Assembly: GCF_017301615.1 (NCBI RefSeq)
Contig: NZ_CP059066.1
Span: forward strand, 1,843,001 to 1,907,000
DNA from: Koleobacter methoxysyntrophicus
Lineage (GTDB): Bacteria > Bacillota > Thermosediminibacteria > Koleobacterales > Koleobacteraceae
Reading direction: 5' to 3'
Length of the DNA stretch: 64,000 nt
Shown here: positions 1 through 64,000 of the stretch, piece after piece
Numbering within the stretch: position 1 is the stretch's first letter
Layout: every line of letters starts with the position of its first letter
Program-made: the position numbers and the translations under genes
Notes under the pieces: generated by a model
Seen by the model: the letters and a program-made list of their open reading frames with translations, nothing else
Databases searched by the model: none
What the model was told of the DNA's origin: nothing

Positions 1-2
1 TA

Positions 3-287
3 ACCCTTAAGGACCAGGGCATCCAGGGGAGCAGGATTATGAAGGAAATATCAGCTGTCGTCCCATCAGATGTTAAATTGACCCAACTGTCTGTCAGCGA
101 AGAAAAGGGTCTGGTTATTTCGGGAATAACGGAGTCTAATTCATCCATAGCACAGTTTATGGTAAACTTAGAAAACTCCCGTTATTTTGAGGAAATCAGG
201 CTCAGCTATATCAAAAGGGAAGATAATAAAGGAGAAACCGATACCCTTTTATTTGAGCTAGCGGGGGAACTGGAAGGAAGGGATTGA
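3..287 (+). CDS. pilN: PilN-like type IV pilus assembly protein, 5'-truncated
   Basis: The reading frame is open from the window edge, so only the C-terminal part of the protein is present. An internal Met at 39 is not taken as the start because the upstream codons continue the same alpha-helical segment. The visible part has the PilN C-terminal alpha/beta fold (VPSDVKLTQL, then GLVISGITESNSSIAQFM), the ferredoxin-like domain that sits outside the membrane. PilN pairs with PilO to form the inner-membrane alignment complex of type IV pili or competence pseudopili. pilO follows after 1 nt, which supports the call. The N-terminal PilM-binding peptide and membrane helix lie outside the window. 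Confidence 0.72.
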   Translation, partial: TLKDQGIQGSRIMKEISAVVPSDVKLTQLSVSEEKGLVISGITESNSSIAQFMVNLENSRYFEEIRLSYIKREDNKGETDTLLFELAGELEGRD

Positions 288-288
288 G

Positions 289-915
289 TTGAAGGTCAAA
301 CTAAAGGGTAGAGAAAGAAACCTTGTAATATTTCTGGCTGCTGTTATGCTGTTTTTTTCCTATTATTCCTTCCTCATACGACCCCGGTTGAGCAAAATAC
401 AGGAACTGGATAGAGAGATATTACAGGTAAAAACTGAGCTGCAGCAGGGGCAGAAGGCTAAAGAGGCAGTTATTTTCAAGAAACAGGAATTTTCTATAAA
501 AAAAGAAAATCTGGAGCATCTAAAGGATGCCGTCTCTGAAAACTTGGGGATACCGGAAATTATTGCCGATATAGAACAAACTATGAATAATTGTAGAATT
601 GTTGAAGATTACCTCATTCCCGGAACCGTTAGTTATGATGAGTCAACAGCCTGTTATTCCATCCCTATAAGACTGGGGTTCACAGGTGAATACCGGGATA
701 TGACCTCATTTTTAGAAGCCCTGGAGGGGAAGCGGAGATTAATAAATATTAAGGAAGTTCATATTAAAAGGGACGAACAGGTATTTACCCCTAGCAAACC
801 CCTGAAGGGTGAGGTGGTAATGCTGATATATGCCTATACAGATAGGGAAAATCCTTCGAATATGCCGGAACCTTTTTTAAAGGGTAGTTTTGGTAAAGAG
901 GCCCCTTTTAGGTAA
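289..915 (+). CDS. pilO: PilO-like type IV pilus assembly protein
   Basis: A 208-aa protein with one N-terminal membrane segment (about residues 12-30), a charged coiled coil (about 35-85) and a C-terminal alpha/beta domain. This is the PilO architecture. It starts at TTG 289, one base after the pilN stop, so the two are translationally coupled. Known role: PilO heterodimerises with PilN and links the cytoplasmic PilM ring to the outer parts of a type IV pilus or transformation pseudopilus. The region about 125-150 (IRLGFTGEYRDMTSFLEAL) is the typical PilO core strand-helix. Sequence identity in this family is low, so the call leans on position and topology. Confidence 0.7.
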   Translation: MKVKLKGRERNLVIFLAAVMLFFSYYSFLIRPRLSKIQELDREILQVKTELQQGQKAKEAVIFKKQEFSIKKENLEHLKDAVSENLGIPEIIADIEQTMNNCRIVEDYLIPGTVSYDESTACYSIPIRLGFTGEYRDMTSFLEALEGKRRLINIKEVHIKRDEQVFTPSKPLKGEVVMLIYAYTDRENPSNMPEPFLKGSFGKEAPFR

Positions 916-963
916 AGCAGTAAAAAGATGCTTGGGATATGATTTTTAAGTAGGTGGTTATCT

Positions 964-1476
964 ATGAAAAATAAAAACATAGTGTTAACGGGATTCATGG
1001 GGACGGGGAAGACAACGGCAGGAAAGATTATAGCAGGGGAACTTTCTATGGAATTCATTGATACGGATAAAGAGATCGAGAAACGGGCAGAAGAGAGCAT
1101 TCAGGAGCTCTTCGAACATTACGGGGAGGAATATTTCAGGGATTTAGAAGAAGAAATTGTAGAGGCGGTATCCAGCAGAGAGAATGCTGTTATAGCAACT
1201 GGGGGCGGAGTCATCCTCAGGGATAAAAATGTTAAGCATCTCAAAAAAAACGGTGTTATCTTCCTGCTTACGGCCGATTTTCAGGAAATCCTCAAAAGGC
1301 TGGATAATTGCAATACAAGACCGCTTTTAAAGAAGGGAAAGGATGAATTATTGAAACTTATGGAGATGAGGAATGAACGCTATATTAAAACTGCTGATTT
1401 TATCGTGGAAACCACGGGCAAAACACCTTTTTATGTAGCCCGGGAAATAATCGACATTTTTAAAAGAATAGTATAG
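964..1476 (+). CDS. aroK: Shikimate kinase
   Basis: A 170-aa NMP-kinase-fold enzyme that phosphorylates shikimate with ATP in the chorismate pathway. Visible motifs are the P-loop GFMGTGKTT near residue 10, the shikimate-binding DTD near 33 (IDTDKEIE), the ATGGGVI loop near 78 and the lid TRPLL near 118. Length is normal for the family. It starts at ATG 964 after GGTGGTT. It lies 48 bp after pilO in the same direction and ends in a small hairpin. It belongs functionally with pheA, aroF and tyrA at the far right of the window, but is not linked to them. Confidence 0.93.
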   Translation: MKNKNIVLTGFMGTGKTTAGKIIAGELSMEFIDTDKEIEKRAEESIQELFEHYGEEYFRDLEEEIVEAVSSRENAVIATGGGVILRDKNVKHLKKNGVIFLLTADFQEILKRLDNCNTRPLLKKGKDELLKLMEMRNERYIKTADFIVETTGKTPFYVAREIIDIFKRIV

Positions 1477-1477
1477 T

Positions 1478-1497
1478 GCCGCATCCTGTGATGCGGC
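1478..1497 (+). terminator. Hairpin after aroK
   Basis: A 7-bp perfect stem (GCCGCAT / ATGCGGC) lies directly behind the aroK stop between convergent genes. No T-run follows, so termination strength is uncertain. Confidence 0.4.
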
Positions 1498-1558
1498 TGG
1501 AAAGTTTCGAAAAATTATATATTGAACTAAGTGTCTATATGGAATTGGCATCCATGGA

Positions 1559-1918
1559 TTATTCGACCTCTTTATCAGTTTCCGGCACTTTATCAGTTTC
1601 CGGGCTGCCGTCGGGTTTATATTTCGGTTTTAAAAAATTATTCATAATTGTCTCTATGAAATTAACTATGTCTTCTGCGGAAGGTTGTTTGCTGTAAGAT
1701 TCTTCAAACAGAGCACTGACCTCACTGTTATCTCTGGCATTTATCAGGTTGAAAAGTTTTTCAACAGCATTAGGATTTACCGCTTTGCCCGGCGGGGCAT
1801 TAAAGACATCGATAAATGTTAGAAAGGTTTCAATAAGTACCCGATTGTCTGGAGTGGCAAAAGGTATAAAAGCCTTTAAAAGGGAAATACTTTTTTCATC
1901 GATGCCCATATCTATCAT
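1559..1918 (-). CDS. Hypothetical small acidic helical protein
   Basis: A 119-aa protein of unknown function. I start it at the ATG at 1918, because GGAGGG lies 6 nt upstream; a TTG further up (1936) would bury that ribosome site. It has no membrane segment or signal peptide. The middle is predicted helical (ISLLKAFIPF, VEKLFNLINA, DIVNFIETIM). The acidic tail carries an imperfect repeat, SPETDKVPETDKE, encoded by two near-identical 18-bp units near 1575-1605. It is convergent with aroK and divergent from hprK. I recognise no family; small Firmicute proteins of this kind are often regulators or chaperone-like, but nothing here proves that. Confidence 0.55.
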   Translation of the reverse strand: MIDMGIDEKSISLLKAFIPFATPDNRVLIETFLTFIDVFNAPPGKAVNPNAVEKLFNLINARDNSEVSALFEESYSKQPSAEDIVNFIETIMNNFLKPKYKPDGSPETDKVPETDKEVE

Positions 1919-2132
1919 ATTATCCCTCCAATCCAAAAGGAATTTTTGTTTTCCCTTATTTTCTTGTTATATAGTATGCTTTTAGATTAAAAATTGCTAA
2001 AAAAATAATATAGAAGGCTAGGAGCCAAATTAACAGTCGCTTATGTGTTTGCCATTAATTCAACTGGATTTGCGGTATCCTGAGTAAAGTATATAGTCAG
2101 TAAAATATATTGATAGAAGGAAGGGCTTTCAG

Positions 2133-3077
2133 TTGGGAAAAATAAGTCTGGGTAGAATAATCGAAAAGATGACTTTAGAGATTCTTGTATGCGGTGAAAC
2201 TTTACCTGATATCTCTGTAAGTGATTTAAACAGACCGGGTCTTGAACTGGCAGGGTTTTTTGAATATTTTGCATTCGAACGAATCCAGATCATGGGGATG
2301 ACCGAGATTTCCTTTATAAAGGGTTTATCTGCTGAGGTCAGAAAGGAACGTATTGGAAAGCTGCTGTCATATGAACTGCCGTGTATTATAATTACAAGGA
2401 ATCAAGAGCCTCCAGTAGAGCTTCTGGAACTGGCACGAGAGAAAAAGAGATGGTTATTAAGAACCACGCAAGCTACCACCAGATTTATCAGCAGATTGAC
2501 TAACTTCCTTGAGAGCGAACTGGCACCCAGAACTACCGTTCACGGAGTCCTGATGGATATCTACGGGGTTGGGGTGCTGCTCCAAGGGGAAAGCGGTATA
2601 GGAAAGAGTGAAACGGCAGTGGAGCTTATCAAAAGGGGCCATCGCCTGGTGGCTGATGATGTGGTGGAAATAAAACAAGTAGCGAAAAATGTCTTAGTAG
2701 GTATGGCACCGGAGTTGATTAAATATTATATAGAAGTGAGAGGCCTTGGAATAATCGATGTTAAGACTATTTTTGGCGCCGGGGCGGTAAGGGATGACAT
2801 CAGGATCGATTTAGTGTTAAATGTCGTAGAATGGGATAAGTTTAGGGAATTCGACCGATTGGGAATCCGAGAAGAAAAGACGACTATCCTGGATTCAGCG
2901 GTACCTCTCAAAACAATACCTATACGGCCGGGTAGAAACCTGGCTGCTATTATAGAGGTTGCTGCTATGAACCATAGATTAATAGAAATGGGTTACAATG
3001 CCGCACTGCAATTCAGCCGCCGGGTTTATGACAAAACATCAAAAAAGAGTAATGAAGAAGATAAAAGTTTGAAATAA
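2133..3077 (+). CDS. hprK: HPr kinase/phosphorylase
   Basis: A bifunctional enzyme that phosphorylates HPr (or Crh) on Ser46 and removes that phosphate, the sensor of carbon catabolite repression in Firmicutes. The N-terminal DRTGG-like domain (SDLNRPGLELAGFF) precedes the kinase core. HGVLMDIYGVGVLL leads into the Walker A GESGIGKSE near residue 155, followed by the HprK signature EVRGLGIIDV near 205 and the C-terminal RPGRNLAAIIEVAAMN. Length 314 aa is normal. Start TTG 2133 has a GAAGG site about 10 nt upstream; ATG 2169 is an alternative but would trim the first helix. It is not in an operon with ptsH here. Confidence 0.95.
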   Translation: MGKISLGRIIEKMTLEILVCGETLPDISVSDLNRPGLELAGFFEYFAFERIQIMGMTEISFIKGLSAEVRKERIGKLLSYELPCIIITRNQEPPVELLELAREKKRWLLRTTQATTRFISRLTNFLESELAPRTTVHGVLMDIYGVGVLLQGESGIGKSETAVELIKRGHRLVADDVVEIKQVAKNVLVGMAPELIKYYIEVRGLGIIDVKTIFGAGAVRDDIRIDLVLNVVEWDKFREFDRLGIREEKTTILDSAVPLKTIPIRPGRNLAAIIEVAAMNHRLIEMGYNAALQFSRRVYDKTSKKSNEEDKSLK

Positions 3078-3093
3078 ATAATTTTAAGAAATT

Positions 3094-4539
3094 TTAGAGA
3101 AGGGAATCCCTTTCGGGTTTTTCCCTTCTTTTTTCTATACCTATGAAACGTGAAGAAAACAGGGCAATGAGATTTATCAAGGCCAGCAGTAAGTAAAGCT
3201 GGCGGATAGCGGCAGCTTCGGGGTGCGGATGAGCCGCTGCAGAAAACAGGTCTGCCCGCGACTTCAAAATAATACCCGTAAGGGTAGACCCGAACACCGA
3301 GCCCAAAAACCTGAGCATGTTGAAAAGGCCTGATGCGCTTCCAACTCTATCAGACTTCACTGAACCTACAATTGCTGCGGCCAGGGGTGAAGAGCAGAAT
3401 CCATTGCCCAGCCCGAAAAGACCTGTAAAGGTAATTATATACACATAAGAAGTGTCTCCACCGATCATTGATAAAAAGAACATCGAAAATATTATTGCGA
3501 GGATACCTATAATAACCGGCAGCCTTGAGCCAAACTTGTCCACTAACTTTCCGGCGAAGGGTGCCGACAGCATAGTGATGAACGGTTGGAAGAGAATGAT
3601 CATACCGGTAATGGACGGGGTAAAACCCGATACCCTCTGAAGATAGAGCGGCATGAGAATTGAAGAGCTGATCATTGTGCTCATTTGGATAAAACTTACC
3701 AGCACAGTTGATGAAAAGGTCCTATTTAACATAAGGGTTAAATCAACCAGTGGAGTGGATATCCGAGTTTCTCTGTAAATAAAAAAAATTACAGCAATAA
3801 GGGATACAGAAAAAAGGAACAAAACCGTTAATGAGGTCCACCCTATGCTTTCTCCATAGGTTAATCCCAACAACAAGCTGGTTATGCTCAGTATCATCAA
3901 TCCTGCCCCTAAAATATCTATCCTTTCGAAAACCCTCTGGGGTTTTACTTTAGGAAGGGTCATGTAGGCCGATATAAGGGCGATAAGGCCTATAGGCACG
4001 TTTGCGATGAATATAGTATTCCATCCGCCCAGGTCGATTAAAAACCCACCCAGGGACGGCCCAAGGGCAGAACCAGCACCGATTGCTGCACCCCAAAACC
4101 CCATTGCCTGTCCCCTTCTGTCGGCAGGAAAGACGTGGGTGATAATAGCTAGAGACATGGGGTTGATTGAAGCAGCTCCGGAAGCCTGGATAAATCTAGA
4201 AAATAGAAGCAATGGGAAACTTCGTGAGATAGAGCACAGAATAGACCCCGTAACAAACAGGGACAGCCCGAATAGGTATACTTTCCTATGACCAAACATA
4301 TCTCCTAGCTTTCCGTATATTGGCATAATTACCGTATATGTCAGGAGATAAATGGTTATAATCCACGTAATTTTATCAACATCTATATTGAGGTCTTCCA
4401 TTATAGAGTTTAAGGCTACATTAACCATACTGCTGTTTAACAAAGACAGTACGACCCCGAGAAGGAGCGTGCCCAAGATCAAATTCGGGGATTTTAATAC
4501 TTTCAGTTCTTCGCCAGCTGTTGCTGAACGGTCAGCCAT
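3094..4539 (-). CDS. MFS drug exporter, DHA2 (EmrB/QacA) type
   Basis: A membrane transporter of about 480 aa with 14 predicted helices, as in the DHA2 drug:H+ antiporters. Motif A appears as GKLGDMFGHRKVYLFG between helices 2 and 3, and motif C as GAAIGAGSALGPSLGG in helix 5. The start chosen is ATG 4539 (MADRSATAGE), preceded by an AAGGGGGA site. A longer reading from 4584 would overlap ttcA by 44 nt and has no better site. The stop of ttcA lies 1 nt upstream, so the two are co-transcribed and probably coupled. The substrate cannot be read from sequence. The 3' end contains the hprK terminator. Confidence 0.85.
   Translation of the reverse strand: MADRSATAGEELKVLKSPNLILGTLLLGVVLSLLNSSMVNVALNSIMEDLNIDVDKITWIITIYLLTYTVIMPIYGKLGDMFGHRKVYLFGLSLFVTGSILCSISRSFPLLLFSRFIQASGAASINPMSLAIITHVFPADRRGQAMGFWGAAIGAGSALGPSLGGFLIDLGGWNTIFIANVPIGLIALISAYMTLPKVKPQRVFERIDILGAGLMILSITSLLLGLTYGESIGWTSLTVLFLFSVSLIAVIFFIYRETRISTPLVDLTLMLNRTFSSTVLVSFIQMSTMISSSILMPLYLQRVSGFTPSITGMIILFQPFITMLSAPFAGKLVDKFGSRLPVIIGILAIIFSMFFLSMIGGDTSYVYIITFTGLFGLGNGFCSSPLAAAIVGSVKSDRVGSASGLFNMLRFLGSVFGSTLTGIILKSRADLFSAAAHPHPEAAAIRQLYLLLALINLIALFSSRFIGIEKRREKPERDSLL
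3099..3134 (+). terminator. Intrinsic terminator of hprK
   Basis: AGAAGGGAA pairs with TTCCCTTCT and six T residues follow. The hairpin lies inside the last codons of the convergent MFS gene, so the terminator is embedded in coding DNA. Confidence 0.75.
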
Positions 4540-4540
4540 T

Positions 4541-5278
4541 TTATTTTTCCCCCTTTTTAAGCCATAACCCCGACAGATCAACATTTGACAGAGCTGTAAG
4601 CAGGTTTTCCCTTGCAGATGGGATCAACTGCTCCATTGCATCTATTAGACCCTTGACCTCATCCCTTTTTGTATTCCCGTTGGCGGGGCAGGGGTTGTGT
4701 ATTACAGGCAGGTTTTCCGAGTCTACTATAGACCGGATTACCCTTTCCTGCAGGTAAACAAGGGGCCTTATCAGGGTCAGCCCCGATCTGTCCAGATAAA
4801 TCCTGGGTTGAAAAGAACTCAGCTTTCCGGTGAATACCATATTGAGGAGGAGGGTTTCGATGGCATCATCGGCATGATGACCCAGTGCCACAACATTACA
4901 CCCCAACTCTTTTGCTGCATTGTTTAGGGCTCCGCCCCTCATCTTGGAACAGAGGGAACACGGGTTTTTTTCCTGCCTTTGCTGGAATATGACGGGGCCG
5001 ATATCTGTCTTTTCTATGTGAAGGGGTACCCCTATGTCCTTGCAGAACTCCTCTAAAGGGGCAAAATCTGCGCCCCATCCCAGGTCAAGACAGATTGCAT
5101 GTATTTCGAAATCCAGGTGGGAATACTTTTTTAAAAGATTCAGGATAAACAGCATGGTTATGCTATCTTTGCCACCTGATACACCTACGCCTATCCTATC
5201 TCCCTTCTGGATCATTTTAAAATCCCGAATAGCCCTTTTAACCTTTGTTAAGAACCATTTTCTATAAGAATTCTTCAA
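4541..5278 (-). CDS. TtcA-family PP-loop tRNA thiolation protein
   Basis: A 245-aa ATP pyrophosphatase. The PP-loop SGGKDS sits near residue 35, and a CSLC pair near 120 with a further Cys in NPCPANG near 200 probably ligates an Fe-S cluster, as in TtcA (2-thiocytidine at tRNA position 32). GHHADDAIETLLLN is the family's conserved helix. Related Firmicute proteins may act on other substrates, so the exact nucleotide is inferred. It starts at ATG 5278. It sits in a minus-strand series downstream of the phosphatase-like membrane protein (55-nt gap) and immediately upstream of the MFS gene. Confidence 0.85.
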   Translation of the reverse strand: MKNSYRKWFLTKVKRAIRDFKMIQKGDRIGVGVSGGKDSITMLFILNLLKKYSHLDFEIHAICLDLGWGADFAPLEEFCKDIGVPLHIEKTDIGPVIFQQRQEKNPCSLCSKMRGGALNNAAKELGCNVVALGHHADDAIETLLLNMVFTGKLSSFQPRIYLDRSGLTLIRPLVYLQERVIRSIVDSENLPVIHNPCPANGNTKRDEVKGLIDAMEQLIPSARENLLTALSNVDLSGLWLKKGEK

Positions 5279-5333
5279 AACTGTCCACCCTCTAATTCTT
5301 TAACCTTCTGAAATATTATAACATAAAGGTATA

Positions 5334-7589
5334 TTATTTCACATCCCCTTTTTCTTTTTCTTCCAGAATCAGGTAAGCTGCCAGAGTCACGGCAGATATT
5401 ACACAGGTTGCCGCAGGGGCCACACCCGAGTCATTGAACATTAGGGCTATAAAACTTGCCGTTATGCTTCCCGTCCATCCTGTGACGGTATACGGATATT
5501 TTATAGCAAGGGGTTTAATGTAATTGGCCGGTTTATAAAATATAACCGCAAATATTATTAATGAAAGGATAAAAACACGGGTCCAGATGGTATATTTGAA
5601 AATCCTGAAATTAGTTGATAGTTTCCTGATTATTATATCTTTTACTGTTGAAATCCCGTTCCCCTTTATAAGTTCTATGGTTTTCCCTACATGAGACTGG
5701 GCGTTTTCTACCTGATTCATATCGAAATATATTAGGAAGAGAAGGATACAGGTAACACCCAGGATTCCGCAAAACAATTCCCTTTTAGTTACCCTTTTGT
5801 TCGAAATCTTTAGATAGGTTACAAACAATGCGATAGAGGCGGTAATGGTCCCCCCTACATTTGCTCCTAGAGCCGGTGATGCTAATACGAAAACCGTTAA
5901 AAGATACAACCCTGCAGTAATTTTAAGCCCCAGGCTGTTATATAAACGACCTTCGGTATTTAATCTGTCGAGGATTAATGTGGAACCTGTGATTAAAGAG
6001 CCTATGAAGACCCCCATGTATTCATTGCCTATACCGTAAAAACGAGCACCAATGATGGGGCAGTAACCCAAAACAGAGTTTTTCATTAAAGGAGCACCAG
6101 CCGCAATATCCAGAAGTATAAAAAAAAATGTTATGTTATTAGCAAAAAGAAACATGTCAACGGTTTTTTCGAAGGCTATTTCCAAAATAAAGGTGATTAT
6201 AAATGCAAGGACGAGCAGATAAAAAAAATGGCTGAACAGAGTGGGCGTTGGAATGAGGGAAATTATCAGCAGGGTAATGGGTATAATTGAAATCAACAGC
6301 AGCAGTCCTTTCAGAGCCCTGTTCATTAACGGATGATTTTTTTTCTTATTAAGGAGGATGTAGAGGGTTACAAAAAATACGACAATCTGTAAGGCAATAT
6401 AACCTTTAATTACCGGGGGTCTGTGCCCGTAATTAACCAGCGCATAATCAGCGATGGCCTTTAGTTCTTTCATCATGTCGGTAGAAGGCAGTGAATAGAT
6501 TCGCCCTCCGATCATCGTAGGGTGGGCATTGAGATTGAAAAAAGAAAGCAGTGTAAAGGGTATATCGATATTGGTTATTATACCCCTTCTCCTGGTGGTA
6601 GCCGATGTTAATAAACCCCCATTTATATCCTTGCCTGCACATACCACCGGGGTGAGATTATTCCCCTTTTGTATCATGTCACGTGAAGGGGTGGGGGAGA
6701 TTATTATCAGCCGGTCTTTTTTTAGATTTAATGTTTCTGCAATCCTTCCTATAATTCCATCTGCCCTTCTGATGGCCTCCCGTTTCTGCTCTCTAAAAAT
6801 AGATGTTTTAAGGACCCCTTTGTATTCCTCCAGGCGGGAGGTATCCCCTGTCTCAACTATCAAAAAGTCATTATCTTTAAGGAAGGCTTGAAAGAGTTCA
6901 AAGACCTTTTTGTAATCGGTCCTCAACCCGTTGGGGAACAGGGGGTCTTTTATAAGGCAGTCCCTGCTGATATTCCCTGAAGGGACTATACCGCCAGCGT
7001 CCATTGCAATGAGGGGAGCATATCTCCGGTAGTCGTAAACCGTATCGGCATTTCCGATGACGGCGGTTTTTATTCCGCCGTTTTTGAGAGTCTCACCGAG
7101 AGCCCCCGGAACCACGTCATAATAGAGGGAAAGGTTAGAGTTTATTATTTCCTGAATATTGACAACACATATAGAATCTTTTCCGGGAGAAATACCGGTC
7201 CTCTGGGTAAATAGTTGATCTACAGGGTTGTTCAGGTATACCTCTTTCGAATTAAAAGCCTTTACCTCTCCCGGGCTCCTACCCCGGGTGCCGGCACCGA
7301 TGGTAAGATAGCAGCTGCCCGGGGTTTTCAAGCTGCCCGTATTGGTGTTCATAACCCCGATAGCCCCTTCGGTTAAAAGCCTGTCGATATTTGGGGTTGG
7401 GGTTTCTATAAGTTCATCCAGGCTTATTCTGTCAATGACAACCATTACTATTTTCCCCGGTTCTTCGGCAAGGGCCTTTTGGGCTATATGGGGGTACAGG
7501 AAATTGATGAATATAAATAATAATAACTGTATTAACAGATTTTTTCTGTTTCCGAAAAACCTGTAAAGAAGAATTCCGCGATTTTTCAT
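5334..7589 (-). CDS. Polytopic membrane protein with extracytoplasmic alkaline-phosphatase-like domain
   Basis: A 751-aa protein of no known function. A signal anchor (about residues 15-40) is followed by an extracytoplasmic domain (about 45-390) that looks like the alkaline phosphatase/sulfatase superfamily. Evidence is the opening strand IVMVVIDRIS, a Thr-rich nucleophile-like segment (GSLKTPGSCYLT) and a later DTSRLEEY segment. About ten membrane helices follow (about 400-740). In related superfamily enzymes such domains move phospho-groups between lipids and glycans, so modification of an envelope polymer is a reasonable inference. The canonical metal set is not complete by eye. It starts at ATG 7589, 7 nt after the GT4 stop, with its ribosome site inside that gene. 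Confidence 0.6.
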   Translation of the reverse strand: MKNRGILLYRFFGNRKNLLIQLLLFIFINFLYPHIAQKALAEEPGKIVMVVIDRISLDELIETPTPNIDRLLTEGAIGVMNTNTGSLKTPGSCYLTIGAGTRGRSPGEVKAFNSKEVYLNNPVDQLFTQRTGISPGKDSICVVNIQEIINSNLSLYYDVVPGALGETLKNGGIKTAVIGNADTVYDYRRYAPLIAMDAGGIVPSGNISRDCLIKDPLFPNGLRTDYKKVFELFQAFLKDNDFLIVETGDTSRLEEYKGVLKTSIFREQKREAIRRADGIIGRIAETLNLKKDRLIIISPTPSRDMIQKGNNLTPVVCAGKDINGGLLTSATTRRRGIITNIDIPFTLLSFFNLNAHPTMIGGRIYSLPSTDMMKELKAIADYALVNYGHRPPVIKGYIALQIVVFFVTLYILLNKKKNHPLMNRALKGLLLLISIIPITLLIISLIPTPTLFSHFFYLLVLAFIITFILEIAFEKTVDMFLFANNITFFFILLDIAAGAPLMKNSVLGYCPIIGARFYGIGNEYMGVFIGSLITGSTLILDRLNTEGRLYNSLGLKITAGLYLLTVFVLASPALGANVGGTITASIALFVTYLKISNKRVTKRELFCGILGVTCILLFLIYFDMNQVENAQSHVGKTIELIKGNGISTVKDIIIRKLSTNFRIFKYTIWTRVFILSLIIFAVIFYKPANYIKPLAIKYPYTVTGWTGSITASFIALMFNDSGVAPAATCVISAVTLAAYLILEEKEKGDVK

Positions 7590-7595
7590 TTAAAT

Positions 7596-8774
7596 TTAAC
7601 CTCCATCCTGCTTTTTCTTCTGCTGCGGTTTCTCTTTTGTTTCTTTGTAAATCTCCAGATAGAGCCGTTCTGTGGATTCGAGCATTTTCTCTACAGTATA
7701 CCTTTCCAGGATTGTTTTCTTACCGGCAGACCCCAGGGCCTGGGCAAGTTCCTTATCATTTAAAACCCTTAAAAGCCCTCCCGCCAGGGCAGCTTCATCA
7801 CCGGGATTTACGAGAATACCCGATACGCCGTGTTTTACGACTTCCGGGATACCTCCGACCCCGGTAGCTACAACGGCTTTTTCCATGACCATAGCTTCCA
7901 GAACGGTTATAGGCATTCCTTCTGTCCTGGAAGACAGAGCAAAAACATCCATAATACCCAAGATTTTAGGAATATCATGCCTGTATCCGGTAAAAATTAC
8001 TTTATCCCTGATATTTAAGTTTTCGGCTTCCTTTTCTAATTGGGGCCGGAGGGGGCCGTCGCCTACCATGATAAACCGCACATCGGGAACTAATGAAATC
8101 AGCCTGGAAACTGCCCTTAGCAGGGTACTCAAATCCTTTTGGGGGGCGAATCTGGCAATAGTGCCGATAACACGGGAATTTTTTGGTATTCCCATCTGCT
8201 CCTTTATTCGGTTTACGTTTCCGGATGTCTTATATCTCTTCACATCGATTCCATTCGGTATAACCTTAATTTTTTCCTCTGGGATTCCCCTTTTGGATGT
8301 CAATTCCCTTTTCAGCCCTTCAGAGACGGCTATTATATACCTGAAGAAATACGAAGAAAACCTTTCTGCTGTTTCATAACCCTTTTTTTTAATTCTCTGA
8401 CCGGCATCAAAGGAAACATCATTATGGACAGTATATATACAGTTTTTATATCCCGTTAATCCGGCTGCGATCCCCCCCAATAATGCCGCTTTTAAGCCGT
8501 GGCAGTGAACTACATCAAAAGGATTTTTAAAAAGCAGTTTTATAAGAGAGTATATACATTCTACGTCCGATTTCGGGGAGCAATCACCCTTTATTTCAAC
8601 GGGAATCGAGGTTATGTGTTTATTAACAGGGTTCATGTTTTGAATGAAATCCCTTTCACCTGCCACATATATGGCAAATTTTTGAGGGTCCAGACCGTTT
8701 ATAAGGGATATTATATGTTCTTTCATCCCGCCACCGGCCGGTCTGGTGATAAAAAGCACATGCATCTTTTTCAT
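7596..8774 (-). CDS. GT4-family glycosyltransferase
   Basis: A 392-aa GT-B fold enzyme. N-terminal ITRPAGGGMKEHI is the acceptor-side glycine loop. VVHCHGLKAALLG and IYTVHND are typical of GT4. The donor domain has IPNGIDVKRY, the IARFAPQKDLSTLLRA region, and the retaining motif SRTEGMPITVLEAM with the E-x7-E pair. It resembles EpsD/TuaC-type enzymes of envelope glycan synthesis, with sugar and acceptor unknown. The C-terminal 20 residues are very Lys/Gln-rich. It is the first gene of a minus-strand run with the phosphatase-like membrane protein, suggesting both work on the same polymer. Confidence 0.85.
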   Translation of the reverse strand: MKKMHVLFITRPAGGGMKEHIISLINGLDPQKFAIYVAGERDFIQNMNPVNKHITSIPVEIKGDCSPKSDVECIYSLIKLLFKNPFDVVHCHGLKAALLGGIAAGLTGYKNCIYTVHNDVSFDAGQRIKKKGYETAERFSSYFFRYIIAVSEGLKRELTSKRGIPEEKIKVIPNGIDVKRYKTSGNVNRIKEQMGIPKNSRVIGTIARFAPQKDLSTLLRAVSRLISLVPDVRFIMVGDGPLRPQLEKEAENLNIRDKVIFTGYRHDIPKILGIMDVFALSSRTEGMPITVLEAMVMEKAVVATGVGGIPEVVKHGVSGILVNPGDEAALAGGLLRVLNDKELAQALGSAGKKTILERYTVEKMLESTERLYLEIYKETKEKPQQKKKQDGG

Positions 8775-8911
8775 AATGATAAGCCCCCTGACACCGATTC
8801 TTAAAACTTTATCGGTTAAAACAGTGCTTCTTGTTTGTGGTGATTTTTGATATTTTATCTTATATATTTTCCCATGTACAAAAAAAAATTCTCCCGGCTA
8901 CTTTGGGTAAT

Positions 8912-8944
8912 AAAAAAGGGAATGCATTTTATAAAAACATTCCC
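8912..8944 (-). terminator. Intrinsic terminator of the gltP-type gene
   Basis: Read on the minus strand, GGGAATG pairs with CATTCCC and six T residues follow. It lies about 70 bp after the symporter stop and before the next minus-strand gene. Confidence 0.75.
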
Positions 8945-9012
8945 CGGATTGAAGACAAAACCATTTTGGAATTGGTATTTTTTTAAAAGCGACGATTTTA
9001 TTTTTTGATTCT

Positions 9013-10230
9013 CTATGCAGGAGTACCAGTGCTATCCTTGCTTACCTGCTCAAGTTCTCCTTCTGTAGCTGCAACAACTACGGCTGCAGAGGCATCACCC
9101 GTTACATTTATGCATGTCCGGGCCATATCGAGGATCCTGTCAATACCTGCAATTAGAGCAATTCCTTCTAATGGCAGATTAACAGCTGTAAGAACCATAG
9201 TCAGCATAATCATCCCTGCTCCGGGAACCCCTGCAGTTCCGATGGAGGCCAGGGTTGCCGTAAGGACGATCATAAGCTGCTGGGATAAAGTCAGGGAAAT
9301 CCCGTAAACCTGGGCTATGAATAGGGCACATACCCCTTGATAGAGAGCGGTTCCGTCCATATTTATTGTTGCTCCAAGGGGCAGCACGAAGCTCGATATG
9401 CCTTTAGATACTCCCAGATTTTCTTCCGTACACCGTATGGTAACTGGAAGGGTGGCTGAACTGCTGCATGTGCTGAAAGCAACGGTAGAAGCCTCAAATA
9501 TGCCTTTGAAAAAGGCAAGCGGGTTCATTTTTGCAAAGGTTGAAACGGTAAAGGAGTAAGTGATAGCGGCATGTAGAAGAGCACCTATATATACTGCAAT
9601 TATAACTTTGGCAAGGGGTAGAAGCACATCCAGGCCGTAGCTGCCTACAACAGCGGCAATCAGTGCGAAAACCCCTATAGGTGCATAATTCATTATCATT
9701 GCTGTAAGGCGGTACATTACTTCTGCCAGACCATCGAAGAAATTATAGACCGATTCTGCCTTTTTCCTTATTAAAGCAATGGCTATCCCCAGGAAAAGTG
9801 CAAATATAATTATCTGAAGCATGTTGCCCTGGACCATTGCTTCAAGGGGGTTGGTGGGAACGAGATTCAGCAGAGTGGCCGTTAGTGTGGGTGGTGCTTT
9901 GGGTTCAACAGCTGTATTGGGTATTGGAATCCTGAGGCCAATGCCCGGAGAAATAATATTACCTAAAATTAATCCGATGATTACCGCAAAGGCAGTGGTT
10001 AGAAGGTAGTACGCTATAGTTTTAACCCCTACCCTCCCCAGTTTTCTGATGTCCCCCATGCTGGCAGCTCCTACAACTAAAGAGGCAAAGACCAGAGGAA
10101 CTATAATCATTTTAATAAGTCGGATAAACAGGTCCCCGAAGGGTTTGATATAGGATGCAGAAGGGCCCAGGATCAAACCGGCCACAATACCCAGTGCAAA
10201 ACCGATAAGGATTTTGGTATAGAGTTTCAC
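9013..10230 (-). CDS. gltP: Dicarboxylate/amino acid:cation symporter (DAACS)
   Basis: A 405-aa sodium- or proton-coupled glutamate/aspartate/dicarboxylate importer with eight helices and two re-entrant hairpins. Visible signatures are FSTCSSSATLPVTI (serine-rich HP1), NMDGTALYQGV in helix 7, the HP2 segment ASIGTAGVPGAG, and DRILDMARTCINVTGD in helix 8. The Asp and Asn of the last motif bind substrate amino groups in this family, and the arginine (MARTC) favours acidic substrates. It starts at GTG 10230 behind AAGGAGG. A long AT-rich leader with a duplicated element lies upstream and a clear terminator downstream, so it is a single-gene unit. Confidence 0.92.
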   Translation of the reverse strand: MKLYTKILIGFALGIVAGLILGPSASYIKPFGDLFIRLIKMIIVPLVFASLVVGAASMGDIRKLGRVGVKTIAYYLLTTAFAVIIGLILGNIISPGIGLRIPIPNTAVEPKAPPTLTATLLNLVPTNPLEAMVQGNMLQIIIFALFLGIAIALIRKKAESVYNFFDGLAEVMYRLTAMIMNYAPIGVFALIAAVVGSYGLDVLLPLAKVIIAVYIGALLHAAITYSFTVSTFAKMNPLAFFKGIFEASTVAFSTCSSSATLPVTIRCTEENLGVSKGISSFVLPLGATINMDGTALYQGVCALFIAQVYGISLTLSQQLMIVLTATLASIGTAGVPGAGMIMLTMVLTAVNLPLEGIALIAGIDRILDMARTCINVTGDASAAVVVAATEGELEQVSKDSTGTPA

Positions 10231-10276
10231 TTTTTGTAACCTCCTTTTTGGGTCTTTTGAAAACTTCCGAAAAGTT

Positions 10277-10390
10277 ATGGCATTATATTTTTAAACTATA
10301 AATCACCTCCTTCCTTTGCAGTCCTAGTTTGTGACTAATTTCTCGAATGATGGATTATCTTTTTAAACTATAAACAACCTCCTTCCCCGT
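10277..10390 (-). repeat. Two direct copies of a ~40-bp leader element upstream of gltP
   Basis: TTTTTAAACTATAAAT/C followed by ACCTCCTTCC occurs at about 10289-10316 and again at about 10360-10386, 71 bp apart and nearly identical over about 40 bp. Read towards gltP, each copy carries GGAAGGAGG followed by an AT-rich stretch. They lie in the 500-bp gap between gltP and mtaP. I see no ORF longer than a few codons behind either ribosome-site-like sequence. They may be a duplicated leader or operator. Confidence 0.5.
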
Positions 10391-10729
10391 AGGTTTAATA
10401 TAGGTTTAATATATGTTACTTTTTTCAGTAGTATTTCGTTCCATAAAAGAAATTTAAAGAAATATCAGTAATATCATAATAGATATATAATTCTTTTTTA
10501 CTTATTACTACTGAAAATAACAGCAAATTTTATGTTAATATTTTTATAATATAGTATAAACTATTCTACACAATCCCGCTAAATACTTCCAATAAATGCA
10601 AAAAAATAATAAATATTCAAATGCGGAACGATATGATTTTTTTCACAAAAACTGTTCGGCCTAAAAGGAATTTGTTGAATGTTTGTCGAACTAAAAAAAG
10701 GAAATAATATTACAGAAGGAGGTATATAT
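10391..10729. other. AT-rich intergenic region between divergent gltP and mtaP
   Basis: No gene is visible. An inverted repeat TTTTTCAGTAGTA (about 10420-10433) / TACTACTGAAAA (about 10504-10516) with roughly 70 bp between its arms could be an operator or a large hairpin. TATAAT-like sequences near 10545-10560 could serve the mtaP operon. A frame beginning at 10679 is rejected as the gene start because a far better ribosome site precedes 10730. Confidence 0.4.
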
Positions 10730-11533
10730 ATGGAGTATAAAGCTGACATAGGCGTGTTCGGAGGTTCAGGCTTTTATTCCTTTCTTGAAGATATAGAGGA
10801 AATCAGGGTTGATACCCCGTATGGTGCACCCAGTGATAAAATATCCATTGCAGCGGTTGAAGGGAAGAGGGTTGCCTTCCTGCCCCGCCACGGCAGGGAC
10901 CACCGCCTGCCGCCCCATATGATAAATTACCGGGCAAATGTATATGCCATGAAGAAGCTGGGGGTTACCAGGATTATAGGACCATGTGCTGCCGGCAGCC
11001 TTCAGCCCCATGTAAAACCCGGTGATTTTGTAGTATGTGACCAGTTCGTAAACAGGACCTGGGGACGAAGGGATACCTTTTATGACGGCCCTATCACAAC
11101 CCATATCGGAGCAGCAGAACCCTATTGCCCGGAAATGAGGGAGCTGGCTATAAAATGCGCCAAAAAACTAGATCTCCCCGTCCACGAAAGGGGTACCGTT
11201 GTTGTGGTCCAGGGGCCCAGATTTTCTACAAAGGCTGAAAGCCGGGAGTTTTCCGGCCACGGATGGGAGGTCATAAATATGACCCAGTATCCTGAAGCCA
11301 TCCTGGCCAGGGAACTGGAGATATGTTATGTGAATATATCCCTGATTACTGATTATGATGTAGGTCTTGAAGGAAATCCTGACATAGAACCCGTTTCCCA
11401 TGAAGCCGTTATAAAGGTCTTTAATGAGAACATAGGGAACCTGAGAAAGCTGCTTATTGAAATAATAAAAGAAATTCGGGTAGATAAAAGGGACTGTATA
11501 TGCAGTGAAGCCCTTAAAACTGCCAGGTTATAA
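10730..11533 (+). CDS. mtaP: S-methyl-5'-thioadenosine phosphorylase
   Basis: A 268-aa purine nucleoside phosphorylase-family enzyme that cleaves MTA to adenine and 5-methylthioribose-1-phosphate. Motifs are GVFGGSGFYSF near the start, FLPRHGRDHRLPPHMINYRAN (phosphate and ribose site), VVVQGPRFSTKAESREF and GWEVINMTQYPE (MTA-type base pocket). Start ATG 10730 has AGAAGGAGG 7 nt upstream. It is the first of three tightly spaced genes with the PPC gene and mtnA. A long C-terminal tail contains CICSE. The MTA route fits with metK and its SAM riboswitch 5 kb downstream. Confidence 0.93.
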   Translation: MEYKADIGVFGGSGFYSFLEDIEEIRVDTPYGAPSDKISIAAVEGKRVAFLPRHGRDHRLPPHMINYRANVYAMKKLGVTRIIGPCAAGSLQPHVKPGDFVVCDQFVNRTWGRRDTFYDGPITTHIGAAEPYCPEMRELAIKCAKKLDLPVHERGTVVVVQGPRFSTKAESREFSGHGWEVINMTQYPEAILARELEICYVNISLITDYDVGLEGNPDIEPVSHEAVIKVFNENIGNLRKLLIEIIKEIRVDKRDCICSEALKTARL

Positions 11534-11552
11534 CTCAGAGGGAGGTGTAAGT

Positions 11553-11978
11553 ATGCTTGTAAGGGAATACGGTATTAAAAAGATATATATGGGAAGGATG
11601 GACCACGGTAGTGACCTCCTTAAGTCCCTGGAGGAATTCGTTATAGAAAAGGGTATAAAAACGGGAATTATACAGCTGGTAGGGGCGGCTACCAAGGTGG
11701 GAATGGCTTATTATGACGAAGAAGATAAAGTATACTACCCCATTTCACTGAACAAACCGGTAGAGATCGCCAAATCTATAGGCAACATATCTATTAAAGA
11801 TGGGAAACCTATGGTACACCTGCACATAACAGTATCAGATGAAGAAGGGAATGCCTTTGCAGGCCATCTGACGGAAGGCACAACGGTTTTTGCCGGGGAA
11901 TTCTCAATTATAGAGCTGGAAGGCCCTGAGCTTGTAAGGGAATACGACGACATTACGGGGTTGACCCTGTGGAAGTAG
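11553..11978 (+). CDS. PPC (DUF296) domain protein in the MTA salvage operon
   Basis: A 141-aa stand-alone PPC/DUF296 protein. MVHLHITVSDEEGNAFAGHL carries the clustered histidines (HLH and GH) that bind metal in archaeal and bacterial members, which form trimers. ATG 11553 has GGGAGG upstream. It is sandwiched between mtaP (19-nt gap) and mtnA (22-nt gap), so it is almost certainly co-expressed with MTA salvage. The family is named for a plant AT-hook-linked domain, but prokaryotic single-domain members have no proven function. Its position suggests an enzyme or metabolite-binding role near methylthioribose phosphates rather than DNA binding; this is inference. Confidence 0.85.
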   Translation: MLVREYGIKKIYMGRMDHGSDLLKSLEEFVIEKGIKTGIIQLVGAATKVGMAYYDEEDKVYYPISLNKPVEIAKSIGNISIKDGKPMVHLHITVSDEEGNAFAGHLTEGTTVFAGEFSIIELEGPELVREYDDITGLTLWK

Positions 11979-12000
11979 CGTCATGACGGGAGGTTTGCTT

Positions 12001-13053
12001 ATGAAGCCTATCGTATGGGATAAGGGATGCTTAAGGCTTTTGGACCAGACAAAGCTGCCACTGGAGGAAAAGATAATAGAATGCAGGGATTACCAGAGTG
12101 TAGCCGATGCCATAAGGGAAATGAGGGTCAGGGGAGCTCCGGCTATAGGGGCTGCGGCGGCCTATGGAATGGTTATCGGGGCAAGGGGTATTGATGCCGG
12201 TGATAAAAAACAGTGGTTTAAAGAGCTTGAAAAGGTTGCCGAAACTTTAAAAAATACCAGACCCACGGCCGTAAATCTGACCTGGGCTGTTGATAGAATG
12301 CTGAAAAAGGCAGAAGAGAATAAACACCTGGGCATCCGGGAACTCCAGGATATCCTGGAAAACGAGGCTGTAAAAATTGCAAGGGAGGATGTGGAGAGCA
12401 ATTACGCGATAGGAAGGTTCGGCAATACCCTTGTGCCCGAAAGGGCGAGGATTCTGACCCACTGCAATGCAGGTGCCCTGGCAACAGTGGGTTATGGAAC
12501 GGCCCTTGGAATCGTAAGGGCAGCCCATGCCAGCGGGAAGGATATCCATGTATTTGCCGGTGAAACGCGTCCTTTCCTTCAGGGAGCAAGGCTTACCGTT
12601 TGGGAACTTATGAAGGAAGGGATCGAGGTAACCCTGATTACGGATAATATGGCAGGATATGTTATGGCAAAAGGGATGGTAGACCTTGTAATAGTAGGGG
12701 CTGACAGGATTGCATCAAACGGGGATGTGGCAAACAAGATAGGGACATATTCCCTGGCCGTCCTGGCTAAGGAAAACAATATTCCCTTCTACGTAGCTGC
12801 ACCTCTGAGCACTATAGATATGTCTTTGAGTTCCGGTGAGGAAATCCCCATTGAAGAAAGAGCCCCTGATGAAGTCCTGTATATTCAGGGCAGGGCTATT
12901 GCCCCCGAAGGGGTTAAGGTTTTTAATCCGGCCTTTGATATAACCCCTAATTCACTGATAACTGCCATTATTACCGACAAAGGGGTTATTAAAGAGCCTT
13001 ATGATAAGAACCTTAAGGCCCTTTTCTCTGACGGAACTCGCGGGAATAATTAG
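12001..13053 (+). CDS. mtnA: S-methyl-5-thioribose-1-phosphate isomerase
   Basis: A 350-aa enzyme of the eIF2B-like fold that converts 5-methylthioribose-1-phosphate to methylthioribulose-1-phosphate. Visible motifs are MRVRGAPAIGAAAAYG (phosphate site), LTHCNAGALATVGYGTALG with the catalytic Cys, FAGETRPFLQGARLT, VGADRIASNGDVANKIGTY with the catalytic Asp, and YVAAPLSTID. Start ATG 12001 follows GGGAGG. With mtaP it forms the first two steps of MTA salvage. The oxygen-dependent later genes (mtnB, C, D) are absent here, as expected in an anaerobe using a shunt. Confidence 0.95.
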   Translation: MKPIVWDKGCLRLLDQTKLPLEEKIIECRDYQSVADAIREMRVRGAPAIGAAAAYGMVIGARGIDAGDKKQWFKELEKVAETLKNTRPTAVNLTWAVDRMLKKAEENKHLGIRELQDILENEAVKIAREDVESNYAIGRFGNTLVPERARILTHCNAGALATVGYGTALGIVRAAHASGKDIHVFAGETRPFLQGARLTVWELMKEGIEVTLITDNMAGYVMAKGMVDLVIVGADRIASNGDVANKIGTYSLAVLAKENNIPFYVAAPLSTIDMSLSSGEEIPIEERAPDEVLYIQGRAIAPEGVKVFNPAFDITPNSLITAIITDKGVIKEPYDKNLKALFSDGTRGNN

Positions 13054-13090
13054 GATTAAAGGACTTTTGTGAAGGATTTTTTAATCCTTT
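13053..13090 (+). terminator. Probable terminator of the mtaP-mtnA operon
   Basis: GGATTAAA at the mtnA stop pairs with TTTAATCC 20 nt later and a short T-run follows. The loop is large and contains a second GGA/TCC pairing option, so strength is moderate. Confidence 0.5.
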
Positions 13091-13134
13091 GTAGAATAAG
13101 TAGGTTAGAATATCTAAATGATGCACCCCACAAT

Positions 13135-13192
13135 CTAGAAAGGCTCTCAATCAAGATGAGATGAGCTGAGATGAGCTGAGAGCAAATTCTAG
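13135..13192 (+). promoter_or_regulatory. Hairpin with tandem 10-mer upstream of tryptophanase
   Basis: The arms CTAGAA + GCTCTCA and TGAGAGC + TTCTAG can pair over about 13 bp, with a small bulge. The loop holds a tandem GAGATGAGCT repeat (two copies). No T-run follows, so it is not a plain terminator. It lies 20 bp upstream of the tryptophanase start and may be an operator or leader RNA element. No Trp-containing leader peptide like TnaC was found. Confidence 0.4.
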
Positions 13193-13212
13193 TTAAAAGG
13201 GGGAAGCATGAG

Positions 13213-14595
13213 ATGAGAGAGATTATTAAGGCAGAACCTTACAAGATTAAGATGGTAGAACCCATCAAAATGAATACGAGGGAGGAAAGAGAAAGGCTCA
13301 TCAAAGAGGTAGGCTATAATCAGTTCGCCCTAAAAGCGGAAGATATTTATATTGACCTGCTTACGGACAGCGGTACCGGGGCAATGAGCGACTATCAATG
13401 GGCGGGGATTATGCTGGGTGATGAATCCTATGCAGGGAGCCGCAATTTCTACAACCTTAAGGAAACTGTCAAAGACCTTATGGGCTATGATTTTATGATT
13501 CCAACCCATCAGGGCCGCGGGGCAGAAAATGTCTTATTCCAGGTTCTCATTAAACCCGGCCAGTATGTTTTGGGGAATATGCACTTCGATACAACGAAAG
13601 CCCATATAGAGTTAAAGCATGGCAAAGCGGTAAACCTGGTAGGGGATATTACCTATGATACCCAGGCAGATTACCCTTTTAAAGGCAATATAGATATCGA
13701 TAAGCTGGAAAATTTCATTGAAGAAAAGGGCAGGGAAAATATCGCCTTTATCCTGGTGACCGTTACCTGCAATAGTGCAGGAGGTCAGCCCGTATCTATG
13801 AAAAATATTAGGGAAACCAGGGAAATAGCCGACAAGTATGGAATCCCCATGTTTCTTGATGCTGCCCGGTTTGCTGAAAATGCTTATTTTATTAAAAAAA
13901 GGGAAAAGGGTTATGAAAGCAAAACAATAAAAGAAATCGTCAGAGAGATGTTCTCTTATAGTGACGGATGCACTATAAGTGCTAAAAAGGACGGTTTGGT
14001 GAATATTGGCGGGCTGATCGGTTTAAGGGATGAGGGGTTATATAAGAAAGCATCCCAGATTGTAGTGGCATATGAAGGATTTCCTACCTATGGCGGACTG
14101 GCGGGCAGGGATATGGAAGCCCTTGCAAGGGGCCTTCAGGAAGTGGTTAATTTCGATTACCTTGAAAGCAGGATTGACCAGGTAGAGTACCTGGGCCAAA
14201 AGCTGAGGGAAGCCGGGATTGCGATCTGCGAACCGGTAGGCGGGCATGCTGTTTTTGTTGATGTAAAGAAGTTTCTGCCCCATATACCGCAAGAATTTTT
14301 CCCTGCTCAGGCACTGTGTGTAGAACTGTATTTAGAAGCAGGAGTAAGGGGAGTCGAGATAGGTACAGTGCTGGCGGGAAGGGACCCCGAAACAGGGGAA
14401 AATATATACCCGGAACTGGAGCTCCTGCGTCTGACCATTCCGCGCAGGGTTTACACATACAGGCATATGGATGTGGTAGCCCAGGCCCTTGCTAATATTT
14501 ACGAGAGAAGGGATAAGGTTAAAGGCTTAAGATTTACCTATGAACCACCTATTTTAAGGCACTTTACAGCAAGATTTGAACCGGTAGAGGTTTAA
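13213..14595 (+). CDS. tnaA: Tryptophanase (PLP-dependent beta-eliminating lyase)
   Basis: A 460-aa PLP enzyme of the tryptophanase/tyrosine phenol-lyase family. [24 protein letters not shown] (PLP phosphate) and [12 protein letters not shown] with the Schiff-base lysine are shared by both enzymes. At positions that separate them it follows tryptophanase: VEIG where phenol-lyase has MERG (no substrate-binding Arg), and LRHFTARF with His where phenol-lyase has Phe. It should degrade L-tryptophan to indole, pyruvate and ammonia. Start ATG 13213 is behind AAGGGGGA, with its own leader and terminator. The overall sequence is intermediate, so activity on other beta-substituted amino acids is possible. 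Confidence 0.82.
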
Positions 14596-14603
14596 TTATT
14601 CTG

Positions 14604-14638
14604 CCAAGGGGCAGTGGAATTCTGCCTCTTGGTATTTT
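14604..14638 (+). terminator. Terminator of tryptophanase gene
   Basis: An 11-bp stem CCAAGGGGCAG / CTGCCTCTTGG (one wobble) with a 7-nt loop is followed by TATTTTA. Confidence 0.65.
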
Positions 14639-14657
14639 AATGAAAGGAGTAACGTTT

Positions 14658-16232
14658 ATGTCCAGAAAGACCAACAACACATCTAAAGTAGACTACAGGT
14701 TACTTGACAAAAAACGAATAGGGGATTTTCTTGAATCCCTTAGGGGAAAGAACCTGACTGTGAAGCAAATAGAGAATACGATGGAAAAGCTTTTCAAGAT
14801 GGGTGACCAGGTAATCCCCACCTGTATTTCAAAGTTAAAGGATGGGGATGAGGAATTAACCCCATTGCTGTGCTATGCCCTTCAATATGCCGATGATTTT
14901 TCAATCATCGATCCGCTTATAAATATCTTATTGACTAAAGGAATACCGGATGAAACAAAAACCAGAATACTGGGAGTTCTGGCAGATTACGGCGTGGATA
15001 TCAGTCAGCTTCCCCTGGACAACATCTTAAAAGATCTGGATAAAATGGCATCAAACTCTATGGAAAAGATGCTCAAGGACATAAGCGAAGATATATTCTT
15101 TATTTCGTATATCCTGGACGATTTTGAGACCTTTTCGAAGGAAATCCAGCTGGCATATATTAAGGATTTGGGAGAAACCAGAGATGAAAGGGCAGTGCTG
15201 CTCCTAGAGGTCTTTGCAAGGCTGTCTGATTTGGCCATAGCTGGTGAAGCTGTAAGACAGCTGGGGCGTATAAAAAAACCCCGGGCTTTGAGTTCTTTAA
15301 AGGTACTCTTTGGAGAATTCAGTGACAGCGGCCTCGGGAGCATTATTGACCGTGAAATCAGAAAGCTGAGGATGCTCGGTGTGCCGGAGACAGATGCAGA
15401 TTACAGTATAAAGGTCGAACCTTATAAAACTATCGTTTCTTCAATGGATGGCCTCGGCAGCAGGGCGATATGGTTTTCATGGAGGCATCCTGAAAAGAGG
15501 ATGAAGTTATGCACTGTAAACCTCCTTATTAACGTTACAGAAGGAATTAAAGACTGCTGGACCATTCCGGAAATTACCGTAAAGGATTTTAACTCCACAC
15601 TAATGGAACTTAAAAAAGGGGCAGAAGTTATCGAAGATTACGAATATGCTGTTGATTTAGTAAAAGATGCCCTTAAGAGAAACGAAGAAAAAGCTGTTCC
15701 CGTACCCTCTTCTCTGGCCTTTTGGAGGATGTTCTTTAAAAAGGGAGATTTTACACCAAAAAAATATTCAGTTTTACTTCCGGAGCCGTATGATATTACA
15801 GATGAAAAATATAAAGAGACTGAAATTGACGGATATAAATTGCTGGACCATCCTGAATTCAAAGACTGGTTTGTAGCCCATCCGCGGGTATATGACTATG
15901 CGGAAGAATATTTGTTGATCGGGGAGAAATATAAAAACAGGAAAAGCTATCTTATAAAGTTGAGAAAGCTAAATCAAGAATTCATAAAAGAGCTGATCGT
16001 TCCTGAAAAAGAAAAATTAAAGCGAATGCTCGAATTAACGTGGGACTTCCTTATGCGAAAGGGATGCAGGGAGAAAGCTGATATGGTATTAAAAGTATTA
16101 AATAACCTGGATAGGATTCCCTTGAGTGAAAATCCCTTTATCCAAAGAATTACGGCAGAGAGTATCAGAGTAGCCTTGAACAATATGAAAAAGGGTTTTG
16201 ATATGAGAGTTAATCCCGATGCCTTTGATTAG
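14658..16232 (+). CDS. Large soluble protein with HEAT-like N-terminal half, unknown function
   Basis: A 524-aa cytoplasmic protein with no signal or membrane segment. Start ATG 14658 has AAAGGAG about 10 nt upstream; ATG 14640 has no site. Residues about 20-240 are a run of paired helices (VIPTCISKLKDGDEELTPLL, ERAVLLLEVFARLSDLAIAGEAVRQLGRI) that look like HEAT/armadillo repeats, a protein-binding scaffold. The C-terminal half is mixed alpha/beta and then helical, with many aromatic residues (IWFSWRHPEKR, HPEFKDWFVAHPRVYDY), and fits no enzyme I recognise. It stands alone between two terminator-bounded units and is followed after 44 nt by the COG2426 gene. Confidence 0.6.
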   Translation: MSRKTNNTSKVDYRLLDKKRIGDFLESLRGKNLTVKQIENTMEKLFKMGDQVIPTCISKLKDGDEELTPLLCYALQYADDFSIIDPLINILLTKGIPDETKTRILGVLADYGVDISQLPLDNILKDLDKMASNSMEKMLKDISEDIFFISYILDDFETFSKEIQLAYIKDLGETRDERAVLLLEVFARLSDLAIAGEAVRQLGRIKKPRALSSLKVLFGEFSDSGLGSIIDREIRKLRMLGVPETDADYSIKVEPYKTIVSSMDGLGSRAIWFSWRHPEKRMKLCTVNLLINVTEGIKDCWTIPEITVKDFNSTLMELKKGAEVIEDYEYAVDLVKDALKRNEEKAVPVPSSLAFWRMFFKKGDFTPKKYSVLLPEPYDITDEKYKETEIDGYKLLDHPEFKDWFVAHPRVYDYAEEYLLIGEKYKNRKSYLIKLRKLNQEFIKELIVPEKEKLKRMLELTWDFLMRKGCREKADMVLKVLNNLDRIPLSENPFIQRITAESIRVALNNMKKGFDMRVNPDAFD

Positions 16233-16276
16233 AGCTGACTGAAATTTAAAACCAGGACCTGAAGGGGAAGAGAAAT

Positions 16277-16720
16277 ATGATAAATGACGAATTAACGGTT
16301 TTTTTCATTGCCGCAATGCCGGTCTTTGAACTAAGGGGTGCTATCCCGCTGGGAGTCGGTATAGGTATATCCCCCTGGAAGACCTATTTTTTGAGTGTAG
16401 CAGGCAGCCTTCTGCCGGCACCCTTCCTTCTCTTGTTCCTTGATCCCATCTTTAGATTTTTGCGAAGCACGAGATTGTTTAGAAGATTTATAAACTGGAC
16501 GGTTAAGCGGTCTCTTAAAAAAGGGGAACAGATTAAGCGTTACAGTCTGCTGGGCCTTGTTTTATTTGTTGCAATTCCGCTACCTTCAACAGGGGTCTGG
16601 ACGGGTTGCATTGCTGCATCCCTTATAGGGCTCAGATTTATCCAGGCCTTTCCGGCCGTTGCTTTGGGGACTTCAATTGCAGGCCTTATTGTATTGGCTG
16701 TAACCTGTCATATAATTTAG
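16277..16720 (+). CDS. Small multidrug-export-like membrane protein (COG2426 family)
   Basis: A 147-aa protein with about four membrane helices. The opening AAMPVFELRGAIPLGVGIG is the hallmark of COG2426 'putative small multi-drug export' proteins, which are related to the SNARE-associated/DedA-like fold. FVAIPLPSTGVWTGCIAASLIGL in the second half is the matching inverted half. Transport function is only inferred by annotation and is unproven. Start ATG 16277 follows GGGGAAG. It ends just before the SAM riboswitch leader of metK and may share the upstream HEAT-like gene's transcript. Confidence 0.75.
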   Translation: MINDELTVFFIAAMPVFELRGAIPLGVGIGISPWKTYFLSVAGSLLPAPFLLLFLDPIFRFLRSTRLFRRFINWTVKRSLKKGEQIKRYSLLGLVLFVAIPLPSTGVWTGCIAASLIGLRFIQAFPAVALGTSIAGLIVLAVTCHII

Positions 16721-16774
16721 TTTGACATTTAAACAACAGTATGCTACCATATGTATTGGTAAATTTAATAAAAA

Positions 16775-16886
16775 GCTCTTATCGAGAGCAGGTGGAGGGA
16801 ATGGGCCCAATGAAACCCGGCAACCGGCCTGTAATTCAGGCAGCGGTGCTAATTCCCACAGAATTCCTGATTCTGGGAGATGAGAG
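16775..16886 (+). promoter_or_regulatory. SAM-I (S-box) riboswitch upstream of metK
   Basis: The leader carries the S-box blocks in order: CTCTTATCGAGAGCAGGTGG, GGGAATGGGCCC, ATGAAACCCGGCAACC, GGTGCTAATTCC and GGGAGATGAGAG. The last block pairs with the first CTCTTATC to close P1. SAM binding stabilises P1 and should favour the downstream terminator, turning metK off when SAM is plentiful. Two 16-bp copies of AAAGAACTTCAATAAA follow at about 16944-16976. Confidence 0.95.
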
Positions 16887-16895
16887 AAACCATAA

Positions 16896-16930
16896 CCTCT
16901 TCCATGAATTTGGGAGGGGATTTTAGTTTT
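16896..16930 (+). terminator. Riboswitch-controlled terminator
   Basis: CCTCTTCC pairs with GGGAGGGG (G-U wobbles) across an 8-nt loop and ATTTTAGTTTT follows. It is the expression platform of the SAM riboswitch, though the T-run is interrupted. Confidence 0.55.
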
Positions 16931-16991
16931 ATGGGGATATTAAAGAACTTCAATAAAAAAGAACTTCAATAAATAAGCAAAGAGGAGGAAT

Positions 16992-18191
16992 GTGAAATTG
17001 GGCAGGAAATACCTTTTTACTTCTGAATCCGTAACAGAAGGACATCCAGATAAAATATGTGACCAGATTTCCGATGCCATTTTGGATGAAATCCTGAAAA
17101 AGGACCCTGTTGCCAGAGTTGCGTGTGAAACCATGGTTACCACCGGCCTGGTAGTGGTTGCAGGGGAGATTACTACCGAGTGTTATGTTGACATTCCCAG
17201 GATTGTGAGGGAAACGGTGAGGGAGATCGGATACACCAGGGCGAAATACGGTTTTGACTGCGATACCTGTGCTGTTGTGACTTCTATCGATGAGCAGTCG
17301 CCCGATATTGCCATGGGTGTTGATAAATCCCTGGAAGTCAGGGATGGACAGCCTTCAACCAATGGGAAGGATGAAATAGGGGCAGGAGATCAGGGGATGA
17401 TGTTCGGCTTTGCTACAAAGGAAACCCCTGAACTTATGCCAATGCCTATTGTGCTGGCCCACAAGCTTGCAAAGAGGCTGGCAGAGGTCAGGAAGAAAAG
17501 GATAATACCCTATTTGAGGCCTGATGGAAAAACCCAGGTTACGGTAGAATATGAGGGCAGCAAACCCGTTAGGGTTGATGCCGTTGTTGTTTCTACCCAG
17601 CACAAACCGACGGTAGAATACAGCACTATAAAAAAGGATATAACGGAAAAGGTTATAAAAGAAATAATACCACCGGAATTAATGGACCAAAACACCAAGA
17701 TTTTCGTTAATCCTACCGGAAGGTTTGTAATAGGAGGCCCACAGGGGGACACAGGATTAACCGGCAGGAAGATAATAGTTGACACCTATGGAGGATATGC
17801 CCGCCACGGAGGCGGAGCCCTGTCGGGGAAGGATCCCACAAAGGTAGACAGGTCCGCCACATATGCGGCAAGATATGTGGCTAAGAATATAGTAGCTGCG
17901 GACCTGGCGGATAAGTGCGAAGTGCAGATAGCATACGCTATAGGGAAGGCATATCCCGTTTCTATTATGGTCGATACCTTCGGTACAGGAAAGATTCCTG
18001 ACGAAAGGATAGAAAATCTGGTCAGGGAGATTTTCGATTTAAGGCCGGCAGGGATTATCGAAGAACTGGACCTCAGAAGGCCTATCTATAAACAGGTAGC
18101 TGCGTACGGTCACCTGGGAAGGACCGATATTGACCTTCCCTGGGAGAGGATTGATAAGGCCAATATCTTGAGGGAGAAAGCGGGAATATAG
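16992..18191 (+). CDS. metK: S-adenosylmethionine synthetase
   Basis: A 399-aa enzyme that makes SAM from methionine and ATP. Motifs are [19 protein letters not shown] (ATP and methionine site), [12 protein letters not shown], the P-loop-like [21 protein letters not shown] with catalytic lysine, and [16 protein letters not shown]. Length and order are typical. Start GTG 16992 has GAGGAGG 6 nt upstream. It is a single-gene unit under the SAM-I riboswitch and closed by a hairpin. With mtaP and mtnA it makes this region a SAM turnover neighbourhood. Confidence 0.97.
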
Positions 18192-18213
18192 ACAAATCGC
18201 TTTATTTATACAT

Positions 18214-18246
18214 AAACTACCCCTTTTAGGAGGTAGTTTATGATTT
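18214..18246 (+). terminator. Hairpin terminator after metK
   Basis: AAACTACC pairs with GGTAGTTT across a 10-nt loop and ATGATTTTTAA follows. A partial copy (AAGGTAGTTTATAATTTTAAAGG) recurs about 50 bp downstream. Confidence 0.55.
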
Positions 18247-18366
18247 TTAAGGAGCATAGAGTTGAAGACCCAGCGTTTAGAAGGTAGTTTATAATTTTAA
18301 AGGAAGGAATTCGAAAACAAATGTTGAATTTTTTAATCACACTAATTTATCAGGTGGTGCGGCTGT

Positions 18367-19524
18367 TTGGAACTGAAGTATAAAAATTTTATCAAAATAT
18401 TGGATGATATTATAAAAAAATCCCTCGATACACTAGCCGGCAGCAGAGAAGAGGTTTTCAATATTGCAGAGGGAGCCAGAAATGAGTATAAAAGGATAGA
18501 AAAAGAAGTAGAACAACTTAAAATAAAAATATTAGAGACCATAGAGCAGGTGGAGAAACTTTCAAAAGAGGAAAGAGAAGCCCGGGTTAGATTAGCTAAA
18601 GTTAGCAGGGATTTCAAAAAATATAATGAAGAAGACATTAAAAAGGCTTATGAAAGAGCTAACCAGATCCAGATTAAGCTGATATTGAAAATGGAAGAGG
18701 AAAAACAGCTGCGAATAAGGCGTGATGAACTGGAAAGGAGCCTTAAAAACCTGCTAGAAACCATAAACAGAGCGGAAAATCTTACATCTAGGCTAGGGGC
18801 AGTAATGGGGTACCTGGAAAAAGGTCTATGTGATTTAGCTGACAACCTGAAGGGAATCCAGGAAAAACAGTTTGTTGGAATCAAAATTATGCAGGCGCAG
18901 GAGGAAGAACGAAAGCGGGTTGCAAGGGAAATCCACGACGGCCCTGCTCAGGTTTTGGCAAATATTATTATAAGAGCGGATATATGCGAGAAGCTGTTGA
19001 CTGCAGAGGATTTGGAAAAGGCGAAGGAAGAGTTGAGGGAATTGAAGGAAACTGTAAGACAGGTTTTAAAAGAGATCAGGAAAATAATTTACGATTTAAG
19101 GCCGATGGCCCTGGATGACCTGGGTTTCATACCGGCTTTAAAGAGATATGTAAACCAGCTGCAGGAAGAAGTGGATGGGGATATAGACTTTGTGATTTTG
19201 GGAGAAGAAGGGAATATCCCGAGGCATCTGGACACTATACTCTTCAGGATCGTGCAAGAGGGGTTAACCAATATAAAGAAACATGCCGGGGCCCGTAATA
19301 TAAAGCTCAAACTGGAAGCCGGTCAAGAACACATAAATATATTAATAATAGATGATGGGAAAGGTTTCAATGTAGAAGAGGTTATGGCGGGGCATAAAAT
19401 CACATCCGGCTTTGGTTTGACAAGCATGAAAGAAAGGGTTGAACTAATAGGAGGCAAACTTGAAATAGACTCAAAACCAGGAGGAGGAACAAAGCTGTTT
19501 GTCAGGGTTCCACAATCTGAGTAG
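18367..19524 (+). CDS. degS: DegS-like soluble sensor histidine kinase
   Basis: A 385-aa cytoplasmic kinase, the same length as Bacillus DegS. An N-terminal sensory domain with long coiled coils (about residues 1-160) contains no membrane helix. The HisKA_3 box ERKRVAREIHDGPAQVLANI near 180 has the phospho-acceptor His. HATPase motifs are EGLTNIKKHAGARNI (N box), DDGKGFN and GFGLTSMKERVELIGG. It starts at TTG 18367 and is 12 nt from the response regulator gene. Known DegS controls secreted enzymes, motility and competence in response to salt and flagellar load. Here fliL, cheY and a ComK-like gene lie nearby. Confidence 0.88.
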   Translation: MELKYKNFIKILDDIIKKSLDTLAGSREEVFNIAEGARNEYKRIEKEVEQLKIKILETIEQVEKLSKEEREARVRLAKVSRDFKKYNEEDIKKAYERANQIQIKLILKMEEEKQLRIRRDELERSLKNLLETINRAENLTSRLGAVMGYLEKGLCDLADNLKGIQEKQFVGIKIMQAQEEERKRVAREIHDGPAQVLANIIIRADICEKLLTAEDLEKAKEELRELKETVRQVLKEIRKIIYDLRPMALDDLGFIPALKRYVNQLQEEVDGDIDFVILGEEGNIPRHLDTILFRIVQEGLTNIKKHAGARNIKLKLEAGQEHINILIIDDGKGFNVEEVMAGHKITSGFGLTSMKERVELIGGKLEIDSKPGGGTKLFVRVPQSE

Positions 19525-19535
19525 GAGGGGTAAAG

Positions 19536-20180
19536 ATGAATGAAATACGGGTACTTATTGCCGATGACCATGCTTTAATGAGGCAGGGCTTGAAGAAGAT
19601 CCTTGAGATGGAAAAGGATATTACCGTTGTCGGAGAGGCCGTTGATGGATCAGATGCTCTGGAAAAGGCAAAGGCCTTACAGCCCCAGGTAGTTTTGATG
19701 GATATAAACATGCCCGGGGTTAACGGCGTGGAGGCTATAAGGGCTTTCAAAAAAGAGGGGCTTAACTGCGGTATTATTATTTTGACTATTCACGATGACC
19801 CTGAATATCTGTTTGAAGGGATCAAGGCAGGGGCAATGGGTTTTGTTTTAAAGGATGTGGAACCGGACAGTTTGATTAATGCCGTAAGGGCTGTTAGTCG
19901 CGGTGAGTCCTATATACAGCCCAACATGACAAAAGAGCTTATCTCGGAATTCAACCGCCTTTCAGAGAAAAATGCCAGAAAAGATGATGACCATTTAACA
20001 AAGAGGGAAAGGGAGGTTTTAACCCATATAGCCAACGGTCTTTCCAACAGTGAAATAGCAGAAAAACTTGTGATCAGCGAGAAAACCGTAAAAAATCATG
20101 TCAGCAGCATTCTGAGGAAACTGAATGTTATGGATAGAACCCAAGCTGCAATTTATGCAATAAAGAATAAACTGATTTGA
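19536..20180 (+). CDS. degU: DegU-like NarL-family response regulator
   Basis: A 214-aa regulator. The receiver domain has the acidic pair IADDHALMRQG, phospho-Asp in VVLMDINMPGVNG, Thr/Ser switch in IILTIHDD and Lys in FVLKDVEPDS. The linker leads into a LuxR-type HTH (LTKREREVLTHIANGLSNSE, IAEKLVISEKTVKNHVSSIL). It is the cognate partner of the DegS-like kinase directly upstream. ATG 19536 has GGAGGGG upstream. A strong terminator follows, so degS-degU is a two-gene operon. Confidence 0.93.
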   Translation: MNEIRVLIADDHALMRQGLKKILEMEKDITVVGEAVDGSDALEKAKALQPQVVLMDINMPGVNGVEAIRAFKKEGLNCGIIILTIHDDPEYLFEGIKAGAMGFVLKDVEPDSLINAVRAVSRGESYIQPNMTKELISEFNRLSEKNARKDDDHLTKREREVLTHIANGLSNSEIAEKLVISEKTVKNHVSSILRKLNVMDRTQAAIYAIKNKLI

Positions 20181-20182
20181 TA

Positions 20183-20221
20183 ATGCAGTTCCTCGAAGGA
20201 TTCGGGGAGCTGCATTTTTTT
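20183..20221 (+). terminator. Terminator of degS-degU
   Basis: ATGCAG-TTCC..CGAA pairs with TTCG..GGAG-CTGCAT around a short loop and seven T residues follow. Confidence 0.85.
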
Positions 20222-20281
20222 ATGGAACCTTTTTTATGGAACCTTTTTATCTGATTATACATAAAATATATATGTATAAGT

Positions 20282-20309
20282 GCTATTGAATGCAAAATAG
20301 CGGTTTTTT
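20282..20309 (+). terminator. Leader hairpin with T-run in front of the degenerate GT2 gene
   Basis: GCTATT pairs with AATAGC and GGTTTTTTA follows, only 15 bp before the GTG start. It is positioned as a leader attenuator rather than the end of a gene. The preceding stretch repeats TTTTTTATGGAACC twice. Confidence 0.5.
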
Positions 20310-20325
20310 AGGGGGGATATAACCT

Positions 20326-20910
20326 GTGGATGTAAAAGGTCTCATGGAGTTGCTTTTGGAAGAGTTCAATTGGGGCTTTGTTTTCTTATGTATAACTGCC
20401 GTCTACGGGTTGTTCAGTATATTCTATTCTATATCGAGATATTTTTTCGATGTTGGCAAATCCAGGAGGAATATAACCTTTAGCATAATCCTTATAGTAA
20501 GGAATCAGGAGGATGCCATAGAGGGGATAATAAGGTCTATTGCTAGAAGGGGCTTTTTAGACGGTAGTGAAGGGATACTTTTAAATCTGGTAGTTGTAGA
20601 TGATTATTCCCGGGATCAAACCCCGGAAATTCTGCGGTTTTTGGCTAGGGAATATAAATTTCTCAAAGTTGTGAGGATGGAGAAAATAATGGAGGATAAA
20701 TCACCTCTAGAAGTCGGTTTATCCCTATGTGAAGGAGAAGTTATATGTATACTGGATGTAGGGATAAGAATAGCCCCCGAGAAAATAGCTGATGCCATTT
20801 CTTATATAATTAACAAAAAAATGATAAAATCTAAAGGAGATGCGGAAAATGTAAAGCAGCCCGATTTTATGCATATTAAGATCAAATCTAGATATCTGAA
20901 GGAGAAATAG
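20326..20910 (+). CDS. Membrane-anchored degenerate GT2-like domain protein
   Basis: A 194-aa protein with one membrane helix (about residues 15-38) and a truncated GT-A domain. The first GT2 motif is kept (FSIILIVRNQEDAIEGII, then VVVDDYSRDQTPEIL), but the DxD metal motif is replaced by DVG (ILDVGIRIAP). Everything after it, including acceptor motifs, is missing. The gene is not visibly broken: it has GGGGGG upstream of GTG 20326 and a normal stop. It may be a non-catalytic paralogue binding a nucleotide sugar, or a relic. It stands alone between degU and the small RNA candidate. Confidence 0.6.
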   Translation: MDVKGLMELLLEEFNWGFVFLCITAVYGLFSIFYSISRYFFDVGKSRRNITFSIILIVRNQEDAIEGIIRSIARRGFLDGSEGILLNLVVVDDYSRDQTPEILRFLAREYKFLKVVRMEKIMEDKSPLEVGLSLCEGEVICILDVGIRIAPEKIADAISYIINKKMIKSKGDAENVKQPDFMHIKIKSRYLKEK

Positions 20911-20980
20911 GTCTAAAAACCTAAAAAATTTGAGACTTTTGCCCGATTTTATCATACACAAAAAAATATTATAATAAAAG

Positions 20981-21127
20981 CACAAGGTTAGAGAATGGTC
21001 TTTAACCGAATGGGGATAACCTGGATTAAGTTGAACATCTCCTGGATGTTCGACAAAAAGGTACCCTTGATTAAGAGCATACCTCCCAGTTCTCTTTAAG
21101 CCTATCCTTAGACTGGATAGGTTTTTT
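20981..21127 (+). ncRNA. Structured small RNA candidate (6S-like?)
   Basis: No ORF fits here. A TATAAT box at 20970-20975 is followed by a 147-nt unit that folds as a closed stem (AGAGAATGG at 20990 with CCAGTTCTCT at 21086), large internal loops on both sides, and an apical 10-bp hairpin (21030-21054). A terminator (CCTATCC / GGATAGG plus six T, 21101-21127) ends it. Rod shape with a big central bubble is the plan of 6S RNA, which traps housekeeping RNA polymerase. Length is short for Firmicute 6S, and I cannot match conserved bases, so the class is open. Confidence 0.45.
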
Positions 21128-21342
21128 CTTTTTTCGAGATATTAAAACAAAATTTTAAAAAATGAGTCTAAAGGCCTACATAATTTAATACCTGAGATTT
21201 ATATTAATATTTATTAAAAAAAGATATAATTGATTGTAGAGATACAGTATGGGGCAAATATAGTCCCGGAGTTTATGAATGGCATTATCCATTTTAGATG
21301 GTCGAAATACGGAAAAGGTCTTTAAAATGGGGGTAAACGGCC

Positions 21343-21780
21343 ATGTATAAATTAAAAAAAGGAAAGAGTGACTATACGGGTATGATTATTTCTGCATTAT
21401 TGGTTATAACAGTCACAATAATATTTCTATTTATTAAGGATTTTAATGTAGATCCCTTTCAAATCAAAACAAAAAATGGATTGATTGAAAAAAGTCGATG
21501 TCTGGAAGATGAGTATCTAACCGACCTGGCTGGCGGGGGTTATATCAGAATAAAGGTTAAAGTTGAAACCCAGGACAGAAAACTGCAGGAGGAGCTTTCT
21601 TTAAGGCAGAAAGAAATAAGAAGCACTATCCTGTCTATAATAAGGGATAAAACACGGGAAGAATTGTCCAAACCCGAAGGTATAGAGGAGCTCAGAAGAA
21701 GCTTGAATCAGCAGCTCAATAAAATGCTAAATGGCGGGGAAGACTTAAAGGTTTTTATAACAGAAATTGTAACGTATTAA
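21343..21780 (+). CDS. fliL: FliL-like flagellar basal-body protein
   Basis: A 145-aa single-span protein. Residues about 15-32 form the membrane helix. The outside domain keeps the FliL pattern: IRIKVKVETQD strand, LRQKEIRSTILSIIRDKTREELSKPEG, then LNQQLNKML and a final strand ending FITEIVTY. FliL surrounds the flagellar stator and supports torque or swarming. It is unusual to find it alone, 30 bp upstream of a CheY-type regulator and away from flagellar genes. Start ATG 21343 is preceded by GGGGG. Confidence 0.72.
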   Translation: MYKLKKGKSDYTGMIISALLVITVTIIFLFIKDFNVDPFQIKTKNGLIEKSRCLEDEYLTDLAGGGYIRIKVKVETQDRKLQEELSLRQKEIRSTILSIIRDKTREELSKPEGIEELRRSLNQQLNKMLNGGEDLKVFITEIVTY

Positions 21781-21809
21781 TTTATTGAATTTGCAGGAGG
21801 AGGGTTTAT

Positions 21810-22172
21810 ATGAGCCCGCAGGTGCTTATTGTCGAAGATTCAGCTTTTATGAGAGCTAATTTGAAAAAGATTTTGACTTCAATAGGGCTTGAACAGATCT
21901 ATGAAGCCGAAAACGGTATTAAGGCTGTAGAAAAATATCAGAGGATTAAACCTGACCTTGTGATAATGGATATAACGATGCCTGAAATGGATGGAATCAG
22001 TGCGGTTAAACAAATAAAAGCCCTGGACCCCAATGCCAGAATAATAATGTGCTCTGCTATGGGCCAGCAAGCCCTTATAATTGAGGCTATTCAGGCAGGG
22101 GCCAGGGATTTTGTGGTAAAACCCTTTAATGAGACTAGATTAATAGAAGCTGTAAAGAAAGGATTAAATTAA
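21810..22172 (+). CDS. cheY: CheY-type single-domain response regulator
   Basis: A 120-aa receiver with no output domain. It has the acidic pair VEDSAFMR, phospho-Asp in LVIMDITMPEMDG, Ser switch in IIMCSAMGQ and Lys in DFVVKPFNE. The CSAMGQ version is typical of chemotaxis CheY in Gram-positives. ATG 21810 has GGAGGAGG upstream. Paired with fliL, it probably acts at the flagellar switch. The gene ends in a bidirectional terminator shared with the GH18 gene. Confidence 0.85.
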   Translation: MSPQVLIVEDSAFMRANLKKILTSIGLEQIYEAENGIKAVEKYQRIKPDLVIMDITMPEMDGISAVKQIKALDPNARIIMCSAMGQQALIIEAIQAGARDFVVKPFNETRLIEAVKKGLN

Positions 22173-22204
22173 AAAATACTCCCAAATTAGGGAGTATTTT
22201 TATT
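22173..22204. terminator. Bidirectional terminator between cheY and GH18 gene
   Basis: AAAATACTCCC pairs with GGGAGTATTTT, giving T-runs on both strands between convergent genes. Confidence 0.85.
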
Positions 22205-23867
22205 GAGCAGTATTAAAATTAAACTTTTCGAGGTTGTTGTAAAGCACCTCCCAGATTTCAGGTTCTTCGAATCCCCTCCTCCATGATGCTGCCCCCGCCA
22301 GGTTGTATTTTTTAATCAGAGAGGATTTTAAATCTATAGACCTTTCATCCTCAAGCCATACTTTAAAGGTATATTCGCCCTTTGTATAGGTTGCAAAGTG
22401 CTGGCCGTATTCTTCCTTCCAGACTACGTCTGCCTTATTTTCTCTGATATGCTGCTGTGCTGAAGCCATGGATAGGGCTTTGGATTTAACTTCCAGTTTT
22501 CCTCCTTCTAAAAGCCTTTCCTGCCATTCCCTTGTATAAAAGGGGAGTCCGAGGATAACCTTGTGGGCGGGTACCTCTTCCAGCAGTGACCTTATACCCC
22601 TTTCTACCCATCCGATAGAAGCTACAGAACCGCTGACAGGGCTGCCGGCCCAGTGTTCATCATATGCCATAAGAATCATGTAATCCACTGCCTGACCGAG
22701 GTTTTTTCTGTCATAACACAGAGACCAGTTTTCACTTAAAGATTTGACAGTTACATCTATGGATATGACCAGCCCCTGTTCCCTTAATATGGGAGCCAAT
22801 TCCCTGACAAACTGGGTTAATGCATCCCTATCCTCTAAATAGACATTTTCAAAATCGATATTTATTCCATCCAGATTGTACAAACCCGCATATACCAGAA
22901 TCTGATTTATAACCTTTTCCCTTAATTCCGTATTGTTCAGGACGGTACTGGTAATATCGGGATTAAAACTGTTGTCAATCAGAGCCCATACTTTGTAGCC
23001 GTTATTATGGGCCCATCTTACATAATTTATATCCCCTTTATTATCAATATTACCTTCTTCATCTACCAGGGAAAACCAGGTCGGGGATATAACATCAAGG
23101 CCTTTTATGCTAATCCCCGACATATCGGGGGTCTTCCCTCCTATATAGTCCCATACCATATTGATTTTTCCCCTTGCGGGTTTCCATGGGGCAGGTATGC
23201 TGTTATCAAAATCCGGTTTTCCGTATACAACTGTTTTAATATTCCGGGGTTTTTTAATATATCCCAGAATACCTTCATCAGTCCTCACCAGATACCATTC
23301 CCCTTTATTGCCGTATACACATACCTTTTCGCCCGTTTCCAGCACCTTATAGTTAAAAGAGAGAGGGGAAGGATAAGCTTTTAATGGCTGTTTTTTCGAG
23401 ATTTCTGCTACCTGTCTCTCTTTCTCCAAAAAGTCAATTACAACGGTATTTCTGTCCGGGAATTTAGTAACCCTGATTCCGAAGAATTCGGCCAGGAATT
23501 CGATAGGTATATATGGCTTTTCTCGGTGGATTTTTACCGGGATTTTAATCCAGACGGGTTTTGTATTGACCATGGCCCTCAGACTGTCGGTTTTTAGGCG
23601 TATGGTTTTATCCCTGGTGGTAATGGTTACCTTCTGAACCTTTTCATCCCAGAAAATATAAGGGTCTATTTCCTTTTTTATGATATCAAACCTTACCAGG
23701 ACTTCTCCCATTTCTGTTATAAAAGGGTCCATTTCCTGAAAAACACTGTCTTCAATTACCAGGGTTTTCTGTGAATAAGGGAAGAAGGTCATATTAGCCC
23801 TTAAAAAGATTATTCCCGCAATAATTAAAAGATATATAATCAAACTTGTTATAAGTATCTTCTTCAT
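22200..23867 (-). CDS. Exported GH18 glycosidase with SH3-like domain
   Basis: A 555-aa protein. ATG 23867 has GGGGGG upstream and opens a signal-anchor (MKKILITSLIIYLLIIAG). A copper-amine-oxidase-N/stalk-like domain (about residues 95-165) and a bacterial SH3-like domain (about 185-225) follow. The catalytic domain (about 240-550) has the GH18 signature DGINIDFENV, with the D-x-D-x-E acid. LMAYDEHW and the C-terminal SWRRGFEEPEIW are also typical. Such enzymes act on N-acetylglucosamine polymers, including spore cortex (SleL/YaaH class) and cell wall. SH3 suggests peptidoglycan attachment. Substrate is inferred. Confidence 0.85.
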   Translation of the reverse strand: MKKILITSLIIYLLIIAGIIFLRANMTFFPYSQKTLVIEDSVFQEMDPFITEMGEVLVRFDIIKKEIDPYIFWDEKVQKVTITTRDKTIRLKTDSLRAMVNTKPVWIKIPVKIHREKPYIPIEFLAEFFGIRVTKFPDRNTVVIDFLEKERQVAEISKKQPLKAYPSPLSFNYKVLETGEKVCVYGNKGEWYLVRTDEGILGYIKKPRNIKTVVYGKPDFDNSIPAPWKPARGKINMVWDYIGGKTPDMSGISIKGLDVISPTWFSLVDEEGNIDNKGDINYVRWAHNNGYKVWALIDNSFNPDITSTVLNNTELREKVINQILVYAGLYNLDGINIDFENVYLEDRDALTQFVRELAPILREQGLVISIDVTVKSLSENWSLCYDRKNLGQAVDYMILMAYDEHWAGSPVSGSVASIGWVERGIRSLLEEVPAHKVILGLPFYTREWQERLLEGGKLEVKSKALSMASAQQHIRENKADVVWKEEYGQHFATYTKGEYTFKVWLEDERSIDLKSSLIKKYNLAGAASWRRGFEEPEIWEVLYNNLEKFNFNTAQ

Positions 23868-23993
23868 GCTGATAAAACCCCCTGATAATATATAAAGGCC
23901 CAACTTTTATAGTATAATTTAATTCGACATATCACACTATTTTTCCTCTTGGAATTTAATCCCGACCCGATCCTAAAAAAATCAAGGATAATA

Positions 23994-24022
23994 TTGACAA
24001 TCAAACATATGTTCGATATAAT
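23994..24022 (+). promoter_or_regulatory. Consensus promoter with LexA (SOS) box in the spacer
   Basis: TTGACA (23994) and TATAAT (24017) are separated by exactly 17 bp. The spacer contains CAAACATATGTTCG (24002-24015), which matches the Firmicute LexA/DinR box CGAAC-N4-GTTCG at all but one position. A repressor bound here would occlude RNA polymerase completely. It lies 28 bp upstream of the ComK-like gene. Confidence 0.8.
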
Positions 24023-24049
24023 AAGATTACAAGGCTAGGGGGGAAATAT

Positions 24050-24649
24050 ATGGTTAAATTATTGGAAGACATAGTCGATGAGGGCCTTGCCTGTTTGGTG
24101 CCCGAATATTTGAAAGCCGTTGGTAATATAACAAGAGTAGTCTCAATAAAGGGTGAAGATATAGTCGAAAAAAAGTCTGTCAAATCAATTTTAAGACGTC
24201 TTGCAAGGATTTATGCTGTTGATATTATTTCACTGCGTTCTAAATACGGTAAGATTATAGGTCAAAAGAATATAGTTCCTCTTCCATTCTCTTCTGAACT
24301 GATATTGGTTCCTTTTAAAACCAGAACTCCTATGGCCCCGTGGGACGGCACCATAGGTTATATATCATACAGCCAGATAGAGAAAATAAAAGAGGATTCG
24401 GAAGATGGAGTAATAATAGCATTAAAGTGCGGGCTGAGTATAAAGGCTTTATGCAGAAAAGCTACAGCTGAAAAGCATCTGAGGGATGCAGGGGTTGTTT
24501 GCAGGGCATATATGGACATGTACAGGAGACATGAACAGCAATCTATTGTTATTAGAGATATATACGAAGCCTATTCCCAACCTGCTACAAAGGGAGATAT
24601 TGCCCTCCTGACAAGGGAGTTAATGGAACTAAAGGAGAGATTGAAATAG
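24050..24649 (+). CDS. ComK-like competence transcription factor
   Basis: A 199-aa soluble protein, close to the 192 aa of Bacillus ComK. The central region (ELILVPFKTRTP, then TIGYISYSQIEKI) resembles the ComK core pattern of hydrophobic strand, 'FPT-S/T-x-P' and 'WISHxHV'. A later segment ending RRHEQQSIVIRD also fits. ComK is the master activator of transformation genes. Similarity is weak, so this is a family-level suggestion. The promoter carries a LexA box, implying induction by DNA damage. recD2 follows 79 bp downstream with its own TATAAT. ATG 24050 has GGGGGG upstream. Confidence 0.55.
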   Translation: MVKLLEDIVDEGLACLVPEYLKAVGNITRVVSIKGEDIVEKKSVKSILRRLARIYAVDIISLRSKYGKIIGQKNIVPLPFSSELILVPFKTRTPMAPWDGTIGYISYSQIEKIKEDSEDGVIIALKCGLSIKALCRKATAEKHLRDAGVVCRAYMDMYRRHEQQSIVIRDIYEAYSQPATKGDIALLTRELMELKERLK

Positions 24650-24727
24650 GGGTGCAGGAAGGAATTTCGGTTTATTTATGGTATAATATATTTCTAGATA
24701 GAATTTTCTTGACAGGTGGGAATCGGC

Positions 24728-26923
24728 ATGTACGAAATAGAGGGAATCGTGGAAAGGATTACATATTTTAATGAGGAGACAAATTATACCGTTGCAAAAA
24801 TACAGAGGAAAAATACGGACTATCTCACCACAATTGTGGGTAATTTCCCTGTGTTGAATATAGGGGAAACCTTAAGGTTAAAAGGCAGATGGGTAAACCA
24901 TTCCGATTATGGCACCCAATTCATGGTCGAGTCTTATGAAATAACGGTGCCTGCAACCCTGAACGGTATAGAAAAGTATCTGGGTTCGGGTCTGATTAAA
25001 GGAATAGGGCCAAAGACTGCTAAAAAAATAGTGGGGCATTTTGGTCTGGATACCCTGAATATAATCCAGTACAACCCGGAAAGGCTGACGGAAATCGAAG
25101 GTATAGGTGAGAAAAAGGTCAGGGACATAGTGAAGGCCTTTGAAGAACAAAAGGATATTCAGGAAGTGATGATGTTCTTACAGGCGAATGGTGTAAGCCC
25201 TACATATGCCGTTAAGATCTACAAGGAGTACAAAGATAAAACCATAGAATATATAAAAGAAAACCCTTACCGCCTTGCCGACGACATATTCGGGATAGGG
25301 TTTAAAACCGCTGATAAGATCGCTCAGAAGCTGGGTATAGAACCTACTTCGAAATACCGGGTTTCTTCAGGAATTAAGTATGTTCTGAGCCAGTTTTCCA
25401 ATGATGGCCACACTTATGTGCCGCTTGATGATTTGATAAATAAAGGATGTGAAATCCTGGAGGTTACTCCCGGGTTGATAGAGGAAGCCCTCAGCGGCCT
25501 CGTAAAAAAAGAAATGGTTTTTGTACAGGAATTCGATTCCCCTAAAGGGAGTAAAGGAATATACCTAGCCCCTTTCTATTATGCGGAAAAGGGAATCAGT
25601 GAGAGGATCTGCAAGCTGGCAAGTCTGCCGGCTAAAGAACTGAAGGTTGATATAGAGAAAGAAATAAGGGCTATAGAGAGAGAATCAGGGGTAAAGCTGG
25701 GAAAAGGGCAGAGGGAGGCCCTGGAGAAATTAAAGGATAATAATGTCCTGGTCATAACAGGAGGACCGGGTACGGGGAAAACTACAACAATAAAGAGCAT
25801 TATAAGGCTTTTAGAAAAACAGAACATGAAGGTTGTACTGGCGGCTCCCACAGGAAGAGCCGCTAAGAGAATGACTGAAACTTCCGGCAGGGAAGCCAAA
25901 ACCATACACCGACTTTTAGAATATTCCTTTGTACAGGGAGAAGGAATGCATTTTCAGAAGAATGAGGATAAACCCCTTGATGCTGATGCCGTTATAGTGG
26001 ACGAGGTTTCTATGGTTGACCTCATTCTTATGTATAACCTCATGAAAGCGGTAAAGTACGGCACCAGGCTGATACTTGTGGGGGACGTGGACCAGTTACC
26101 TTCTGTCGGCGCGGGTAATGTGCTGAAGGATATTATAGAAAGCGGTGCTGTTGAAGTAGTCCATTTAAAGGAAATTTTTAGACAGGCCAGAGAAAGCATG
26201 ATAGTGGTAAATGCCCACAGGATAAATAGAGGGGAATTTCCAATCCTTAATGTAAGGGGTAAGGATTTCTTTTTTGAAAAAAAGGATGACCCCCAGGAGA
26301 TAATGGAAACTATAATTCAACTGTGTTCATACCGGTTACCCAAATTTAAGGGTTATAACCCTATAGACGATATACAGGTGTTGACACCAATGCGGCGGAC
26401 CCCTATCGGGGTTAATGTATTAAACGATGAACTCCAAAAGGTCCTTAACCCCCCTTCACACAAAAAGGAGGAAAGAAGGTTCGGAGGGACGGTATTCAGG
26501 GAAGGGGATAAGGTAATGCAGATAAAAAACAACTACACGAAAGAGGTTTTCAACGGAGATATAGGGAGGATAGTAAGAATTGACAATGAAGAAGGGGAAA
26601 TACTGGTGAGGTTTCCCGATGTGGGCGCTGACAGGGATGTAGTTTATGAAGTTCACGAACTGGAGGAACTGGTTCTTTCTTATGCTGTATCCGTCCACAA
26701 AAGCCAGGGCAGTGAATACCCTGTGGTGGTCATGCCCGTTTCTACCCAGCATTACCTTATGCTCCAGCGCAATCTGCTGTACACGGCAGTAACCAGGGCA
26801 AAGGAAATGGTTGTTCTGGTCGGGACCAAAAAAGCCCTTGCCATAGCGGTTAAAAACAATAAAGTTGCTGAAAGGTATTCATATCTTGCCCAGAGAATAA
26901 GGGAGGCTTTTACCAGTTTTTAA
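24728..26923 (+). CDS. recD2: RecD2 (RecD/TraA-type) DNA helicase
   Basis: A 731-aa superfamily 1B helicase acting 5' to 3' in DNA repair without RecBC. An N-terminal OB-like part is followed by helix-hairpin-helix repeats (GSGLIKGIGPKTAKKIVGHF, LTEIEGIGEKKVRDIV, FGIGFKTADKIA). Motif I is ITGGPGTGKTTT near residue 345, motif Ia APTGRAAKRM, motif II VIVDEVSMVD, motif III LVGDVDQLPSVGAG. The C-terminal SVHKSQGSEYPVVV and LLYTAVTRAKEMVVLVG are motifs V and VI. ATG 24728 with AGGTGG upstream is preferred to GTG 24716. It may be functionally linked to the ComK-like gene through handling of incoming DNA. Confidence 0.95.
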   Translation: MYEIEGIVERITYFNEETNYTVAKIQRKNTDYLTTIVGNFPVLNIGETLRLKGRWVNHSDYGTQFMVESYEITVPATLNGIEKYLGSGLIKGIGPKTAKKIVGHFGLDTLNIIQYNPERLTEIEGIGEKKVRDIVKAFEEQKDIQEVMMFLQANGVSPTYAVKIYKEYKDKTIEYIKENPYRLADDIFGIGFKTADKIAQKLGIEPTSKYRVSSGIKYVLSQFSNDGHTYVPLDDLINKGCEILEVTPGLIEEALSGLVKKEMVFVQEFDSPKGSKGIYLAPFYYAEKGISERICKLASLPAKELKVDIEKEIRAIERESGVKLGKGQREALEKLKDNNVLVITGGPGTGKTTTIKSIIRLLEKQNMKVVLAAPTGRAAKRMTETSGREAKTIHRLLEYSFVQGEGMHFQKNEDKPLDADAVIVDEVSMVDLILMYNLMKAVKYGTRLILVGDVDQLPSVGAGNVLKDIIESGAVEVVHLKEIFRQARESMIVVNAHRINRGEFPILNVRGKDFFFEKKDDPQEIMETIIQLCSYRLPKFKGYNPIDDIQVLTPMRRTPIGVNVLNDELQKVLNPPSHKKEERRFGGTVFREGDKVMQIKNNYTKEVFNGDIGRIVRIDNEEGEILVRFPDVGADRDVVYEVHELEELVLSYAVSVHKSQGSEYPVVVMPVSTQHYLMLQRNLLYTAVTRAKEMVVLVGTKKALAIAVKNNKVAERYSYLAQRIREAFTSF

Positions 26924-27107
26924 GCATAGCTATTACAACCCTGGGGTATTTTAAGGTTCTGTTTTTGCAGGTGAGACGTTCTGCGGTCTTTGGCTTCGCT
27001 GGGCCGGTTAAAGCACATTTCATCTGTAGACGGGCTTTTAAATCTTTGATATAATAATGCCGTAAAGAGTCTATAAAGGGTCTTGAGGTGGCGAAACCGA
27101 AAGGTTC
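26924..27107 (+). other. Intergenic region after recD2
   Basis: No gene is visible. A TATAAT box lies at about 27049-27054. There is no convincing terminator hairpin with a T-run for recD2. Confidence 0.3.
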
Positions 27108-27188
27108 TTGAACAGCCGAGTAGTATTTAGTCCTAGAGACAAAATTCGGGAATTAGCCCATGAAGGGCTTGAATATACAATAATGTAA
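27108..27188 (+). CDS. Possible 26-aa peptide upstream of DUF3842 gene
   Basis: A short frame starting TTG reads LNSRVVFSPRDKIRELAHEG and ends at TAA 27186. It is preceded by GAAAGG only 3-4 nt away, which is close for a ribosome site. A stop lies 21 nt upstream in frame, so it is not the tail of a longer gene unless frameshifted. It sits in the right strand and 15 bp before the DUF3842 gene, so it could be a leader peptide. Support is weak. Confidence 0.25.
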   Translation: MNSRVVFSPRDKIRELAHEGLEYTIM

Positions 27189-27203
27189 TGGAGGCATAAG
27201 AGA

Positions 27204-27626
27204 GTGAACATAGGGGTTATCGACGGTATGGGAGGCGGTCTCGGAAGCCAGATAATTGAAAGCTTAAAGAAAGAAATAGATGATTCCGTGAAGATCATTG
27301 CCCTGGGGGTGAATTCGGGGGCAACTATGAATATGATCAGGGCCGGAGCCCATAAGGGAGCAACGGGTGAAAATGCCATAAAAGTTTCGGTTGGGGATCT
27401 TGATATAATAACAGGGCCCCTTGGGATAATAATCCCGAATTCTATGATGGGGGAAATAACCCCGGGAGTGGCTGAAGCCGTAGCATCCTGCAGAGGGAAG
27501 AAATTCCTTCTCTGTATAAACCAGCCCCATGTTGAGCTGATAGATGTGGAGAATAAACCGGTATCGGTGCTGATTAAGGAGCTGGTTCAACGTATAAAGG
27601 ATTATATAAAATCTAAAACATGCTAG
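27204..27626 (+). CDS. DUF3842 family protein
   Basis: A 140-aa protein starting at GTG 27204 behind GGAGG. The N-terminus IGVIDGMGGGLGSQIIESL is a glycine-rich Rossmann-type loop, followed by IALGVNSGATMNMIRAGAHKGATGENA and a conserved GPLGIIIPNSMMGEITPGVA block. This is the DUF3842 pattern known mainly from Clostridia. Function is unknown; the fold suggests nucleotide or cofactor binding. It ends in a strong terminator, and the ECF transporter gene follows as a separate unit. Confidence 0.8.
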   Translation: MNIGVIDGMGGGLGSQIIESLKKEIDDSVKIIALGVNSGATMNMIRAGAHKGATGENAIKVSVGDLDIITGPLGIIIPNSMMGEITPGVAEAVASCRGKKFLLCINQPHVELIDVENKPVSVLIKELVQRIKDYIKSKTC

Positions 27627-27648
27627 ATTGATGACAGGGAAAACAGGT

Positions 27649-27700
27649 CACGAAGACCTTTTTCCGGTTCGAAAACCGGTAAGGGATTCGTGTTTTTTTA
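27649..27700 (+). terminator. Terminator of the DUF3842 gene
   Basis: An inner perfect palindrome CCGGTTCGAAAACCGG sits inside outer arms CACGAA / TTCGTG, followed by seven T residues. The hairpin rules out a longer reading of the next gene through this stretch. Confidence 0.8.
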
Positions 27701-27720
27701 TTTTTGAAAGGAGAGATTCA

Positions 27721-28248
27721 ATGATGACACTTAGAAAAACAATTTTAGGCGGGTTCTTTATAGGTTTGGGGATCGTGCTGCCGATGGCCTTCCACCTTGT
27801 GAACTTGGGAAGAGTGTTTTTGCCGATGCATATACCGGTTTTGATGTCAGGCTTCTTTTGTGGACCTATCATCGGATTGATCGTTGGATTTATAACTCCC
27901 CTTTTAAGCGGTTTACTGACAGGGATGCCTCCATTTATGCCTCCAACTGCCCAGGGGATGATGGTTGAACTGGCCGCTTACGGCTTTCTGACCGGTTTTT
28001 TTCATCACCAGCTAAAACTGAACAACATTGTTTCACTATTAGGTGCAATGTTTTTAGGGAGGGTAGTTTACGGCCTATTTGGGGCTTTAGTATTCCCGCT
28101 GTTTGGATTAAAGGGCATTTCTCCAATTTATCCTATAACTGCCGGTCTTATTACAGGTCTACCCGGTATTGCCCTCCAGTTAATCATTATTCCCACCACC
28201 CTTTATTTTGTAGAAAGAGGGTTAAAAACAAAGAGATTGGAATCCTGA
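27721..28248 (+). CDS. ECF transporter substrate-binding (S) component
   Basis: A 175-aa membrane protein with about five or six helices. The start ATG 27721 has AAAGGAG 7 nt upstream; the frame further upstream runs through the preceding terminator and is rejected. FLPMHIPVLMSGFFCGPIIG, IVGFITPLLSGLLTGMPP and MVELAAYGFLTGFF match S components of vitamin ECF importers. The vitamin is not clear and no riboswitch was found upstream; the shared EcfA/A'/T module is not in the window. Confidence 0.8.
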   Translation: MMTLRKTILGGFFIGLGIVLPMAFHLVNLGRVFLPMHIPVLMSGFFCGPIIGLIVGFITPLLSGLLTGMPPFMPPTAQGMMVELAAYGFLTGFFHHQLKLNNIVSLLGAMFLGRVVYGLFGALVFPLFGLKGISPIYPITAGLITGLPGIALQLIIIPTTLYFVERGLKTKRLES

Positions 28249-28263
28249 ACCCAGAAGAGCTGT

Positions 28264-28290
28264 TGGCCTCCCGCAGGCCGTTTTTTTTTG
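28264..28290 (+). terminator. Terminator after the ECF S-component gene
   Basis: GGCCT pairs with AGGCC across a 5-nt loop and nine T residues follow. Confidence 0.8.
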
Positions 28291-28406
28291 TAGGAAAAAA
28301 AATATTAAAACTAGAGAATTATAGCGATTCATGCTATAATATTAAAAAAAGCTGCAAAAAAATGAATAAAGTATAAATAAGCGGCGGACTGAGCGAGGGT
28401 ATTGCT

Positions 28407-29570
28407 GTGAAAAAGATAAAAAACCTTACCCTGTTAATAATGTTAATTACCGTTTTTACTATAACATCGTGCACCCCGGAAAAAACGGAAATGGAGGGGT
28501 CAGTGCCTCTGCACGAGGGAAAAACAGCTGAAACAAAAAGGCTTTTATACCGGGAGGAACTGCTGCTGGGTTTTGTTATGAGGGAGATGATGTCACCTTA
28601 TGGCGGTATATATACGAATTATGATAAGGACGGGGTGTTTGAATACGGTGTCAGAGGTTGGGAAGTGCTCTCCGAATCTGTAGGTTTAATGATGTATTAT
28701 GCTGTGATTAGAGAAAATAAAGAGGTGTTCGATGCACAGTACAGGTTCCTTACTGAAAGGATGATGACAAAAGAGGGGTTTATTCCCTGGAAGGTTAATG
28801 AAGATGGGACACCGACTTCTTCAAGCAGTGCGGCGATTGATGATATCAGAATAGCGTATTCCCTCATTAAAGCACATCAATTGTGGAAAGACAGCAGGTA
28901 TCTGCAAACTGCCAAAAAAATTGCTTACAATTTAGTAAAATATGGAGTATATAAAAACTATTTGGTCGATTTTTATGACTGGGAATTTGGAACAAAGGGA
29001 AGTAGTGTTAAGCTTTCATGTATAGATATTGTAGGATTAAAGGCCCTTGCCTCGTACCAACCGGGTTTGCTGAGGGTAGCGGATACGGGTTTGGATCTGC
29101 TGAGAAAATCACTTTATTCTCCGCAGTATCCGTTTCGCAGGATACTGTATGACATTGAAAAAAAGACCTTTAAGAACGAATCTGCAGTAAACATGATCGA
29201 TACATTATATGTTTCAATCCACTTATCGGAAGCCGGAATAAAACAAAGGAAGATGCTGGATTGGATGAGGAAGGAAATAGGTGAAAGGGGTAAAATATAC
29301 GGGCGGTACCATCCGAGCAAAGGGGAGCCGGCAGTAAATTTCGAATCTGCGGCAGTTTATGCTTTAGGGGTGCAGCTTTCAATAAAAGAAGGGGATAGGG
29401 AACTGGCAGACATCCTCATGGAAAGGCTCTTAACCCTTCAGGATACGCGTGAAAACGCTCCGACCTATGGTGGTTTTGTTGACCCGTTCGAGGGTGACGG
29501 CCATTCCTTTGATAATCTGCAGGCCCTTATTGCTATGGCTTTACTGCATAATAGAGAGGGGAAGCGGTGA
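28407..29570 (+). CDS. GH8-like glycosidase lipoprotein of exopolysaccharide operon
   Basis: A 387-aa exported lipoprotein; the signal ends in a lipobox (ITSC with Cys at about 22). The mature part is an (alpha/alpha)6 barrel like GH8. VLSESVGLMMYYAVI near residue 95 holds the expected acid Glu, and AAIDDIRIAYSLIKAHQLW near 150 corresponds to the GH8 DADLDIA-type base helix. BcsZ of cellulose operons and chitosanases belong to GH8. Starting at GTG 28407, it is the first gene of a five-gene cluster and overlaps the next by one base. Its likely job is to trim or release the polymer at the cell surface. Confidence 0.72.
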   Translation: MKKIKNLTLLIMLITVFTITSCTPEKTEMEGSVPLHEGKTAETKRLLYREELLLGFVMREMMSPYGGIYTNYDKDGVFEYGVRGWEVLSESVGLMMYYAVIRENKEVFDAQYRFLTERMMTKEGFIPWKVNEDGTPTSSSSAAIDDIRIAYSLIKAHQLWKDSRYLQTAKKIAYNLVKYGVYKNYLVDFYDWEFGTKGSSVKLSCIDIVGLKALASYQPGLLRVADTGLDLLRKSLYSPQYPFRRILYDIEKKTFKNESAVNMIDTLYVSIHLSEAGIKQRKMLDWMRKEIGERGKIYGRYHPSKGEPAVNFESAAVYALGVQLSIKEGDRELADILMERLLTLQDTRENAPTYGGFVDPFEGDGHSFDNLQALIAMALLHNREGKR

Positions 29571-30424
29571 TGAAAAGTACTAAAAGACAAATAGACGGAG
29601 GGATAATATTAATCCTTATAATCTTTGCTGTTTTAGTTACTTTCATATTTATTGAATACCAGCAGTTGCCAATTGAAATATATTTCCTTTTTGCTCTGAA
29701 TACCTTATTGATTGTTTTTGCGTATTCTTTAGGCCTTGTAGCCGGGCTTATAGGGAGCATGGCCGCAGTTTTTTGCTACGGTACCTATTTAGTATACGGT
29801 GCAGTTGTAAAGGGGCTGATGATGGAAGTAAATTATCAGCAGGTCATGTGGCTGTTCCTTTTCCCTTTGAGTTCATACATTTCCGGCAGGCTTTCTTTAG
29901 CAATAAAGGAAACAATAGAAAAATCAGAGAAGTATATAAAAGACATGGAAGAACTTGTGCTTTTAGACAAGGAAACCGGTTTTAGCAATTCAAAGAAGTT
30001 TTACCTTGACCTTTCTGAGGAGATAAGCAAATCTAAGAGATACGGGACGCCCCTCAGCATAATGCTTATTAAACTGCAGTATTTTGATGAGCTAAGGTCA
30101 ATTTATGGAAATGAGGTATGTAGTAATGCCGTTATCAACATAAGCAGAAAGATAACGGAGCTTTCAAGGGATATCGATAAAAAAGCGAGACTTGAGGCGG
30201 ATAAATTCGCACTTATACTGTCAAATACCGATGAGAAAGGGGCACTGGTCCTTAAAGAAAGATTGGTGAAATTCTTAGAGAATTTAGAAATAAGCGATGA
30301 GGAGGATAGAAGAAAGCTGAATTTAAGTTTTAAAATTGGGATTGCACAGTTGGAAGATAAGGAAGAGGATGCTATTGCCTTTAAAGAAAGAGCCGAAAGG
30401 GAATTGGAGTATGATGTAAGATGA
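29570..30424 (+). CDS. PelD-like membrane protein with degenerate GGDEF and intact I-site
   Basis: A 284-aa protein with about four membrane helices (residues 10-110), a short coiled coil and a C-terminal GGDEF-fold domain (about 125-284). The active-site motif is EADKF instead of GGDEF, so cyclase activity is unlikely. Five residues before it stands RDID, the RxxD inhibitory site that binds c-di-GMP, at the canonical spacing. This combination is what makes PelD a c-di-GMP receptor in Pel operons, though I see no GAF domain here. Neighbours overlap at both ends (TGATG and ATGA), so it is stoichiometrically tied to the polysaccharide genes. I infer a post-translational activator. Confidence 0.78.
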   Translation: MKSTKRQIDGGIILILIIFAVLVTFIFIEYQQLPIEIYFLFALNTLLIVFAYSLGLVAGLIGSMAAVFCYGTYLVYGAVVKGLMMEVNYQQVMWLFLFPLSSYISGRLSLAIKETIEKSEKYIKDMEELVLLDKETGFSNSKKFYLDLSEEISKSKRYGTPLSIMLIKLQYFDELRSIYGNEVCSNAVINISRKITELSRDIDKKARLEADKFALILSNTDEKGALVLKERLVKFLENLEISDEEDRRKLNLSFKIGIAQLEDKEEDAIAFKERAERELEYDVR

Positions 30425-31986
30425 AAAGAACAGCCTTTCTAATGTTTTTATTTATCACTATAATAATGGCTATATTAACGGGTTCGAGCTTTGCCGTCAC
30501 TTACGGCGAAACCCGAAAACGGGTGCTGGTGGTATACGATAACCCTAATTTACTAAACAGGGATTATTCCGGGCTTGCTAACGATTTTTCCGTAATACTC
30601 TCGGAACAGCTGGGCCATTTCAATACAGAAGTAGAAGTAGTAATGGAAAATGAATACAAAGAGGGAATGCTGGAAGGCTACCAGTATATATTTTATCTGT
30701 CTTTGAGAGAAAAATATTCCGTTAACCAAGTGCTTCTGCAGGATATTGCCAATACTGCCAGGACAGTGATCTGGTATGGAGGAGGAATAGAGGAGCTTTT
30801 AAATGCCAATAAAAATATCCCTTTAAAATTCCGCGGCAGGTCAAAGACCTATCATCTTGTTGAGTATAATAAAGAAACTTTTAACTTGGGTCAAAATGCA
30901 GGAATAAACCTGCTGGTAGAGCCTTTAAGTGAAGAAGTGATTACCTACGGTAGGGTCAGCGACGGCAAAGGGGTTTACCCATTAATAGCTAACTGGAAGA
31001 ATTATTGGTTCATGTCAGGGCTGGATACTTCTGGAGTAAAGTACCTTGTATTTAGTGATGTGCTGCATGAAATTTTCGGGGAATACCACAGCGAATACAG
31101 GAAGGTATATCTGAGAATAGAGGATGTCAGCCCTCTTAGATCGCCGAAAAACCTTATGGAAATAGCCGATTACCTCTACAGTAAAAAAATACCTTTTATT
31201 ATTGCACTGATTCCGGCTTATATCAACCCCGAGACCGGTGTCGAAGTATCTATTACAGACAAACCGGAGGTCGTTAAGGCTGTTGGATATATGGTAGAAC
31301 GGGGTGGAACCGTAGTACTGCACGGCTACACCCATCAGCACTACAAAGAAGAGACAGGGGAAGGGTTTGAATTTTGGGATGCCTTTGAAGACAGGCCCCT
31401 TAATGTAAACTATGCTGATTATGTTAGGGAAAGGGTTTTAAAAGGCATAGAGATTTGCCGCGAAAACGGCCTGTACCCCCTGGCTTTTGAACCGCCCCAT
31501 TATGCCATGGCCCAGGATGGCTACAGGGAACTGAAGAAATATTTCTCTACGGTGATCGGTCAACTGCAGACTACTGACAGGAGATTTATCACTGCGTCGC
31601 TGCCGTACGAGATAAGAAATACTAAACGCTTTAACCGATTTCTGCCGGAATCCCTTGGATATGTGGCTGAAGACGGTAGTTTCGGTGTGAATGAGATCTT
31701 AAAAAATGCGGGGAAAATGCTTTTAGTAAGGGATGCCGTTACCGGGGTTTTCTTTCATTCTTTTATGGATAAGGCATATCTGAAACAGATTGTGGAAGGG
31801 CTTGAATCTATGGGATATGTCTTTGCGGATTTAGAGAAAGAAGACAATTGGGTAAAGATAGGGGATTACAATATAAGGAGCACCGCCAAAGGTGATATAA
31901 TATATGAGGGCCCTTTATTGAAAAAGGAAAAAATAAAATCAGGGATTAAAGAGGAGGAAAAAAATCCGCATTTCACAGAAGTATAG
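30421..31986 (+). CDS. DUF2334 polysaccharide deacetylase-like exported protein
   Basis: A 521-aa protein with a signal peptide (to about residue 27), an N-terminal domain of unknown fold (about 30-215) and a DUF2334 domain (about 220-490). DUF2334 is related to NodB-type polysaccharide deacetylases; YLRIEDVSPL carries the metal/catalytic Asp and VVLHGYTHQHY the metal histidines. In this operon it probably removes acetyl groups from the exported polymer. It overlaps the GGDEF-like gene by 4 nt. The C-terminus ends abruptly in a Lys/Glu tail beside an A7 run. A one-base shift would add a membrane anchor (see next entry). Confidence 0.8.
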   Translation: MKRTAFLMFLFITIIMAILTGSSFAVTYGETRKRVLVVYDNPNLLNRDYSGLANDFSVILSEQLGHFNTEVEVVMENEYKEGMLEGYQYIFYLSLREKYSVNQVLLQDIANTARTVIWYGGGIEELLNANKNIPLKFRGRSKTYHLVEYNKETFNLGQNAGINLLVEPLSEEVITYGRVSDGKGVYPLIANWKNYWFMSGLDTSGVKYLVFSDVLHEIFGEYHSEYRKVYLRIEDVSPLRSPKNLMEIADYLYSKKIPFIIALIPAYINPETGVEVSITDKPEVVKAVGYMVERGGTVVLHGYTHQHYKEETGEGFEFWDAFEDRPLNVNYADYVRERVLKGIEICRENGLYPLAFEPPHYAMAQDGYRELKKYFSTVIGQLQTTDRRFITASLPYEIRNTKRFNRFLPESLGYVAEDGSFGVNEILKNAGKMLLVRDAVTGVFFHSFMDKAYLKQIVEGLESMGYVFADLEKEDNWVKIGDYNIRSTAKGDIIYEGPLLKKEKIKSGIKEEEKNPHFTEV

Positions 31987-32105
31987 AAATTATCGCCACA
32001 TTTTTAGCTGTTTTTGTAGGCGTTAATATCTTGAGGTTTATCATCATATTTTTCAGGGTTAAAAAACGGCAGAAAGAAATCTTGTTCAAAGAGAGGGAAT
32101 TGTAA
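31950..32105 (+). CDS. Frame-shifted C-terminal membrane anchor of the DUF2334 protein, or small membrane protein
   Basis: This frame is open from 31950 to TAA 32103, abutting the GT2 start ATG 32106. It has no ATG, GTG or TTG. It encodes a hydrophobic helix (IIATFLAVFVGVNILRFIII) followed by a basic tail (FFRVKKRQKEILFKEREL), a textbook stop-transfer anchor. Joining the upstream DUF2334 frame requires a -1 shift in the run A7 at 31958-31964, equal to one missing A. AGGAGG sits directly upstream of the run. Either the assembly lost an A, or ribosomal/transcriptional slippage makes two forms (free and anchored). Not an independent gene in my view. Confidence 0.6.
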   Translation, partial: RGGKKSAFHRSIEIIATFLAVFVGVNILRFIIIFFRVKKRQKEILFKEREL

Positions 32106-33410
32106 ATGGGCCTTACATCGATGGACTTTTTGTTCTTATATGCATTAATCTCCATATGGATTATGTTGTTGTACCACATCTTCCTGGCTTTCAGCGGCTA
32201 TCGTTACCATGAAGAGGTTTACAGGGACCCTGGAGCTGTACTTTCAGCCATTAAGGAATACCCTTTTGTAACTATACTAGTTCCTGCCCATAATGAAGAA
32301 AAGGTTATAGGGCGGACGGTTAAGGCTGTAATGAACATGGATTACCCCCAGGATAAATTTGAGCTTATTGTGATAAATGACTGTTCTTCAGATAGGACGG
32401 GAGAAATACTCCAGGAGCTGCAGGAAGATTACAATAATCTGAAGGTAATTACAGTTTTACCTCCCGAAGGCGGAAGGGGGAAGGCCGCTGCCCTGAATAG
32501 AGGATTGAGAGAAGCCAAAGGAGAATATATAGCAGTATATGATGCCGATAATACCCCTGAAAGAATGGCCTTGAGGTATCTTGTGGCTGCTATAGTTCAG
32601 GAACCTCAGTTAGCCAGTGTTGTGGGCAAATTTAGAACCAGGAATAAGGATAGAAATATTCTTACCCGGTTTATAAACATAGAGACCCTCGGCTTTCAGT
32701 GGATTTCTCAGGCAGGAAGGTGGAAGCTTTTCAACATTTCTACCATCCCGGGGACAAATTATATTATAAGAAAAAGTATTTTGGACAGATTGGGGGGATG
32801 GAATGAAAAGGCCATTACAGAAGATACGGAACTGAGCATAAGGGTTTATGAAATGGGCTACAGGGAAGATACAGAGTTTAGTATGGAGCTATACGGCTTG
32901 GGTTACAAAATAAAATTTTTCCCTCTTGCGGTTACATGGGAACAGGAACCGGAAACCTGGAAGGTATGGCTTAAACAGAGGACTAGGTGGGTAAGGGGAA
33001 ACATATATGTCATCGGGGAATATTTATTTAAGCTGCTTTCTATAAAAAGGAAGATTATTGCCCTTGACATTCTGTACTTTTTTTCTATATATTTCCTGTT
33101 TCTTTCTTCTGTATTGATTTCTGATATAATATTCATTTCCGAGATCCTTGGTATATCCAATTTAACACTGCAGGGCCCCTTTTTCGTGTTGTGGGTGCTT
33201 GCGTACATATTATTCGTAATAGAAATGGCAATAGCAGTTAATCTTGAGAAAGGCGAAGGGAATTTAAAAAACATACTGCTGATAGCCCTTATGTATTTTA
33301 CATACTGCCAGATGTGGATATTCCTTACTTTGAGAAGCTTCTATTTATCCTTCAAGGATAGGTTGATGGGTATAAAAACCGTAAAATGGTATAAGACCGA
33401 AAGATTTTAA
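32106..33410 (+). CDS. Processive GT2 glycosyltransferase (cellulose/PNAG synthase-like), no PilZ domain
   Basis: A 434-aa inner-membrane enzyme with helices at about residues 5-28 and three or four after 310. The cytosolic GT-A domain has VINDCSSDRTGE (first Asp), YDADNTPER (DxD), AITEDTEL (TED) and QRTRW, all hallmarks of processive synthases such as BcsA and PgaC. There is no C-terminal PilZ domain, so c-di-GMP sensing must be by another protein. The TED segment is duplicated in tandem in frame (residues about 239-253 and 254-268). ATG 32106 abuts the upstream frame. It should polymerise and export a beta-linked polymer whose sugar is unknown. Confidence 0.88.
   Translation: MGLTSMDFLFLYALISIWIMLLYHIFLAFSGYRYHEEVYRDPGAVLSAIKEYPFVTILVPAHNEEKVIGRTVKAVMNMDYPQDKFELIVINDCSSDRTGEILQELQEDYNNLKVITVLPPEGGRGKAAALNRGLREAKGEYIAVYDADNTPERMALRYLVAAIVQEPQLASVVGKFRTRNKDRNILTRFINIETLGFQWISQAGRWKLFNISTIPGTNYIIRKSILDRLGGWNEKAITEDTELSIRVYEMGYREDTEFSMELYGLGYKIKFFPLAVTWEQEPETWKVWLKQRTRWVRGNIYVIGEYLFKLLSIKRKIIALDILYFFSIYFLFLSSVLISDIIFISEILGISNLTLQGPFFVLWVLAYILFVIEMAIAVNLEKGEGNLKNILLIALMYFTYCQMWIFLTLRSFYLSFKDRLMGIKTVKWYKTERF
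32820..32909 (+). repeat. In-frame 45-bp tandem duplication in the GT2 catalytic domain
   Basis: Codons at 32820-32864 read EDTELSIRVYEMGYR and those at 32865-32909 read EDTEFSMELYGLGYK: the same 15-residue unit twice with no spacer. The DNA has diverged, so the duplication is old and tolerated. Confidence 0.8.
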
Positions 33411-33430
33411 AGGGACTGCGGGGGTAAAGA

Positions 33431-35785
33431 ATGATAAGGAGAATCAAAAGAGATGGAATTATGACATTGGTTTTAGTGGTATTCCTTTCAAATTACCTAA
33501 TGGTATCGGCTGTAAAGGCAGCTGAGATATATACCAACCAGGTGGGGAGATTCAACTATTACAGCAATGCTGTGAGGCTGAAGGAGGATTTGGAGGGCAG
33601 GGGTTTTAAGGTTTATATGTCAGAGGGTCCTCCTTATGTGGTAACGGTTGGAAGAAGTTTGACCTATTCAGAAGCACTGCGGGTTAGGGAGAGGTTGAAG
33701 GGGCTTAATATCGATTGTTTCATAGTAAAAATCGACGAGGAAGGGAAAATAACCATTATTGAAGAATCGGATATAAAAGCACTTAATATCTTTCCGCTTT
33801 TAAATGACAGCATCTTACAGGGGGTGCACGGGAGTCAGACCTTATTTTTCTATGTTAATGAAAACTGGGAGCCGGAAGGTAGCAGCTATATTGATTTGTA
33901 TTTTTCCCATTCACTGGTTTCCACAAATCACAAGTCAACCCTCACAGTTTTTATAAATGATAGGCCTGTCAGCACTTTTGAACTTATAAACGAAAAAGCT
34001 GAGAACAGGGCAGTGAGGGTATATGTGCCGAAAGAGGTTGTAGAGAAAGGCTTCAATGCCCTTACACTTCGTCTTTATAAAAGGGTATCTGATGACCCTT
34101 GTGAAGATGCTTACAATCCCGGCAATTGGTTTACTTTAAAAAAAGAAACTATGATCCATTTAGAATACAGAGAAATAATGGATAGACCTATTTTAAGTAA
34201 CTATCCTTATCCTTACTTTAAAATAGGTAGGGAAGACCCTGTAGATGCTATTATAGTGATACCTAAGAATTTCAATCAACGGCACTTGAGTGCTGCAGCA
34301 TACTTGGCCGCTGGTTTTGGTAAATATGAGCCCTATAAAAATATTAGAGTTAAGGTAGTAACAGAGCCTGAAATTAAAGGATATTTAAATGACAGCAATT
34401 TAATCTTTATAGGCAGTGATGAGGAATTTGACAACATAGATGGCTTACCATCAACGCAGGAAGAGGAAGGAGCAGGTGTGCTGGAAGAATTTATTTCTCC
34501 ATGGAACCCCAGCAAAATGGTTTTGAGGATTGCGGGAAAAGGGGAGTATATTCAGGAGGCTTCTAAGGCTCTTTTCTACCCAAATGTGGTCAATCAGATG
34601 AAAAGGCCCCGTCAGGTGATTAAAAATTTAGAACTGCTGCTGGAGAAAGCAGACCCTTTTCTAGAAAAAGTAACTTTGTCTGATATAGGTTATGATGATA
34701 TAATTGTTAGAGGAAAACATCAGCAGGCGGCAGCTTTTAATTATAGTCTGCCTACACAGGTAGAGCTTAAGGAAGGAGCAGGTATAACCCTTAACCTTAG
34801 ATATTCTCAAGCCCTTCAATTTATTCAGGCATCTGTAACTGTTGAAGTAAACAATATACCCCTCGGCAGCAGAAGACTGACCTATGAAGGAGCAGAAGGG
34901 GAAGAGGTCTTCTTCAAATTCCCGCCGGAACTCCTTCGGGAGAAGAATTTCGGTATAAGAGTCTTGTTTAATCTAGATTTACGGGGGATTGACTGCACTC
35001 AAAGGTATGAGGAACATGCATGGGCAGTTATTGGCAGAAACAGCTTTTTGTATTTACCCCATGAAGAAGGCGACAGGAAAAACCTGAAAAACTATCACTA
35101 TATTTTCTCAAAAAACGGCAGGATTGAGGATACAGTAACTGTAATTCCGGATAACCCAAGACTAGGACACATAGAAACGGCCTTAAATATATTTGCACAT
35201 ATGGGACACTATTTAAAGGATTTAGGGGATATAGGCCTGGTAAAGGCAGGAGATTTAGCGGATGACCAAAAGGATAAAAATATGATACTTATCGGCACTC
35301 CGAGGGAAAATTTTTATATCAAAACAATAAACCAGCATCTGCCGGTTAAATTTGATGAAAACCGTGGGTGCTTTATTCCCAACAATGATTTCCCTTTTTT
35401 AGAGGAACTAGGAAACGAAGTCGGTATAGTTCAATTGATAGACTCCCCGTGGAGCAGCGGGAAAAAAGTGATGGTAGTTACCGGTGCAGATTATTTTGCA
35501 CTAAAAAATGCAGAAATAATGCTGACAAGCCTTAATATTGCAAATACCCTCTCAGGAGTAGTATGTATGATGGACAATGCAGGGGAAGTATATAGTTTTG
35601 AATCCGTGGAAAAGGCTGATACTATACAAAAAAACAAAGAGGATAAATCCAGTAAGCTGTTTTGGTTTCAAACGCTTCGTGAACTTCTCAGTCAGAGAAA
35701 CGGTAAAATACTTGCAGTTATTCTAGGGCTTATTATTGCTACAATGTTCATTCTATTCTATGTGATCAAGAAAAACTACCGGTGA
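33431..35785 (+). CDS. BcsB-like synthase subunit with N-terminal SPOR domain
   Basis: A 784-aa protein, last gene of the operon. A signal peptide (to about residue 33) is followed by a SPOR domain (about 35-105; IYTNQVGRFNYYSNAVRLKE, then YVVTVGRSLTYSEALRVRER), which in other proteins binds denuded peptidoglycan glycans. The rest is BcsB-like: two carbohydrate-binding-like and flavodoxin-like repeats (LQGVHGSQTLFFYV, SYIDLYFSHSLV, then FNYSLPTQVELKEGAG) and one C-terminal membrane helix (about 757-778). BcsB guides the nascent polymer outside the membrane and is needed for synthase activity. A SPOR fusion would tether the complex to the cell wall. A hairpin without T-run follows (35774-35801). 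Confidence 0.82.
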   Translation: MIRRIKRDGIMTLVLVVFLSNYLMVSAVKAAEIYTNQVGRFNYYSNAVRLKEDLEGRGFKVYMSEGPPYVVTVGRSLTYSEALRVRERLKGLNIDCFIVKIDEEGKITIIEESDIKALNIFPLLNDSILQGVHGSQTLFFYVNENWEPEGSSYIDLYFSHSLVSTNHKSTLTVFINDRPVSTFELINEKAENRAVRVYVPKEVVEKGFNALTLRLYKRVSDDPCEDAYNPGNWFTLKKETMIHLEYREIMDRPILSNYPYPYFKIGREDPVDAIIVIPKNFNQRHLSAAAYLAAGFGKYEPYKNIRVKVVTEPEIKGYLNDSNLIFIGSDEEFDNIDGLPSTQEEEGAGVLEEFISPWNPSKMVLRIAGKGEYIQEASKALFYPNVVNQMKRPRQVIKNLELLLEKADPFLEKVTLSDIGYDDIIVRGKHQQAAAFNYSLPTQVELKEGAGITLNLRYSQALQFIQASVTVEVNNIPLGSRRLTYEGAEGEEVFFKFPPELLREKNFGIRVLFNLDLRGIDCTQRYEEHAWAVIGRNSFLYLPHEEGDRKNLKNYHYIFSKNGRIEDTVTVIPDNPRLGHIETALNIFAHMGHYLKDLGDIGLVKAGDLADDQKDKNMILIGTPRENFYIKTINQHLPVKFDENRGCFIPNNDFPFLEELGNEVGIVQLIDSPWSSGKKVMVVTGADYFALKNAEIMLTSLNIANTLSGVVCMMDNAGEVYSFESVEKADTIQKNKEDKSSKLFWFQTLRELLSQRNGKILAVILGLIIATMFILFYVIKKNYR

Positions 35786-35872
35786 AAATTAACCGGCAGT
35801 TTCACAATTGATTTTTAAAACGGCAAAGCATGTCAAAGTGAGCCGCAAATTTAAAAATAGGAGTGAATTTTT

Positions 35873-36589
35873 ATGAGGCTGGCCATTCTTGGGGACATTC
35901 ATTCAAATATTTATGCTTTAGAGGCTGTTCTAAAGGATGTGGAAAAACATAAACCCGATGAGATAATATGTACAGGCGACCTGGTGGGTTATGCACCTTT
36001 TCCCAATGAGGTTATCGAAACAATAAAGGAAAAGGGAATAAGAACTGTTATGGGGAATTACGATGACGGCATCGGCAATTTCCGGCTTGTATGTGGATGT
36101 GACTACAAAGATGCTCATGAACAGTCTTTGGGGGAAAAATCTATTGCATGGACTAAAGAACAGACTTCTGAAGAGAACAAAGAATTTCTCAGGAATCTAC
36201 CTCAAGAATTGCGATTTAGAGCCGGGGGGTTCGATGTCCTGGTCTTCCATGGAAGCCCCAGGAGGTTAAATGAATATCTTTACGAAGATACCGATGAACA
36301 GGTTTTCGATGAAATAGGGAAGATGAGCAGAGCGAATATTTTAATATTCGGTCATACCCATATCCCCTATCACAGGCTCTACAATAAAAGGCATTTTATA
36401 AATGCCGGCAGTGTCGGTAAACCCAAACACGGGAACCCCAATGCCCTTTATGCCCTTGTTGATATAAATGAAACCGTGGCAGCAGCCTTTATAGAGGTGC
36501 CTTATGATGTTGAGAAGATTGCCCGGGCAATAGAAGAATCGGCCCTTCCCGATGAATTTGCGGATAAATTGAGAAATGGGAATAGATAG
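35873..36589 (+). CDS. YfcE-type metallophosphoesterase
   Basis: A 238-aa calcineurin-like phosphoesterase. Metal motifs are in order: GDIHSN (residues 7-12), CTGDLVGY near 36, MGNYDDG near 62, VFHGSPRR near 123 and FGHTHIPYH near 159. The GNYDD form and the family layout match small-molecule or phosphodiester hydrolases (YfcE, MJ0936) with a dimetal centre. Substrate is unknown. ATG 35873 has TAGGAG upstream. It is a single gene between the polysaccharide operon and the DUF134 block. Confidence 0.85.
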   Translation: MRLAILGDIHSNIYALEAVLKDVEKHKPDEIICTGDLVGYAPFPNEVIETIKEKGIRTVMGNYDDGIGNFRLVCGCDYKDAHEQSLGEKSIAWTKEQTSEENKEFLRNLPQELRFRAGGFDVLVFHGSPRRLNEYLYEDTDEQVFDEIGKMSRANILIFGHTHIPYHRLYNKRHFINAGSVGKPKHGNPNALYALVDINETVAAAFIEVPYDVEKIARAIEESALPDEFADKLRNGNR

Positions 36590-36648
36590 AAAAAGGTTCA
36601 GAAGGCTTTACGGGCAGTACTGCGATTATTGCGATTATTGGCCCCTTC

Positions 36649-36678
36649 TTGACATTTAACTCCTAATTTATATATAAT
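36649..36678 (+). promoter_or_regulatory. Promoter of the DUF134 gene
   Basis: TTGACA at 36649 and TATAAT at 36673 with an 18-bp spacer, 34 bp upstream of the GTG start. Confidence 0.7.
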
Positions 36679-36711
36679 ACAAGTGATACTCGGGAGAAAG
36701 CAGGTGAAAAT

Positions 36712-37227
36712 GTGCCCAGGCCTACCAAATTCAGATTCGTAGAACATATTCCCCGGTTAACCTATTTTAAACCTAAAGGTGTTCCGTTGAGAGATCTGGA
36801 AGAAGTAAATTTAAATATAGAGGAACTGGAATCCATAAGATTAAAGGACCTGGAAGGTCTTGATCAGGAATCCTGTGCTGAGAGGATGAAGGTTTCAAGG
36901 GCTACATTCCAGAGGGTATTAACATCGGCCAGAGAGAAAATAGCAGAAGCATTAATTTACGGCAAAGCTATAAGGATTGAGGGCGGAGATTTTAAAGTAA
37001 TTGCAAGGAGGTTTTTCTGCAGGGCCTGCAACCTGGAATGGGAAGTCCAGAATGGCTATAGTCAGGAAGATACACGGGAATCTTCAAATAATAATATTGA
37101 GTGTCCGGATTGCGGCAGTAAAGAGGTTATCACCGTACCTCCTCGAGGCCGGGACCGCTGTTGGAGGAAAGGAAGACACGGATACGGCGGGCCTCCGTTT
37201 AGAAACAGTGATGATGTGGATGAATAG
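36712..37227 (+). CDS. DUF134 family predicted DNA-binding protein
   Basis: A 171-aa protein that begins MPRPTK at GTG 36712, the usual DUF134 opening. [20 protein letters not shown] and [20 protein letters not shown] form a sigma-like HTH. The C-terminal half is extended by a zinc ribbon (CRAC near 104, CPDC near 130). DUF134 genes are repeatedly found beside NifX-like and MinD-like genes, as here, so it is probably the local regulator, perhaps sensing metal or Fe-S status. It has its own promoter and terminator. Confidence 0.85.
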
Positions 37228-37247
37228 AGATTATGAAGACTTATTCT

Positions 37248-37275
37248 CTGTCAGAGTTCTGACAGGGTTTTTTAT
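37248..37275 (+). terminator. Terminator of DUF134 gene
   Basis: A perfect CTGTCAGA / TCTGACAG stem is followed by a GGTTTTTTATTTT tail. Confidence 0.85.
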
Positions 37276-37332
37276 TTTACAAGAAAATCCTAATATATTT
37301 TACCGGCTGATTTATAATAAATTATCATTTTA

Positions 37333-37361
37333 TTGACATATGCTCTAAATTTTAATATAAT
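37333..37361 (+). promoter_or_regulatory. Promoter of the Mrp-NifX-MinD operon
   Basis: TTGACA at 37333 and TATAAT at 37356 with a 17-bp spacer, about 48 bp before the Mrp start. Confidence 0.75.
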
Positions 37362-37409
37362 TGTTATGGGCAAATGCACAAATAATAATGCAGCATAGGA
37401 GGATGAAAA

Positions 37410-38234
37410 ATGTCCGGCGGAACTGCTTGTTCAACAAAGAATAGTGAAAAAATAAAGGAAAATGAATTAAACCGGATCAAACATGTAATTGCAATAATGA
37501 GCGGAAAAGGGGGTGTAGGTAAGACCTCAATTACCGGTCTTATGGCAGTAGGTCTTGCCCATCAGGGATACAGTGTGGGAATACTGGATGGAGACATAAC
37601 CGGGCCCAGTATTCCTAAGATCTTTGGAATCAAAAAAAAGCCCGAGTCTTTTGAATTCGGATTTCTGCCTCCGGAGAGCCTTCTTGGCATCAGGATTATG
37701 TCATTAAACCTTCTTCTGCCGAAGGAAGATGACCCTGTAGTATGGAGGGGACCGCTCCTTGCCGGTACGGTAAAACAGTTCTGGACCGATGTAGTATGGG
37801 GGGATCTGGATTTTCTGCTGGTAGACCTGCCGCCGGGAACAGGAGATGTGCCGCTGACTGTTATGCAATCTATTCCACTTGATGGAATTATAATCGTGTC
37901 ATCTCCCCAGGACCTGGCTGTTATGGTGGTCAAAAAGGCGATTAAAATGGCGGGGATGCTGAAAATCCCTGTTTTGGGGATGGTTGAAAACATGAGCTAT
38001 GCTGTATGCCCGCACTGCGGCAGGGAATTAAGGATTTTCGGCCCAAGCAGAGCTGAAAAGGTTGCTTCAGAGACGGGAGTTAAACTTCTCGGGATAATAC
38101 CCATAGACCCCGAATTTGTAGAATTATGTGATAAAGGACAGATTGAGAGGTACAGGAACTACAATATGTTTTCAGATAAAGCTTTTCTAGAAACACTTAA
38201 TTTTTCAAATAAAAAGGAGGGAGAAGGTCAATGA
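37410..38234 (+). CDS. mrp: Mrp/NBP35-type iron-sulfur carrier ATPase
   Basis: A 274-aa deviant Walker ATPase of the ApbC/Mrp family, which receives and hands on Fe-S clusters. The deviant Walker A is SGKGGVGKTS near residue 31; other motifs are GILDGDITGPSIPKIFG and LLVDLPPGTGDVPLTVMQS. The bridging-cluster CPHC is near 196. It lacks the N-terminal DUF59 domain seen in many Mrp proteins. Another Cys lies at residue 7 (GGTACST), as in archaeal/clostridial versions. ATG 37410 has AGGAGG upstream. It is the first gene of a five-gene block and overlaps the next by 4 nt. Confidence 0.9.
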   Translation: MSGGTACSTKNSEKIKENELNRIKHVIAIMSGKGGVGKTSITGLMAVGLAHQGYSVGILDGDITGPSIPKIFGIKKKPESFEFGFLPPESLLGIRIMSLNLLLPKEDDPVVWRGPLLAGTVKQFWTDVVWGDLDFLLVDLPPGTGDVPLTVMQSIPLDGIIIVSSPQDLAVMVVKKAIKMAGMLKIPVLGMVENMSYAVCPHCGRELRIFGPSRAEKVASETGVKLLGIIPIDPEFVELCDKGQIERYRNYNMFSDKAFLETLNFSNKKEGEGQ

Positions 38235-38626
38235 AAATAGCGGTTACAGCAGCAGGAAACGATTTGGATTCCCAAGTTGACCCCAGATTTGGGAGGTGTC
38301 AGCAATTTATTATAATAGACTCTGAAACAAATGACATTCAGGTTCTTAAAAATCCTAATGCAGGTCTTTCCGGCGGGGCAGGGGTGCAGACCGCCCAGCT
38401 CTTAGCCGACAAAAAGATTGATGTGGTCCTTACTGGTAATGTAGGCCCCAATGCTATTAGAACATTAAATGCCGCCGGTATCAAGGTATATACTGGTATA
38501 CAGGGAACGGTAGGGGATAGTGTGAACATGTTCAAAGAAGGGAAACTGACAGAGGCCTCCCAACCTACAGTTGATTCCCATTTTGGAATGGGAAGGGGCG
38601 GCCGCGGTCGAAATAACAAATTTTAA
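38231..38626 (+). CDS. NifX/NafY-like dinitrogenase cofactor-binding domain protein
   Basis: A 131-aa single-domain protein of the dinitrogenase iron-molybdenum cofactor family (NifX/NifY/VnfX). It opens IAVTAAGNDLDSQVDPRFGR and has GAGVQTAQLLADKKIDVVLTG and GPNAIRTLNAAGIKVY. A C-terminal Gly/Arg-rich tail (GMGRGGRGR) is extra. Family members bind Fe-S or FeMo-type clusters; no nitrogenase gene is seen, so the role is more likely general metal-cluster handling. It overlaps mrp by ATGA. Confidence 0.85.
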   Translation: MKIAVTAAGNDLDSQVDPRFGRCQQFIIIDSETNDIQVLKNPNAGLSGGAGVQTAQLLADKKIDVVLTGNVGPNAIRTLNAAGIKVYTGIQGTVGDSVNMFKEGKLTEASQPTVDSHFGMGRGGRGRNNKF

Positions 38627-38644
38627 TAGGGGGGGAAAGAAAAG

Positions 38645-39004
38645 ATGAAGATAGCTATTGCAACGGATAACGGCATGGTAGCAGCCCATTTTGGGAGGTG
38701 CCCCGAGTACACTATTGTGGATATTGAGGGTAAAAAGATAATAAAAAGTGAAGTAATACCGAATCCCGGCCATGAACCCGGTTTCCTCCCCCGTTATCTA
38801 GCGGAGAGAGAAGTTGACTGCATTATAGCAGGAGGCATGGGGCCGAGGGCTCAGGGGCTCTTTGCCCAGAACAATATAGAAACAGTTATAGGTGTTACCG
38901 GAAAAGTGGACAATGTCGTAAGCGATTTCATAAATGGCCGGCTTCAAAAAGGGGAAAGTTCGTGTAACCATGGGGTAGAAGGCCACCGCAGCTGCGACCA
39001 TTAA
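38645..39004 (+). CDS. Second NifX-like protein
   Basis: A 119-aa paralogue of the preceding protein. It has IAIATDNGMVAAHFGRCPEY, CIIAGGMGPRAQGLFAQNNI, and a His/Cys-rich C-terminus (CNHGVEGHRSCDH) not found in its neighbour. The histidines and cysteines suggest metal binding at the tail. ATG 38645 follows GGGGGGAAAG. The two copies may form a pair or bind different clusters. Same operon as mrp and the ferredoxin ATPases. Confidence 0.85.
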   Translation: MKIAIATDNGMVAAHFGRCPEYTIVDIEGKKIIKSEVIPNPGHEPGFLPRYLAEREVDCIIAGGMGPRAQGLFAQNNIETVIGVTGKVDNVVSDFINGRLQKGESSCNHGVEGHRSCDH

Positions 39005-39029
39005 ATTAAAGCAACAGGAGTGGAAAAAA

Positions 39030-39872
39030 ATGATAATCTCGGTTGCCAGCGGCAAGGGCGGAACGGGCAAGACCACAATAGCCGTTAATTTAGCATTATC
39101 CTTAAAGGGCAGACAGCTGCAGCTTGTGGACTGTGATGTAGAAGAACCCAATGACCATATTTTTATAAAACCCAAGAAACTAAAAAAGGAACCGGTTTAT
39201 ATCCCCCTCCCTCAGGTTGATGATAGAAAATGTACCGGATGCGGGAGGTGCAGGGATATTTGCCAGTTCAATGCTATAACACTGCTGAATAAAAATGTGC
39301 TGATTTTCCAGGAATTATGCCACGGATGCGGGGGGTGTGCGTATTTCTGCCCGCAGAAAGCCATTAGTGAAACAAAGAGGGAGATAGGTGTCGTAGAGAT
39401 GGGAAGGCAGGGGAATTTGGATTTTATCCAGGGGAGGTTAAATATCGGAGAAGCACTAAGCCCTCCGGTTATTAGGGCTGTAAAGGATAAAATAGATAGG
39501 AGCAAAACCGTTATAATTGACGCACCCCCTGGAACCTCCTGCCCCGTTATTGAAGCGGTAAAAAACACGGATTTTTGCGTCATGGTTACGGAACCCACAC
39601 CATTCGGCCTAAATGACCTTATCCTCTGTGTAGAAATGCTCAGGGAACTGAAAATAAATTTCGGGGTGATTATTAACAGGTCTGATATAGGGGACAGCGG
39701 TGTCGAGGATTACTGCCGCAGGGAAGAGATACCCGTAATTCTCCGAATTCCCTTTGATAGGAAGATCGCTTCCCTTTATTCCAGAGGCCTCCCGATCATC
39801 GGGAATTTATCCGGTTATGATGATATCTTCAGTGACTTATATAACAAGATTGAGGGGATGGTGGCCGGATGA
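39030..39872 (+). CDS. MinD-type ATPase with inserted 2x[4Fe-4S] ferredoxin domain (1)
   Basis: A 280-aa P-loop ATPase with deviant Walker A SGKGGTGKTT at residue 7. A bacterial ferredoxin insertion lies at about 65-115: CTGCGRCRDICQF and CHGCGGCAYFCPQ supply eight cysteines for two [4Fe-4S] clusters. The ATPase core resumes with VIIDAPPGTSCPVIEAV and VTEPTPFGLND. These 'MinD superfamily P-loop ATPases containing an inserted ferredoxin' occur in pairs in anaerobes and are thought to couple ATP to electron transfer. It overlaps its paralogue by 4 nt. Confidence 0.9.
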   Translation: MIISVASGKGGTGKTTIAVNLALSLKGRQLQLVDCDVEEPNDHIFIKPKKLKKEPVYIPLPQVDDRKCTGCGRCRDICQFNAITLLNKNVLIFQELCHGCGGCAYFCPQKAISETKREIGVVEMGRQGNLDFIQGRLNIGEALSPPVIRAVKDKIDRSKTVIIDAPPGTSCPVIEAVKNTDFCVMVTEPTPFGLNDLILCVEMLRELKINFGVIINRSDIGDSGVEDYCRREEIPVILRIPFDRKIASLYSRGLPIIGNLSGYDDIFSDLYNKIEGMVAG

Positions 39873-40735
39873 AAGAACTTGCAATTGTAAGCGGAAAGGG
39901 AGGAACGGGTAAGACGACGGTTACGGGTGCCTTTGCTGCTTTGAGCAGGAATAAGGTCCTGGCCGATTGTGATGTTGATGCTGCAGACCTTCACCTTTTG
40001 TTAAATCCCCGGATAAAAGAAAAAACAGAATTCTATTCCCTTAAAAAGGCCCAAATTGTCAGGGAAGAATGCAGGGAATGCGGTCTGTGTGAAACTCTGT
40101 GCAGATTTGATGCAATTAATTCATATACCGTTGATGCCGTTTCATGTGAAGGTTGTGCCGTTTGCTATCATGCATGCCCCTCTGGAGCAATAAAGATGCT
40201 CGATAGAATTCCAGGTCACTGGTTCATTTCTGAAACGCGATACGGCCCGATGGTTCATGCACGCCTTAAAGTTGCAGAAGAAAATTCAGGGAAACTGGTG
40301 GCAAAGGTAAGAGAAAAGGCCAGGGAAATAGCAGAAAAGGAGAATCTGGATTATATAATAATAGACGGCCCGCCGGGGATAGGCTGCCCGGTGATTTCAA
40401 CCCTTACAGGGGTTAACGTTGTCCTGATTGTCACCGAACCGACCATGTCAGGTCTTCATGATATGGAACGGATTATAGGGCTGACCCGGCATTTCAATAT
40501 AAAAACCCTTATTTGCGTTAACAAATATGATCTGAATCTCCAAAACACAGAGAAAATAGAGGAATACTGCAGAGGTCATGGGTTGGAAGTAATAGGAAGG
40601 ATACCCTTTGACAGGGAAGTTGTAGATGCCCTTGTTCACGGGAAAATAGCAGTGGAGCATTCAGAAGGAAGGGCAGCGAAAGAAATTCAAAAAATCTGGG
40701 AGAGGGTTTTTGTGGAGCTTGAAAAGTTGTCTTAA
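39869..40735 (+). CDS. MinD-type ATPase with inserted ferredoxin domain (2)
   Basis: A 288-aa partner of the preceding ATPase. Walker A SGKGGTGKTT is at residue 8 and DADLHLL follows. The ferredoxin insertion (about residues 60-105) has CRECGLCETLCRF and CEGCAVCYHACPS. YIIIDGPPGIGCPVISTLTG is the Walker B/switch region. The pair probably forms a heterodimer. The operon context with Mrp and NifX-like proteins suggests maturation or electron delivery to a metal cluster. A terminator follows directly. Confidence 0.9.
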   Translation: MKELAIVSGKGGTGKTTVTGAFAALSRNKVLADCDVDAADLHLLLNPRIKEKTEFYSLKKAQIVREECRECGLCETLCRFDAINSYTVDAVSCEGCAVCYHACPSGAIKMLDRIPGHWFISETRYGPMVHARLKVAEENSGKLVAKVREKAREIAEKENLDYIIIDGPPGIGCPVISTLTGVNVVLIVTEPTMSGLHDMERIIGLTRHFNIKTLICVNKYDLNLQNTEKIEEYCRGHGLEVIGRIPFDREVVDALVHGKIAVEHSEGRAAKEIQKIWERVFVELEKLS

Positions 40736-40746
40736 TTACTTACTAA

Positions 40747-40784
40747 AATCGGGGTGATAATTAAATTTCCCCGTTTTTTTTTTT
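40747..40784 (+). terminator. Terminator of the Mrp-NifX-MinD operon
   Basis: CGGGG pairs with CCCCG (with added A-T pairs) and eleven T residues follow. Confidence 0.85.
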
Positions 40785-40894
40785 AAATGATCTTAAAAAT
40801 TTCTTAACAATTTGCTAAAGGGATTTTGAAAATCCCCGGATATAATAAGACATGAAAGCTAAACATTTTAAAATCGATTCAAGGAGGTGTTTCT

Positions 40895-41407
40895 GTGAAG
40901 AGACAAATTATCGTTTTAACTGTAGCTGCCCTGCTGGTAATAGGCACTCTTCAGGTAGCCTTTGCAGCAGGCTGGGGAGCCGGCGGTATCGGAGGCAGAA
41001 TGGGGAAGGGCCTGGGTGCAGATGGCGACTTTACTACACCTGTTCAAAACCTGAATCTTTCGGCGGAACAGCGTCAGCAAATGGTCGATATCTGTGAGTC
41101 CTATTTTAAGGAACTGCAGGCCCTAAGGGCAAAATTCCAGGAAAAACTTCATGAACTGAGAATCCTGCGGTTAAAGGGTGAAACAGATGAATCAGTATTA
41201 TCTGAAAAGGCCGAAGAAGTAAAAGCCCTTCAAAGTGAAATCTTAAAGCTCATGCAGGAAAAAAGGGACAAAATCAGCAGCATTCTGACGGAAGAACAGA
41301 AGGAACAGTTATATTCACGTAGAGGGATGAGGTTTGGCGGCAGACGTGGAAATATGAAACCCGGATTGGGAATAGAAAATAATACTAGTGGAAGCGAAGC
41401 ACTATAA
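40895..41407 (+). CDS. Spy/CpxP-like exported helical protein
   Basis: A 170-aa protein with a signal peptide ending AFAAG near residue 28. The mature part is almost all helix with two LTxxQ-type motifs (LSAEQRQQMV near 57 and LTEEQKEQL near 130), the hallmark of Spy, CpxP and ZraP/CnrX proteins. These are envelope chaperones or metal sensors. Gly/Arg-rich ends (GGRMGKG; GGRRGN) flank the core. GTG 40895 has AGGAGG upstream and a TATAAT lies at 40841. It is a single-gene unit with its own terminator between two redox loci. Confidence 0.75.
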   Translation: MKRQIIVLTVAALLVIGTLQVAFAAGWGAGGIGGRMGKGLGADGDFTTPVQNLNLSAEQRQQMVDICESYFKELQALRAKFQEKLHELRILRLKGETDESVLSEKAEEVKALQSEILKLMQEKRDKISSILTEEQKEQLYSRRGMRFGGRRGNMKPGLGIENNTSGSEAL

Positions 41408-41420
41408 TAGTTTTGTAAAA

Positions 41421-41450
41421 GGGAACACCTAATGGTGTTCCCTTTATTTA
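41421..41450 (+). terminator. Terminator of the Spy-like gene
   Basis: A perfect GGGAACACC / GGTGTTCCC stem is followed by TTTATTT. Confidence 0.85.
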
Positions 41451-41557
41451 ATATTTTGCTCTGGCGAGTTATGCTGGGGTTGATTTGCTGTCGTAAATCT
41501 TATATAATTAACATATACCCTATCCCCCGGGGGAGGATATAACAGGAGGTGGATTAG

Positions 41558-44041
41558 ATGAAGGTTATTATAATAGGCGGCGTGGCGGGAGGAGCAAGTG
41601 CTGCAGCAAGGCTCAGAAGAATTAATGAAGAGGCCCGGATAATAATGTTTGAAAGGGGAGAATATATATCCTTTGCAAACTGCGGGCTTCCTTATTATAT
41701 AGGAGGTACAATAGAGGAAAGGGATGCACTGCTGGTACAGACTCCCGAAGAAATGAAGGCACGTTTTAATATAGACATCAGGGTTAACAGTGAGGTATTG
41801 CTGATTGACAGAGAAAATAAAAAGGTTTTGGTAAGGGATTTAAAAACGGGAAAGGATTATCAGGAAAGCTACGATAAAATAGTACTTTCACCGGGGACAT
41901 ACCCCCTGAAGCCGCCGATACCTGGCATTGAATCCAAAAATATTTACACGTTAAGAAATATACCGGATACGGATGCTATAAAAGAAACGATAGATCTGAG
42001 GAAACCAGAAAGAGCAGTTGTTGTAGGCGGGGGATTTATAGGTCTTGAGATGGCCGAAAATCTCCATGCCAGGGGGATAGACGTTACTATAGTTGAGATG
42101 GCTGACCAGGTAATGCCCCCCCTTGACTACGAAATGGCATCAATAGTACATGAGCACATTCTATCCAAGGGTGTAAAGCTGTTTCCTGAGGACGGCGTAA
42201 AGGCTTTCCGGGAGGAGGGGGATAGTACCGTTGTGGTGCTGCAGAGCGGCAGGGAAATATCTGCAGATATAGTGATACTCTCCATAGGAGTTAGGCCGGA
42301 GGTCAAGCTTGCTAAGGAAGCGGGCCTAGAAATAGGAGAGCGGGGAGGCATAAAGGTAAACAGCTACCTGCAGACCTCTGACCCGGATATATATGCGATA
42401 GGGGATGCCGTAGAGGTTAAGGATTTTGTTAATGGCAGCAGTACCCTTATACCACTGGCGGGACCCGCAAATAAACAGGGAAGAACTGCTGCAAACAATA
42501 TATGCGGATATAGGGAAGAGTACAAAGGCACCCAGGGAACTGCTATAGCCAAGGTATTTGATCTAACAGTAGCTGCTACCGGAAACAGTGAGAAAATCCT
42601 CAAGAAGTTAGGTATAGAATACAGGAAGACCGTAACCGATTCTGATTCCCATGCGGGCTACTATCCAGGGGCCTTTCCTATGACCATAAAGCTTTTGTAC
42701 ACCCCGGAAGGCAGAATACTGGGAGCCCAGATAGTGGGATATAACGGTGTAGATAAAAGGATAGATATACTGGCTGCTGCAATAAGGTTTGGAAAGAGCA
42801 TATTTGACCTGCAGGAGCTGGAGCTAGCATATGCACCGCCCTATTCTTCTGCCAAGGATCCTGTAAATATAGCGGGATATACTGCTTCTAACTATCTAAA
42901 GGGTTTAATGGACGTTATTCACTGGGACGAGATAGACGGGTTGGCACAGGAGAAAACCTTTATACTGGATGTGCGGGAACCCGATGCCCGCCAGGCTGGT
43001 TATATAAAGGGTTCTGTAAATATCCCCTTAAGCCAGTTAAGGGACAGGATAGATGAGGTGCCGAGGGACAAAAACATTGTGGTGTACTGCAAGATAGGCC
43101 TGACAGCTTATATAGCCTGCAGGATGCTTGCACAGAAGGGATATACCAACGTTAAAAATTTGAGCGGAGGATTTAAACTGTACAAGACGGTAAAGCAGGC
43201 CCAGAAAAAGCTCGAGGAGCAGTATACCGGGCAAAATATATCAGCAAATGCTGACAAAAAGGAGAAAAGGGAGCAGCTGGAAGGGGATATGATGGTCAGC
43301 GGTAAGAGGGTTAAGCTTAATGCCTGTGGCCTTTCCTGTCCGGGACCGGTAATGAAGGTGTATAAGGCAATGGAGGAGCTCAGTCAGGGGGATGTGCTGG
43401 AGGTTTATGCCACAGACCCCGGTTTCTTGAACGATATAAAGAACTGGTGTGAAAGCACGGGTAACATGCTGCTTGAAAGCGGTAGGGATGAAAAGGGATT
43501 CTATGCCCATATAAGAAAAGGTCCAATAGAATCTGTCGAACAGGCAGGCAGCCATGTGCAGGGAATAAAAAATGATGGAAAAACTATAGTGGTTTTTAGC
43601 GGGGACCTGGATAAGGCAATAGCATCTTTTATAATAGCAAATGGAGCTGCAGCTATGGGTAAAAAGGTTACGATGTTCTTTACCTTCTGGGGCCTAAACA
43701 TCCTAAGGAAGGAAGAGCAGGTTAGGGTTAACAAAGGCCTTATGGACAGGATGTTCGGCATGATGATGCCTAGAGGCAGCAAAAAGCTGGGACTCTCAAA
43801 AATGAATATGGGAGGAATTGGCGCCAGGCTTATAAGGAAGGTTATGAAGGACAAAAATGTCTCATCCCTGGAAGAGCTAATAGATCAGGCCAGGGGCAAC
43901 GGAGTAAGGTTGGTTGCATGCAATATGTCAATGGATGTAATGGGAATAAAGAGGGAAGAGCTTATAGACGGAATAGAGGTAGGGGGGGTAGCTGCCTATC
44001 TCGGGGAAGCAGAGAAATCCAATGTGAACCTGTTTATATAA
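41558..44041 (+). CDS. CoA-disulfide reductase fused to rhodanese, TusA and DsrE-like domains
   Basis: An 827-aa four-domain protein. Residues 1-450 are a flavin-NAD(P)H disulfide reductase of the CoA-disulfide/persulfide type: IIGGVAGGASAAARLRR, the single redox Cys in FANCGLPYYIGG, and YAIGDAVEV. About 460-550 is rhodanese with active Cys in VVYCKIGLTAY. About 585-660 is TusA-like with the CPxP motif (NACGLSCPGPVMK). About 675-827 is a DsrE/DsrF-like domain (VVFSGDLDKAIASFIIANGA). Together they can reduce CoA or persulfide disulfides and relay sulfane sulfur between domains. It is a single-gene unit with AGGAGG before ATG 41558. Confidence 0.92.
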   Translation: MKVIIIGGVAGGASAAARLRRINEEARIIMFERGEYISFANCGLPYYIGGTIEERDALLVQTPEEMKARFNIDIRVNSEVLLIDRENKKVLVRDLKTGKDYQESYDKIVLSPGTYPLKPPIPGIESKNIYTLRNIPDTDAIKETIDLRKPERAVVVGGGFIGLEMAENLHARGIDVTIVEMADQVMPPLDYEMASIVHEHILSKGVKLFPEDGVKAFREEGDSTVVVLQSGREISADIVILSIGVRPEVKLAKEAGLEIGERGGIKVNSYLQTSDPDIYAIGDAVEVKDFVNGSSTLIPLAGPANKQGRTAANNICGYREEYKGTQGTAIAKVFDLTVAATGNSEKILKKLGIEYRKTVTDSDSHAGYYPGAFPMTIKLLYTPEGRILGAQIVGYNGVDKRIDILAAAIRFGKSIFDLQELELAYAPPYSSAKDPVNIAGYTASNYLKGLMDVIHWDEIDGLAQEKTFILDVREPDARQAGYIKGSVNIPLSQLRDRIDEVPRDKNIVVYCKIGLTAYIACRMLAQKGYTNVKNLSGGFKLYKTVKQAQKKLEEQYTGQNISANADKKEKREQLEGDMMVSGKRVKLNACGLSCPGPVMKVYKAMEELSQGDVLEVYATDPGFLNDIKNWCESTGNMLLESGRDEKGFYAHIRKGPIESVEQAGSHVQGIKNDGKTIVVFSGDLDKAIASFIIANGAAAMGKKVTMFFTFWGLNILRKEEQVRVNKGLMDRMFGMMMPRGSKKLGLSKMNMGGIGARLIRKVMKDKNVSSLEELIDQARGNGVRLVACNMSMDVMGIKREELIDGIEVGGVAAYLGEAEKSNVNLFI

Positions 44042-44144
44042 AAAGAAGTCGGATTGCCCTTCTTTTGTCTACTTATTCCTCTGCATCCTTTATAACCCCT
44101 TAACTCTTTTAAGTCTATGTGTGGCCAATTTTGTTAGAGGGCTT

Positions 44145-44191
44145 AATCGAGTAGGAGGTAGATAAAATAATCATCTACCTCCTACTCGATT
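44145..44191. repeat. 19-bp perfect inverted repeat between convergent genes
   Basis: Arms at 44145-44163 and 44173-44191 are perfectly complementary, with a 9-nt loop AAAATAATC. No T-run follows on either strand, so it is not a standard intrinsic terminator, though such a stable hairpin could stop or protect transcripts from both sides. Confidence 0.7.
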
Positions 44192-44285
44192 ATTAAGAAA
44201 GAAAACATTCATTAAATAACTATCTGTTATATGTTCTTTATTGCACGAAAGAAGGAAACCGACGGTTTCCCGGGAATTAAATCCC

Positions 44286-44468
44286 TCACCCGCTGGAGCA
44301 GCCCTGGCTTGAAGTTGAGCTATTGCTCCCTATTGCAAAGGGTTTAAATTCCTGTTTTATATTTTTTGAATTGCATTCAGGGCATTTTACAGCGTCCCTG
44401 TTTCGGTGCGATGTAAGGGTTGAGAATTCGTGGCCGCAATCCTTACATTTAAAATCATAAATCGGCAT
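44286..44468 (-). CDS. FmdB-type zinc ribbon protein
   Basis: A 60-aa protein starting MPIYDFKCKDCGHEFS at 44468 with AGGAGG upstream. Two CxxC knuckles (CKDC, CPEC) form the FmdB/CxxC_CxxC_SSSS zinc ribbon. The Ser/Thr-rich tail ends GCSSG, again typical. It was named as a putative regulator of formamidase genes, but the real function is unknown. It is transcribed in the same direction as the feo operon, after a 165-bp gap. Confidence 0.85.
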   Translation of the reverse strand: MPIYDFKCKDCGHEFSTLTSHRNRDAVKCPECNSKNIKQEFKPFAIGSNSSTSSQGCSSG

Positions 44469-44633
44469 AAGATTTACCTCCTTCTGATAACCCCCTACTG
44501 TCGGGGGGTTTATCCTTCATTTAAATTATAAAACTCTAAATTTGAAAAGTCAAGAAAAAATAAGCCCCGCCTATTTATTAATACATTGCTGTATCCTTGA
44601 AAGATGGGCGTAAGCAAAAGCGGGGCACTGTGC

Positions 44634-44780
44634 TCAATTTTTGCTGTTAGGTTTAGAACAACAGCAGCCGTTTATCCGCTCACAGGAATCACAGGCTGAA
44701 CCCTCGGCAGTTCTAATAAACCTTCGAATGAGAATTCCCAGAGCAACTGCACCAATTGCCAACAAAACTACTGTTTCCAT
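44634..44780 (-). CDS. FeoB-associated Cys-rich membrane protein
   Basis: A 48-aa protein starting METVVLLAIGAVALGILIRR at ATG 44780. One membrane helix (about residues 3-22) is followed by a Cys-rich tail with CDSC and three consecutive Cys. This is the small protein regularly found just downstream of feoB in Firmicutes, thought to help the Feo iron importer or carry Fe-S. It lies 33 nt after feoB in the same direction with AAAGGGG before the start. Confidence 0.85.
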   Translation of the reverse strand: METVVLLAIGAVALGILIRRFIRTAEGSACDSCERINGCCCSKPNSKN

Positions 44781-44813
44781 TTCTAGTCAACCCCTTTTTT
44801 TATTAATTGCCTT

Positions 44814-46874
44814 TTAGCCGAGACCGATAAGTCTTCCTATTTGATAGACCAGGACAGCCATCAGCCAACCGAGTATCAGACTGTAGCTTATAGCAAAAAT
44901 TGTCCAGCCCCAGGAATTTGTTTCCCTTTTAATTGCAGCTATTGTAGCGATACAGGGAATATAGATCAGAGTCATAACCATAAAAGCGTAAGCAGACAGC
45001 GGTGTCCAGTAATTTGAAATAACGTCTGTTAGACCAGCTTCCCCTACTCCATAGACTATGCCAAGAGTACCGACTACCACTTCTTTTGCCAGAATACCAA
45101 ATATCAGTGCAGCCGCTGCCTCCCAGGTACCGAACCCTGCAGGTTTAAAAATGGGAGCAATAAAGCCTCCAATCCGCCCCAGAACGCTGTTGTGGCTGGC
45201 ATATTCAACACCTGCCGGCAGGTTTGACAGAACCCAAATTAGAACGACCACGGCAAAAATGATAGTACCTGCTTTGCGAATAAAAGAACTGCCTCTCTCC
45301 CACATGTGGATAAGAGTGCTTTTAAGGGTAGGTACCCGGTAGGGCGGGAGTTCCATAACGAAATGAGACGTCTCCCCTTTAAATAAGAAGCGCTTGAAAA
45401 GCAGTCCACTTAGAACGGCTAAAATTAATCCTAAGAGGTAAATAGAAAAAATAACCAATCCCTGACGGGCGCTGAAGAAAGCCCCTGCAAACAAAACGTA
45501 AACAGGTAACCGGGCGGTGCAGGACATCAGCGGATTAATCAAGATAGTAATCAGCCGGTCATGCTTATTTTCCAATGTCCTGGTGGCCATGATAGCCGGA
45601 ACATTACAGCCGAAACCAATAAGAAGGGGAATGAAGGACTTACCGTGCAGCCCTAAGGAGTGCATAAACCGGTCCATGATGTATGCAGCCCTGGCCATGT
45701 ACCCGCTATCCTCCAAAATGGAGATGGCAAAGAACAGCAGAAAGATGTTCGGGATAAATACCAGGACAGAACCTACACTGCCGATGATGCCGTCAACTAT
45801 CAGTGACACTAAAAGCTCAGATGTACCTATACTCTCCAACCATGTCCCTGTTGTTCCGCCTAACCATTCAAAAAGGTTTTCAATCCAGCCTATAAGGGGG
45901 TCACCTACCTTAAAGGTAAACTGAAAGACCGCCCACATTGCCAACAGGAAGATAGGAATACCCAGATAACGGTTGGTAACAATACGATCGATTTTATCAG
46001 AACTTGACAGTCGGTCTTCAGCTGTTTGCCGCCGTGTAATCACCTCTTTGGCCAGACCGCTTATGAAGCCGTAACGGCGGTCGGCAATTAAGGAGTCAAT
46101 CTCGTCTCCCAAAATACCCTCTAACCGCTTGATAGCCGTTTCGCGTTTGGTCAGTAATTGCCTTAGATCGATATATCCTTCGAGTTTTTTAAGGATATCC
46201 TCGTCGCCCTCCAGCACCTTAACCGCCAGCCACCGGGGGCTAAATCTTACCGACAATTCCGGATTTGATAAGATATCTTGTTCTATAGCTGCCAGTTCAT
46301 ATTCTACTTCTTTGCCATAACTTATCTTCAGCGGTTCCCGGTCTTTTATCTTAGCTGCCTGCAGGGTCTGGTTTACAAGTTCCTTAATCCCCTGGTTTTG
46401 GGTAGCTACCGTAGGGACAACCCTTACACCTAGAAGTTCTGAGAGTTTTGCTGTATTTATATCCATCCGCTTGGCTTTTAATTCATCAGTCATGTTTAGG
46501 GCTATTACTACATTTGCCCCCATTTCTAAAAGCTGTAACGTTAGATACAGGTTGCGTTCCAGGTTGGTAGCATCCACGACATTGATTACCACGTCCGGCT
46601 TCTCAAAAGCAATATAATTGCGAGCGACCGCTTCATCTTCCGAGTAAGCACCAAGGCTGTATGTTCCTGGTAAGTCTACTACCCGAACTACCTTCCCCTC
46701 AGAGACAAACTGTCCTTCCTTTTTTTCTACGGTTACACCGGGCCAATTGCCGACGTGCTGGCGAGCACCCGTCAAATTGTTGAAGATGGTGGTCTTTCCT
46801 GAATTGGGGTTACCGGCCAAGGCCACCACAATCTGTGCTTCATTTTTAATTTTAATGACTTTCGCTGTTTCCAT
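44814..46874 (-). CDS. feoB: Ferrous iron transporter FeoB
   Basis: A 686-aa Fe2+ importer. The N-terminal G-protein domain has G1 GNPNSGKTT near residue 18, G3 VVDLPGTYS near 60 and G4 NMTDE near 127. It is followed by a GDI helical domain and a membrane core with two GATE halves. These carry the conserved Cys signatures [12 protein letters not shown] and [11 protein letters not shown], and [13 protein letters not shown] at the end. GTP hydrolysis gates iron entry across the cytoplasmic membrane. It is third gene of the feo operon. ATG 46874 has AAGGGGTGA upstream. Confidence 0.96.
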
Positions 46875-46977
46875 TTAAATCACCCCTTAAAATCGGTTAA
46901 CCTTAAAATTTGTTTAAATAATAAATCACTGCTGCCTTTGCAATTGGTTGGTTAATCCTTAAATTTTTGTTAAAACC

Positions 46978-47229
46978 TTACAAGCAACTTCCGTTTACCT
47001 CTTTTACTATTATTTTTAACGCCATCCCGCGGCCGATAGCTAACCGCCCTTCCCCGATCGAAATAATCAGGGGACCGGTCATATCGTTTTTAATAACCCT
47101 TACCTTGATACCGCGGACAAGCCCCAAATCCAGCAGCCGTTGGTGAAAATTGCGGCCGCCATTAAAATCCTTAATAACTGCTTCACGCCCCGTTTGGAGA
47201 AAACCAAGGGATAAAACACTGGTGTCCAT
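46978..47229 (-). CDS. feoA: FeoA-like SH3 domain protein (2)
   Basis: An 83-aa protein with the FeoA SH3-like beta barrel: the segment FNGGRNFHQRLLDLGLVRGI and KVRVIKNDMTGPLIISIGEG, followed by RLAIGRGMALKIIV. FeoA binds FeoB and supports iron uptake. It is the second of two adjacent feoA genes, 4 nt after the first. Paralogues may bind each other or the G domain of FeoB. The ATG at 47229 is preceded by GGAGG about 12 nt away. Confidence 0.88.
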   Translation of the reverse strand: MDTSVLSLGFLQTGREAVIKDFNGGRNFHQRLLDLGLVRGIKVRVIKNDMTGPLIISIGEGRLAIGRGMALKIIVKEVNGSCL

Positions 47230-47233
47230 ATTG

Positions 47234-47476
47234 CTACACTACCTCCACAAAGATACAAGCTGCCTCTTTTTTCCTAAGACTTAGATGGTATCCTTTAACT
47301 GATACCTTCAAGGGATCACCCAGCGGGGCAGTACCCGTTACCCGGATCTCGGTTCCCGGTGTGATACCCATTTCCAGGATGCGGCGGCGAACAGGACCTT
47401 TAGCGGTAATGCGAACCACCTGGCCTTGTTCACCGGTCTGCAACCCGCTGAGCGCTTTAGTATTTACCGATTCCAT
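47234..47476 (-). CDS. feoA: FeoA-like SH3 domain protein (1)
   Basis: An 80-aa protein starting at ATG 47476 (MESVNTKALSGL) with AAGGAGGG upstream. A start at 47545 would add a Lys/Arg-rich stretch and has no ribosome site, so it is rejected. It has the FeoA pattern LQTGEQGQVVRITAKGPVRR, RILEMGITPGTEIRV and GDPLKVSVKGYHLSLRKKEA. It is the first gene of the operon and lies about 125 bp downstream of a Fur box. Iron-replete cells should therefore repress it. Confidence 0.9.
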   Translation of the reverse strand: MESVNTKALSGLQTGEQGQVVRITAKGPVRRRILEMGITPGTEIRVTGTAPLGDPLKVSVKGYHLSLRKKEAACIFVEVV

Positions 47477-47598
47477 TACTTTTCCCTCCTTATGTATTTT
47501 TGCTGCCATATGGAGCTTCCGTTTTTCAGGACAGCTCCTGGACATTTCTAGATTAATCTTTCGTATATATTACCTATTTATGACGGTATCAATTAGAA

Positions 47599-47613
47599 TG
47601 AAAATCATTCTCA
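47599..47613 (-). promoter_or_regulatory. Fur box of the feo operon
   Basis: TGAAAATCATTCTCA matches the 7-1-7 Fur consensus TGATAAT-N-ATTATCA at 13 of 15 positions. It lies upstream of both feoA genes on their promoter side. A TTGATA (-35-like) sequence overlaps its flank on the minus strand. Fe2+-Fur should repress feo here. Confidence 0.85.
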
Positions 47614-47820
47614 TTTAGTGTATATATAATATCAGATAGGTACCTGTTTGTCAATGGGCAGGCTCACATTTTTTCTTAAGGGCCCGATAGGAATATTTCA
47701 ATTCCTCTTGCTGCTCTTAATAAATTCCTTATTTTAGATATAGATTGTTTTGTTGACAAAGATATTTCAATAATTTAAGATTTACAAGAGGATAAACTTT
47801 AAAATTAAAGGAGAACCGAC

Positions 47821-48960
47821 ATGAAAAAAATAGTATTAATAATAATCACTTTTTTGGTAATGTTTTTTTCAGCAGGTAACATCTATGCGTTTCAACCGGA
47901 AAGCGAATTCGAGGACCCTATTGGAGAACTCGAAAACCTTCCTACGGAAAAGGTAAGAGCTAAAGTTATGCATATTCAAAAGGGCCGGGAAGAAGGAGAA
48001 TTCAGCACAGGTGGCTTTTTTGAGGAGGAGAAGCTGGTAAGGCTTAAAATCCTTACCGGAAGATTCAAAGGCAAATTCATCGATACCGTCTACTATACCG
48101 TCAGCAATCCGGCATATGACATACAATTTAACGAAGGTGATAAGGTTTTTGTAGAGCTGCAGCTTCGGGGAGATGAAATCGCAAACAGCTATATAACTGA
48201 ACTGGTAAGAGATGACCTTCTAATTTTTTTAACTGTCGGTTTTATACTTTCAATAATCCTGATAGGAGGCTTAAAAGGAATAAAGTCTGTTTTAACCCTC
48301 GGTTTGACGGTTCTGATGGTATTGAAGGTTCTATTACCTTCCCTTTTAAAAGGCTATAACCCGATAATGCTTGCTATTATAGTTTCGGCGGTGGTTACTG
48401 CAATAACCATGTTGATAATAAGCGGTTTTAACAGAAAAACCCTGGCTGCCGTTTTAGGCACTGTAGGTGGCGTTACGATAGCGGGTTTTTTGGCTTTCTA
48501 TATCGGCAATGCAATCAAGTTAACCGGAATGACGGGGGAAGAAGCCCAGATGCTGTTTTATATCCCTCAAGGTGTAAAATTCGATTACAGGGGTCTGCTG
48601 TTTGCCGGTATAATAATAGGGGCTTTAGGGGCAGTAATGGATGTGGGCATGTCAATAGCGTCTTCTATGGCAGAGGTTAAAAAGGCAAACCCTGATATGT
48701 CTACCCCTGACCTTATTAAATCGGGGATGAATGTAGGTAAGGATATAATGGGTACAATGTCAAATACACTGATTCTTGCATACACGGGAGGGGCATTACC
48801 CTTATTGATATTATTTCTTGCATATGAGTTACCCCTAGTTGAAATAGTTAATCTGGACATTATAGCAACGGAAATCGTGAGAGCACTTTCAGGCAGCATA
48901 GGTTTGGTTCTATCCATTCCCATAACGGCACTGCTGGCAGGTCTTCTTTACAAAAAATAA
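47821..48960 (+). CDS. YibE/F family membrane protein
   Basis: A 379-aa protein with a signal peptide (to about residue 22), an extracytoplasmic OB-like domain (about 35-130; KVRAKVMHIQKG, KVFVELQLRG) and seven or so helices (about 135-375). GALGAVMDVGMSIASSMAEV and DIMGTMSNTLILAYTGGALP are the conserved YibE/F motifs. The family is of unknown function, possibly transport. ATG 47821 has AAAGGAG upstream and a TTGACA at 47753. It overlaps by a few nucleotides the upstream region of YjbQ. Confidence 0.85.
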   Translation: MKKIVLIIITFLVMFFSAGNIYAFQPESEFEDPIGELENLPTEKVRAKVMHIQKGREEGEFSTGGFFEEEKLVRLKILTGRFKGKFIDTVYYTVSNPAYDIQFNEGDKVFVELQLRGDEIANSYITELVRDDLLIFLTVGFILSIILIGGLKGIKSVLTLGLTVLMVLKVLLPSLLKGYNPIMLAIIVSAVVTAITMLIISGFNRKTLAAVLGTVGGVTIAGFLAFYIGNAIKLTGMTGEEAQMLFYIPQGVKFDYRGLLFAGIIIGALGAVMDVGMSIASSMAEVKKANPDMSTPDLIKSGMNVGKDIMGTMSNTLILAYTGGALPLLILFLAYELPLVEIVNLDIIATEIVRALSGSIGLVLSIPITALLAGLLYKK

Positions 48961-48986
48961 TGCTGATAATGGAGGGTAAGGGGGAT

Positions 48987-49406
48987 ATGGGACTGAATAT
49001 AAATACCTTTACAGAAATTACCCTTTATTCAAAACAGAGGGTTGAATTTATCGATCTGACGGCGGAAATTAATCAAAAGCTGAAGGAATGTTCAATAAAT
49101 GAAGGCATATGCAGTGTTTTTGTTCCACATACCACTGCAGGGTTAACTATTAATGAAAATGCAGACCCCGATGTAAAACATGATATCATAAATTTCTTGA
49201 ATAAGTTAGTACCTTTTTCAGGCGAATACAGGCATCTTGAAGGGAATTCCGATGCCCATATCAAAGCAAGTTTAATGGGACCTTCCCTTACTATTCCCGT
49301 TCTTCACGCCAAACTGGCTTTAGGGACATGGCAGGGAGTGTATTTTTGTGAATTCGACGGTCCGAGGAAGAGGAAGGTTTATATAAAGGTAATCGGGCTT
49401 AAGTAA
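48987..49406 (+). CDS. YjbQ/UPF0047 family protein
   Basis: A 139-aa beta-rich trimer-forming protein. The core VPHTTAGLTINENADPDVKHD carries the conserved His, and HLEGNSDAHIKASLMG and LALGTWQGVYFCEFDGPRKR complete the signature. Some relatives show thiamine-phosphate synthase activity, but the physiological role is unsettled. Start ATG 48987 lies 10 nt behind GTAAGGGGG; ATG 48960 would overlap the YibE/F stop and lacks a site. It is translationally close to the YibE/F gene and followed by a terminator. Confidence 0.88.
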   Translation: MGLNINTFTEITLYSKQRVEFIDLTAEINQKLKECSINEGICSVFVPHTTAGLTINENADPDVKHDIINFLNKLVPFSGEYRHLEGNSDAHIKASLMGPSLTIPVLHAKLALGTWQGVYFCEFDGPRKRKVYIKVIGLK

Positions 49407-49439
49407 AAGTCAATTTTAAAACCTAAAAATATCTGGAAA

Positions 49440-49468
49440 GTTTTTTATCACCCAAAGGGTGTTTTTAT
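49440..49468 (+). terminator. Terminator after YjbQ
   Basis: CACCC pairs with GGGTG over an AAA loop and GTTTTTATTT follows. This hairpin argues against a gene starting at 49459. Confidence 0.7.
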
Positions 49469-49578
49469 TTATAGGTATGAAAAGAAAAAAAAGGAAGGAA
49501 AATCTTCCCGAAGCAAAGGTTAATATAATCCTCAAACCCAACCCCATGTTTAAAACGAAATATTTTGGAGGGAATACC

Positions 49579-49653
49579 ATGTCTTTAACAGAGATAAAGA
49601 GGACTAGGAAGATTTTAACAGGTTATCCTTTGAAGAATGTAGTAATTTCATGA
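49579..49653 (+). CDS. Possible 24-aa peptide or gene remnant
   Basis: ATG 49579 has a strong GGAGGG 6 nt upstream and opens a 24-codon frame (MSLTEIKRTRKILTGYPLKN) ending at TGA. Too short to assign. It may be a genuine microprotein, or the 5' end of a decayed gene, since nothing conserved follows before the convergent gene at 49674. Confidence 0.25.
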   Translation: MSLTEIKRTRKILTGYPLKNVVIS

Positions 49654-49673
49654 AAGGATAAACTGTTTTTTTC

Positions 49674-50303
49674 TTAATGCCTTCCGTATATGTTTTTTAT
49701 ATTTCTTAAGATTTTTGTAACCACTATATCTATAAAAAACACCCATCCCAAGCCGTAACAAAGAGAATACATTCCGAGGAAGAGAAATTTAAGATAGGGA
49801 TTAAAACCCTTTGAAAAAGCCCCGAAAAAAGGGATATTAAATACATACAATAATAAGGCGATTCCTGAAGTTAATATCAATGTGGAGATTAATATCAGAA
49901 ATAACCTGCTTCTGCTGTAATATATACCGGTTCCAAGGGTTAATGCCATCATTCCTCCCGAAAGCAGGAATACAAGGGCAAGGGGCAGGGAGAACATAGC
50001 GATTATCGCTACACTGCTTGTTAATGTCCATATACCGCCTATCGGGGAAAAGATTGCGGCCATTGCAATGGGAAGGGGTGCAAAAGGGCTGACTATTATG
50101 CCTATCCCTGGTGAAAATATATTAGACAGCTTAAAAAGAACCGTTAATGATGTAAGTAAACCACAAAAGACCGTGAGTTTTGTCCTGGAGATCTGCATTT
50201 TTTCGATCTTTATTGGAGAAAAACAGAATCCCGGGCTTTTTTTGTTTAACCTCATAGAGAAAAAGATAAAAATTAATAAGCTGATAAACAAAAAATACAG
50301 CAT
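49674..50303 (-). CDS. Polytopic membrane protein, unknown function
   Basis: A 209-aa protein with about six hydrophobic helices. ATG 50303 has AAGGAGGG upstream. A Gly/Pro-rich stretch (IFSPGIGIIVSPFAPLPIAM) and SSVAIIAMFSLPLALVFLL resemble small integral proteins such as DUF2232/ECF-like S components, but no motif is decisive. It is a lone minus-strand gene convergent with YjbQ. Confidence 0.55.
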   Translation of the reverse strand: MLYFLFISLLIFIFFSMRLNKKSPGFCFSPIKIEKMQISRTKLTVFCGLLTSLTVLFKLSNIFSPGIGIIVSPFAPLPIAMAAIFSPIGGIWTLTSSVAIIAMFSLPLALVFLLSGGMMALTLGTGIYYSRSRLFLILISTLILTSGIALLLYVFNIPFFGAFSKGFNPYLKFLFLGMYSLCYGLGWVFFIDIVVTKILRNIKNIYGRH

Positions 50304-50548
50304 AAAAATCCCTCCTTCAGGTTTCCTTTATACAGCAACAGATAGCTATGGGCAGCATTTTATTAATTACTATATATAAATATTTAAGTGGTTTCATTAT
50401 AGTTACTGGAACGAGATGATCCGGAAAGGAACTTAGAAAGATTTAAAAAGCCTTCATTTTAAAAAAATTTTTAATAAAAATGGTATAATAATGGGGGATG
50501 ATCTAATTTTTCGGGTGGTATTATTACAAAAAAAGAAGGGAAGTATCT

Positions 50549-50884
50549 ATGGGGAAAAATAGGGGTTTTATATCAATTATAAGGAATATCCCGTTGATTT
50601 TTAGGTATTTATTTGACCCTGAAGTGCCCTTCACCAAAAAACTATTCATTCTGGCGGGTCTTGCTTACTTTCTTTCTCCTGTTGACCTTATCCCTGATCC
50701 TATCCTGGGATTCGGTTTTCTTGATGATGTAGGGATTTTATTCCTTATATTAATAAAGCTTGCAGACCAGCTGGAGGCGTATGTAAATAAAAACAAAAAA
50801 GAGAATAAGGGCAAGGGCAAGGGTGATGGAGATGTGGTTGATATAGAATTTGAAATTTTGGATGACGAAGAACAACAGAAATGA
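50549..50884 (+). CDS. YkvA (DUF1232) family protein
   Basis: A 111-aa protein with the DUF1232 core: FTKKLFILAGLAYFLSPVDL, IPDPILGFGFLDDVGILFLI. A Lys/Glu/Gly-rich linker and acidic tail follow. Members are small membrane-associated proteins of unknown function. ATG 50549 has AAGGGAAG upstream, and a TATAAT box lies near 50484. It is a single-gene unit in front of the large opp leader. Confidence 0.8.
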   Translation: MGKNRGFISIIRNIPLIFRYLFDPEVPFTKKLFILAGLAYFLSPVDLIPDPILGFGFLDDVGILFLILIKLADQLEAYVNKNKKENKGKGKGDGDVVDIEFEILDDEEQQK

Positions 50885-51120
50885 TTCAAAGATGTTTTTC
50901 GCAGTTGATATTACTTTTTACCTACTTTTATACCAGGATACGATTTTGAGAATGTTCTGACGATAACAAAGGAAGAGGATTTATTCGCAATCAGAAACAA
51001 GGTACTTAGGTGTTGTTCTCTGAATAAAGAATATAATTAGTATATATAAGGAATACAGTTAGTATAAATAAAAAATTTGCAGGCATAATGGAAAATATAT
51101 ACAATAATGCCAATAAAATA

Positions 51121-51149
51121 TTGACACAATTCTTAATTTATTGTATAAT
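51121..51149 (+). promoter_or_regulatory. Promoter of the opp operon
   Basis: TTGACA at 51121 and TATAAT at 51144 with a 17-bp spacer. Transcription would begin just before the riboswitch aptamer. The stretch 50885-51120 is AT-rich and holds no gene that I can support. Confidence 0.85.
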
Positions 51150-51173
51150 TTAATTAGCAATTCAATAATGTAA

Positions 51174-51284
51174 TCGCTTAATCCGAGAGGAACGGGGGAC
51201 CCAATTTTTCAGGGGCGAATCTCTTCTACACGGAAGGGTAGGGTTACTCTTTCGACCCAAGCCCGTCAGCTAACCTCGTAAGCG
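51174..51284 (+). promoter_or_regulatory. c-di-AMP riboswitch (ydaO/yuaA class)
   Basis: The leader matches the ydaO consensus closely. It starts CGCTTAATCCGAGAGGAACG, then GGGGACCCAA, GGGGCGAATCTCTTCT, GGGTAGGGTTACTCTTTCGA, CCCGTCAGCTAACCTCG and ends TAAGCG, which pairs with CGCTTA. Members of this class are off-switches for c-di-AMP, usually for K+ or osmolyte transport and cell-wall enzymes. Here it precedes an oligopeptide ABC importer. Confidence 0.95.
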
Positions 51285-51303
51285 TTGAAGGGGAAATATC
51301 CGG

Positions 51304-51333
51304 AAGTCAAAGAGATATTTCTTTGACTTTTTT
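51304..51333 (+). terminator. Terminator of the c-di-AMP riboswitch
   Basis: AAGTCAAAG pairs with CTTTGACTT and six T residues follow. An alternative hairpin GAAATATC / GATATTTC overlaps it and would exclude it, a likely antiterminator. Confidence 0.85.
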
Positions 51334-51377
51334 GTTCCCCTACTGTTGCCAAAAAATACCAAAAGGAGGTATGTCTT

Positions 51378-52955
51378 TTGAAGAGGGCAAAGGTATTGCT
51401 GGTAATATTTTTGATGGGTATCCTTATACTGATATCAACTGGTTGCGGTCAAAAACAGGAAGAAGCAGAGGGGGATATGGGAAAACCGGATGACGGCGGT
51501 ACCATCGTAATAGCGTTAAATAAAGGAAGCATTTTTACCCTGGACCCTGCAGATTACAGAGATAGAGAAACGGAAACGGTAATCAGGAATATCTTTGACG
51601 GTCTGGTTACAAGAACTCATGATGGTAAGGTTGTACCGGAGATTGCCGAGTCATGGGAAGCAATCTCGCCGACGGTATGGGAATTTAAAATTCGTAAGGG
51701 AGTAACCTTTCACAACGGCGATCCCCTTACAGCTGGTGATGTAAAGTTTACTTTTGATAGGATAGTAAAAGAGGGAGGGCTGGAAGGAAGAACATCCCCG
51801 AGAAAGGGCCTTATGGGACCGGTTAAGGAGATAGAAAAGATTGACGATTATACCGTTAGATTCATTTTGGAAAACCCCTTCCCGGTAATCCTCCAGGCTT
51901 TAGTCCACCAGCAGATTATTCCTGAAAAATACTACAGAGAAGTCGGCATTGAGGGCTTCCTTAAAAAGCCTGTAGGTGCAGGGCCTTTTAAGTTTGTTTC
52001 AGGTAAACTGGATGAACAAATTGTTCTGGAGAGGTATGATGGTTACTACGGCGGTTCCCCTGATATCCCGCCGGTTGGCCCACCTACTTTGAAAAGGGTT
52101 ATATTCAGAATGATTCCTGAAACTTCGACAGCGATTGCAGCACTGAAGAAAGGTGAGGTTCACATCATTCAGATGATTCCCCCCGATATGATTGAGGAAC
52201 TAAAGAAGGACCCCGATATCCAGGTAAAGGAGGCTGAAGGGACGAGAGTTTATATGCTTGAAATAAACAACAAGATGCCGCCTTTTAATAATCCTAAGGT
52301 CAGGCAGGCATTAAACCATGCTGTAGATATGGATCAGATTGTAAGGGAGATTTATAGGGGTTATGGAACACGGCTGCCGGGGCCTATGCTGCCTTATGCT
52401 TTCGGTGCCCATCAAGGGTTAAAACCCTATGAATATAATCCTGAAAAGGCAAAAAAACTACTGGAAGAGGCAGGGGTAAAAGACCTTCAGGTAGTAATCG
52501 ATACCCAACCCTTCAGGGAAGAAGAAGCCCTTGCTATTGCGGAAATGCTTAAAAGGGTGGGTATTAAGGCCTCTGTAAGACCGTGGGAGTGGGGAGTCCT
52601 AAAAGCAGAGATAGAAAAGGGGACAAGGCAACTTTATTTGACCGATTGGGGTAATTCCTATTTAGATCCCTTTGATTTTCTTAATCCTAAGTTAAAGACA
52701 AATGATAGGGGAAATTTTTCGTTTTACAGCAATGCTGAAGTCGATCGTCTACTTGATGAAGCGGGCAGGGAAACTGACCCTGAAAAACGGAAGGAGCTAT
52801 ATTATGAAGCTCAGGAAATAATATACAATGATGCCCCGTGGGTTTTCGGTTATTCACTTAAAACCGTTGAAGCTGCTACTAAAAACGTTGAAAACTGGTG
52901 GCCCAGTATGGATAGCCGTGAAAATATGCACAGGGTTAAATTGGTTGATAATTAA
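51378..52955 (+). CDS. oppA: Oligopeptide-binding lipoprotein (SBP family 5)
   Basis: A 525-aa extracellular solute-binding lipoprotein. The signal ends in a lipobox (STGC, Cys about residue 23). Family 5 motifs include AESWEAISPTVWEFKIRKGV near 95, FHNGDPLTAGDVKFTF, and VRQALNHAVDMDQI near 310. Such proteins capture di- or oligopeptides, nickel or glutathione for a cognate ABC importer. TTG 51378 has AAAGGAGG upstream. It is the first gene after the c-di-AMP riboswitch. Confidence 0.9.
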   Translation: MKRAKVLLVIFLMGILILISTGCGQKQEEAEGDMGKPDDGGTIVIALNKGSIFTLDPADYRDRETETVIRNIFDGLVTRTHDGKVVPEIAESWEAISPTVWEFKIRKGVTFHNGDPLTAGDVKFTFDRIVKEGGLEGRTSPRKGLMGPVKEIEKIDDYTVRFILENPFPVILQALVHQQIIPEKYYREVGIEGFLKKPVGAGPFKFVSGKLDEQIVLERYDGYYGGSPDIPPVGPPTLKRVIFRMIPETSTAIAALKKGEVHIIQMIPPDMIEELKKDPDIQVKEAEGTRVYMLEINNKMPPFNNPKVRQALNHAVDMDQIVREIYRGYGTRLPGPMLPYAFGAHQGLKPYEYNPEKAKKLLEEAGVKDLQVVIDTQPFREEEALAIAEMLKRVGIKASVRPWEWGVLKAEIEKGTRQLYLTDWGNSYLDPFDFLNPKLKTNDRGNFSFYSNAEVDRLLDEAGRETDPEKRKELYYEAQEIIYNDAPWVFGYSLKTVEAATKNVENWWPSMDSRENMHRVKLVDN

Positions 52956-53025
52956 TTTTTGAGGGGGCATATTTATGCCCCTTTGTTAATAGAACCTTAA
53001 TCTGGAGGTGCTTTGGAGGTGCTTG

Positions 53026-54039
53026 ATGGTGAAAGGGATTAAGATTATTGAAAGGGTGTTGTATACAATCCCGACCATGCTGGGTATAGCCGTTATAATA
53101 TTCCTTTTCATGAGGCTTACACCCGGTGACCCGGTAGATATAATGATGGGTAAAGCAGGTATGGTTTCCCGGGAAGAAATAGAAGCCTTAAGACAGGAAT
53201 TTAACCTGGATAAACCTATTCAAACCCAGCTGTATTTGTTCCTTTCCGGTGCGGTAAGGGGGGACCTGGGCAGTTCCATAACCAAAGGAGTTCCCGTTAT
53301 ACAATTAATAGGGGAAGCCCTGCCGGCTACTATTGAGCTTGCTGCTGCTGCCCTCATAATAGCCCTTTTTCTATCAATGCCCATCGGGATTATATCGGCC
53401 GTCAAACAAAACTCCTGGATAGATAGGACGGCAATGACGGCTTCTTTTATAGGAATTTCAATGCCTGCCTTCTGGTTGGGTATAGTATCTATTCTTATTT
53501 TTTCAGTAAAACTCAACCTCTTTCCCAGCCAGGGAAGGATAAGTTTTTTTATGGATATACGGAGAATAACCGGGTTTTATATTCTGGATTCCCTGCTGAC
53601 AGGGGATTGGGAAGCCTTTGTAGACAGCCTAAAGCATCTGTTTCTCCCCGCATTGACCCTTGGGGCTTCTGTAGCAGCCGTAGCAGCAAGGGTGATGAGG
53701 TCGAGCATGCTTGAAGTCCTGAGGCAGGATTATGTTGTTCTGGCAAGGGCTAAAGGGCTGCCCGAATGGCTGGTAATCCTTAAACACTCTGTAAAAAATG
53801 CCCTTATTCCCACAGTAACGGTTATGGGCATGCAGGTAGGGGTTCTTTTGGGAGGGAATATGATAGTTGAAAATGTCTTTGGCTGGCCAGGCATTGGACG
53901 AATGGTAGTAAATGCTATTTTTGACAGGGATTATCCGCTTGTTCAGGGTGTCGTGATGTTTTATGCCTTCACCTTTGTTATCGCAAATCTCCTGGTGGAT
54001 ATACTGTATACCTATCTTAATCCTAAAATTGAGCTGTAA
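53026..54039 (+). CDS. oppB: Oligopeptide ABC permease OppB
   Basis: A 337-aa permease with six helices. The N-terminal FLFMRLTPGDPVDIMMG and the EAA loop (VLARAKGLPEWLVILKHSVKNALIP) are typical of OppB/DppB. ATG 53026 (MVKGIKIIER) has GGAGG upstream; the frame from 53008 has no site. It belongs to the riboswitch-controlled operon, 70 nt after oppA. Confidence 0.93.
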   Translation: MVKGIKIIERVLYTIPTMLGIAVIIFLFMRLTPGDPVDIMMGKAGMVSREEIEALRQEFNLDKPIQTQLYLFLSGAVRGDLGSSITKGVPVIQLIGEALPATIELAAAALIIALFLSMPIGIISAVKQNSWIDRTAMTASFIGISMPAFWLGIVSILIFSVKLNLFPSQGRISFFMDIRRITGFYILDSLLTGDWEAFVDSLKHLFLPALTLGASVAAVAARVMRSSMLEVLRQDYVVLARAKGLPEWLVILKHSVKNALIPTVTVMGMQVGVLLGGNMIVENVFGWPGIGRMVVNAIFDRDYPLVQGVVMFYAFTFVIANLLVDILYTYLNPKIEL

Positions 54040-54050
54040 GGAGGGTCGAT

Positions 54051-54986
54051 ATGAAAAATATCGCAGGGCCATTACAGGAAAAACCTAAAACCCGTGAATA
54101 CTTTATTATATTAAAAATTGGAATTTTGTTAATGGGTTTTCTGGATTTCTGGCGGAAACTAAAAAAACACCCATCAGCCCTTTTGGGAGGTGCGGTTTTA
54201 TTGATATACATCATGGTGGCAGTTTTTGCCCCTGTAATAGCCCCTTATGGCCTGGATCATTCCCAGCTGTCTTTACGACTGAAGCCCCCCGTATGGGAGG
54301 GAGGGTCATGGGAGTACCCCTTAGGAACGGATCAAATCGGGAGGGACCTTTTAACCCGGATCATCTATGGAACCAGGGTATCCCTCCTGGTGGGCATACT
54401 TACCGTTTTGATTTCGACCTTTATCGGGACCACTCTTGGGGCGATTGCTGGATACTATAGAGGTCTATTCGATATCGCTATATCCAGGCTGGCCGACCTT
54501 TTGCTTTCTTTTCCCTTCCTTATATTCACGGTAGGTGCGATGGCTATGCTGGGTCCGGGGTTTTGGAATCTAATCCTGGCATTAACATTCAAGAGCTGGG
54601 TAGAGTTTTACCGGCTCGTAAGGGGTGAAGTGCTCAGGGAAAAAACCAGGGAATACGTAGAGGCAGCCCAAGCAGCCGGACAAAAAGACCCGGTTATTAT
54701 AATTTTCGAGATACTGCCCAATATTATCCATTCTATTACCGTTCTGGGGACCCTGAGGATAGGATATATGATCATAATGGAAGCTTCTCTCAGCTACCTG
54801 GGCCTTGGGATACCCCCTGAAATTCCTGCATGGGGTTCTATGATAAATTCGGGCAGGAATCATATGTTTAATGCGTACTGGATTTCAACCCTTCCAGGAC
54901 TGGCTTTAGTCTTATTGGTTTTGAGCATCAATCTCTTTGGGGAAGGCCTGAGAGACATTTTAGACCCCAGATTAAAAATAGAATAG
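54051..54986 (+). CDS. oppC: Oligopeptide ABC permease OppC
   Basis: A 311-aa permease with N-terminal helix then the OppC_N region (HPSALLGGAVLLIYIMVAVF, APVIAPYGLDHSQLSLRLKPP) and YPLGTDQIGRDLLTRIIYGTR, the DppC/OppC signature. The EAA loop is EYVEAAQAAGQKDPVIIIFE. ATG 54051 has AAGGAGGG upstream and lies 12 nt after oppB. Confidence 0.93.
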   Translation: MKNIAGPLQEKPKTREYFIILKIGILLMGFLDFWRKLKKHPSALLGGAVLLIYIMVAVFAPVIAPYGLDHSQLSLRLKPPVWEGGSWEYPLGTDQIGRDLLTRIIYGTRVSLLVGILTVLISTFIGTTLGAIAGYYRGLFDIAISRLADLLLSFPFLIFTVGAMAMLGPGFWNLILALTFKSWVEFYRLVRGEVLREKTREYVEAAQAAGQKDPVIIIFEILPNIIHSITVLGTLRIGYMIIMEASLSYLGLGIPPEIPAWGSMINSGRNHMFNAYWISTLPGLALVLLVLSINLFGEGLRDILDPRLKIE

Positions 54987-55013
54987 AAAGCAACATAGGA
55001 TAGGGGTGAAATA

Positions 55014-56057
55014 ATGCTTGAAATTAAGAATCTAAAGGTTATATTTCCGACCGAAAAGGGGATTTTAAGGGCCGTCGATGGCCTGGACTTCACCCTTAAA
55101 CGGGGACAGATTATCGGCCTTGTAGGGGAATCCGGCTCAGGGAAAAGCGTTTCCCTGCTTTCGATTTTAGGTCTTGTTCCTTATCCCGGTAAGATACAGC
55201 AGGGAGAAATTATATTTGAAGGGGAAAACCTGCTTAAAAAAAACCCTGCAGAGATGAGGGATATAAGAGGGAAAACAATATCTATGGTTTTTCAGGACCC
55301 TATGAGCACATTGAATCCCGTTTTCCCTATCGGAGAGCAGATAAGGGAATCTTTGAGGATTCATGGGATATTTAGGTCCGAAGCTAAGGGTTTGCTTAGT
55401 TTGATATATGGTAATAGGAGAAAAAAGAAGGAATATGAAAAGGTCCTCCAACTTATGAAAGAAGTAGGGATATCCCGGCCTGAAAGGAGGTACCATTACT
55501 ACCCCCATCAGTTCAGCGGGGGTATGCAGCAGAGGGCCCTTATTGCCATTGCTCTTTCCTGCAACCCAAAGCTGCTCCTTGCCGATGAACCGACAACTGC
55601 TCTAGATGTAACTATTCAGGCCCAGATTCTGGACCTTTTAAGGCAGATCAATAAAGACCACGGTACGGCCATTATCTTTGTAACCCATGACCTGGGAGTT
55701 GCGGCGGAATTCTGTCACGAGATAGCGGTTATGTATGCGGGGAAGCTGGTAGAAAGGGGGCCTGTAGACGAAATTATTGAAAACCCTAAACACCCTTATA
55801 CCCGCGGCCTTTTGAAGTCGATTCCTCGGATAACGCGCAAAAAAGAAAAACTGTATGCCATTCCGGGAAGTGTTCCGGATCTTGCCGACATTCCCTCTGC
55901 AGGATGTGCCTTTTATCCCAGATGCGAAGAGGCTGTTCCTCTATGCAGAGAAGCGGTAATTCACCTTAAAGAAGTTAAGAAGGGGGAATTTGTCCGGTGT
56001 ATAAGATACGGCGGAGATTCGTACAATCCAGATTTTCTAAAGGAAGGGGCTGTTTAA
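55014..56057 (+). CDS. oppD: Oligopeptide ABC ATPase OppD
   Basis: A 347-aa ATPase. Walker A GESGSGKSV near residue 40, signature FSGGMQQRALIAIALS near 165 and Walker B KLLLADEPTTALDV. The C-terminal oligo_HPY zinc/Fe-S region has CAFYPRCEEAVPLCREA with the family's Cys residues. It powers import together with OppF. ATG 55014 follows GGGGTGAA. Confidence 0.94.
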   Translation: MLEIKNLKVIFPTEKGILRAVDGLDFTLKRGQIIGLVGESGSGKSVSLLSILGLVPYPGKIQQGEIIFEGENLLKKNPAEMRDIRGKTISMVFQDPMSTLNPVFPIGEQIRESLRIHGIFRSEAKGLLSLIYGNRRKKKEYEKVLQLMKEVGISRPERRYHYYPHQFSGGMQQRALIAIALSCNPKLLLADEPTTALDVTIQAQILDLLRQINKDHGTAIIFVTHDLGVAAEFCHEIAVMYAGKLVERGPVDEIIENPKHPYTRGLLKSIPRITRKKEKLYAIPGSVPDLADIPSAGCAFYPRCEEAVPLCREAVIHLKEVKKGEFVRCIRYGGDSYNPDFLKEGAV

Positions 56058-56058
56058 T

Positions 56059-57051
56059 ATGGGTCAGGGGAAACCCTTGCTTAGGATAGAGGGTATAAAA
56101 AAGTATTTTAAAGAAAAGCCAGGTTTCCTCGCCAGGCTGCTGGCAGGCAGGAAAAAACGGCTTATTAAGGCCGTTGATAATATAAGCCTTGTTATAAACA
56201 GGGGTGAAACCCTGGGATTGGTTGGAGAAAGCGGCTGCGGCAAAACGAGCCTGGGGAGGACCATAGTCAGGCTGTATAAGCCCACTGCAGGCAGGATAGT
56301 ATTTGACGGTCAGGACGTAACAGAGGCTAAAGGGGAAAAATTAATGACCTTCAGGCGTAAAGCCCAGATAATCTTTCAAAACCCCTATGCTTCCTTAAAC
56401 CCCCGAAAAACAGTGAGGGACATCCTGACGGTTCCCCTGATTAATTCCGGGATAAGGAATCCTTTTGAACGGGAGGAGAGGATTGTACATCTGATGGAAA
56501 GGGTCGGCCTAAGCCACAGGCATATAAATTCCTTTCCCCACCAGTTCAGCGGCGGCCAGAGGCAGAGGATAGGTATAGCAAGGGCCCTGGCTATAAGGCC
56601 CCAGTTTGTAATTGCCGATGAACCCGTTTCAGCCCTGGATGTTTCCGTCCAGGCGCAGATAATAAATCTGCTGGAGGAACTCCAGGAAGAGTTCCATCTT
56701 ACCTACCTGTTTATAGCCCATGACTTGAGTGTAATTTATCACGTTAGCGATAGGGTAGCCGTTATGTATCTGGGTAAGATTATGGAGCTTGGGCCAACGG
56801 AAGATATTTTCTTTAATACGGCTCACCCGTATACTAAGGCACTGCTGTCGGCTATACCCTCTGTAGATAAGCATAGGAGAAGGGATAGGATAATCCTTGA
56901 AGGGACCGTTCCGACACCTGTTAATCCCCCGGCGGGGTGCAGATTCCAGACGAGATGCTTTATGAAAAAGGGGAAAATATGCGAAGAGGTGGAGCCTGTG
57001 TTAAAAGAGGTGAGCAATAAACATTTTGTTGCATGTCATCGGTGTCAATGA
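56059..57051 (+). CDS. oppF: Oligopeptide ABC ATPase OppF
   Basis: A 330-aa ATPase starting 1 nt after the oppD stop. Walker A GESGCGKTS near residue 57, signature FSGGQRQRIGIARALA, Walker B FVIADEPVSALDV, and the C-terminal PPAGCRFQTRCFMKKGKIC segment. It forms the heterodimer with OppD. No clear terminator is seen before the convergent kinase gene. Confidence 0.94.
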   Translation: MGQGKPLLRIEGIKKYFKEKPGFLARLLAGRKKRLIKAVDNISLVINRGETLGLVGESGCGKTSLGRTIVRLYKPTAGRIVFDGQDVTEAKGEKLMTFRRKAQIIFQNPYASLNPRKTVRDILTVPLINSGIRNPFEREERIVHLMERVGLSHRHINSFPHQFSGGQRQRIGIARALAIRPQFVIADEPVSALDVSVQAQIINLLEELQEEFHLTYLFIAHDLSVIYHVSDRVAVMYLGKIMELGPTEDIFFNTAHPYTKALLSAIPSVDKHRRRDRIILEGTVPTPVNPPAGCRFQTRCFMKKGKICEEVEPVLKEVSNKHFVACHRCQ

Positions 57052-57094
57052 GGTCGGTTTCTTATTACCATCGGTATTGATTTTGAGAAAATTT

Positions 57095-58468
57095 TTATTT
57101 CACGGGAAGGGTAAAGAAAAAGGTTGTGCCCCTTCCTTCCTCACTTTCTACCCAGATCTTCCCTTTATGGGCATGGATAAAGCTTTTTACAATGGCAAGC
57201 CCCAATCCCATACCCCCCTCCTTACGGCTTCGAGATTTTTCACCCCTATAAAAACGTTCAAAGACATACGGCAAATCCTGCTTTTTAATGCCTTTTCCAG
57301 TATCGCTAATCTGTATAAGGACTTCGTTTCCATTTCTGCTGCCCTTTAAAGTTATCGAACCGCCGGATGGTGTATATCTCAGAGCGTTTTGCAGGAGGTT
57401 TGAAATGACCTGAGCGATCCTCTGAGGGTCAACATAGACTTCAGGCAAATCCTGTTCTAACTCTACTTTGAAATTTATACCCCTTAGCTCGGCTTCAAGA
57501 TTAAAATAGGAGACCCTTTTAATTATTTCTTCTACAGGGGTTGATTTTAAATCTAATGGCAGCTGTCCCACTTCTGCAAGCCCGAGATTTTGAAGATCGG
57601 TGACTATCCGGGACATTCGCAGTACCTCGTCATTCAATGACATTATTACATCAGGAGAAGGCTGTAATACCCCTTCCTGAATAGACTCAATGGTACCCAT
57701 CAGGATAGTAATAGGGGTCCTGAGTTCATGAGCAACATCTGCAGTTAGGTTCTTCCTTAGGTTTTCATTTTGCTGTAGCCTTTCGACCATTGTATTGAAG
57801 TCTTCGGCAAGCCTGCCTATTTCATCATTCCCTAAAGGAGGCAGCCGGTAGTCCAGGTTGCCTTCAGCCAGATAATGGGAAGCCTTAGATAGGGTAATAA
57901 TGGGTTTTGTCAGGCGCTGGGAAAGGAATAACCCTATAAATGCAGCTATAACTACAGCACCAACTCCACTCCAGAACGTATATAAAGTAAGGGAACGCAG
58001 GAAGCTTTGTTCCAGTGTAGCAATTCCCGGAGGCTTTAGGGCATCGACAACAAGGGTCCCTATTTTCAGGCCGTTTATTTCTATGTCTAAACCATTATCC
58101 AGCAATTTTTTTTCCAGGGGTTGGCCCAGATTCATACCTAGTGAATCAGCGACTATTATACCCCTGCTGTCGGCGAGGATAATGTGGGTACCCGTGTAAT
58201 TGGGCATTGACATTTCGGGCCTTCTCCTACCTGTTCCTCTCGGCTGGGGTTCAAAAATCCTCTGGACCCCTTCCCATCCTCCCGTTAGCTGGTAATACTG
58301 TATGAACACGTTTCCCCACTGAACTGCCTTAATTCTTTCGTTTTTAATTACATAAGAATCAAAAAGGTTTTTTACAGCAATAAAGCCGAAAGAAGCGGTA
58401 ATAAGGGTCACTAGTATTGCCGTGAGTATAAGGGAGGCGGTGATTTTAGTCCCTATTCCGAATTTCAT
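57095..58468 (-). CDS. Two-component sensor histidine kinase
   Basis: A 457-aa membrane kinase. Two helices (about 8-30 and 162-185) flank an extracytoplasmic sensor. HAMP (about 180-235) is followed by HisKA with NLTADVAHELRTPITILMGT (His near 250) and HATPase motifs NLLQNALRYTPSGG, ISDTGKGIKKQDLPYVFERF and GMGLGLAIVKSFIHAHKGKI. It overlaps the upstream regulator gene by 4 nt. Stimulus is unknown; the neighbouring thiol-redox genes face the other way. Confidence 0.92.
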   Translation of the reverse strand: MKFGIGTKITASLILTAILVTLITASFGFIAVKNLFDSYVIKNERIKAVQWGNVFIQYYQLTGGWEGVQRIFEPQPRGTGRRRPEMSMPNYTGTHIILADSRGIIVADSLGMNLGQPLEKKLLDNGLDIEINGLKIGTLVVDALKPPGIATLEQSFLRSLTLYTFWSGVGAVVIAAFIGLFLSQRLTKPIITLSKASHYLAEGNLDYRLPPLGNDEIGRLAEDFNTMVERLQQNENLRKNLTADVAHELRTPITILMGTIESIQEGVLQPSPDVIMSLNDEVLRMSRIVTDLQNLGLAEVGQLPLDLKSTPVEEIIKRVSYFNLEAELRGINFKVELEQDLPEVYVDPQRIAQVISNLLQNALRYTPSGGSITLKGSRNGNEVLIQISDTGKGIKKQDLPYVFERFYRGEKSRSRKEGGMGLGLAIVKSFIHAHKGKIWVESEEGRGTTFFFTLPVK

Positions 58469-59166
58469 TTAGCCGATTCCTCCATTTTCTCAAAACGGTA
58501 TCCCACCCCGTAAAGGGTCTTTATATAAATAGGATTATTGGGGTCATCCTCGATCTTTTTTCTTAAATTACTTATATGGGTATCTATAGACCTTTCATAC
58601 CCTTCGTATATTTCTCCAAAAACCGATTCCAGAATCTGCAGCCTGCTGAATACCCGGCCGGGATGTTCGGCAAGGAGGTGAAGGATTTTGAATTCTGTAG
58701 GGGTCAGGGAGATATCCCTGTTGTTCACCTTGACCTTGTGGTCTACCGGATCTATAATTAATTCTCCGCGTTTTATTATTTCCCTTTCCTTAGTTTTTCC
58801 CGGGTTTACCCTGCGTAAAATGGCTTTTATCCTCGCCGTCAGTTCTCTCAGGCTGAAGGGCTTGGTTATATAATCATCAGCTCCCAGCTCTAAGCCCAGG
58901 AGTTTGTCGATTTCCTCTGTCTTGGCCGTAAGCATTATAATGGGGACATCACTGTGCTGGCGGACCGATTTACATATATCAAATCCGTCCATTTCAGGGA
59001 GCATCAGGTCCAGAACCATCAAGTCGGGTTCATGTTTTTTAAACAGCTCCAGGGCAGTTTTCCCATCTTCAGCTGAAAAAACGATAAACCCTTCCTTTTC
59101 AAGATATGTTTTGATCATATTCAGTATTTTAACTTCATCATCTACTACCAGTATCTTTTTTCCCAT
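58465..59166 (-). CDS. OmpR-family response regulator
   Basis: A 233-aa regulator with receiver (VVDDEVKILNMIKTY, phospho-Asp in LMVLDLMLPEMDG, Thr in IIMLTAKTEE, Lys in YITKPFSLREL) and winged-helix DNA-binding domain (SLTPTEFKILHLLAEHPGRV, then NLRKKIEDDPNNPIYI, KTLYGVGYRFE). Start ATG 59166 has GGAGGGG 7 nt upstream; ATG 59172 would be too close to that site. It is partner of the kinase encoded immediately downstream. Confidence 0.93.
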   Translation of the reverse strand: MGKKILVVDDEVKILNMIKTYLEKEGFIVFSAEDGKTALELFKKHEPDLMVLDLMLPEMDGFDICKSVRQHSDVPIIMLTAKTEEIDKLLGLELGADDYITKPFSLRELTARIKAILRRVNPGKTKEREIIKRGELIIDPVDHKVKVNNRDISLTPTEFKILHLLAEHPGRVFSRLQILESVFGEIYEGYERSIDTHISNLRKKIEDDPNNPIYIKTLYGVGYRFEKMEESAK

Positions 59167-59386
59167 AACCATTCCCCTCCTGTAATCTTACATATGACCG
59201 TCTTTTAAAAATAGCCGGATGTATCTAGTCCCATTATATATTATTTTTCTTAAAAACCAATCAAAAAAATGTCAAGAAAATTTTAAGAAAAGACCAGAAC
59301 ATAGAAGTATCTTTCAAGCCTTTAATCTTGACATAAAGCTGACTATCTGTTAAATTTAAAATAACCTCCGGGGGGAAAGGGGGATA

Positions 59387-60118
59387 TTGAGGGGGGTGAT
59401 TGAAATTTCGGGACAGGAAGTAGGATTTTTTGTAGCCTTTGGTGCCGGTATGCTGTCATTTTTTTCTCCCTGTGTACTGCCTCTGGTTCCTGCATATATT
59501 ACTTTTCTGGCAGGTACCGCTCTTGAAGGAGATTCAGCGAAAAACAGAAGGTTTCTGTTTTTAAAGGCTATAGGTTTTATTGTTGGGTTTTCTTTGATTT
59601 TTACTGCAATGGGAGCATCAGCAAGCTTAATAGGGAAATTCCTGCTCAAAAACAGGCTGCTTTATAGGAAAATCAGCGGAATTGTTATAGTTCTCTTCGG
59701 TGTCCATATGACGGGTATATTTAATATAAAACCCCTTTATCGTGAAAAAAGATTTATCCGGTTATCATCGATGGATAAAAGTTGGTTTTCGCCTTTTGTT
59801 ATAGGCTGTGCCTTTGCTGCGGGCTGGACTCCATGTGTGGGCCCTATTCTGGCTTCTATTCTGTTATATGCCGGTACGGGCGAGACCGTAAGCTTTGGCG
59901 TTTTTCTCCTTACAGCCTATTCCATGGGTTTGGCTGTTCCATTTATAATAACGTCCATGGCTCTTAACTGGTTTATGAAGATTTTCAAAAAAAGTTCCCG
60001 GTTATTGCCCCATATATCTGCATTAAGCGGGGTGATCCTGATAATATTCGGGATAATGATCTATTTTAACAAGATTGCATTATTGAGCAGATACCTGGAC
60101 TGGTTTAATGTTTTTTAA
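59387..60118 (+). CDS. ccdA: CcdA-type thiol-disulfide transporter
   Basis: A 243-aa membrane protein with six helices, the cytochrome c biogenesis CcdA/DsbD-beta family. It moves reducing equivalents from cytoplasmic thioredoxin to the outside. Redox cysteines appear in FFSPCVLPLVPAYI (helix 1) and AAGWTPCVGPILASI (helix 4). The start is uncertain: TTG 59387 (AAGGGGG upstream) or GTG 59396. The next gene encodes an extracytoplasmic thioredoxin-like lipoprotein, the expected acceptor. Confidence 0.88.
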   Translation: MRGVIEISGQEVGFFVAFGAGMLSFFSPCVLPLVPAYITFLAGTALEGDSAKNRRFLFLKAIGFIVGFSLIFTAMGASASLIGKFLLKNRLLYRKISGIVIVLFGVHMTGIFNIKPLYREKRFIRLSSMDKSWFSPFVIGCAFAAGWTPCVGPILASILLYAGTGETVSFGVFLLTAYSMGLAVPFIITSMALNWFMKIFKKSSRLLPHISALSGVILIIFGIMIYFNKIALLSRYLDWFNVF

Positions 60119-60138
60119 GAAGGGAGGTTTGGTTTAAG

Positions 60139-60176
60139 ATGTTTTTTTAAAGAAACGTAAAGCGATATTTTTATTT
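60139..60176 (+). other. Frame-broken signal-peptide start of the TlpA-like gene
   Basis: ATG 60139 followed by seven T reaches TAA at once. With one extra T the codons read MFFLKKRKAIFLFLIAVL, a normal lipoprotein signal continuous with the downstream frame. No ATG, GTG or TTG occurs in the gene's own frame between the preceding stop and TTG 60177. Confidence 0.65.
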
Positions 60177-60692
60177 TTGATTGCAGTGTTGGTGTTTACA
60201 GCCTCCGTTGCCGGATGCGGTCAAAGGGAGAAGCCCCGAGGGGATTCTGAAGAATCGAATACGGGACCTGCTTCGAGCGACAAGACATTTGCACCCGATT
60301 TCAAGTTAAAGGACCTTTTTGAAAAGGAAGTATCTTTGGGAGACTTTAAAGGCAAAAGGCTGATCCTGAATTTTTGGGCCACTACATGCCCGTATTGTGT
60401 AGAGGAAATGCCTGAACTAAACAGGTTTCATAAAGATTTTAGGGATAAGGGGTATGCTGTTGTAGGGATAAATCTGGGGGAAGATAAAAAAACCGTTGAG
60501 AGATTTATAAAGGAAGGGGATTACGATTTTATTATTTTGCTTGACCCTTCACTGGAAACGCCGTCACATTATGTGATATCCGGTATTCCCACCACGTATT
60601 TTATCGATGAAGAAGGTGTGATAGTGGATATAAAACTGGGTGCAGTAACTTATAATGACCTTGTCGATATGATTAAGGTTTTTGAGAAATAA
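60177..60692 (+). CDS. TlpA/ResA-like thioredoxin lipoprotein, 5' end frame-shifted
   Basis: A thioredoxin-fold lipoprotein. The lipobox SVAGC lies just after TTG 60177, and the redox motif is WATTCPYCVEEM near residue 70, followed by GIPTTYFIDEEG with the cis-Pro. The signal lacks its basic start: the true N-terminus MFF-LKKRKAIFLFL reads from ATG 60139 only if T7 at 60142-60148 were T8. GGGAGG is 11 nt upstream of ATG 60139. So TTG 60177 is either a substitute start or the gene needs slippage. It works with CcdA to keep exported thiols reduced. Confidence 0.8.
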   Translation: MIAVLVFTASVAGCGQREKPRGDSEESNTGPASSDKTFAPDFKLKDLFEKEVSLGDFKGKRLILNFWATTCPYCVEEMPELNRFHKDFRDKGYAVVGINLGEDKKTVERFIKEGDYDFIILLDPSLETPSHYVISGIPTTYFIDEEGVIVDIKLGAVTYNDLVDMIKVFEK

Positions 60693-60705
60693 ATGGAATC
60701 CCATA

Positions 60706-60734
60706 TTGACAAAAGCGATAACATATAATATAAT
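60706..60734 (+). promoter_or_regulatory. Promoter of the pheA T-box leader
   Basis: TTGACA at 60706 and TATAAT at 60729 with 17 bp between them. A second overlapping TATAAT begins at 60724. Confidence 0.8.
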
Positions 60735-60764
60735 TCTATTCAAATATATCGATAACCGATGTAA

Positions 60765-61054
60765 AAGCTGTGAAAGGGGAAAGTAGGTTCATTTCGGACC
60801 TTTTAGCGAGCCGGGGATGGTGTAAGCCCGGTGGAAAGGATGGATCGAAGTTCCCCCTGGAGCTGCGAGTTGAAAGGATTTCGAGTAGATGGAGCCGGAA
60901 ACTTCCACCGTTAAAAGGAAGGGGGTATAAGGATTTATTATTGTATATCCCGTACCCTTTTAAAGAGAGGGTTTATATGTTATATATAAACCAAGGTGGG
61001 TGGTACCGCGGAAATATTCCTCCGTCCCAAAATGGGAACGGAGGTTTTTTATTT
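60765..61054 (+). promoter_or_regulatory. T-box riboswitch, Phe (UUC) specifier, upstream of pheA
   Basis: Stem I contains AGCGAGCCGGGGATGGTGTAA and GGAAACTT-type blocks. The specifier codon TTC at 60851-60853 follows GAAG and precedes CCCCCTGGAG, the canonical register. The T-box AAGGTGGGTGGTACCGCGG is at 60993-61011 with TGGT pairing to tRNA 3' ACCA. The terminator CCTCCGT..ACGGAGG + T6 is at 61019-61050. Uncharged tRNA-Phe should allow read-through into pheA. Confidence 0.92.
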
Positions 61055-61174
61055 TAACTGAAAGATGGATTTCAAATGAATAGAAAAATATTTTTGGGAG
61101 GAATAAGTCTGAAAGAAATCTGAAAGAAATTCTTTCATGACGTTTTGTGCCTCAAGAAAGGAATGAGAATAAAT

Positions 61175-62014
61175 ATGAGAAAAATCGGATACTTAGGTCC
61201 TGAGGGTACTTTTTGTCAGGAAGCCTATTATCGCTTAAACGAAGAAACCCTTTGGGGGAAGGGAGTAATTTATCCAACCATCCACAACATTATAAAAGGT
61301 GTTGCTGTAGGCGAAATCGAGGAAGGAATAGTACCGATTGAGAATTCTATAGAGGGCTCTGTTAATCTGACTATAGATTTGCTTATCCACCAGTATGACC
61401 TTAAGATAAAAAGGGAAATAATTATTCCTATAAGGCATCACCTGATGACAAAAGGGAAAAAACAACCCGAATCCTTGAAAATAATAATCTCTCATCCTCA
61501 GGCCGCGTTCCAGTGCCGGAGATATCTTGAAGAAAAGATTCCCCATGCCAGATTCAGGGAGGCTTCCAGCACTGCTCAAGCTGCTTTTATTGTAGCAAAC
61601 CGACAGGGGCCCATCGGTGCTATAGCAGGAGAAAGGGCAGCTATTGTATATAATCTGGAAATAATCGAGAAGGATATTCAAATGGTTGAAAACAACTATA
61701 CCCGGTTCATAGTTGTTGCAAAAGAGGATAACGGTATAATTACGGGTAATGATAAGACGTCTATTGTTTTTTCAGTAGATAATAAACCCGGATGCCTTTA
61801 CCGGGTGCTTCAGGAATTTGCAGAAAGGGGATTAAATCTTACAAAGATCGAGTCAAGGCCTTCCAGGAGGACTTTAGGGGAATATATTTTCTGGGTTGAT
61901 GTGGATGGTCACAGGGAGGAAAGGAAAATAAAGGACGCCATTGAAAGTATTAAAGGGAAATCTCAGATTTTAAAGGTAATGGGGTCATATCCGGTAGACC
62001 TGTCATTTAAATGA
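61175..62014 (+). CDS. pheA: Prephenate dehydratase with ACT domain
   Basis: A 279-aa enzyme (start ATG 61175) that converts prephenate to phenylpyruvate. The PDT domain has IGYLGPEGTFCQEAYY, GIVPIENSIEGSVNLTIDLL and the catalytic TRF motif in NNYTRFIVV. The C-terminal ACT domain (about 195-275) has NKPGCLYRVLQEF and the ESRPSRR phenylalanine-binding motif, so it should be feedback-inhibited by Phe as well as controlled by the Phe T-box. ATG 61160 would put the ribosome site against the start codon. Confidence 0.95.
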   Translation: MRKIGYLGPEGTFCQEAYYRLNEETLWGKGVIYPTIHNIIKGVAVGEIEEGIVPIENSIEGSVNLTIDLLIHQYDLKIKREIIIPIRHHLMTKGKKQPESLKIIISHPQAAFQCRRYLEEKIPHARFREASSTAQAAFIVANRQGPIGAIAGERAAIVYNLEIIEKDIQMVENNYTRFIVVAKEDNGIITGNDKTSIVFSVDNKPGCLYRVLQEFAERGLNLTKIESRPSRRTLGEYIFWVDVDGHREERKIKDAIESIKGKSQILKVMGSYPVDLSFK

Positions 62015-62152
62015 TTGAGAATTAATTTTGATTCTAGTGCAAAAAGATTATTTTTCGTGATTTGATTCTGAATATAAAATATTGCAAATTTGTTTAAAAA
62101 ATCTTATCCTAGCAGTTGAATCAATTTTTTTAAAAAATTTAATAACAAGCTC

Positions 62153-62181
62153 TTGACATAGAGGTCTTGCGGTATTATAAT
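62153..62181 (+). promoter_or_regulatory. Promoter of the aroF-tyrA T-box leader
   Basis: TTGACA at 62153 and TATAAT at 62176 with a 17-bp spacer. Confidence 0.8.
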
Positions 62182-62204
62182 AAATTTCAAATCCAATCCA
62201 AAAG

Positions 62205-62437
62205 TCAAAAGTGATGACGGAAAGAAGTAACCTTTTTAGTCTACAAAGAGAGCCGGTGGTTGGTGTAAACCGGTTAGACGAAAGGTGAAATACATTCCTG
62301 AACTGCAGGCTGAACGGTAGGTTTACCCTGTAGGCTGTGCCGTAATTTACGTTATAAAGCAGAGTGGATTTATCCTTGGATAAATCAACTTGGGTGGTAC
62401 CGCGGATTAGACCTCGCCCCATACGGGCGGGGTTTTT
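62205..62437 (+). promoter_or_regulatory. T-box riboswitch, Tyr (UAC) specifier, upstream of aroF-tyrA (module 1)
   Basis: Specifier TAC follows GAAA and precedes ATTCCTGAACTGCAGG, in the same register as the Phe leader. The first T-box AACTTGGGTGGTACCGCGG is at 62387-62405 and its terminator CCTCGCCC / GGGCGGGG + T5 at 62411-62437. Confidence 0.92.
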
Positions 62438-62520
62438 GGTTCCATACGGTTGTATTATCTCCGGGATAAATCAACTAGGGTGGTACCGCGAGATCTCGTC
62501 CCTAAAGGACGGGATTTTTG
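62438..62520 (+). promoter_or_regulatory. Second antiterminator/terminator module of the Tyr T-box leader
   Basis: GGATAAATCAAC recurs exactly 86 bp after the first copy (62378 and 62464). It is followed by a full T-box AACTAGGGTGGTACCGCGA (62473-62491) and a separate terminator CTCGTCC / GGACGGG + T5 (62495-62519). No second stem I or specifier exists between the two. Confidence 0.88.
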
Positions 62521-62548
62521 ATTTTCAAAAATTCTACTGGAGGTGTAG

Positions 62549-63580
62549 TTGAGAATGATAGTTGTAATGAGAGAGGATGCTACACAGGAAGACATTGAAC
62601 GGATATCTGAATTTATCAGGGGTTTGGGTTTAGATGTCCATATCTCGAAGGGGGCTGAAAGGACAATAATCGGTATTATCGGGGATAGGAGGATTGTGGC
62701 GGATAAGCCTATTGAAATGATGAATGGAGTTGAAAAGACAATTCTCATAGCTGAACCATATAAACTGGCCAGCAGGTCCTTTAAACCGGAACCTACAATT
62801 GTAAAAGTTGGGGATGTGGAAATCGGCGGTGAAGAGATTGTGTTGATAGCAGGTCCCTGTGCTGTTGAGAGCCGGGAACAGGTATTTCAGACGGCAGAAG
62901 CCGTTAAAAAGGGCGGAGGCAAAATTCTAAGGGGTGGAGCTTTTAAACCGAGGACATCTCCTTATTCCTTCCAGGGCCTAGGAGAGGAAGGCCTTAAAAT
63001 CCTCGCTGAAGCCAGGGAAAGGACCGGGCTTCGAATAGTAACTGAAGTTATGCGGACAGATCATATTGATGTTGTTGCCGAATATGCCGATATTCTCCAG
63101 ATAGGAGCAAGAAATATGCAGAACTTCCATTTATTAAAAGAAGCCGGTAAAACCAAAAAACCGGTAATGTTGAAAAGGGGTTTATCGGCCACTATTGAGG
63201 AATGGTTGAATGCTGCGGAATATATAATGAATGAAGGGAACTTCAATGTAATTCTGTGTGAAAGAGGTATAAGGACCTTTGAAACCCAGACCAGAAACAC
63301 CCTTGACCTGAGTGCTGTTCCACTTATCAAGAGATTAAGCCATCTCCCGATAATTGTAGATCCTAGCCATGGCACCGGGAAATGGAGGCTGGTAGCTCCT
63401 ATGTCAAGGGCGGCTATAGCTGCCGGCGCGGATGGGCTCATGATTGAAGTTCACCCGAATCCTAAAGAAGCATGCTCTGACGGGCCTCAATCCTTAAATT
63501 TAGAAAATTTCTTTGAACTTACATGGGAAATTAAGAAGATTGCTGAAATAATGGGGAGAAGATTCGATGGTGAGAATTGA
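62549..63580 (+). CDS. aroF: DAHP synthase (AroA-I-beta) with N-terminal regulatory domain
   Basis: A 343-aa 3-deoxy-7-phosphoheptulonate synthase, first step of the shikimate pathway. An N-terminal ferredoxin-like domain (about residues 1-75; [15 protein letters not shown]) resembles the one giving Tyr/Phe feedback in Thermotoga DAHPS. The barrel has [50 protein letters not shown] and DPSHGTGKW. Start TTG 62549 has GGAGG 5 nt upstream; ATG 62555 is possible. It overlaps tyrA by 14 nt. Confidence 0.94.
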
Positions 63581-64000
63581 AAACATAAGTATTATTGGCC
63601 TCGGTATTATAGGCGGATCTCTGGCTAAAGCTATAACCAAAAGAGGGTTATCGAAAAAGGTAACCGGCATCGATATTGATGAAAAAATAGTCAAAAAAGC
63701 CTTAGAGGAAAAGGTTATTGACAGAGGCAGTATTAATCTGGAAACTGTAAAAGGTTCGGATTTGATATTCATTTGCACGTATGTAATGAATATCCCTAAG
63801 ATACTGCAGGAGATTTCACCCTATCTTAAACAGAACAGTATTGTCACAGATGTGGGAAGCACAAAAGAAATGGTCATGGCCAGGGCAAGGGATTTCCTCC
63901 CTAAAGGGGCATATTTTGTAGGTGGTCATCCGATGGCGGGAAGTGAACAATCGGGGTTTCTATTCTCACGGCAGGATATGTTTGATAAAATGCCTTATAT
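63567..64000 (+). CDS. tyrA: Prephenate dehydrogenase, 3'-truncated by the window
   Basis: ATG 63567 (or GTG 63570) begins inside the end of aroF, so the genes are translationally coupled. The Rossmann motif [13 protein letters not shown] is at residues 11-23, and later segments VTDVGSTKE and [12 protein letters not shown] carry the prephenate-binding His of TyrA. It oxidatively decarboxylates prephenate to 4-hydroxyphenylpyruvate. The frame is open to the edge; the C-terminal half is outside. Confidence 0.94.

What the first reader, a model, noticed from the sequence alone, without database searches (positions are those of the whole stretch)
28407..35785. Exopolysaccharide operon pairing a BcsA/B-type synthase with a PelD-like c-di-GMP receptor
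Seen: five overlapping or abutting genes encode a GH8-like lipoprotein, a four-helix degenerate-GGDEF protein, a DUF2334 deacetylase, a processive GT2 without PilZ, and BcsB. Known: BcsA normally senses c-di-GMP through its own PilZ domain, and PelD senses it through a degenerate GGDEF in Pel operons. Inference: this locus swaps the two, so a separate membrane receptor controls a cellulose- or chitosan-like synthase, and the polymer is deacetylated outside the cell.
Basis: partly seen in the sequence, partly recalled or inferred. Interest (0 to 1): 0.85.

Follow-up and report, generated by a model that had tools for sequence, protein, structure and literature searches.

The report
Known-type c-di-GMP-controlled exopolysaccharide operon
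This five-gene operon is a clostridial-type member of an already described bacterial sugar-polymer machine (Bacillus subtilis YdaJKLMN, Listeria PssA-E), in which a separate membrane receptor for the signal molecule c-di-GMP is thought to switch on the polymer synthase.

Summary
The five genes are real, in the stated order: GH126/GH8-like lipoprotein, 4-TM degenerate-GGDEF protein, DUF2334 protein, processive GT2 without PilZ, BcsB. A separate I-site receptor paired with a PilZ-less synthase and BcsB is well supported. It is not a new swap of a PelD-like part into a Bcs operon: Listeria Pss (PssE binds c-di-GMP, Kd 0.79 uM; published 2014) and B. subtilis ydaJKLMN (receptor YdaK) already work this way. 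In 86 GT2 loci of this family, mostly Bacillota, the receptor is present in 81, never keeps GGDEF/GGEEF, and keeps RxxD in 77 of 80. The window has the receptor second, as in ydaJKLMN; the Listeria order (receptor last) is one clade, apparently nested within the first. The receptor is not a PelD (no GAF, no PelD model hit). The polymer is more likely ManNAc-based than cellulose or chitosan. Modest lineage details: intact DUF2334 active-site motifs (lost in every Listeria-type copy), an N-terminal SPOR domain on BcsB, a tandemly duplicated TED loop in the GT2, and an out-of-frame DUF2334 anchor. Verdict: new member of a known kind, low-to-moderate interest.

The parts
28407..29570 (+). GH126 (GH8-like, PssZ/YdaJ-type) lipoprotein glycoside hydrolase; lipobox-like ITSC; catalytic Glu of LSES motif kept
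29567..30424 (+). PssE/YdaK-type c-di-GMP receptor: 4 TM helices + degenerate GGDEF domain
30167..30178 (+). primary I-site RDID (receptor residues 201-204)
30194..30208 (+). ruined active-site motif EADKF in place of GGDEF (residues 210-214)
30421..31986 (+). DUF2334 putative extracellular deacetylase with intact RIEDV / HGYTHQ / FEPPHYA motifs
31966..32105 (+). C-terminal membrane anchor of the DUF2334 protein, out of frame in this genome after a 7-A tract; in frame in the nearest relative
32106..33410 (+). processive GT2 synthase (PssC/YdaM-type), no PilZ domain
32820..32909 (+). 45-nt in-frame tandem duplication of the TED-loop segment of the GT2 (EDTELSIRVYEMGYR / EDTEFSMELYGLGYK)
33431..35785 (+). 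BcsB (PssD/YdaN-type), the only BcsB of the genome
33530..33730 (+). N-terminal SPOR domain of the BcsB (aa 34-100)

Best explanation
The operon encodes a synthase-dependent exopolysaccharide machine of the YdaJKLMN/Pss kind. The GT2 (YdaM/PssC) polymerises and extrudes a beta-linked amino-sugar polymer, most likely ManNAc-based, with BcsB (YdaN/PssD) as extracellular partner. The four-helix protein (YdaK/PssE) binds c-di-GMP at its RxxD I-site and switches the synthase on in the membrane. The GH126 lipoprotein trims or releases the polymer. The DUF2334 protein probably removes acetyl groups outside the cell. Shown here: gene content, order, family membership, I-site conservation, absence of PilZ. 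Inferred by homology with tested relatives: c-di-GMP binding and activation. Inferred only: sugar identity, deacetylation, receptor-to-GT2 contact.
For: GT2 is 49% identical to PssC of a Listeria innocua record; BcsB, receptor and hydrolase match PssD (22%, 8e-38), PssE (27%, 1e-19) and PssZ (phmmer 2e-23). Of 86 GT2 loci, 81 carry the receptor in the cluster; 0 of 81 keep GGDEF/GGEEF and 77 of 80 keep RxxD at the same spacing, the exceptions being three Enterococcus receptors. R157, R200 and D203 (the I-site residues) are among the 8 nearly invariant columns of 52 receptors that average 34% column identity. Listeria PssE binds c-di-GMP (Kd 0.79 uM) and is essential for EPS (PMC4125290). YdaK binds c-di-GMP (Kd 1 uM), and its RxxD residues and dgcK are required for EPS (PMC5422440). 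YdaK co-localises with YdaM/YdaN (PMC7064775). The genome has six other GGDEF proteins that could make the signal, one BcsB and one UDP-GlcNAc 2-epimerase for UDP-ManNAc.
Against: No experiment on this organism. The receptor is only 27% identical to PssE. No PssA-like gene between hydrolase and DUF2334, unlike Listeria. The 2-epimerase is not in the cluster, a search of the loci's ORFs with it found no linked copy, and such epimerases are widespread (controls). B. subtilis yda proteins could not be fetched for direct comparison.
Confidence: 0.88

Rival explanations
1. A genuinely new hybrid: a Pel-type receptor (PelD) recruited into a Bcs cellulose operon, making cellulose or chitosan.
For: PelD also has four TM helices and a degenerate GGDEF with an RxxD I-site (established knowledge); GT2 and BcsB are distant kin of BcsA/BcsB.
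Against: No GAF domain and no PelD family hit in Pfam; model is 4 TM + helix + GGDEF only; no PelD named among the 50 best fold matches. The GT2 clade is shared with Listeria PssC, whose product is not cellulose.
Confidence: 0.05
2. The receptor is a vestigial diguanylate cyclase with no ligand role; the synthase is constitutive or is regulated by a PilZ protein elsewhere.
For: Active site is destroyed; two PilZ proteins exist in the genome.
Against: I-site residues are kept in nearly every family member while the active site is lost in all; the receptor stays linked to the GT2 in two gene orders; the PilZ genes lie in flagellar/chemotaxis and Tad-pilus clusters.
Confidence: 0.05
3. The operon is partly decayed in this genome: the deacetylase lost its anchor by a frame change and the GT2 carries a disruptive duplication, so it makes little or no polymer.
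For: Anchor out of frame; duplicated loop is low-confidence in the model.
Against: The duplication is shared with a relative whose GT2 is 87-88% identical, so it has been kept through divergence; all other frames are open; the catalytic TED of the first copy is intact. A 7-A tract is also a common place for an assembly error.
Confidence: 0.1

Closest known systems
Bacillus subtilis ydaJKLMN (YdaK c-di-GMP receptor EPS system)
   Same: Same roles in the same gene order (glycosyl hydrolase, degenerate-GGDEF TM receptor, then three EPS genes); YdaK has 4 TM helices and RxxD five residues before a ruined motif (SDERI), as here (PMC5422440, PMC13274460).
   Different: Under SigB control in B. subtilis; here BcsB has a SPOR domain and the GT2 a duplicated TED loop. 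YdaJKLMN sequences were not compared directly.
Listeria pssA-E / pssZ (Pss exopolysaccharide)
   Same: PssB DUF2334, PssC GT2, PssD BcsB, PssE I-site receptor and PssZ GH126 all have a counterpart here.
   Different: Receptor gene is last and a PssA gene is present; PssZ is encoded elsewhere; the DUF2334 active-site motifs are lost in Listeria-type copies.
Clostridioides difficile BcsA/B-pair locus with WecB, GH113 and a deacetylase (PMC7710045)
   Same: Clostridial GT2 + BcsB + deacetylase; a C. difficile locus in the survey has receptor-DUF2334-GT2-BcsB and an intact DUF2334 (L064). Whether L064 is the locus described was not checked.
   Different: That paper reports a GH113 and WecB in the context; the window has a GH126 and no epimerase in the cluster.
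Pel operon (PelD, incl. Gram-positive pelDEADAFG)
   Same: Works alike: I-site receptor separate from the synthase.
   Different: No GAF in the receptor; none of the five window proteins is PelA, PelF or PelG.
BcsA/BcsB and CcsA cellulose synthases
   Same: Distant GT2 and BcsB kin.
   Different: BcsA and CcsA carry their own PilZ domain; this GT2 does not.

Membership tests
YdaJKLMN / Pss EPS systems | PilZ-less processive GT2 plus BcsB in one operon | tested here: met
YdaJKLMN / Pss EPS systems | TM receptor with degenerate GGDEF and kept RxxD I-site | tested here: met
YdaJKLMN / Pss EPS systems | DUF2334 gene and GH126/PssZ-type hydrolase | tested here: met
YdaJKLMN / Pss EPS systems | GT2 falls in the same clade as Listeria PssC | tested here: met
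   one family (98/96) apart from two more distant plasmid GT2s, which are long branches
YdaJKLMN / Pss EPS systems | c-di-GMP binding and c-di-GMP-dependent EPS | not testable with these tools
   needs experiment
PelD | GAF domain between TM region and degenerate GGDEF; PelD family model hit | tested here: not met
Pel operon | pelA/pelF/pelG genes present in the operon | tested here: not met
   the five operon proteins are other families
Bcs cellulose synthase | C-terminal PilZ on the catalytic subunit | tested here: not met
Bcs cellulose synthase | cellulose as product | not testable with these tools
   needs polymer chemistry
GH8 | closest relatives are GH8 enzymes | tested here: not met
   GH126 CPF_2247 and PssZ score far better than any GH8

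The most novel reading that the evidence does not exclude
This lineage runs a cationic variant of the Pss machine: an active DUF2334 deacetylase makes partly deacetylated poly-ManNAc, and a SPOR domain on BcsB docks the machine at septal peptidoglycan. The Listeria-type branch moved the receptor to the 3' end and lost the deacetylase active site, giving a neutral polymer. The duplicated TED loop of the GT2 may change its c-di-GMP gating or sugar choice.
Probability: 0.25. Interest if true: 0.45.

Novelty: new member of a known kind. Interest (0 to 1): 0.22.

Why it matters
It shows that the I-site-receptor way of controlling a BcsB-linked synthase, known from Listeria and Bacillus, is widespread in Clostridia, Paenibacillaceae, lactobacilli and others, with two gene orders and a split between intact and ruined deacetylases. 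That split gives a testable prediction about polymer charge. The locus itself adds no new principle.

Tried and rejected
No c-di-GMP riboswitch or other RNA family lies at the operon, so transcriptional c-di-GMP control through a known riboswitch was rejected. Promoter and terminator scans gave no more sites than shuffles. UDP-GlcNAc 2-epimerase linkage to the loci was looked for and not found. DUF2334 has no solved relative by sequence; the TSG101 hits (E about 0.005) were judged spurious. Plasmid-borne GT2s of Priestia and Acinetobacter (L052, L053) were judged more distant (33-37%).

Full report
OBSERVATION. The five genes are present at the given coordinates on the + strand. Family scans give GH8-like, GGDEF, DUF2334, GT2 and BcsB plus SPOR, and no PilZ. 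The first two junctions overlap by 4 nt, GT2 to BcsB is 20 nt, and DUF2334 to GT2 is a 119-nt gap. That gap encodes, in another frame, the C-terminal membrane anchor that the nearest relative has in frame; the frame change follows a run of seven A.

THE RECEPTOR. Protein 2 reads RDID-KKARL-EADKF where a working cyclase reads RxxD-x5-GGDEF. An AlphaFold2 model built on 52 family members (mean pLDDT 91.6) has four TM helices, a linking helix and a GGDEF fold, with no GAF domain. Its best fold matches are GGDEF proteins, several of them c-di-GMP-bound. Pfam gives only GGDEF, not a PelD model. So it works like PelD but is not one.

THE FAMILY. A scan of 84,980 species genomes with a GT2 alignment gave 80 named loci. 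Together with loci from other sources, 86 distinct GT2 loci were classified: 81 have the receptor in the cluster. None of the 81 keeps GGDEF or GGEEF; 77 of 80 readable ones keep RxxD at the same spacing. The three that lost it are all Enterococcus. Nearly invariant receptor columns are L60, F68, W94, D133, T136, R157, R200 and D203 (numbering one lower than in the full protein). The last three correspond to the secondary and primary I-site residues named for YdaK (PMC5422440).

TWO GENE ORDERS. Order I is hydrolase-receptor-DUF2334-GT2-BcsB (window; also Tepidibacter, Peptoclostridium, Desulfosporosinus, Brevibacillus, Tumebacillus, some Paenibacillus; several Clostridium and C. difficile lack the hydrolase). 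Order II is hydrolase-(gap)-DUF2334-GT2-BcsB-receptor (Listeria, Enterococcus, lactobacilli, Acetobacterium, most Paenibacillus and Cohnella; the hydrolase is missing or elsewhere in Listeria and Acetobacterium). On a maximum-likelihood GT2 tree the order II loci are one group (100/98); with two distant GT2s as outgroup they sit inside order I, but the outgroup branches are long, so the direction is tentative. DUF2334 catalytic motifs are complete in the window and 13 other order I loci and in none of 43 order II loci. This suggests that the Listeria-type protein is a pseudo-deacetylase, while the window protein could be active.

KNOWN SYSTEMS. Listeria pssA-E: PssC is a GT2, PssD a BcsB orthologue, PssE an I-site receptor with Kd 0.79 uM that is essential for EPS (PMC4125290); its polymer is beta-1,4-ManNAc with galactose (PMC6307706). 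An L. innocua record shows PssB to be DUF2334, and window proteins match it. B. subtilis ydaJKLMN: hydrolase, receptor YdaK with 4 TM helices and a ruined SDERI motif, and YdaLMN; Kd 1 uM, RxxD and dgcK required (PMC5422440, PMC13274460); YdaK clusters with YdaM and YdaN (PMC7064775). B. subtilis also has BcsB and DUF2334 family matches (controls). A C. difficile BcsA/B pair was already predicted to make partly deacetylated ManNAc-rich EPS (PMC7710045).

THE CELL. The genome has six other GGDEF proteins, no EAL, a single BcsB, one UDP-GlcNAc 2-epimerase and two PilZ proteins, one in a flagellar/chemotaxis cluster and one in a Tad-pilus cluster. c-di-GMP can thus probably be made, and the receptor is the only candidate receptor in the operon. 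HD-GYP phosphodiesterases were not searched for.

WHAT IS PARTICULAR. (1) The GT2 has a 45-nt tandem duplication of the TED-loop segment, shared only with MAG UBA3567; the second copy is modelled with low confidence. (2) BcsB carries an N-terminal SPOR domain, also seen in Peptoclostridium, Fusibacter and one MAG. (3) The DUF2334 anchor is out of frame. These are lineage variations, not a new kind of system.

MECHANISM AND CONFIDENCE. c-di-GMP binds the I-site of the receptor in the membrane; the bound receptor activates the adjacent GT2, which extrudes polymer past BcsB; the hydrolase and the DUF2334 enzyme act outside. Steps 1 and 2 rest on tested relatives plus the conservation found here; the contact and the polymer identity are inferred.

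Noticed in passing
window 32820-32909: In-frame tandem duplication (45 nt) of the catalytic TED-loop segment of the GT2, shared only with MAG UBA3567 (L056) among 86 family loci; modelled as a low-confidence loop.
   Followed up: partly
window 31966-32105: The C-terminal membrane anchor of the DUF2334 protein is out of frame after a 7-A tract; the nearest relative has it in frame. Could be assembly error, phase variation or slippage.
   Followed up: partly
window 33530-33730: SPOR domain at the N-terminus of BcsB, also in L069, L086 and L073 but not in L057, L101, L112, L114 or L129.
   Followed up: partly
L051, L105, L135: Enterococcus receptors of this family have lost the RxxD I-site although they remain in the operon.
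   Followed up: no
L123 (Bacteroidetes MAG), L113 (Proteobacteria MAG): GT2s of this family next to a 1309-aa DUF2334 protein (L123) or without any other detected partner (L113) in MAGs labelled as non-Bacillota; may be transfer or binning error.
   Followed up: no
L134 (Halobacillus alkaliphilus): Two DUF2334 genes, GT2 and GH126 but no BcsB or receptor detected in the cluster.
   Followed up: no
window 51165-51299; 16776-16886; 60761-61032; 62205-62424: c-di-AMP (ydaO) riboswitch, SAM riboswitch and two T-box leaders (Rfam); unrelated to the operon.
   Followed up: no

Follow-up and report, generated by a model that had tools for sequence, protein, structure and literature searches.

A degenerate GGDEF protein encoded in a ydaJKLMN-like operon of Koleobacter methoxysyntrophicus is very probably a c-di-GMP receptor of the YdaK/PssE type

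Introduction

The nearest described relatives of the protein studied here are YdaK of Bacillus subtilis and PssE of Listeria monocytogenes. The B. subtilis operon ydaJKLMN is described as including the degenerate GGDEF protein YdaK together with YdaM and YdaN, a putative synthase, and YdaK is reported to bind c-di-GMP but not to make it (PMC5422440, PMC7064775). The secondary I-site of B. subtilis YdaK is given as RxxR, and the R202A and D205A substitutions are reported to abolish polysaccharide output (PMC5422440). According to a further report, c-di-GMP shifts the conformation of the whole domain of purified YdaK in an I-site-dependent manner, and the interaction between DgcK and YdaK in B. 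subtilis also needs the I-site (PMC7064775). Listeria PssE, in which RxxD is followed after five residues by DKDDA, is reported to bind two c-di-GMP with a Kd of 0.79 uM and to be essential for production of the Pss polysaccharide (PMC4125290).

Here we describe a gene at 29567-30424 of a 64-kb window (the whole stretch of K. methoxysyntrophicus DNA that was analysed, 64,000 nucleotides). Its product is very probably a membrane-anchored YdaK/PssE-type c-di-GMP receptor that switches on the adjacent polysaccharide synthase. Because YdaK and PssE have already been shown by experiment to be receptors, we regard the locus as a good example of a described class and not as a new system. It likely extends c-di-GMP control of a secreted polysaccharide to a Firmicutes lineage other than Bacillus and Listeria.

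Results and Discussion

Gene, operon and motif anatomy

The degenerate-GGDEF gene is second in a run of five and overlaps each of its neighbours by 4 bases. The run reads GH8-like, degenerate GGDEF, DUF2334, GT2 and BcsB-like, which is the order and domain content of B. subtilis ydaJKLMN, and we take the four partner genes to be YdaJ, YdaL, YdaM and YdaN, respectively. This match points to a c-di-GMP receptor of the YdaK/PssE type, the most likely class for the protein on the combined grounds of homology and operon. The features are as follows.

28264..28290, + strand: terminator-like hairpin ending the upstream gene and marking the operon boundary (consensus scan; such sites are about as frequent in shuffled sequences)
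28407..29570, + strand: YdaJ-like glycosyl hydrolase family 8-like protein, first gene of the operon (387 aa; PF01270, E 1.3e-12)
29567..30424, + strand: YdaK/PssE-type protein gene (ORF of 285 aa; start overlaps the preceding stop)
29963..30406, + strand: degenerate GGDEF domain, residues 133-280 (Pfam PF00990, E 1.8e-21)
30038..30040, + strand: R158, counterpart of the secondary I-site arginine of B. subtilis YdaK (R in 96/98 rows)
30167..30178, + strand: RDID, the primary I-site, R201-D204 (R and D each in 96/98 rows)
30194..30208, + strand: EADKF replacing GG(D/E)EF, residues 210-214 (GG[DE]EF in 0/108 rows)
30407..30418, + strand: C-terminal EYDV, a family hallmark beside the I-site (Y282 95%, D283 91%, V284 88%; 98 rows)
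30421..31986, + strand: YdaL-like DUF2334 (deacetylase-like) protein (PF10096, E 1.5e-53)
32106..33410, + strand: YdaM-like GT2 polysaccharide synthase (PF00535, E 2.9e-33)
33431..35785, + strand: YdaN-like BcsB-type protein with an N-terminal SPOR domain (PF03170, E 5.6e-61; PF05036, E 9.2e-8)

GGDEF is the sole Pfam domain of the 285-aa protein, and its NCBIfam matches fell far under the curated cut-offs, the general GGDEF domain model excepted. Residues 201-214 read RDIDKKARLEADKF, in which exactly five residues, KKARL, separate RDID from EADKF. Translation of the ORF bears out the RDID-(5 residues)-EADKF arrangement that the first-pass annotation had read in a GGDEF-like domain. The interval given for it, 30175-30215, needed correction, as the motif begins 8 bases earlier (30167) and stops before 30215 (30208). 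Both glycines and the glutamate of GG(D/E)EF are substituted, and an active diguanylate cyclase is rejected on account of EADKF in place of that motif. The secondary I-site region reads KSKR, not RxxR, which we count against a receptor function.

Cellulose synthases are switched by c-di-GMP through a PilZ domain. No PilZ domain was found in the GT2 protein (Pfam, E 0.1), so c-di-GMP control, if any, must come from another subunit. A search of the 64-kb window for c-di-GMP riboswitches at Rfam gathering thresholds also returned none; this counts against a receptor function, and control of the operon by such a riboswitch is rejected. A promoter scan of 27900-36800 gave 20 sites against a shuffle mean of 22.6, which is no excess.

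The same genome encodes six further GGDEF proteins, all with both GG[DE]EF and RxxD, so the c-di-GMP signal can be made in this cell. Since all six carry RxxD, its presence in one sequence alone proves little. RxxD occurred in just 12 of the 39 intact GG[DE]EF domains that we examined (not a random sample) and is therefore neither required for catalysis as such nor a fixed feature of the fold.

Predicted structure and comparison with known receptors

The predicted model of the protein (mean pLDDT 89.1, pTM 0.67) has four N-terminal helices (2-31, 36-55, 57-85 and 90-130) leading into a GGDEF fold. The helices are long and their sequence is hydrophobic, and we predict that they span the membrane. 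The closest solved structures were GGDEF domains of diguanylate cyclases, several of them with bound c-di-GMP. The best fold match in the PDB was 3ign (Z 23.8, rmsd 2.2 over 156 residues; model residues 128-285); 2wb4 (Z 22.2, rmsd 1.8, 155 residues) and the FimX GGDEF structure 3hva were also among the matches. A sequence search of the PDB gave 33 matches, none of them named YdaK or PssE.

By its published description, YdaK shares with the Koleobacter protein its gene order, N-terminal membrane helices and degenerate GGDEF domain, as well as RxxD (R202-D205) five residues before SDERI and a secondary I-site arginine. The two differ in the degenerate motif (EADKF here, SDERI there), in the secondary I-site region (KSKR against RxxR) and in the host, which here is a Firmicute outside Bacillus. 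PssE, encoded in pssABCDE, is likewise membrane-anchored; its degenerate GGDEF domain has RxxD at a five-residue distance from DKDDA, and the polysaccharide of the neighbouring synthase genes cannot be made without PssE. However, pssE closes its operon downstream of the synthase genes, whereas the Koleobacter gene precedes the DUF2334 gene. The features of the YdaK/PssE type found in Koleobacter are the degenerate motif, RxxD at a distance of five residues, predicted N-terminal helices, the operon and a synthase without PilZ.

PelD and FimX-like proteins had been named as examples of such receptors in the first-pass annotation. PelD, of Pel polysaccharide systems in Pseudomonas and in Gram-positive Pel clusters, is reportedly a receptor for a polysaccharide synthase that has a degenerate GGDEF domain with an I-site. 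PelD carries a GAF domain and is encoded in the pel operon, whereas the Koleobacter protein has GGDEF only (Pfam) and lies in a yda-type operon; with no GAF domain and no pel operon, membership of the PelD group is rejected. The GGDEF domain of FimX is non-catalytic, and FimX binds c-di-GMP through a degenerate EAL domain and is not known to do so through an RxxD I-site. Pfam detected no EAL domain in the Koleobacter protein, so FimX is a poor analogue and that membership is rejected as well. The type of protein proposed, a receptor, is supported; its nearest relatives are YdaK and PssE instead of the analogues named.

Conservation across relatives

Relatives were collected from genes beside DUF2334 genes of related genomes, from the surroundings of the synthase gene in 80 genome contigs, and by a profile search of 395 genomes from the order of Ligilactobacillus aviarius. 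Seven of the 80 synthase loci (L059, L096, L103, L112, L115, L121 and L127) yielded no family member. We retained 108 family proteins, namely those with a known genome-wide GGDEF count. The exclusions were the six cyclases of the Koleobacter genome (L001-L006), seven intact GGDEF proteins from neighbouring genes, a fused frame lacking the I-site stretch (L033/L050), the contig-end fragment L072, the fragment L202, the single-genome repeats L158, L161 and L165, and those rows of L007-L036 that lacked a GGDEF count or repeated the window. Genomes were scored as having other GGDEF proteins by Pfam hits, intact motifs being read in the 39 domains only. The family genes occur in two arrangements, either before a DUF2334 gene (yda type) or at the operon end, downstream of the synthase (pss type, as in Listeria).

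GG[DE]EF was absent from all 108 proteins. RxxD retains its R together with its D in 95 of them, and where GGDEF would stand these 95 rows show 62 distinct pentapeptides. In genomes that encode other GGDEF proteins (98 rows), the four best-conserved columns of the whole protein are D204, R201, R158 and W95 (98% each), with R158, R201 and D204 each present in 96 rows. Identity to the Koleobacter protein is as low as 16-25% among these relatives. R201 and D204 are also the sole invariant columns of a 40-row alignment (A4), whose rows were hand-picked after the motifs had been seen and include none without RxxD; 95/108 is the fair figure. The aligned sequences thus indicate, beyond chance, that the residues named for c-di-GMP binding persist while the catalytic motif is free to drift. 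The prediction that orthologues would conserve RxxD and not GGDEF was borne out, which supports the earlier argument that selective preservation of RxxD reflects function rather than decay. Three rows lack RxxD despite GGDEF proteins in their genomes (L123 and L126, from Secundilactobacillus, and L198) and count against a receptor function. Taken together, R158, RxxD and the C-terminal EYDV form a signature by which sequences can be checked for such receptors.

Six pss loci of the Paenibacillus type (L073, L081, L089, L090, L093 and L104; about 11.8-14.3 kb) encode a PssE-type protein without GGDEF but with RxxD, and a GGEEF neighbour without RxxD. In these loci catalysis and sensing are reciprocally divided. 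The loci L112, L115, L121 and L127 (Virgibacillus, Salibacterium and Halobacillus) have DUF2334 and GT2 genes and no YdaK/PssE-type gene in the stretch examined.

Lineages without cyclases

Nine genomes carry a PssE-type gene and have no Pfam GGDEF hit anywhere in the genome: Enterococcus moraviensis, E. rivorum, two of Ligilactobacillus aviarius, Candidatus L. faecavium and four others. A further cyclase-free genome (G793) has only a fragment of the gene and is not among the nine. RxxD is lost in 10 of the 10 proteins from these genomes versus 3 of the 98 others, and five of the ten have lost R158 as well. There are ten rows for nine genomes because L117 and L201 share that of E. rivorum (G412), which encodes two PssE-type proteins, both without RxxD. 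The association of RxxD loss with absent cyclases gives a Fisher p of 7e-12 with kinship ignored. On the tree, two changes suffice to explain the loss of cyclases and three the loss of RxxD, so the link is suggestive and not independent proof; independent-pair contrasts comprised two pairs only, giving no significance and having no power. The cyclase-free lineages are therefore consistent with RxxD being maintained for c-di-GMP, without proving it. Our literature search found no statement linking loss of cyclases with loss of RxxD, although such a link may nonetheless be published.

The RxxD-less protein of Ligilactobacillus is still strongly constrained. L113 and L118 differ with a dN of 0.0147 and a dS of 0.338 (dN/dS about 0.04), and L113-L114 agrees (dN 0.012, dS 0.317); five pairs were compared in all, one of which had a dS of 1.9 and two of which yielded no dS estimate. 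Such constraint suggests a role beyond sensing, hinting that this protein acts independently of c-di-GMP. For the cyclase-free Lactobacillales, we give an even chance to the view that the YdaK/PssE protein outlived its ligand, shed RxxD and is still under selection for another task in the polysaccharide synthase that does not involve c-di-GMP, probably that of a subunit which is constitutive or gated by other means. If this is true, the Koleobacter protein, with its site retained, would combine a scaffold and a sensor in a two-part device. Lactobacillales whose receptor may have outlived its signal are the most interesting by-product of the analysis, as they would constitute a natural experiment on the fate of a receptor once the signal is gone.

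Proposed mechanism and alternatives

We propose that the GGDEF domain of the Koleobacter protein has lost catalysis and retained the primary I-site (R201, D204) together with the secondary I-site arginine R158. The other diguanylate cyclases of the cell, of which six are encoded, would raise c-di-GMP, which would dock at the I-site of the degenerate domain. The domain would then alter its shape, and this change, relayed through the membrane helices, would activate the adjacent YdaM/YdaN-like polysaccharide synthase without PilZ. Whereas gene anatomy, operon, predicted fold, conservation pattern and the six intact GGDEF proteins come from the present analysis, ligand binding, conformational change and activation of polysaccharide synthesis are proposed by analogy with B. 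subtilis and Listeria.

An alternative account is that the gene is a decayed cyclase on its way out, with RxxD left by inheritance. RxxD is indeed likely to be ancestral, given its presence in every one of the six other GGDEF proteins encoded in the genome. Against this, R and D remain among the most conserved residues even at 16-25% identity while the GGDEF place has diversified into 62 pentapeptides, and the open reading frame and the operon are both maintained. Neutral decay is contradicted by the conservation in the alignment (108/98 rows) and is rejected, and we consider a decayed cyclase highly improbable. The same low standing applies to a structural synthase subunit that has dispensed with c-di-GMP control. 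That the gene persists without RxxD in GGDEF-free lineages, under the constraint measured in Ligilactobacillus, speaks for such a subunit; the Koleobacter genome, however, encodes six further GGDEF proteins and retains both RxxD and R158, and a purely structural role is scarcely credible there.

The I-site region might instead be chiefly the surface on which a partner cyclase docks, in the manner of DgcK on YdaK, with ligand binding secondary. The reported I-site dependence of the DgcK-YdaK interaction in B. subtilis favours this idea (PMC7064775), yet Listeria PssE, with RxxD in the same place, is reported to bind c-di-GMP alone (PMC4125290), and R158, the secondary I-site counterpart that is distant in sequence, is conserved equally. 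We judge it unlikely that docking is the chief function, and docking is in any case compatible with a role as c-di-GMP receptor.

Further observations on the locus

The DUF2334 gene stops early, past a run of seven A (31958-31964), and the C-terminal membrane helix of its relatives (e.g. L009) is encoded in another frame up to 32105. The early stop is a sequencing error, a true frameshift or slippage. The GT2 synthase has a 15-residue extra copy around its ED(T)E motif at 32853-32897 (TEDTELSIRVYEMGY then REDTEFSMELYGLGY). Among 96 parsed synthase frames, spacing in this region ranges from 25 at the short end to a maximum of 40, the longest being found in the Koleobacter genome and in MAG UBA3567 with its duplicates. 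Elsewhere, the window contains a c-di-AMP riboswitch at 51165-51299 (102.9 bits), together with a SAM riboswitch and two T-box leaders (16776-16886; 60761-61032; 62205-62424).

What the first reader, a model, noticed from the sequence alone, without database searches (positions are those of the whole stretch)
31958..31964. A7 run splits the DUF2334 deacetylase from a C-terminal membrane anchor
Seen: the gene stops 22 nt after seven A residues; the -1 frame carries a transmembrane helix and basic tail that ends exactly at the GT2 start and has no start codon. AGGAGG sits directly before the run. Either one A is missing from the assembly, or slippage yields two proteins, one secreted and one anchored at the synthase.
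Basis: partly seen in the sequence, partly recalled or inferred. Interest (0 to 1): 0.7.

Follow-up and report, generated by a model that had tools for sequence, protein, structure and literature searches.

The report
One-base break in an anchored deacetylase
A gene for a membrane-anchored sugar-polymer deacetylase is one base short in a run of A's in this assembly, which cuts off its membrane anchor; relatives keep the anchor in one piece, so this looks like an ordinary sequencing slip or a recent mutation rather than a switch that makes two proteins.

Summary
A7 lies at 31958-31964, AGGAGG at 31952-31957, the DUF2334 frame stops at TAG 31984-31986, and the -1 frame encodes a transmembrane helix and basic tail, ending in TAA directly before the GT2 ATG at 32106. 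The tail is homologous to the C-terminus of the 74%-identical orthologue. Of 25 other genomes with a DUF2334 match, 17 have the GT2 next door, and all 17 carry anchor and basic tail in the same open frame. The window is the only exception: a singleton frame break in a gene that is otherwise one piece.
Nothing supports programmed slippage. The site is not conserved. A_AAA_AAT is not among the efficient E. coli motifs in the passages I read. The SD-like hexamer sits too close. No unusual downstream fold exists. Runs of A7 or longer are commonplace in open genes here (295 in 854 kb).
The run is one A short of the orthologues' frame: either an assembly undercall or a recent real deletion. I cannot separate these without reads; I lean slightly to undercall. 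Truncation would leave a deacetylase secreted or held only by its N-terminal signal. Interest is low.

The parts
30421..31986 (+). DUF2334 gene as assembled (521 aa): signal-peptide-like N-terminus, DUF2334 domain, linker; stops at TAG 31984-31986
   Evidence: ORF; PF10096 E 1.5e-53 at residues 229-460; signal peptide read by eye from the sequence
31952..31957 (+). AGGAGG; lies in the Glu-Glu codons of the linker (GAG GAG); SD-like by sequence only
31958..31964 (+). A7 run, one base short of the frame that all GT2-linked orthologues keep
   Evidence: orthologues
31962..32105 (+). -1-frame tail: transmembrane helix, basic segment, TAA; homologous to the orthologues' C-terminus
32106..33410 (+). 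GT2 polysaccharide synthase (PgaC/BcsA-like), starts right after the tail's stop
   Evidence: 49-87% identical to the downstream gene in 15 of the 17 GT2-linked orthologue loci over about 430 residues; only about 240 residues aligned in G047 and G150
33431..35785 (+). BcsB-like protein with an N-terminal SPOR domain, same operon
   Evidence: PF03170 E 5.6e-61, PF05036 E 9.2e-8
29567..30424 (+). GGDEF-domain protein upstream, same operon
   Evidence: PF00990 E 1.8e-21
28407..29570 (+). GH8-like lipoprotein upstream, same operon
   Evidence: PF01270 E 1.3e-12; lipoprotein signal read by eye

Best explanation
The native gene is one open frame: signal peptide, extracytoplasmic DUF2334 (polysaccharide-deacetylase-like) domain, variable linker, C-terminal transmembrane anchor and short basic cytoplasmic tail, made next to the GT2/BcsB-like synthase so that the enzyme sits on the membrane beside it. 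In the assembly one A is missing from the homopolymer in the linker, which throws the anchor out of frame. The missing base is most likely a residual homopolymer undercall in the assembly and is not a regulatory device. Shown: fused architecture in 17 of 17 GT2-linked orthologues, tail homology, singleton status. Inferred: the enzymatic role, the topology, and the choice of undercall over real deletion.
For: All 17 GT2-linked orthologues keep the anchor in frame. The tail is homologous to theirs and shows protein-type conservation with no internal stop. The nearest relative has the same residue spacing once the tail is read in its own frame (alignment read by eye). The four operon neighbours (28407-30424 and 32106-35785) are open frames. 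The two other one-base frame breaks found in the sample are also runs one base short: murQ G4 in L026 and the Maf/MptE-like gene G6 in L037. Long-read errors are mainly homopolymer indels, deletions in runs of 2-8 (PMC12007338, passages). BLASTp-validated singleton frameshifts are expected to be sequencing errors rather than indels (PMC3711429, passages).
Against: Frame breaks are rare in this assembly: 2 one-base breaks by codon-usage scan in 854 kb apart from this one. By homology, of 53 comparable ORFs of G002, including this one, this gene is the only frame-cut one I found. So the assembly is generally good. PMC3711429 also notes that a frameshift near a gene's 3' end is more likely a real indel than an error, which is the case here. 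The sequencing platform is unknown and no reads are held.
Confidence: 0.52

Rival explanations
1. Real, recent one-base deletion in this strain. The DUF2334 protein loses its C-terminal anchor and is either secreted or held only by its uncleaved N-terminal signal; the gene is a mild loss-of-function allele, perhaps arisen in culture.
For: Homopolymers mutate by slippage; a break near the 3' end spares the catalytic domain and fits a tolerated indel (PMC3711429 passage). Few other frame breaks in the assembly, so a high error rate cannot be assumed. A transporter-phosphoribosyltransferase fusion in L069 (read by eye) suggests that real gene damage may occur in this genome.
Against: The tail carries no second lesion and the operon is otherwise open; 17 of 17 GT2-linked orthologues keep the anchor. 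All this is equally expected of an error or of a very young mutation.
Confidence: 0.38
2. A7 is real and functional: ribosomal or transcriptional slippage makes a secreted short form and a minority anchored form.
For: The zero frame is phased as the heptamer A_AAA_AAT (31959-31965), with SD-like AGGAGG just upstream, and the -1 product restores the orthologues' C-terminus. Of 121 in-frame A_AAA_AAT in sampled genes, only 6 have an SD-like word within 20 nt upstream, this one included.
Against: No orthologue has a frame break (0 of 17). The most efficient A-type E. coli motifs end in A or G, and A_AAA_AAU is not in the selected list of 18 (PMC4066793 passages). SD-like words were sought at 6-17 nt before the motif's second base as the proven range, whereas AGGAGG ends 2 nt before it. 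Downstream fold z -0.75, 45 of 200 shuffles as good. 295 runs of A7 or longer lie well inside open genes of 150 aa or more. Bacterial transcript slippage is cited for A9 or long runs (PMC5009743 passages).
Confidence: 0.07
3. The tail is a separate small membrane protein translated by reinitiation at a non-standard start overlapping the TAG (ATA at 31983) or just after it (ATT at 31989).
For: ATA overlaps the stop as ATAG and both codons are in the tail frame.
Against: No ATG/GTG/TTG before the helix, no SD-like sequence at a usual distance, and no orthologue with a separate tail gene (0 of 17).
Confidence: 0.01

Closest known systems
GT2-linked, C-terminally anchored DUF2334 (PF10096) proteins of related Firmicutes genomes, e.g. 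the one on DFNM01000155.1 (Firmicutes bacterium UBA3567)
   Same: Same domain, same GT2 neighbour, homologous anchor and basic tail; 74% identity over 516 residues
   Different: There the anchor is in the same frame; in the window it is one base out of frame
Programmed -1 frameshifting of the dnaX / IS3 type
   Same: A-rich heptamer in the right phase with an SD-like word upstream
   Different: No conservation of the site, poor spacing, weak motif, no downstream structure
Singleton frameshifts / homopolymer gene-fragmenting errors in long-read assemblies (PMC12007338, PMC3711429)
   Same: One base short in a homopolymer, BLAST-validated, not shared by any relative found
   Different: Reads not available; a genuine indel is not excluded

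Membership tests
Programmed -1 ribosomal frameshift site | In-frame X_XXZ_ZZN slippery heptamer | tested here: met
   A_AAA_AAT at 31959-31965; but 121 such in-frame motifs occur in sampled genes
Programmed -1 ribosomal frameshift site | Shift site conserved among orthologues | tested here: not met
   0 of 17 GT2-linked orthologues have a frame break
Programmed -1 ribosomal frameshift site | SD-like stimulator 6-17 nt before the motif's second base | tested here: inconclusive
   AGGAGG ends 2 nt before it; a GAGG at 31951-31954 ends 5 nt before it, at the edge of the range depending on how distance is counted
Programmed -1 ribosomal frameshift site | Stimulatory RNA structure downstream (optional in bacteria) | tested here: not met
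   80 nt downstream: -12.4 kcal/mol, z -0.75
Programmed -1 ribosomal frameshift site | Measured trans-frame product | not testable with these tools
   needs a reporter or proteomics
Transcriptional slippage site | Long A/T run (about 9 or more in the cited bacterial cases) | tested here: not met
   A7; PMC5009743 passages speak of A9 and long poly(A)
DUF2334 (PF10096) | Match over the curated cut-off | tested here: met
   181.8 bits against 26
GT2-linked C-terminally anchored DUF2334 proteins | C-terminal transmembrane helix and basic tail in the same frame | tested here: not met
   Present as sequence but in the -1 frame of the assembly
Phase-variable gene | Run length varies between cells or strains | not testable with these tools
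   one genome of the species held, no reads

The most novel reading that the evidence does not exclude
The A7 run is real and slippage at it (ribosomal or transcriptional) or run-length variation among cells sets the ratio of an unanchored to a membrane-anchored polysaccharide deacetylase beside its synthase, a lineage-specific switch that relatives lack.
Probability: 0.06. Interest if true: 0.5.

Novelty: not a real feature. Interest (0 to 1): 0.12.

Why it matters
Mostly as a correction: the gene should be annotated as a single anchored DUF2334 protein with a frameshift flag, and the anchor should be counted as part of this synthase-linked family. The side result, that every GT2-linked DUF2334 gene found here carries a C-terminal anchor (17 of 17 genomes) whereas 4 of 8 genomes without a detected GT2 neighbour do not, suggests that membrane tethering goes with the synthase partnership.

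Tried and rejected
Conserved recoding: rejected, no orthologue shares the break. Downstream stimulatory fold: none above chance. Separate promoter or terminator at the junction: two promoter-like matches against 2.1 expected, none placed to serve the tail, no terminator-like site. A genome-wide pattern search for AGGAGG plus A7 plus TGA asked for a different stop codon from the one at this site and did not return it; it is uninformative. A stop-to-stop scan gave one false candidate and did not find the known breaks, because I excluded cases with any start codon nearby; I dropped it.

Frame-break census: codon-usage HMM on window plus 20 stretches and on 20 more. In one search I treated rows with the first gene's stop within about 16 nt as ordinary neighbouring genes without checking each; one search filtered them in the script. 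Most remaining rows were neighbouring or overlapping genes on reading the translations; two one-base breaks (murQ, Maf/MptE-like), one phosphotransferase remnant joined to murQ and one transporter/phosphoribosyltransferase fusion remained. The HMM did not flag the site of this finding (tail log-odds -1.7 in its own frame, -27.1 in another), so it misses short tails and the counts are lower bounds. The murQ break is confirmed by profile continuity (profile positions 13-67, then 68-279). For the Maf-like gene the downstream frame had no significant Pfam match, so that case rests on codon usage and on reading the junction.

Guess that the genome is Koleobacter: taken from memory and the neighbours' names, looked up for a sequencing method; nothing useful was found and the identity is not shown. 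Literature: DUF2334 plus glycosyltransferase, 0 papers; DUF2334 alone, 1 paper, listing only. Papers listed other than PMC12007338 were not opened.

Full report
What is there. The DUF2334 gene runs 30421-31986. Near its 3' end the zero frame reads GAG GAG GAA AAA AAT CCG CAT TTC ACA GAA GTA TAG; A7 is 31958-31964 and AGGAGG is 31952-31957. The -1 frame from the run encodes 47 residues with a hydrophobic helix and a basic segment, and its TAA abuts the ATG of the GT2 gene at 32106. The neighbours are a GH8-like lipoprotein, a GGDEF-domain protein, the GT2 synthase and a BcsB-like protein, all open frames in the same direction.

The tail belongs to the gene. The closest orthologue (G002, the same stretch as DFNM01000155.1, Firmicutes bacterium UBA3567; 74% identity) is one open frame of 555 codons with a helix and basic tail ending at the GT2 gene. 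BLASTP aligns the window's tail to that C-terminus (E 9e-6) and to that of L006 (E 3e-5). Codon comparison with L005 shows protein-type constraint in the tail frame only, with saturated synonymous sites and only 46 codons, so it dates nothing precisely.

Survey. Three overlapping searches covered 61, 398 and 26 genomes; each count includes the window's own genome. Twenty-five other genomes had a match. In 17 the window's GT2 has a relative directly downstream (16, with G150 added). All 17 carry a C-terminal hydrophobic helix and basic tail in the same frame (hydropathy of at least 2.27 over 19 residues in 16; G150 read by eye). Two weak points: G047 is a distant match (21% identity) and G311 has only a 384-codon frame. 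The other eight genomes have no GT2 hit in the DNA held (too little DNA to look in three of them: G201, G225, G272): four have a helix (G074, G097, G112, G339) and four do not (G060, G201, G225, G272). The window's genome is the only GT2-linked case with the anchor out of frame. Where the next start was found by script, it lies -20 to +16 nt from the DUF2334 stop in the relatives and 119 nt away here.

Slippage reading. In its favour, the heptamer phase is right and few of the 121 in-frame A_AAA_AAT motifs in sampled genes have an SD-like word within 20 nt (6 of 121). Against it: the site is not conserved; the E. coli survey (PMC4066793, passages only) finds the best A-type motifs ending in A or G, does not list A_AAA_AAU among its 18 selected motifs (I saw no measured value for it), and uses SD-like words 6-17 nt before the motif's second base, whereas AGGAGG ends 2 nt before it; the downstream RNA is not unusually folded. 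AGGAGG is also simply part of the Glu codons of an acidic-basic linker. The review PMC5009743 (passages) places bacterial transcript slippage at runs of nine or at long runs. In 622 sampled open frames of 150 aa or more there are 328 A7, 76 A8 and 4 A9 runs, 295 of them (A7 or longer) at least 30 codons from either end, so A7 as such is ordinary here.

Error or real deletion. In 854 kb of this genome (window plus 40 stretches) a codon-usage HMM left two other one-base breaks, murQ (confirmed by profile continuity) and a Maf/MptE-like gene (one search supports only the upstream part), both in runs one base short of the continuing frame. Among 53 ORFs of G002 comparable with the sample, only this gene proved cut by a frame break; the other two early-ending hits are an inserted PAS-type segment (read by eye) and a hit at a stretch end. 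The assembly is thus good but may keep a few homopolymer undercalls. PMC12007338 (passages) and PMC3711429 (passages) favour error for singleton homopolymer breaks in general; the latter favours real indels for breaks near 3' ends. I put undercall at 0.52, real deletion at 0.38 and functional slippage at about 0.07; these weights are judgement, not computed.

Function. By domain and neighbourhood (inference), the protein is a polysaccharide-deacetylase-like enzyme of a GT2/BcsB-type exopolysaccharide system. The conserved anchor would keep it at the synthase. If A7 is real, the enzyme would be secreted, or held only by its N-terminal signal if that is not cleaved.

Noticed in passing
L026:7300-8130 (-): murQ split by a one-base frame break at a G4 run (profile positions 13-67, then 68-279 in the next frame), running into a phosphotransferase IIA-like remnant (named by eye).
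   Followed up: partly
L037:16171 (-): A Maf/MptE-like gene changes frame at a G6 run; Maf genes are phase-variable by G tracts in Campylobacter (recalled), so real variation is possible.
   Followed up: partly
L069:15362 (-): A transporter-like frame runs into the middle of a phosphoribosyltransferase-like frame, as if an internal deletion had fused two genes (families named by eye, no search run).
   Followed up: no
29567-30424: The operon's GGDEF-domain protein has EADKF where GGDEF is expected (read by eye), suggesting a degenerate cyclase that may sense rather than make c-di-GMP.
   Followed up: no
33431-35785: The BcsB-like protein carries an N-terminal SPOR domain (PF05036, E 9.2e-8), an unusual pairing to my knowledge.
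   Followed up: no
L011 (orthologue in G028): The HGYTH motif of the DUF2334 domain is replaced by KGYEA in the alignment, so that copy may be catalytically dead.
   Followed up: no
L047 (G257), DUF2334 linker: An in-frame G8 run lies in the linker region just before the anchor of another orthologue.
   Followed up: no
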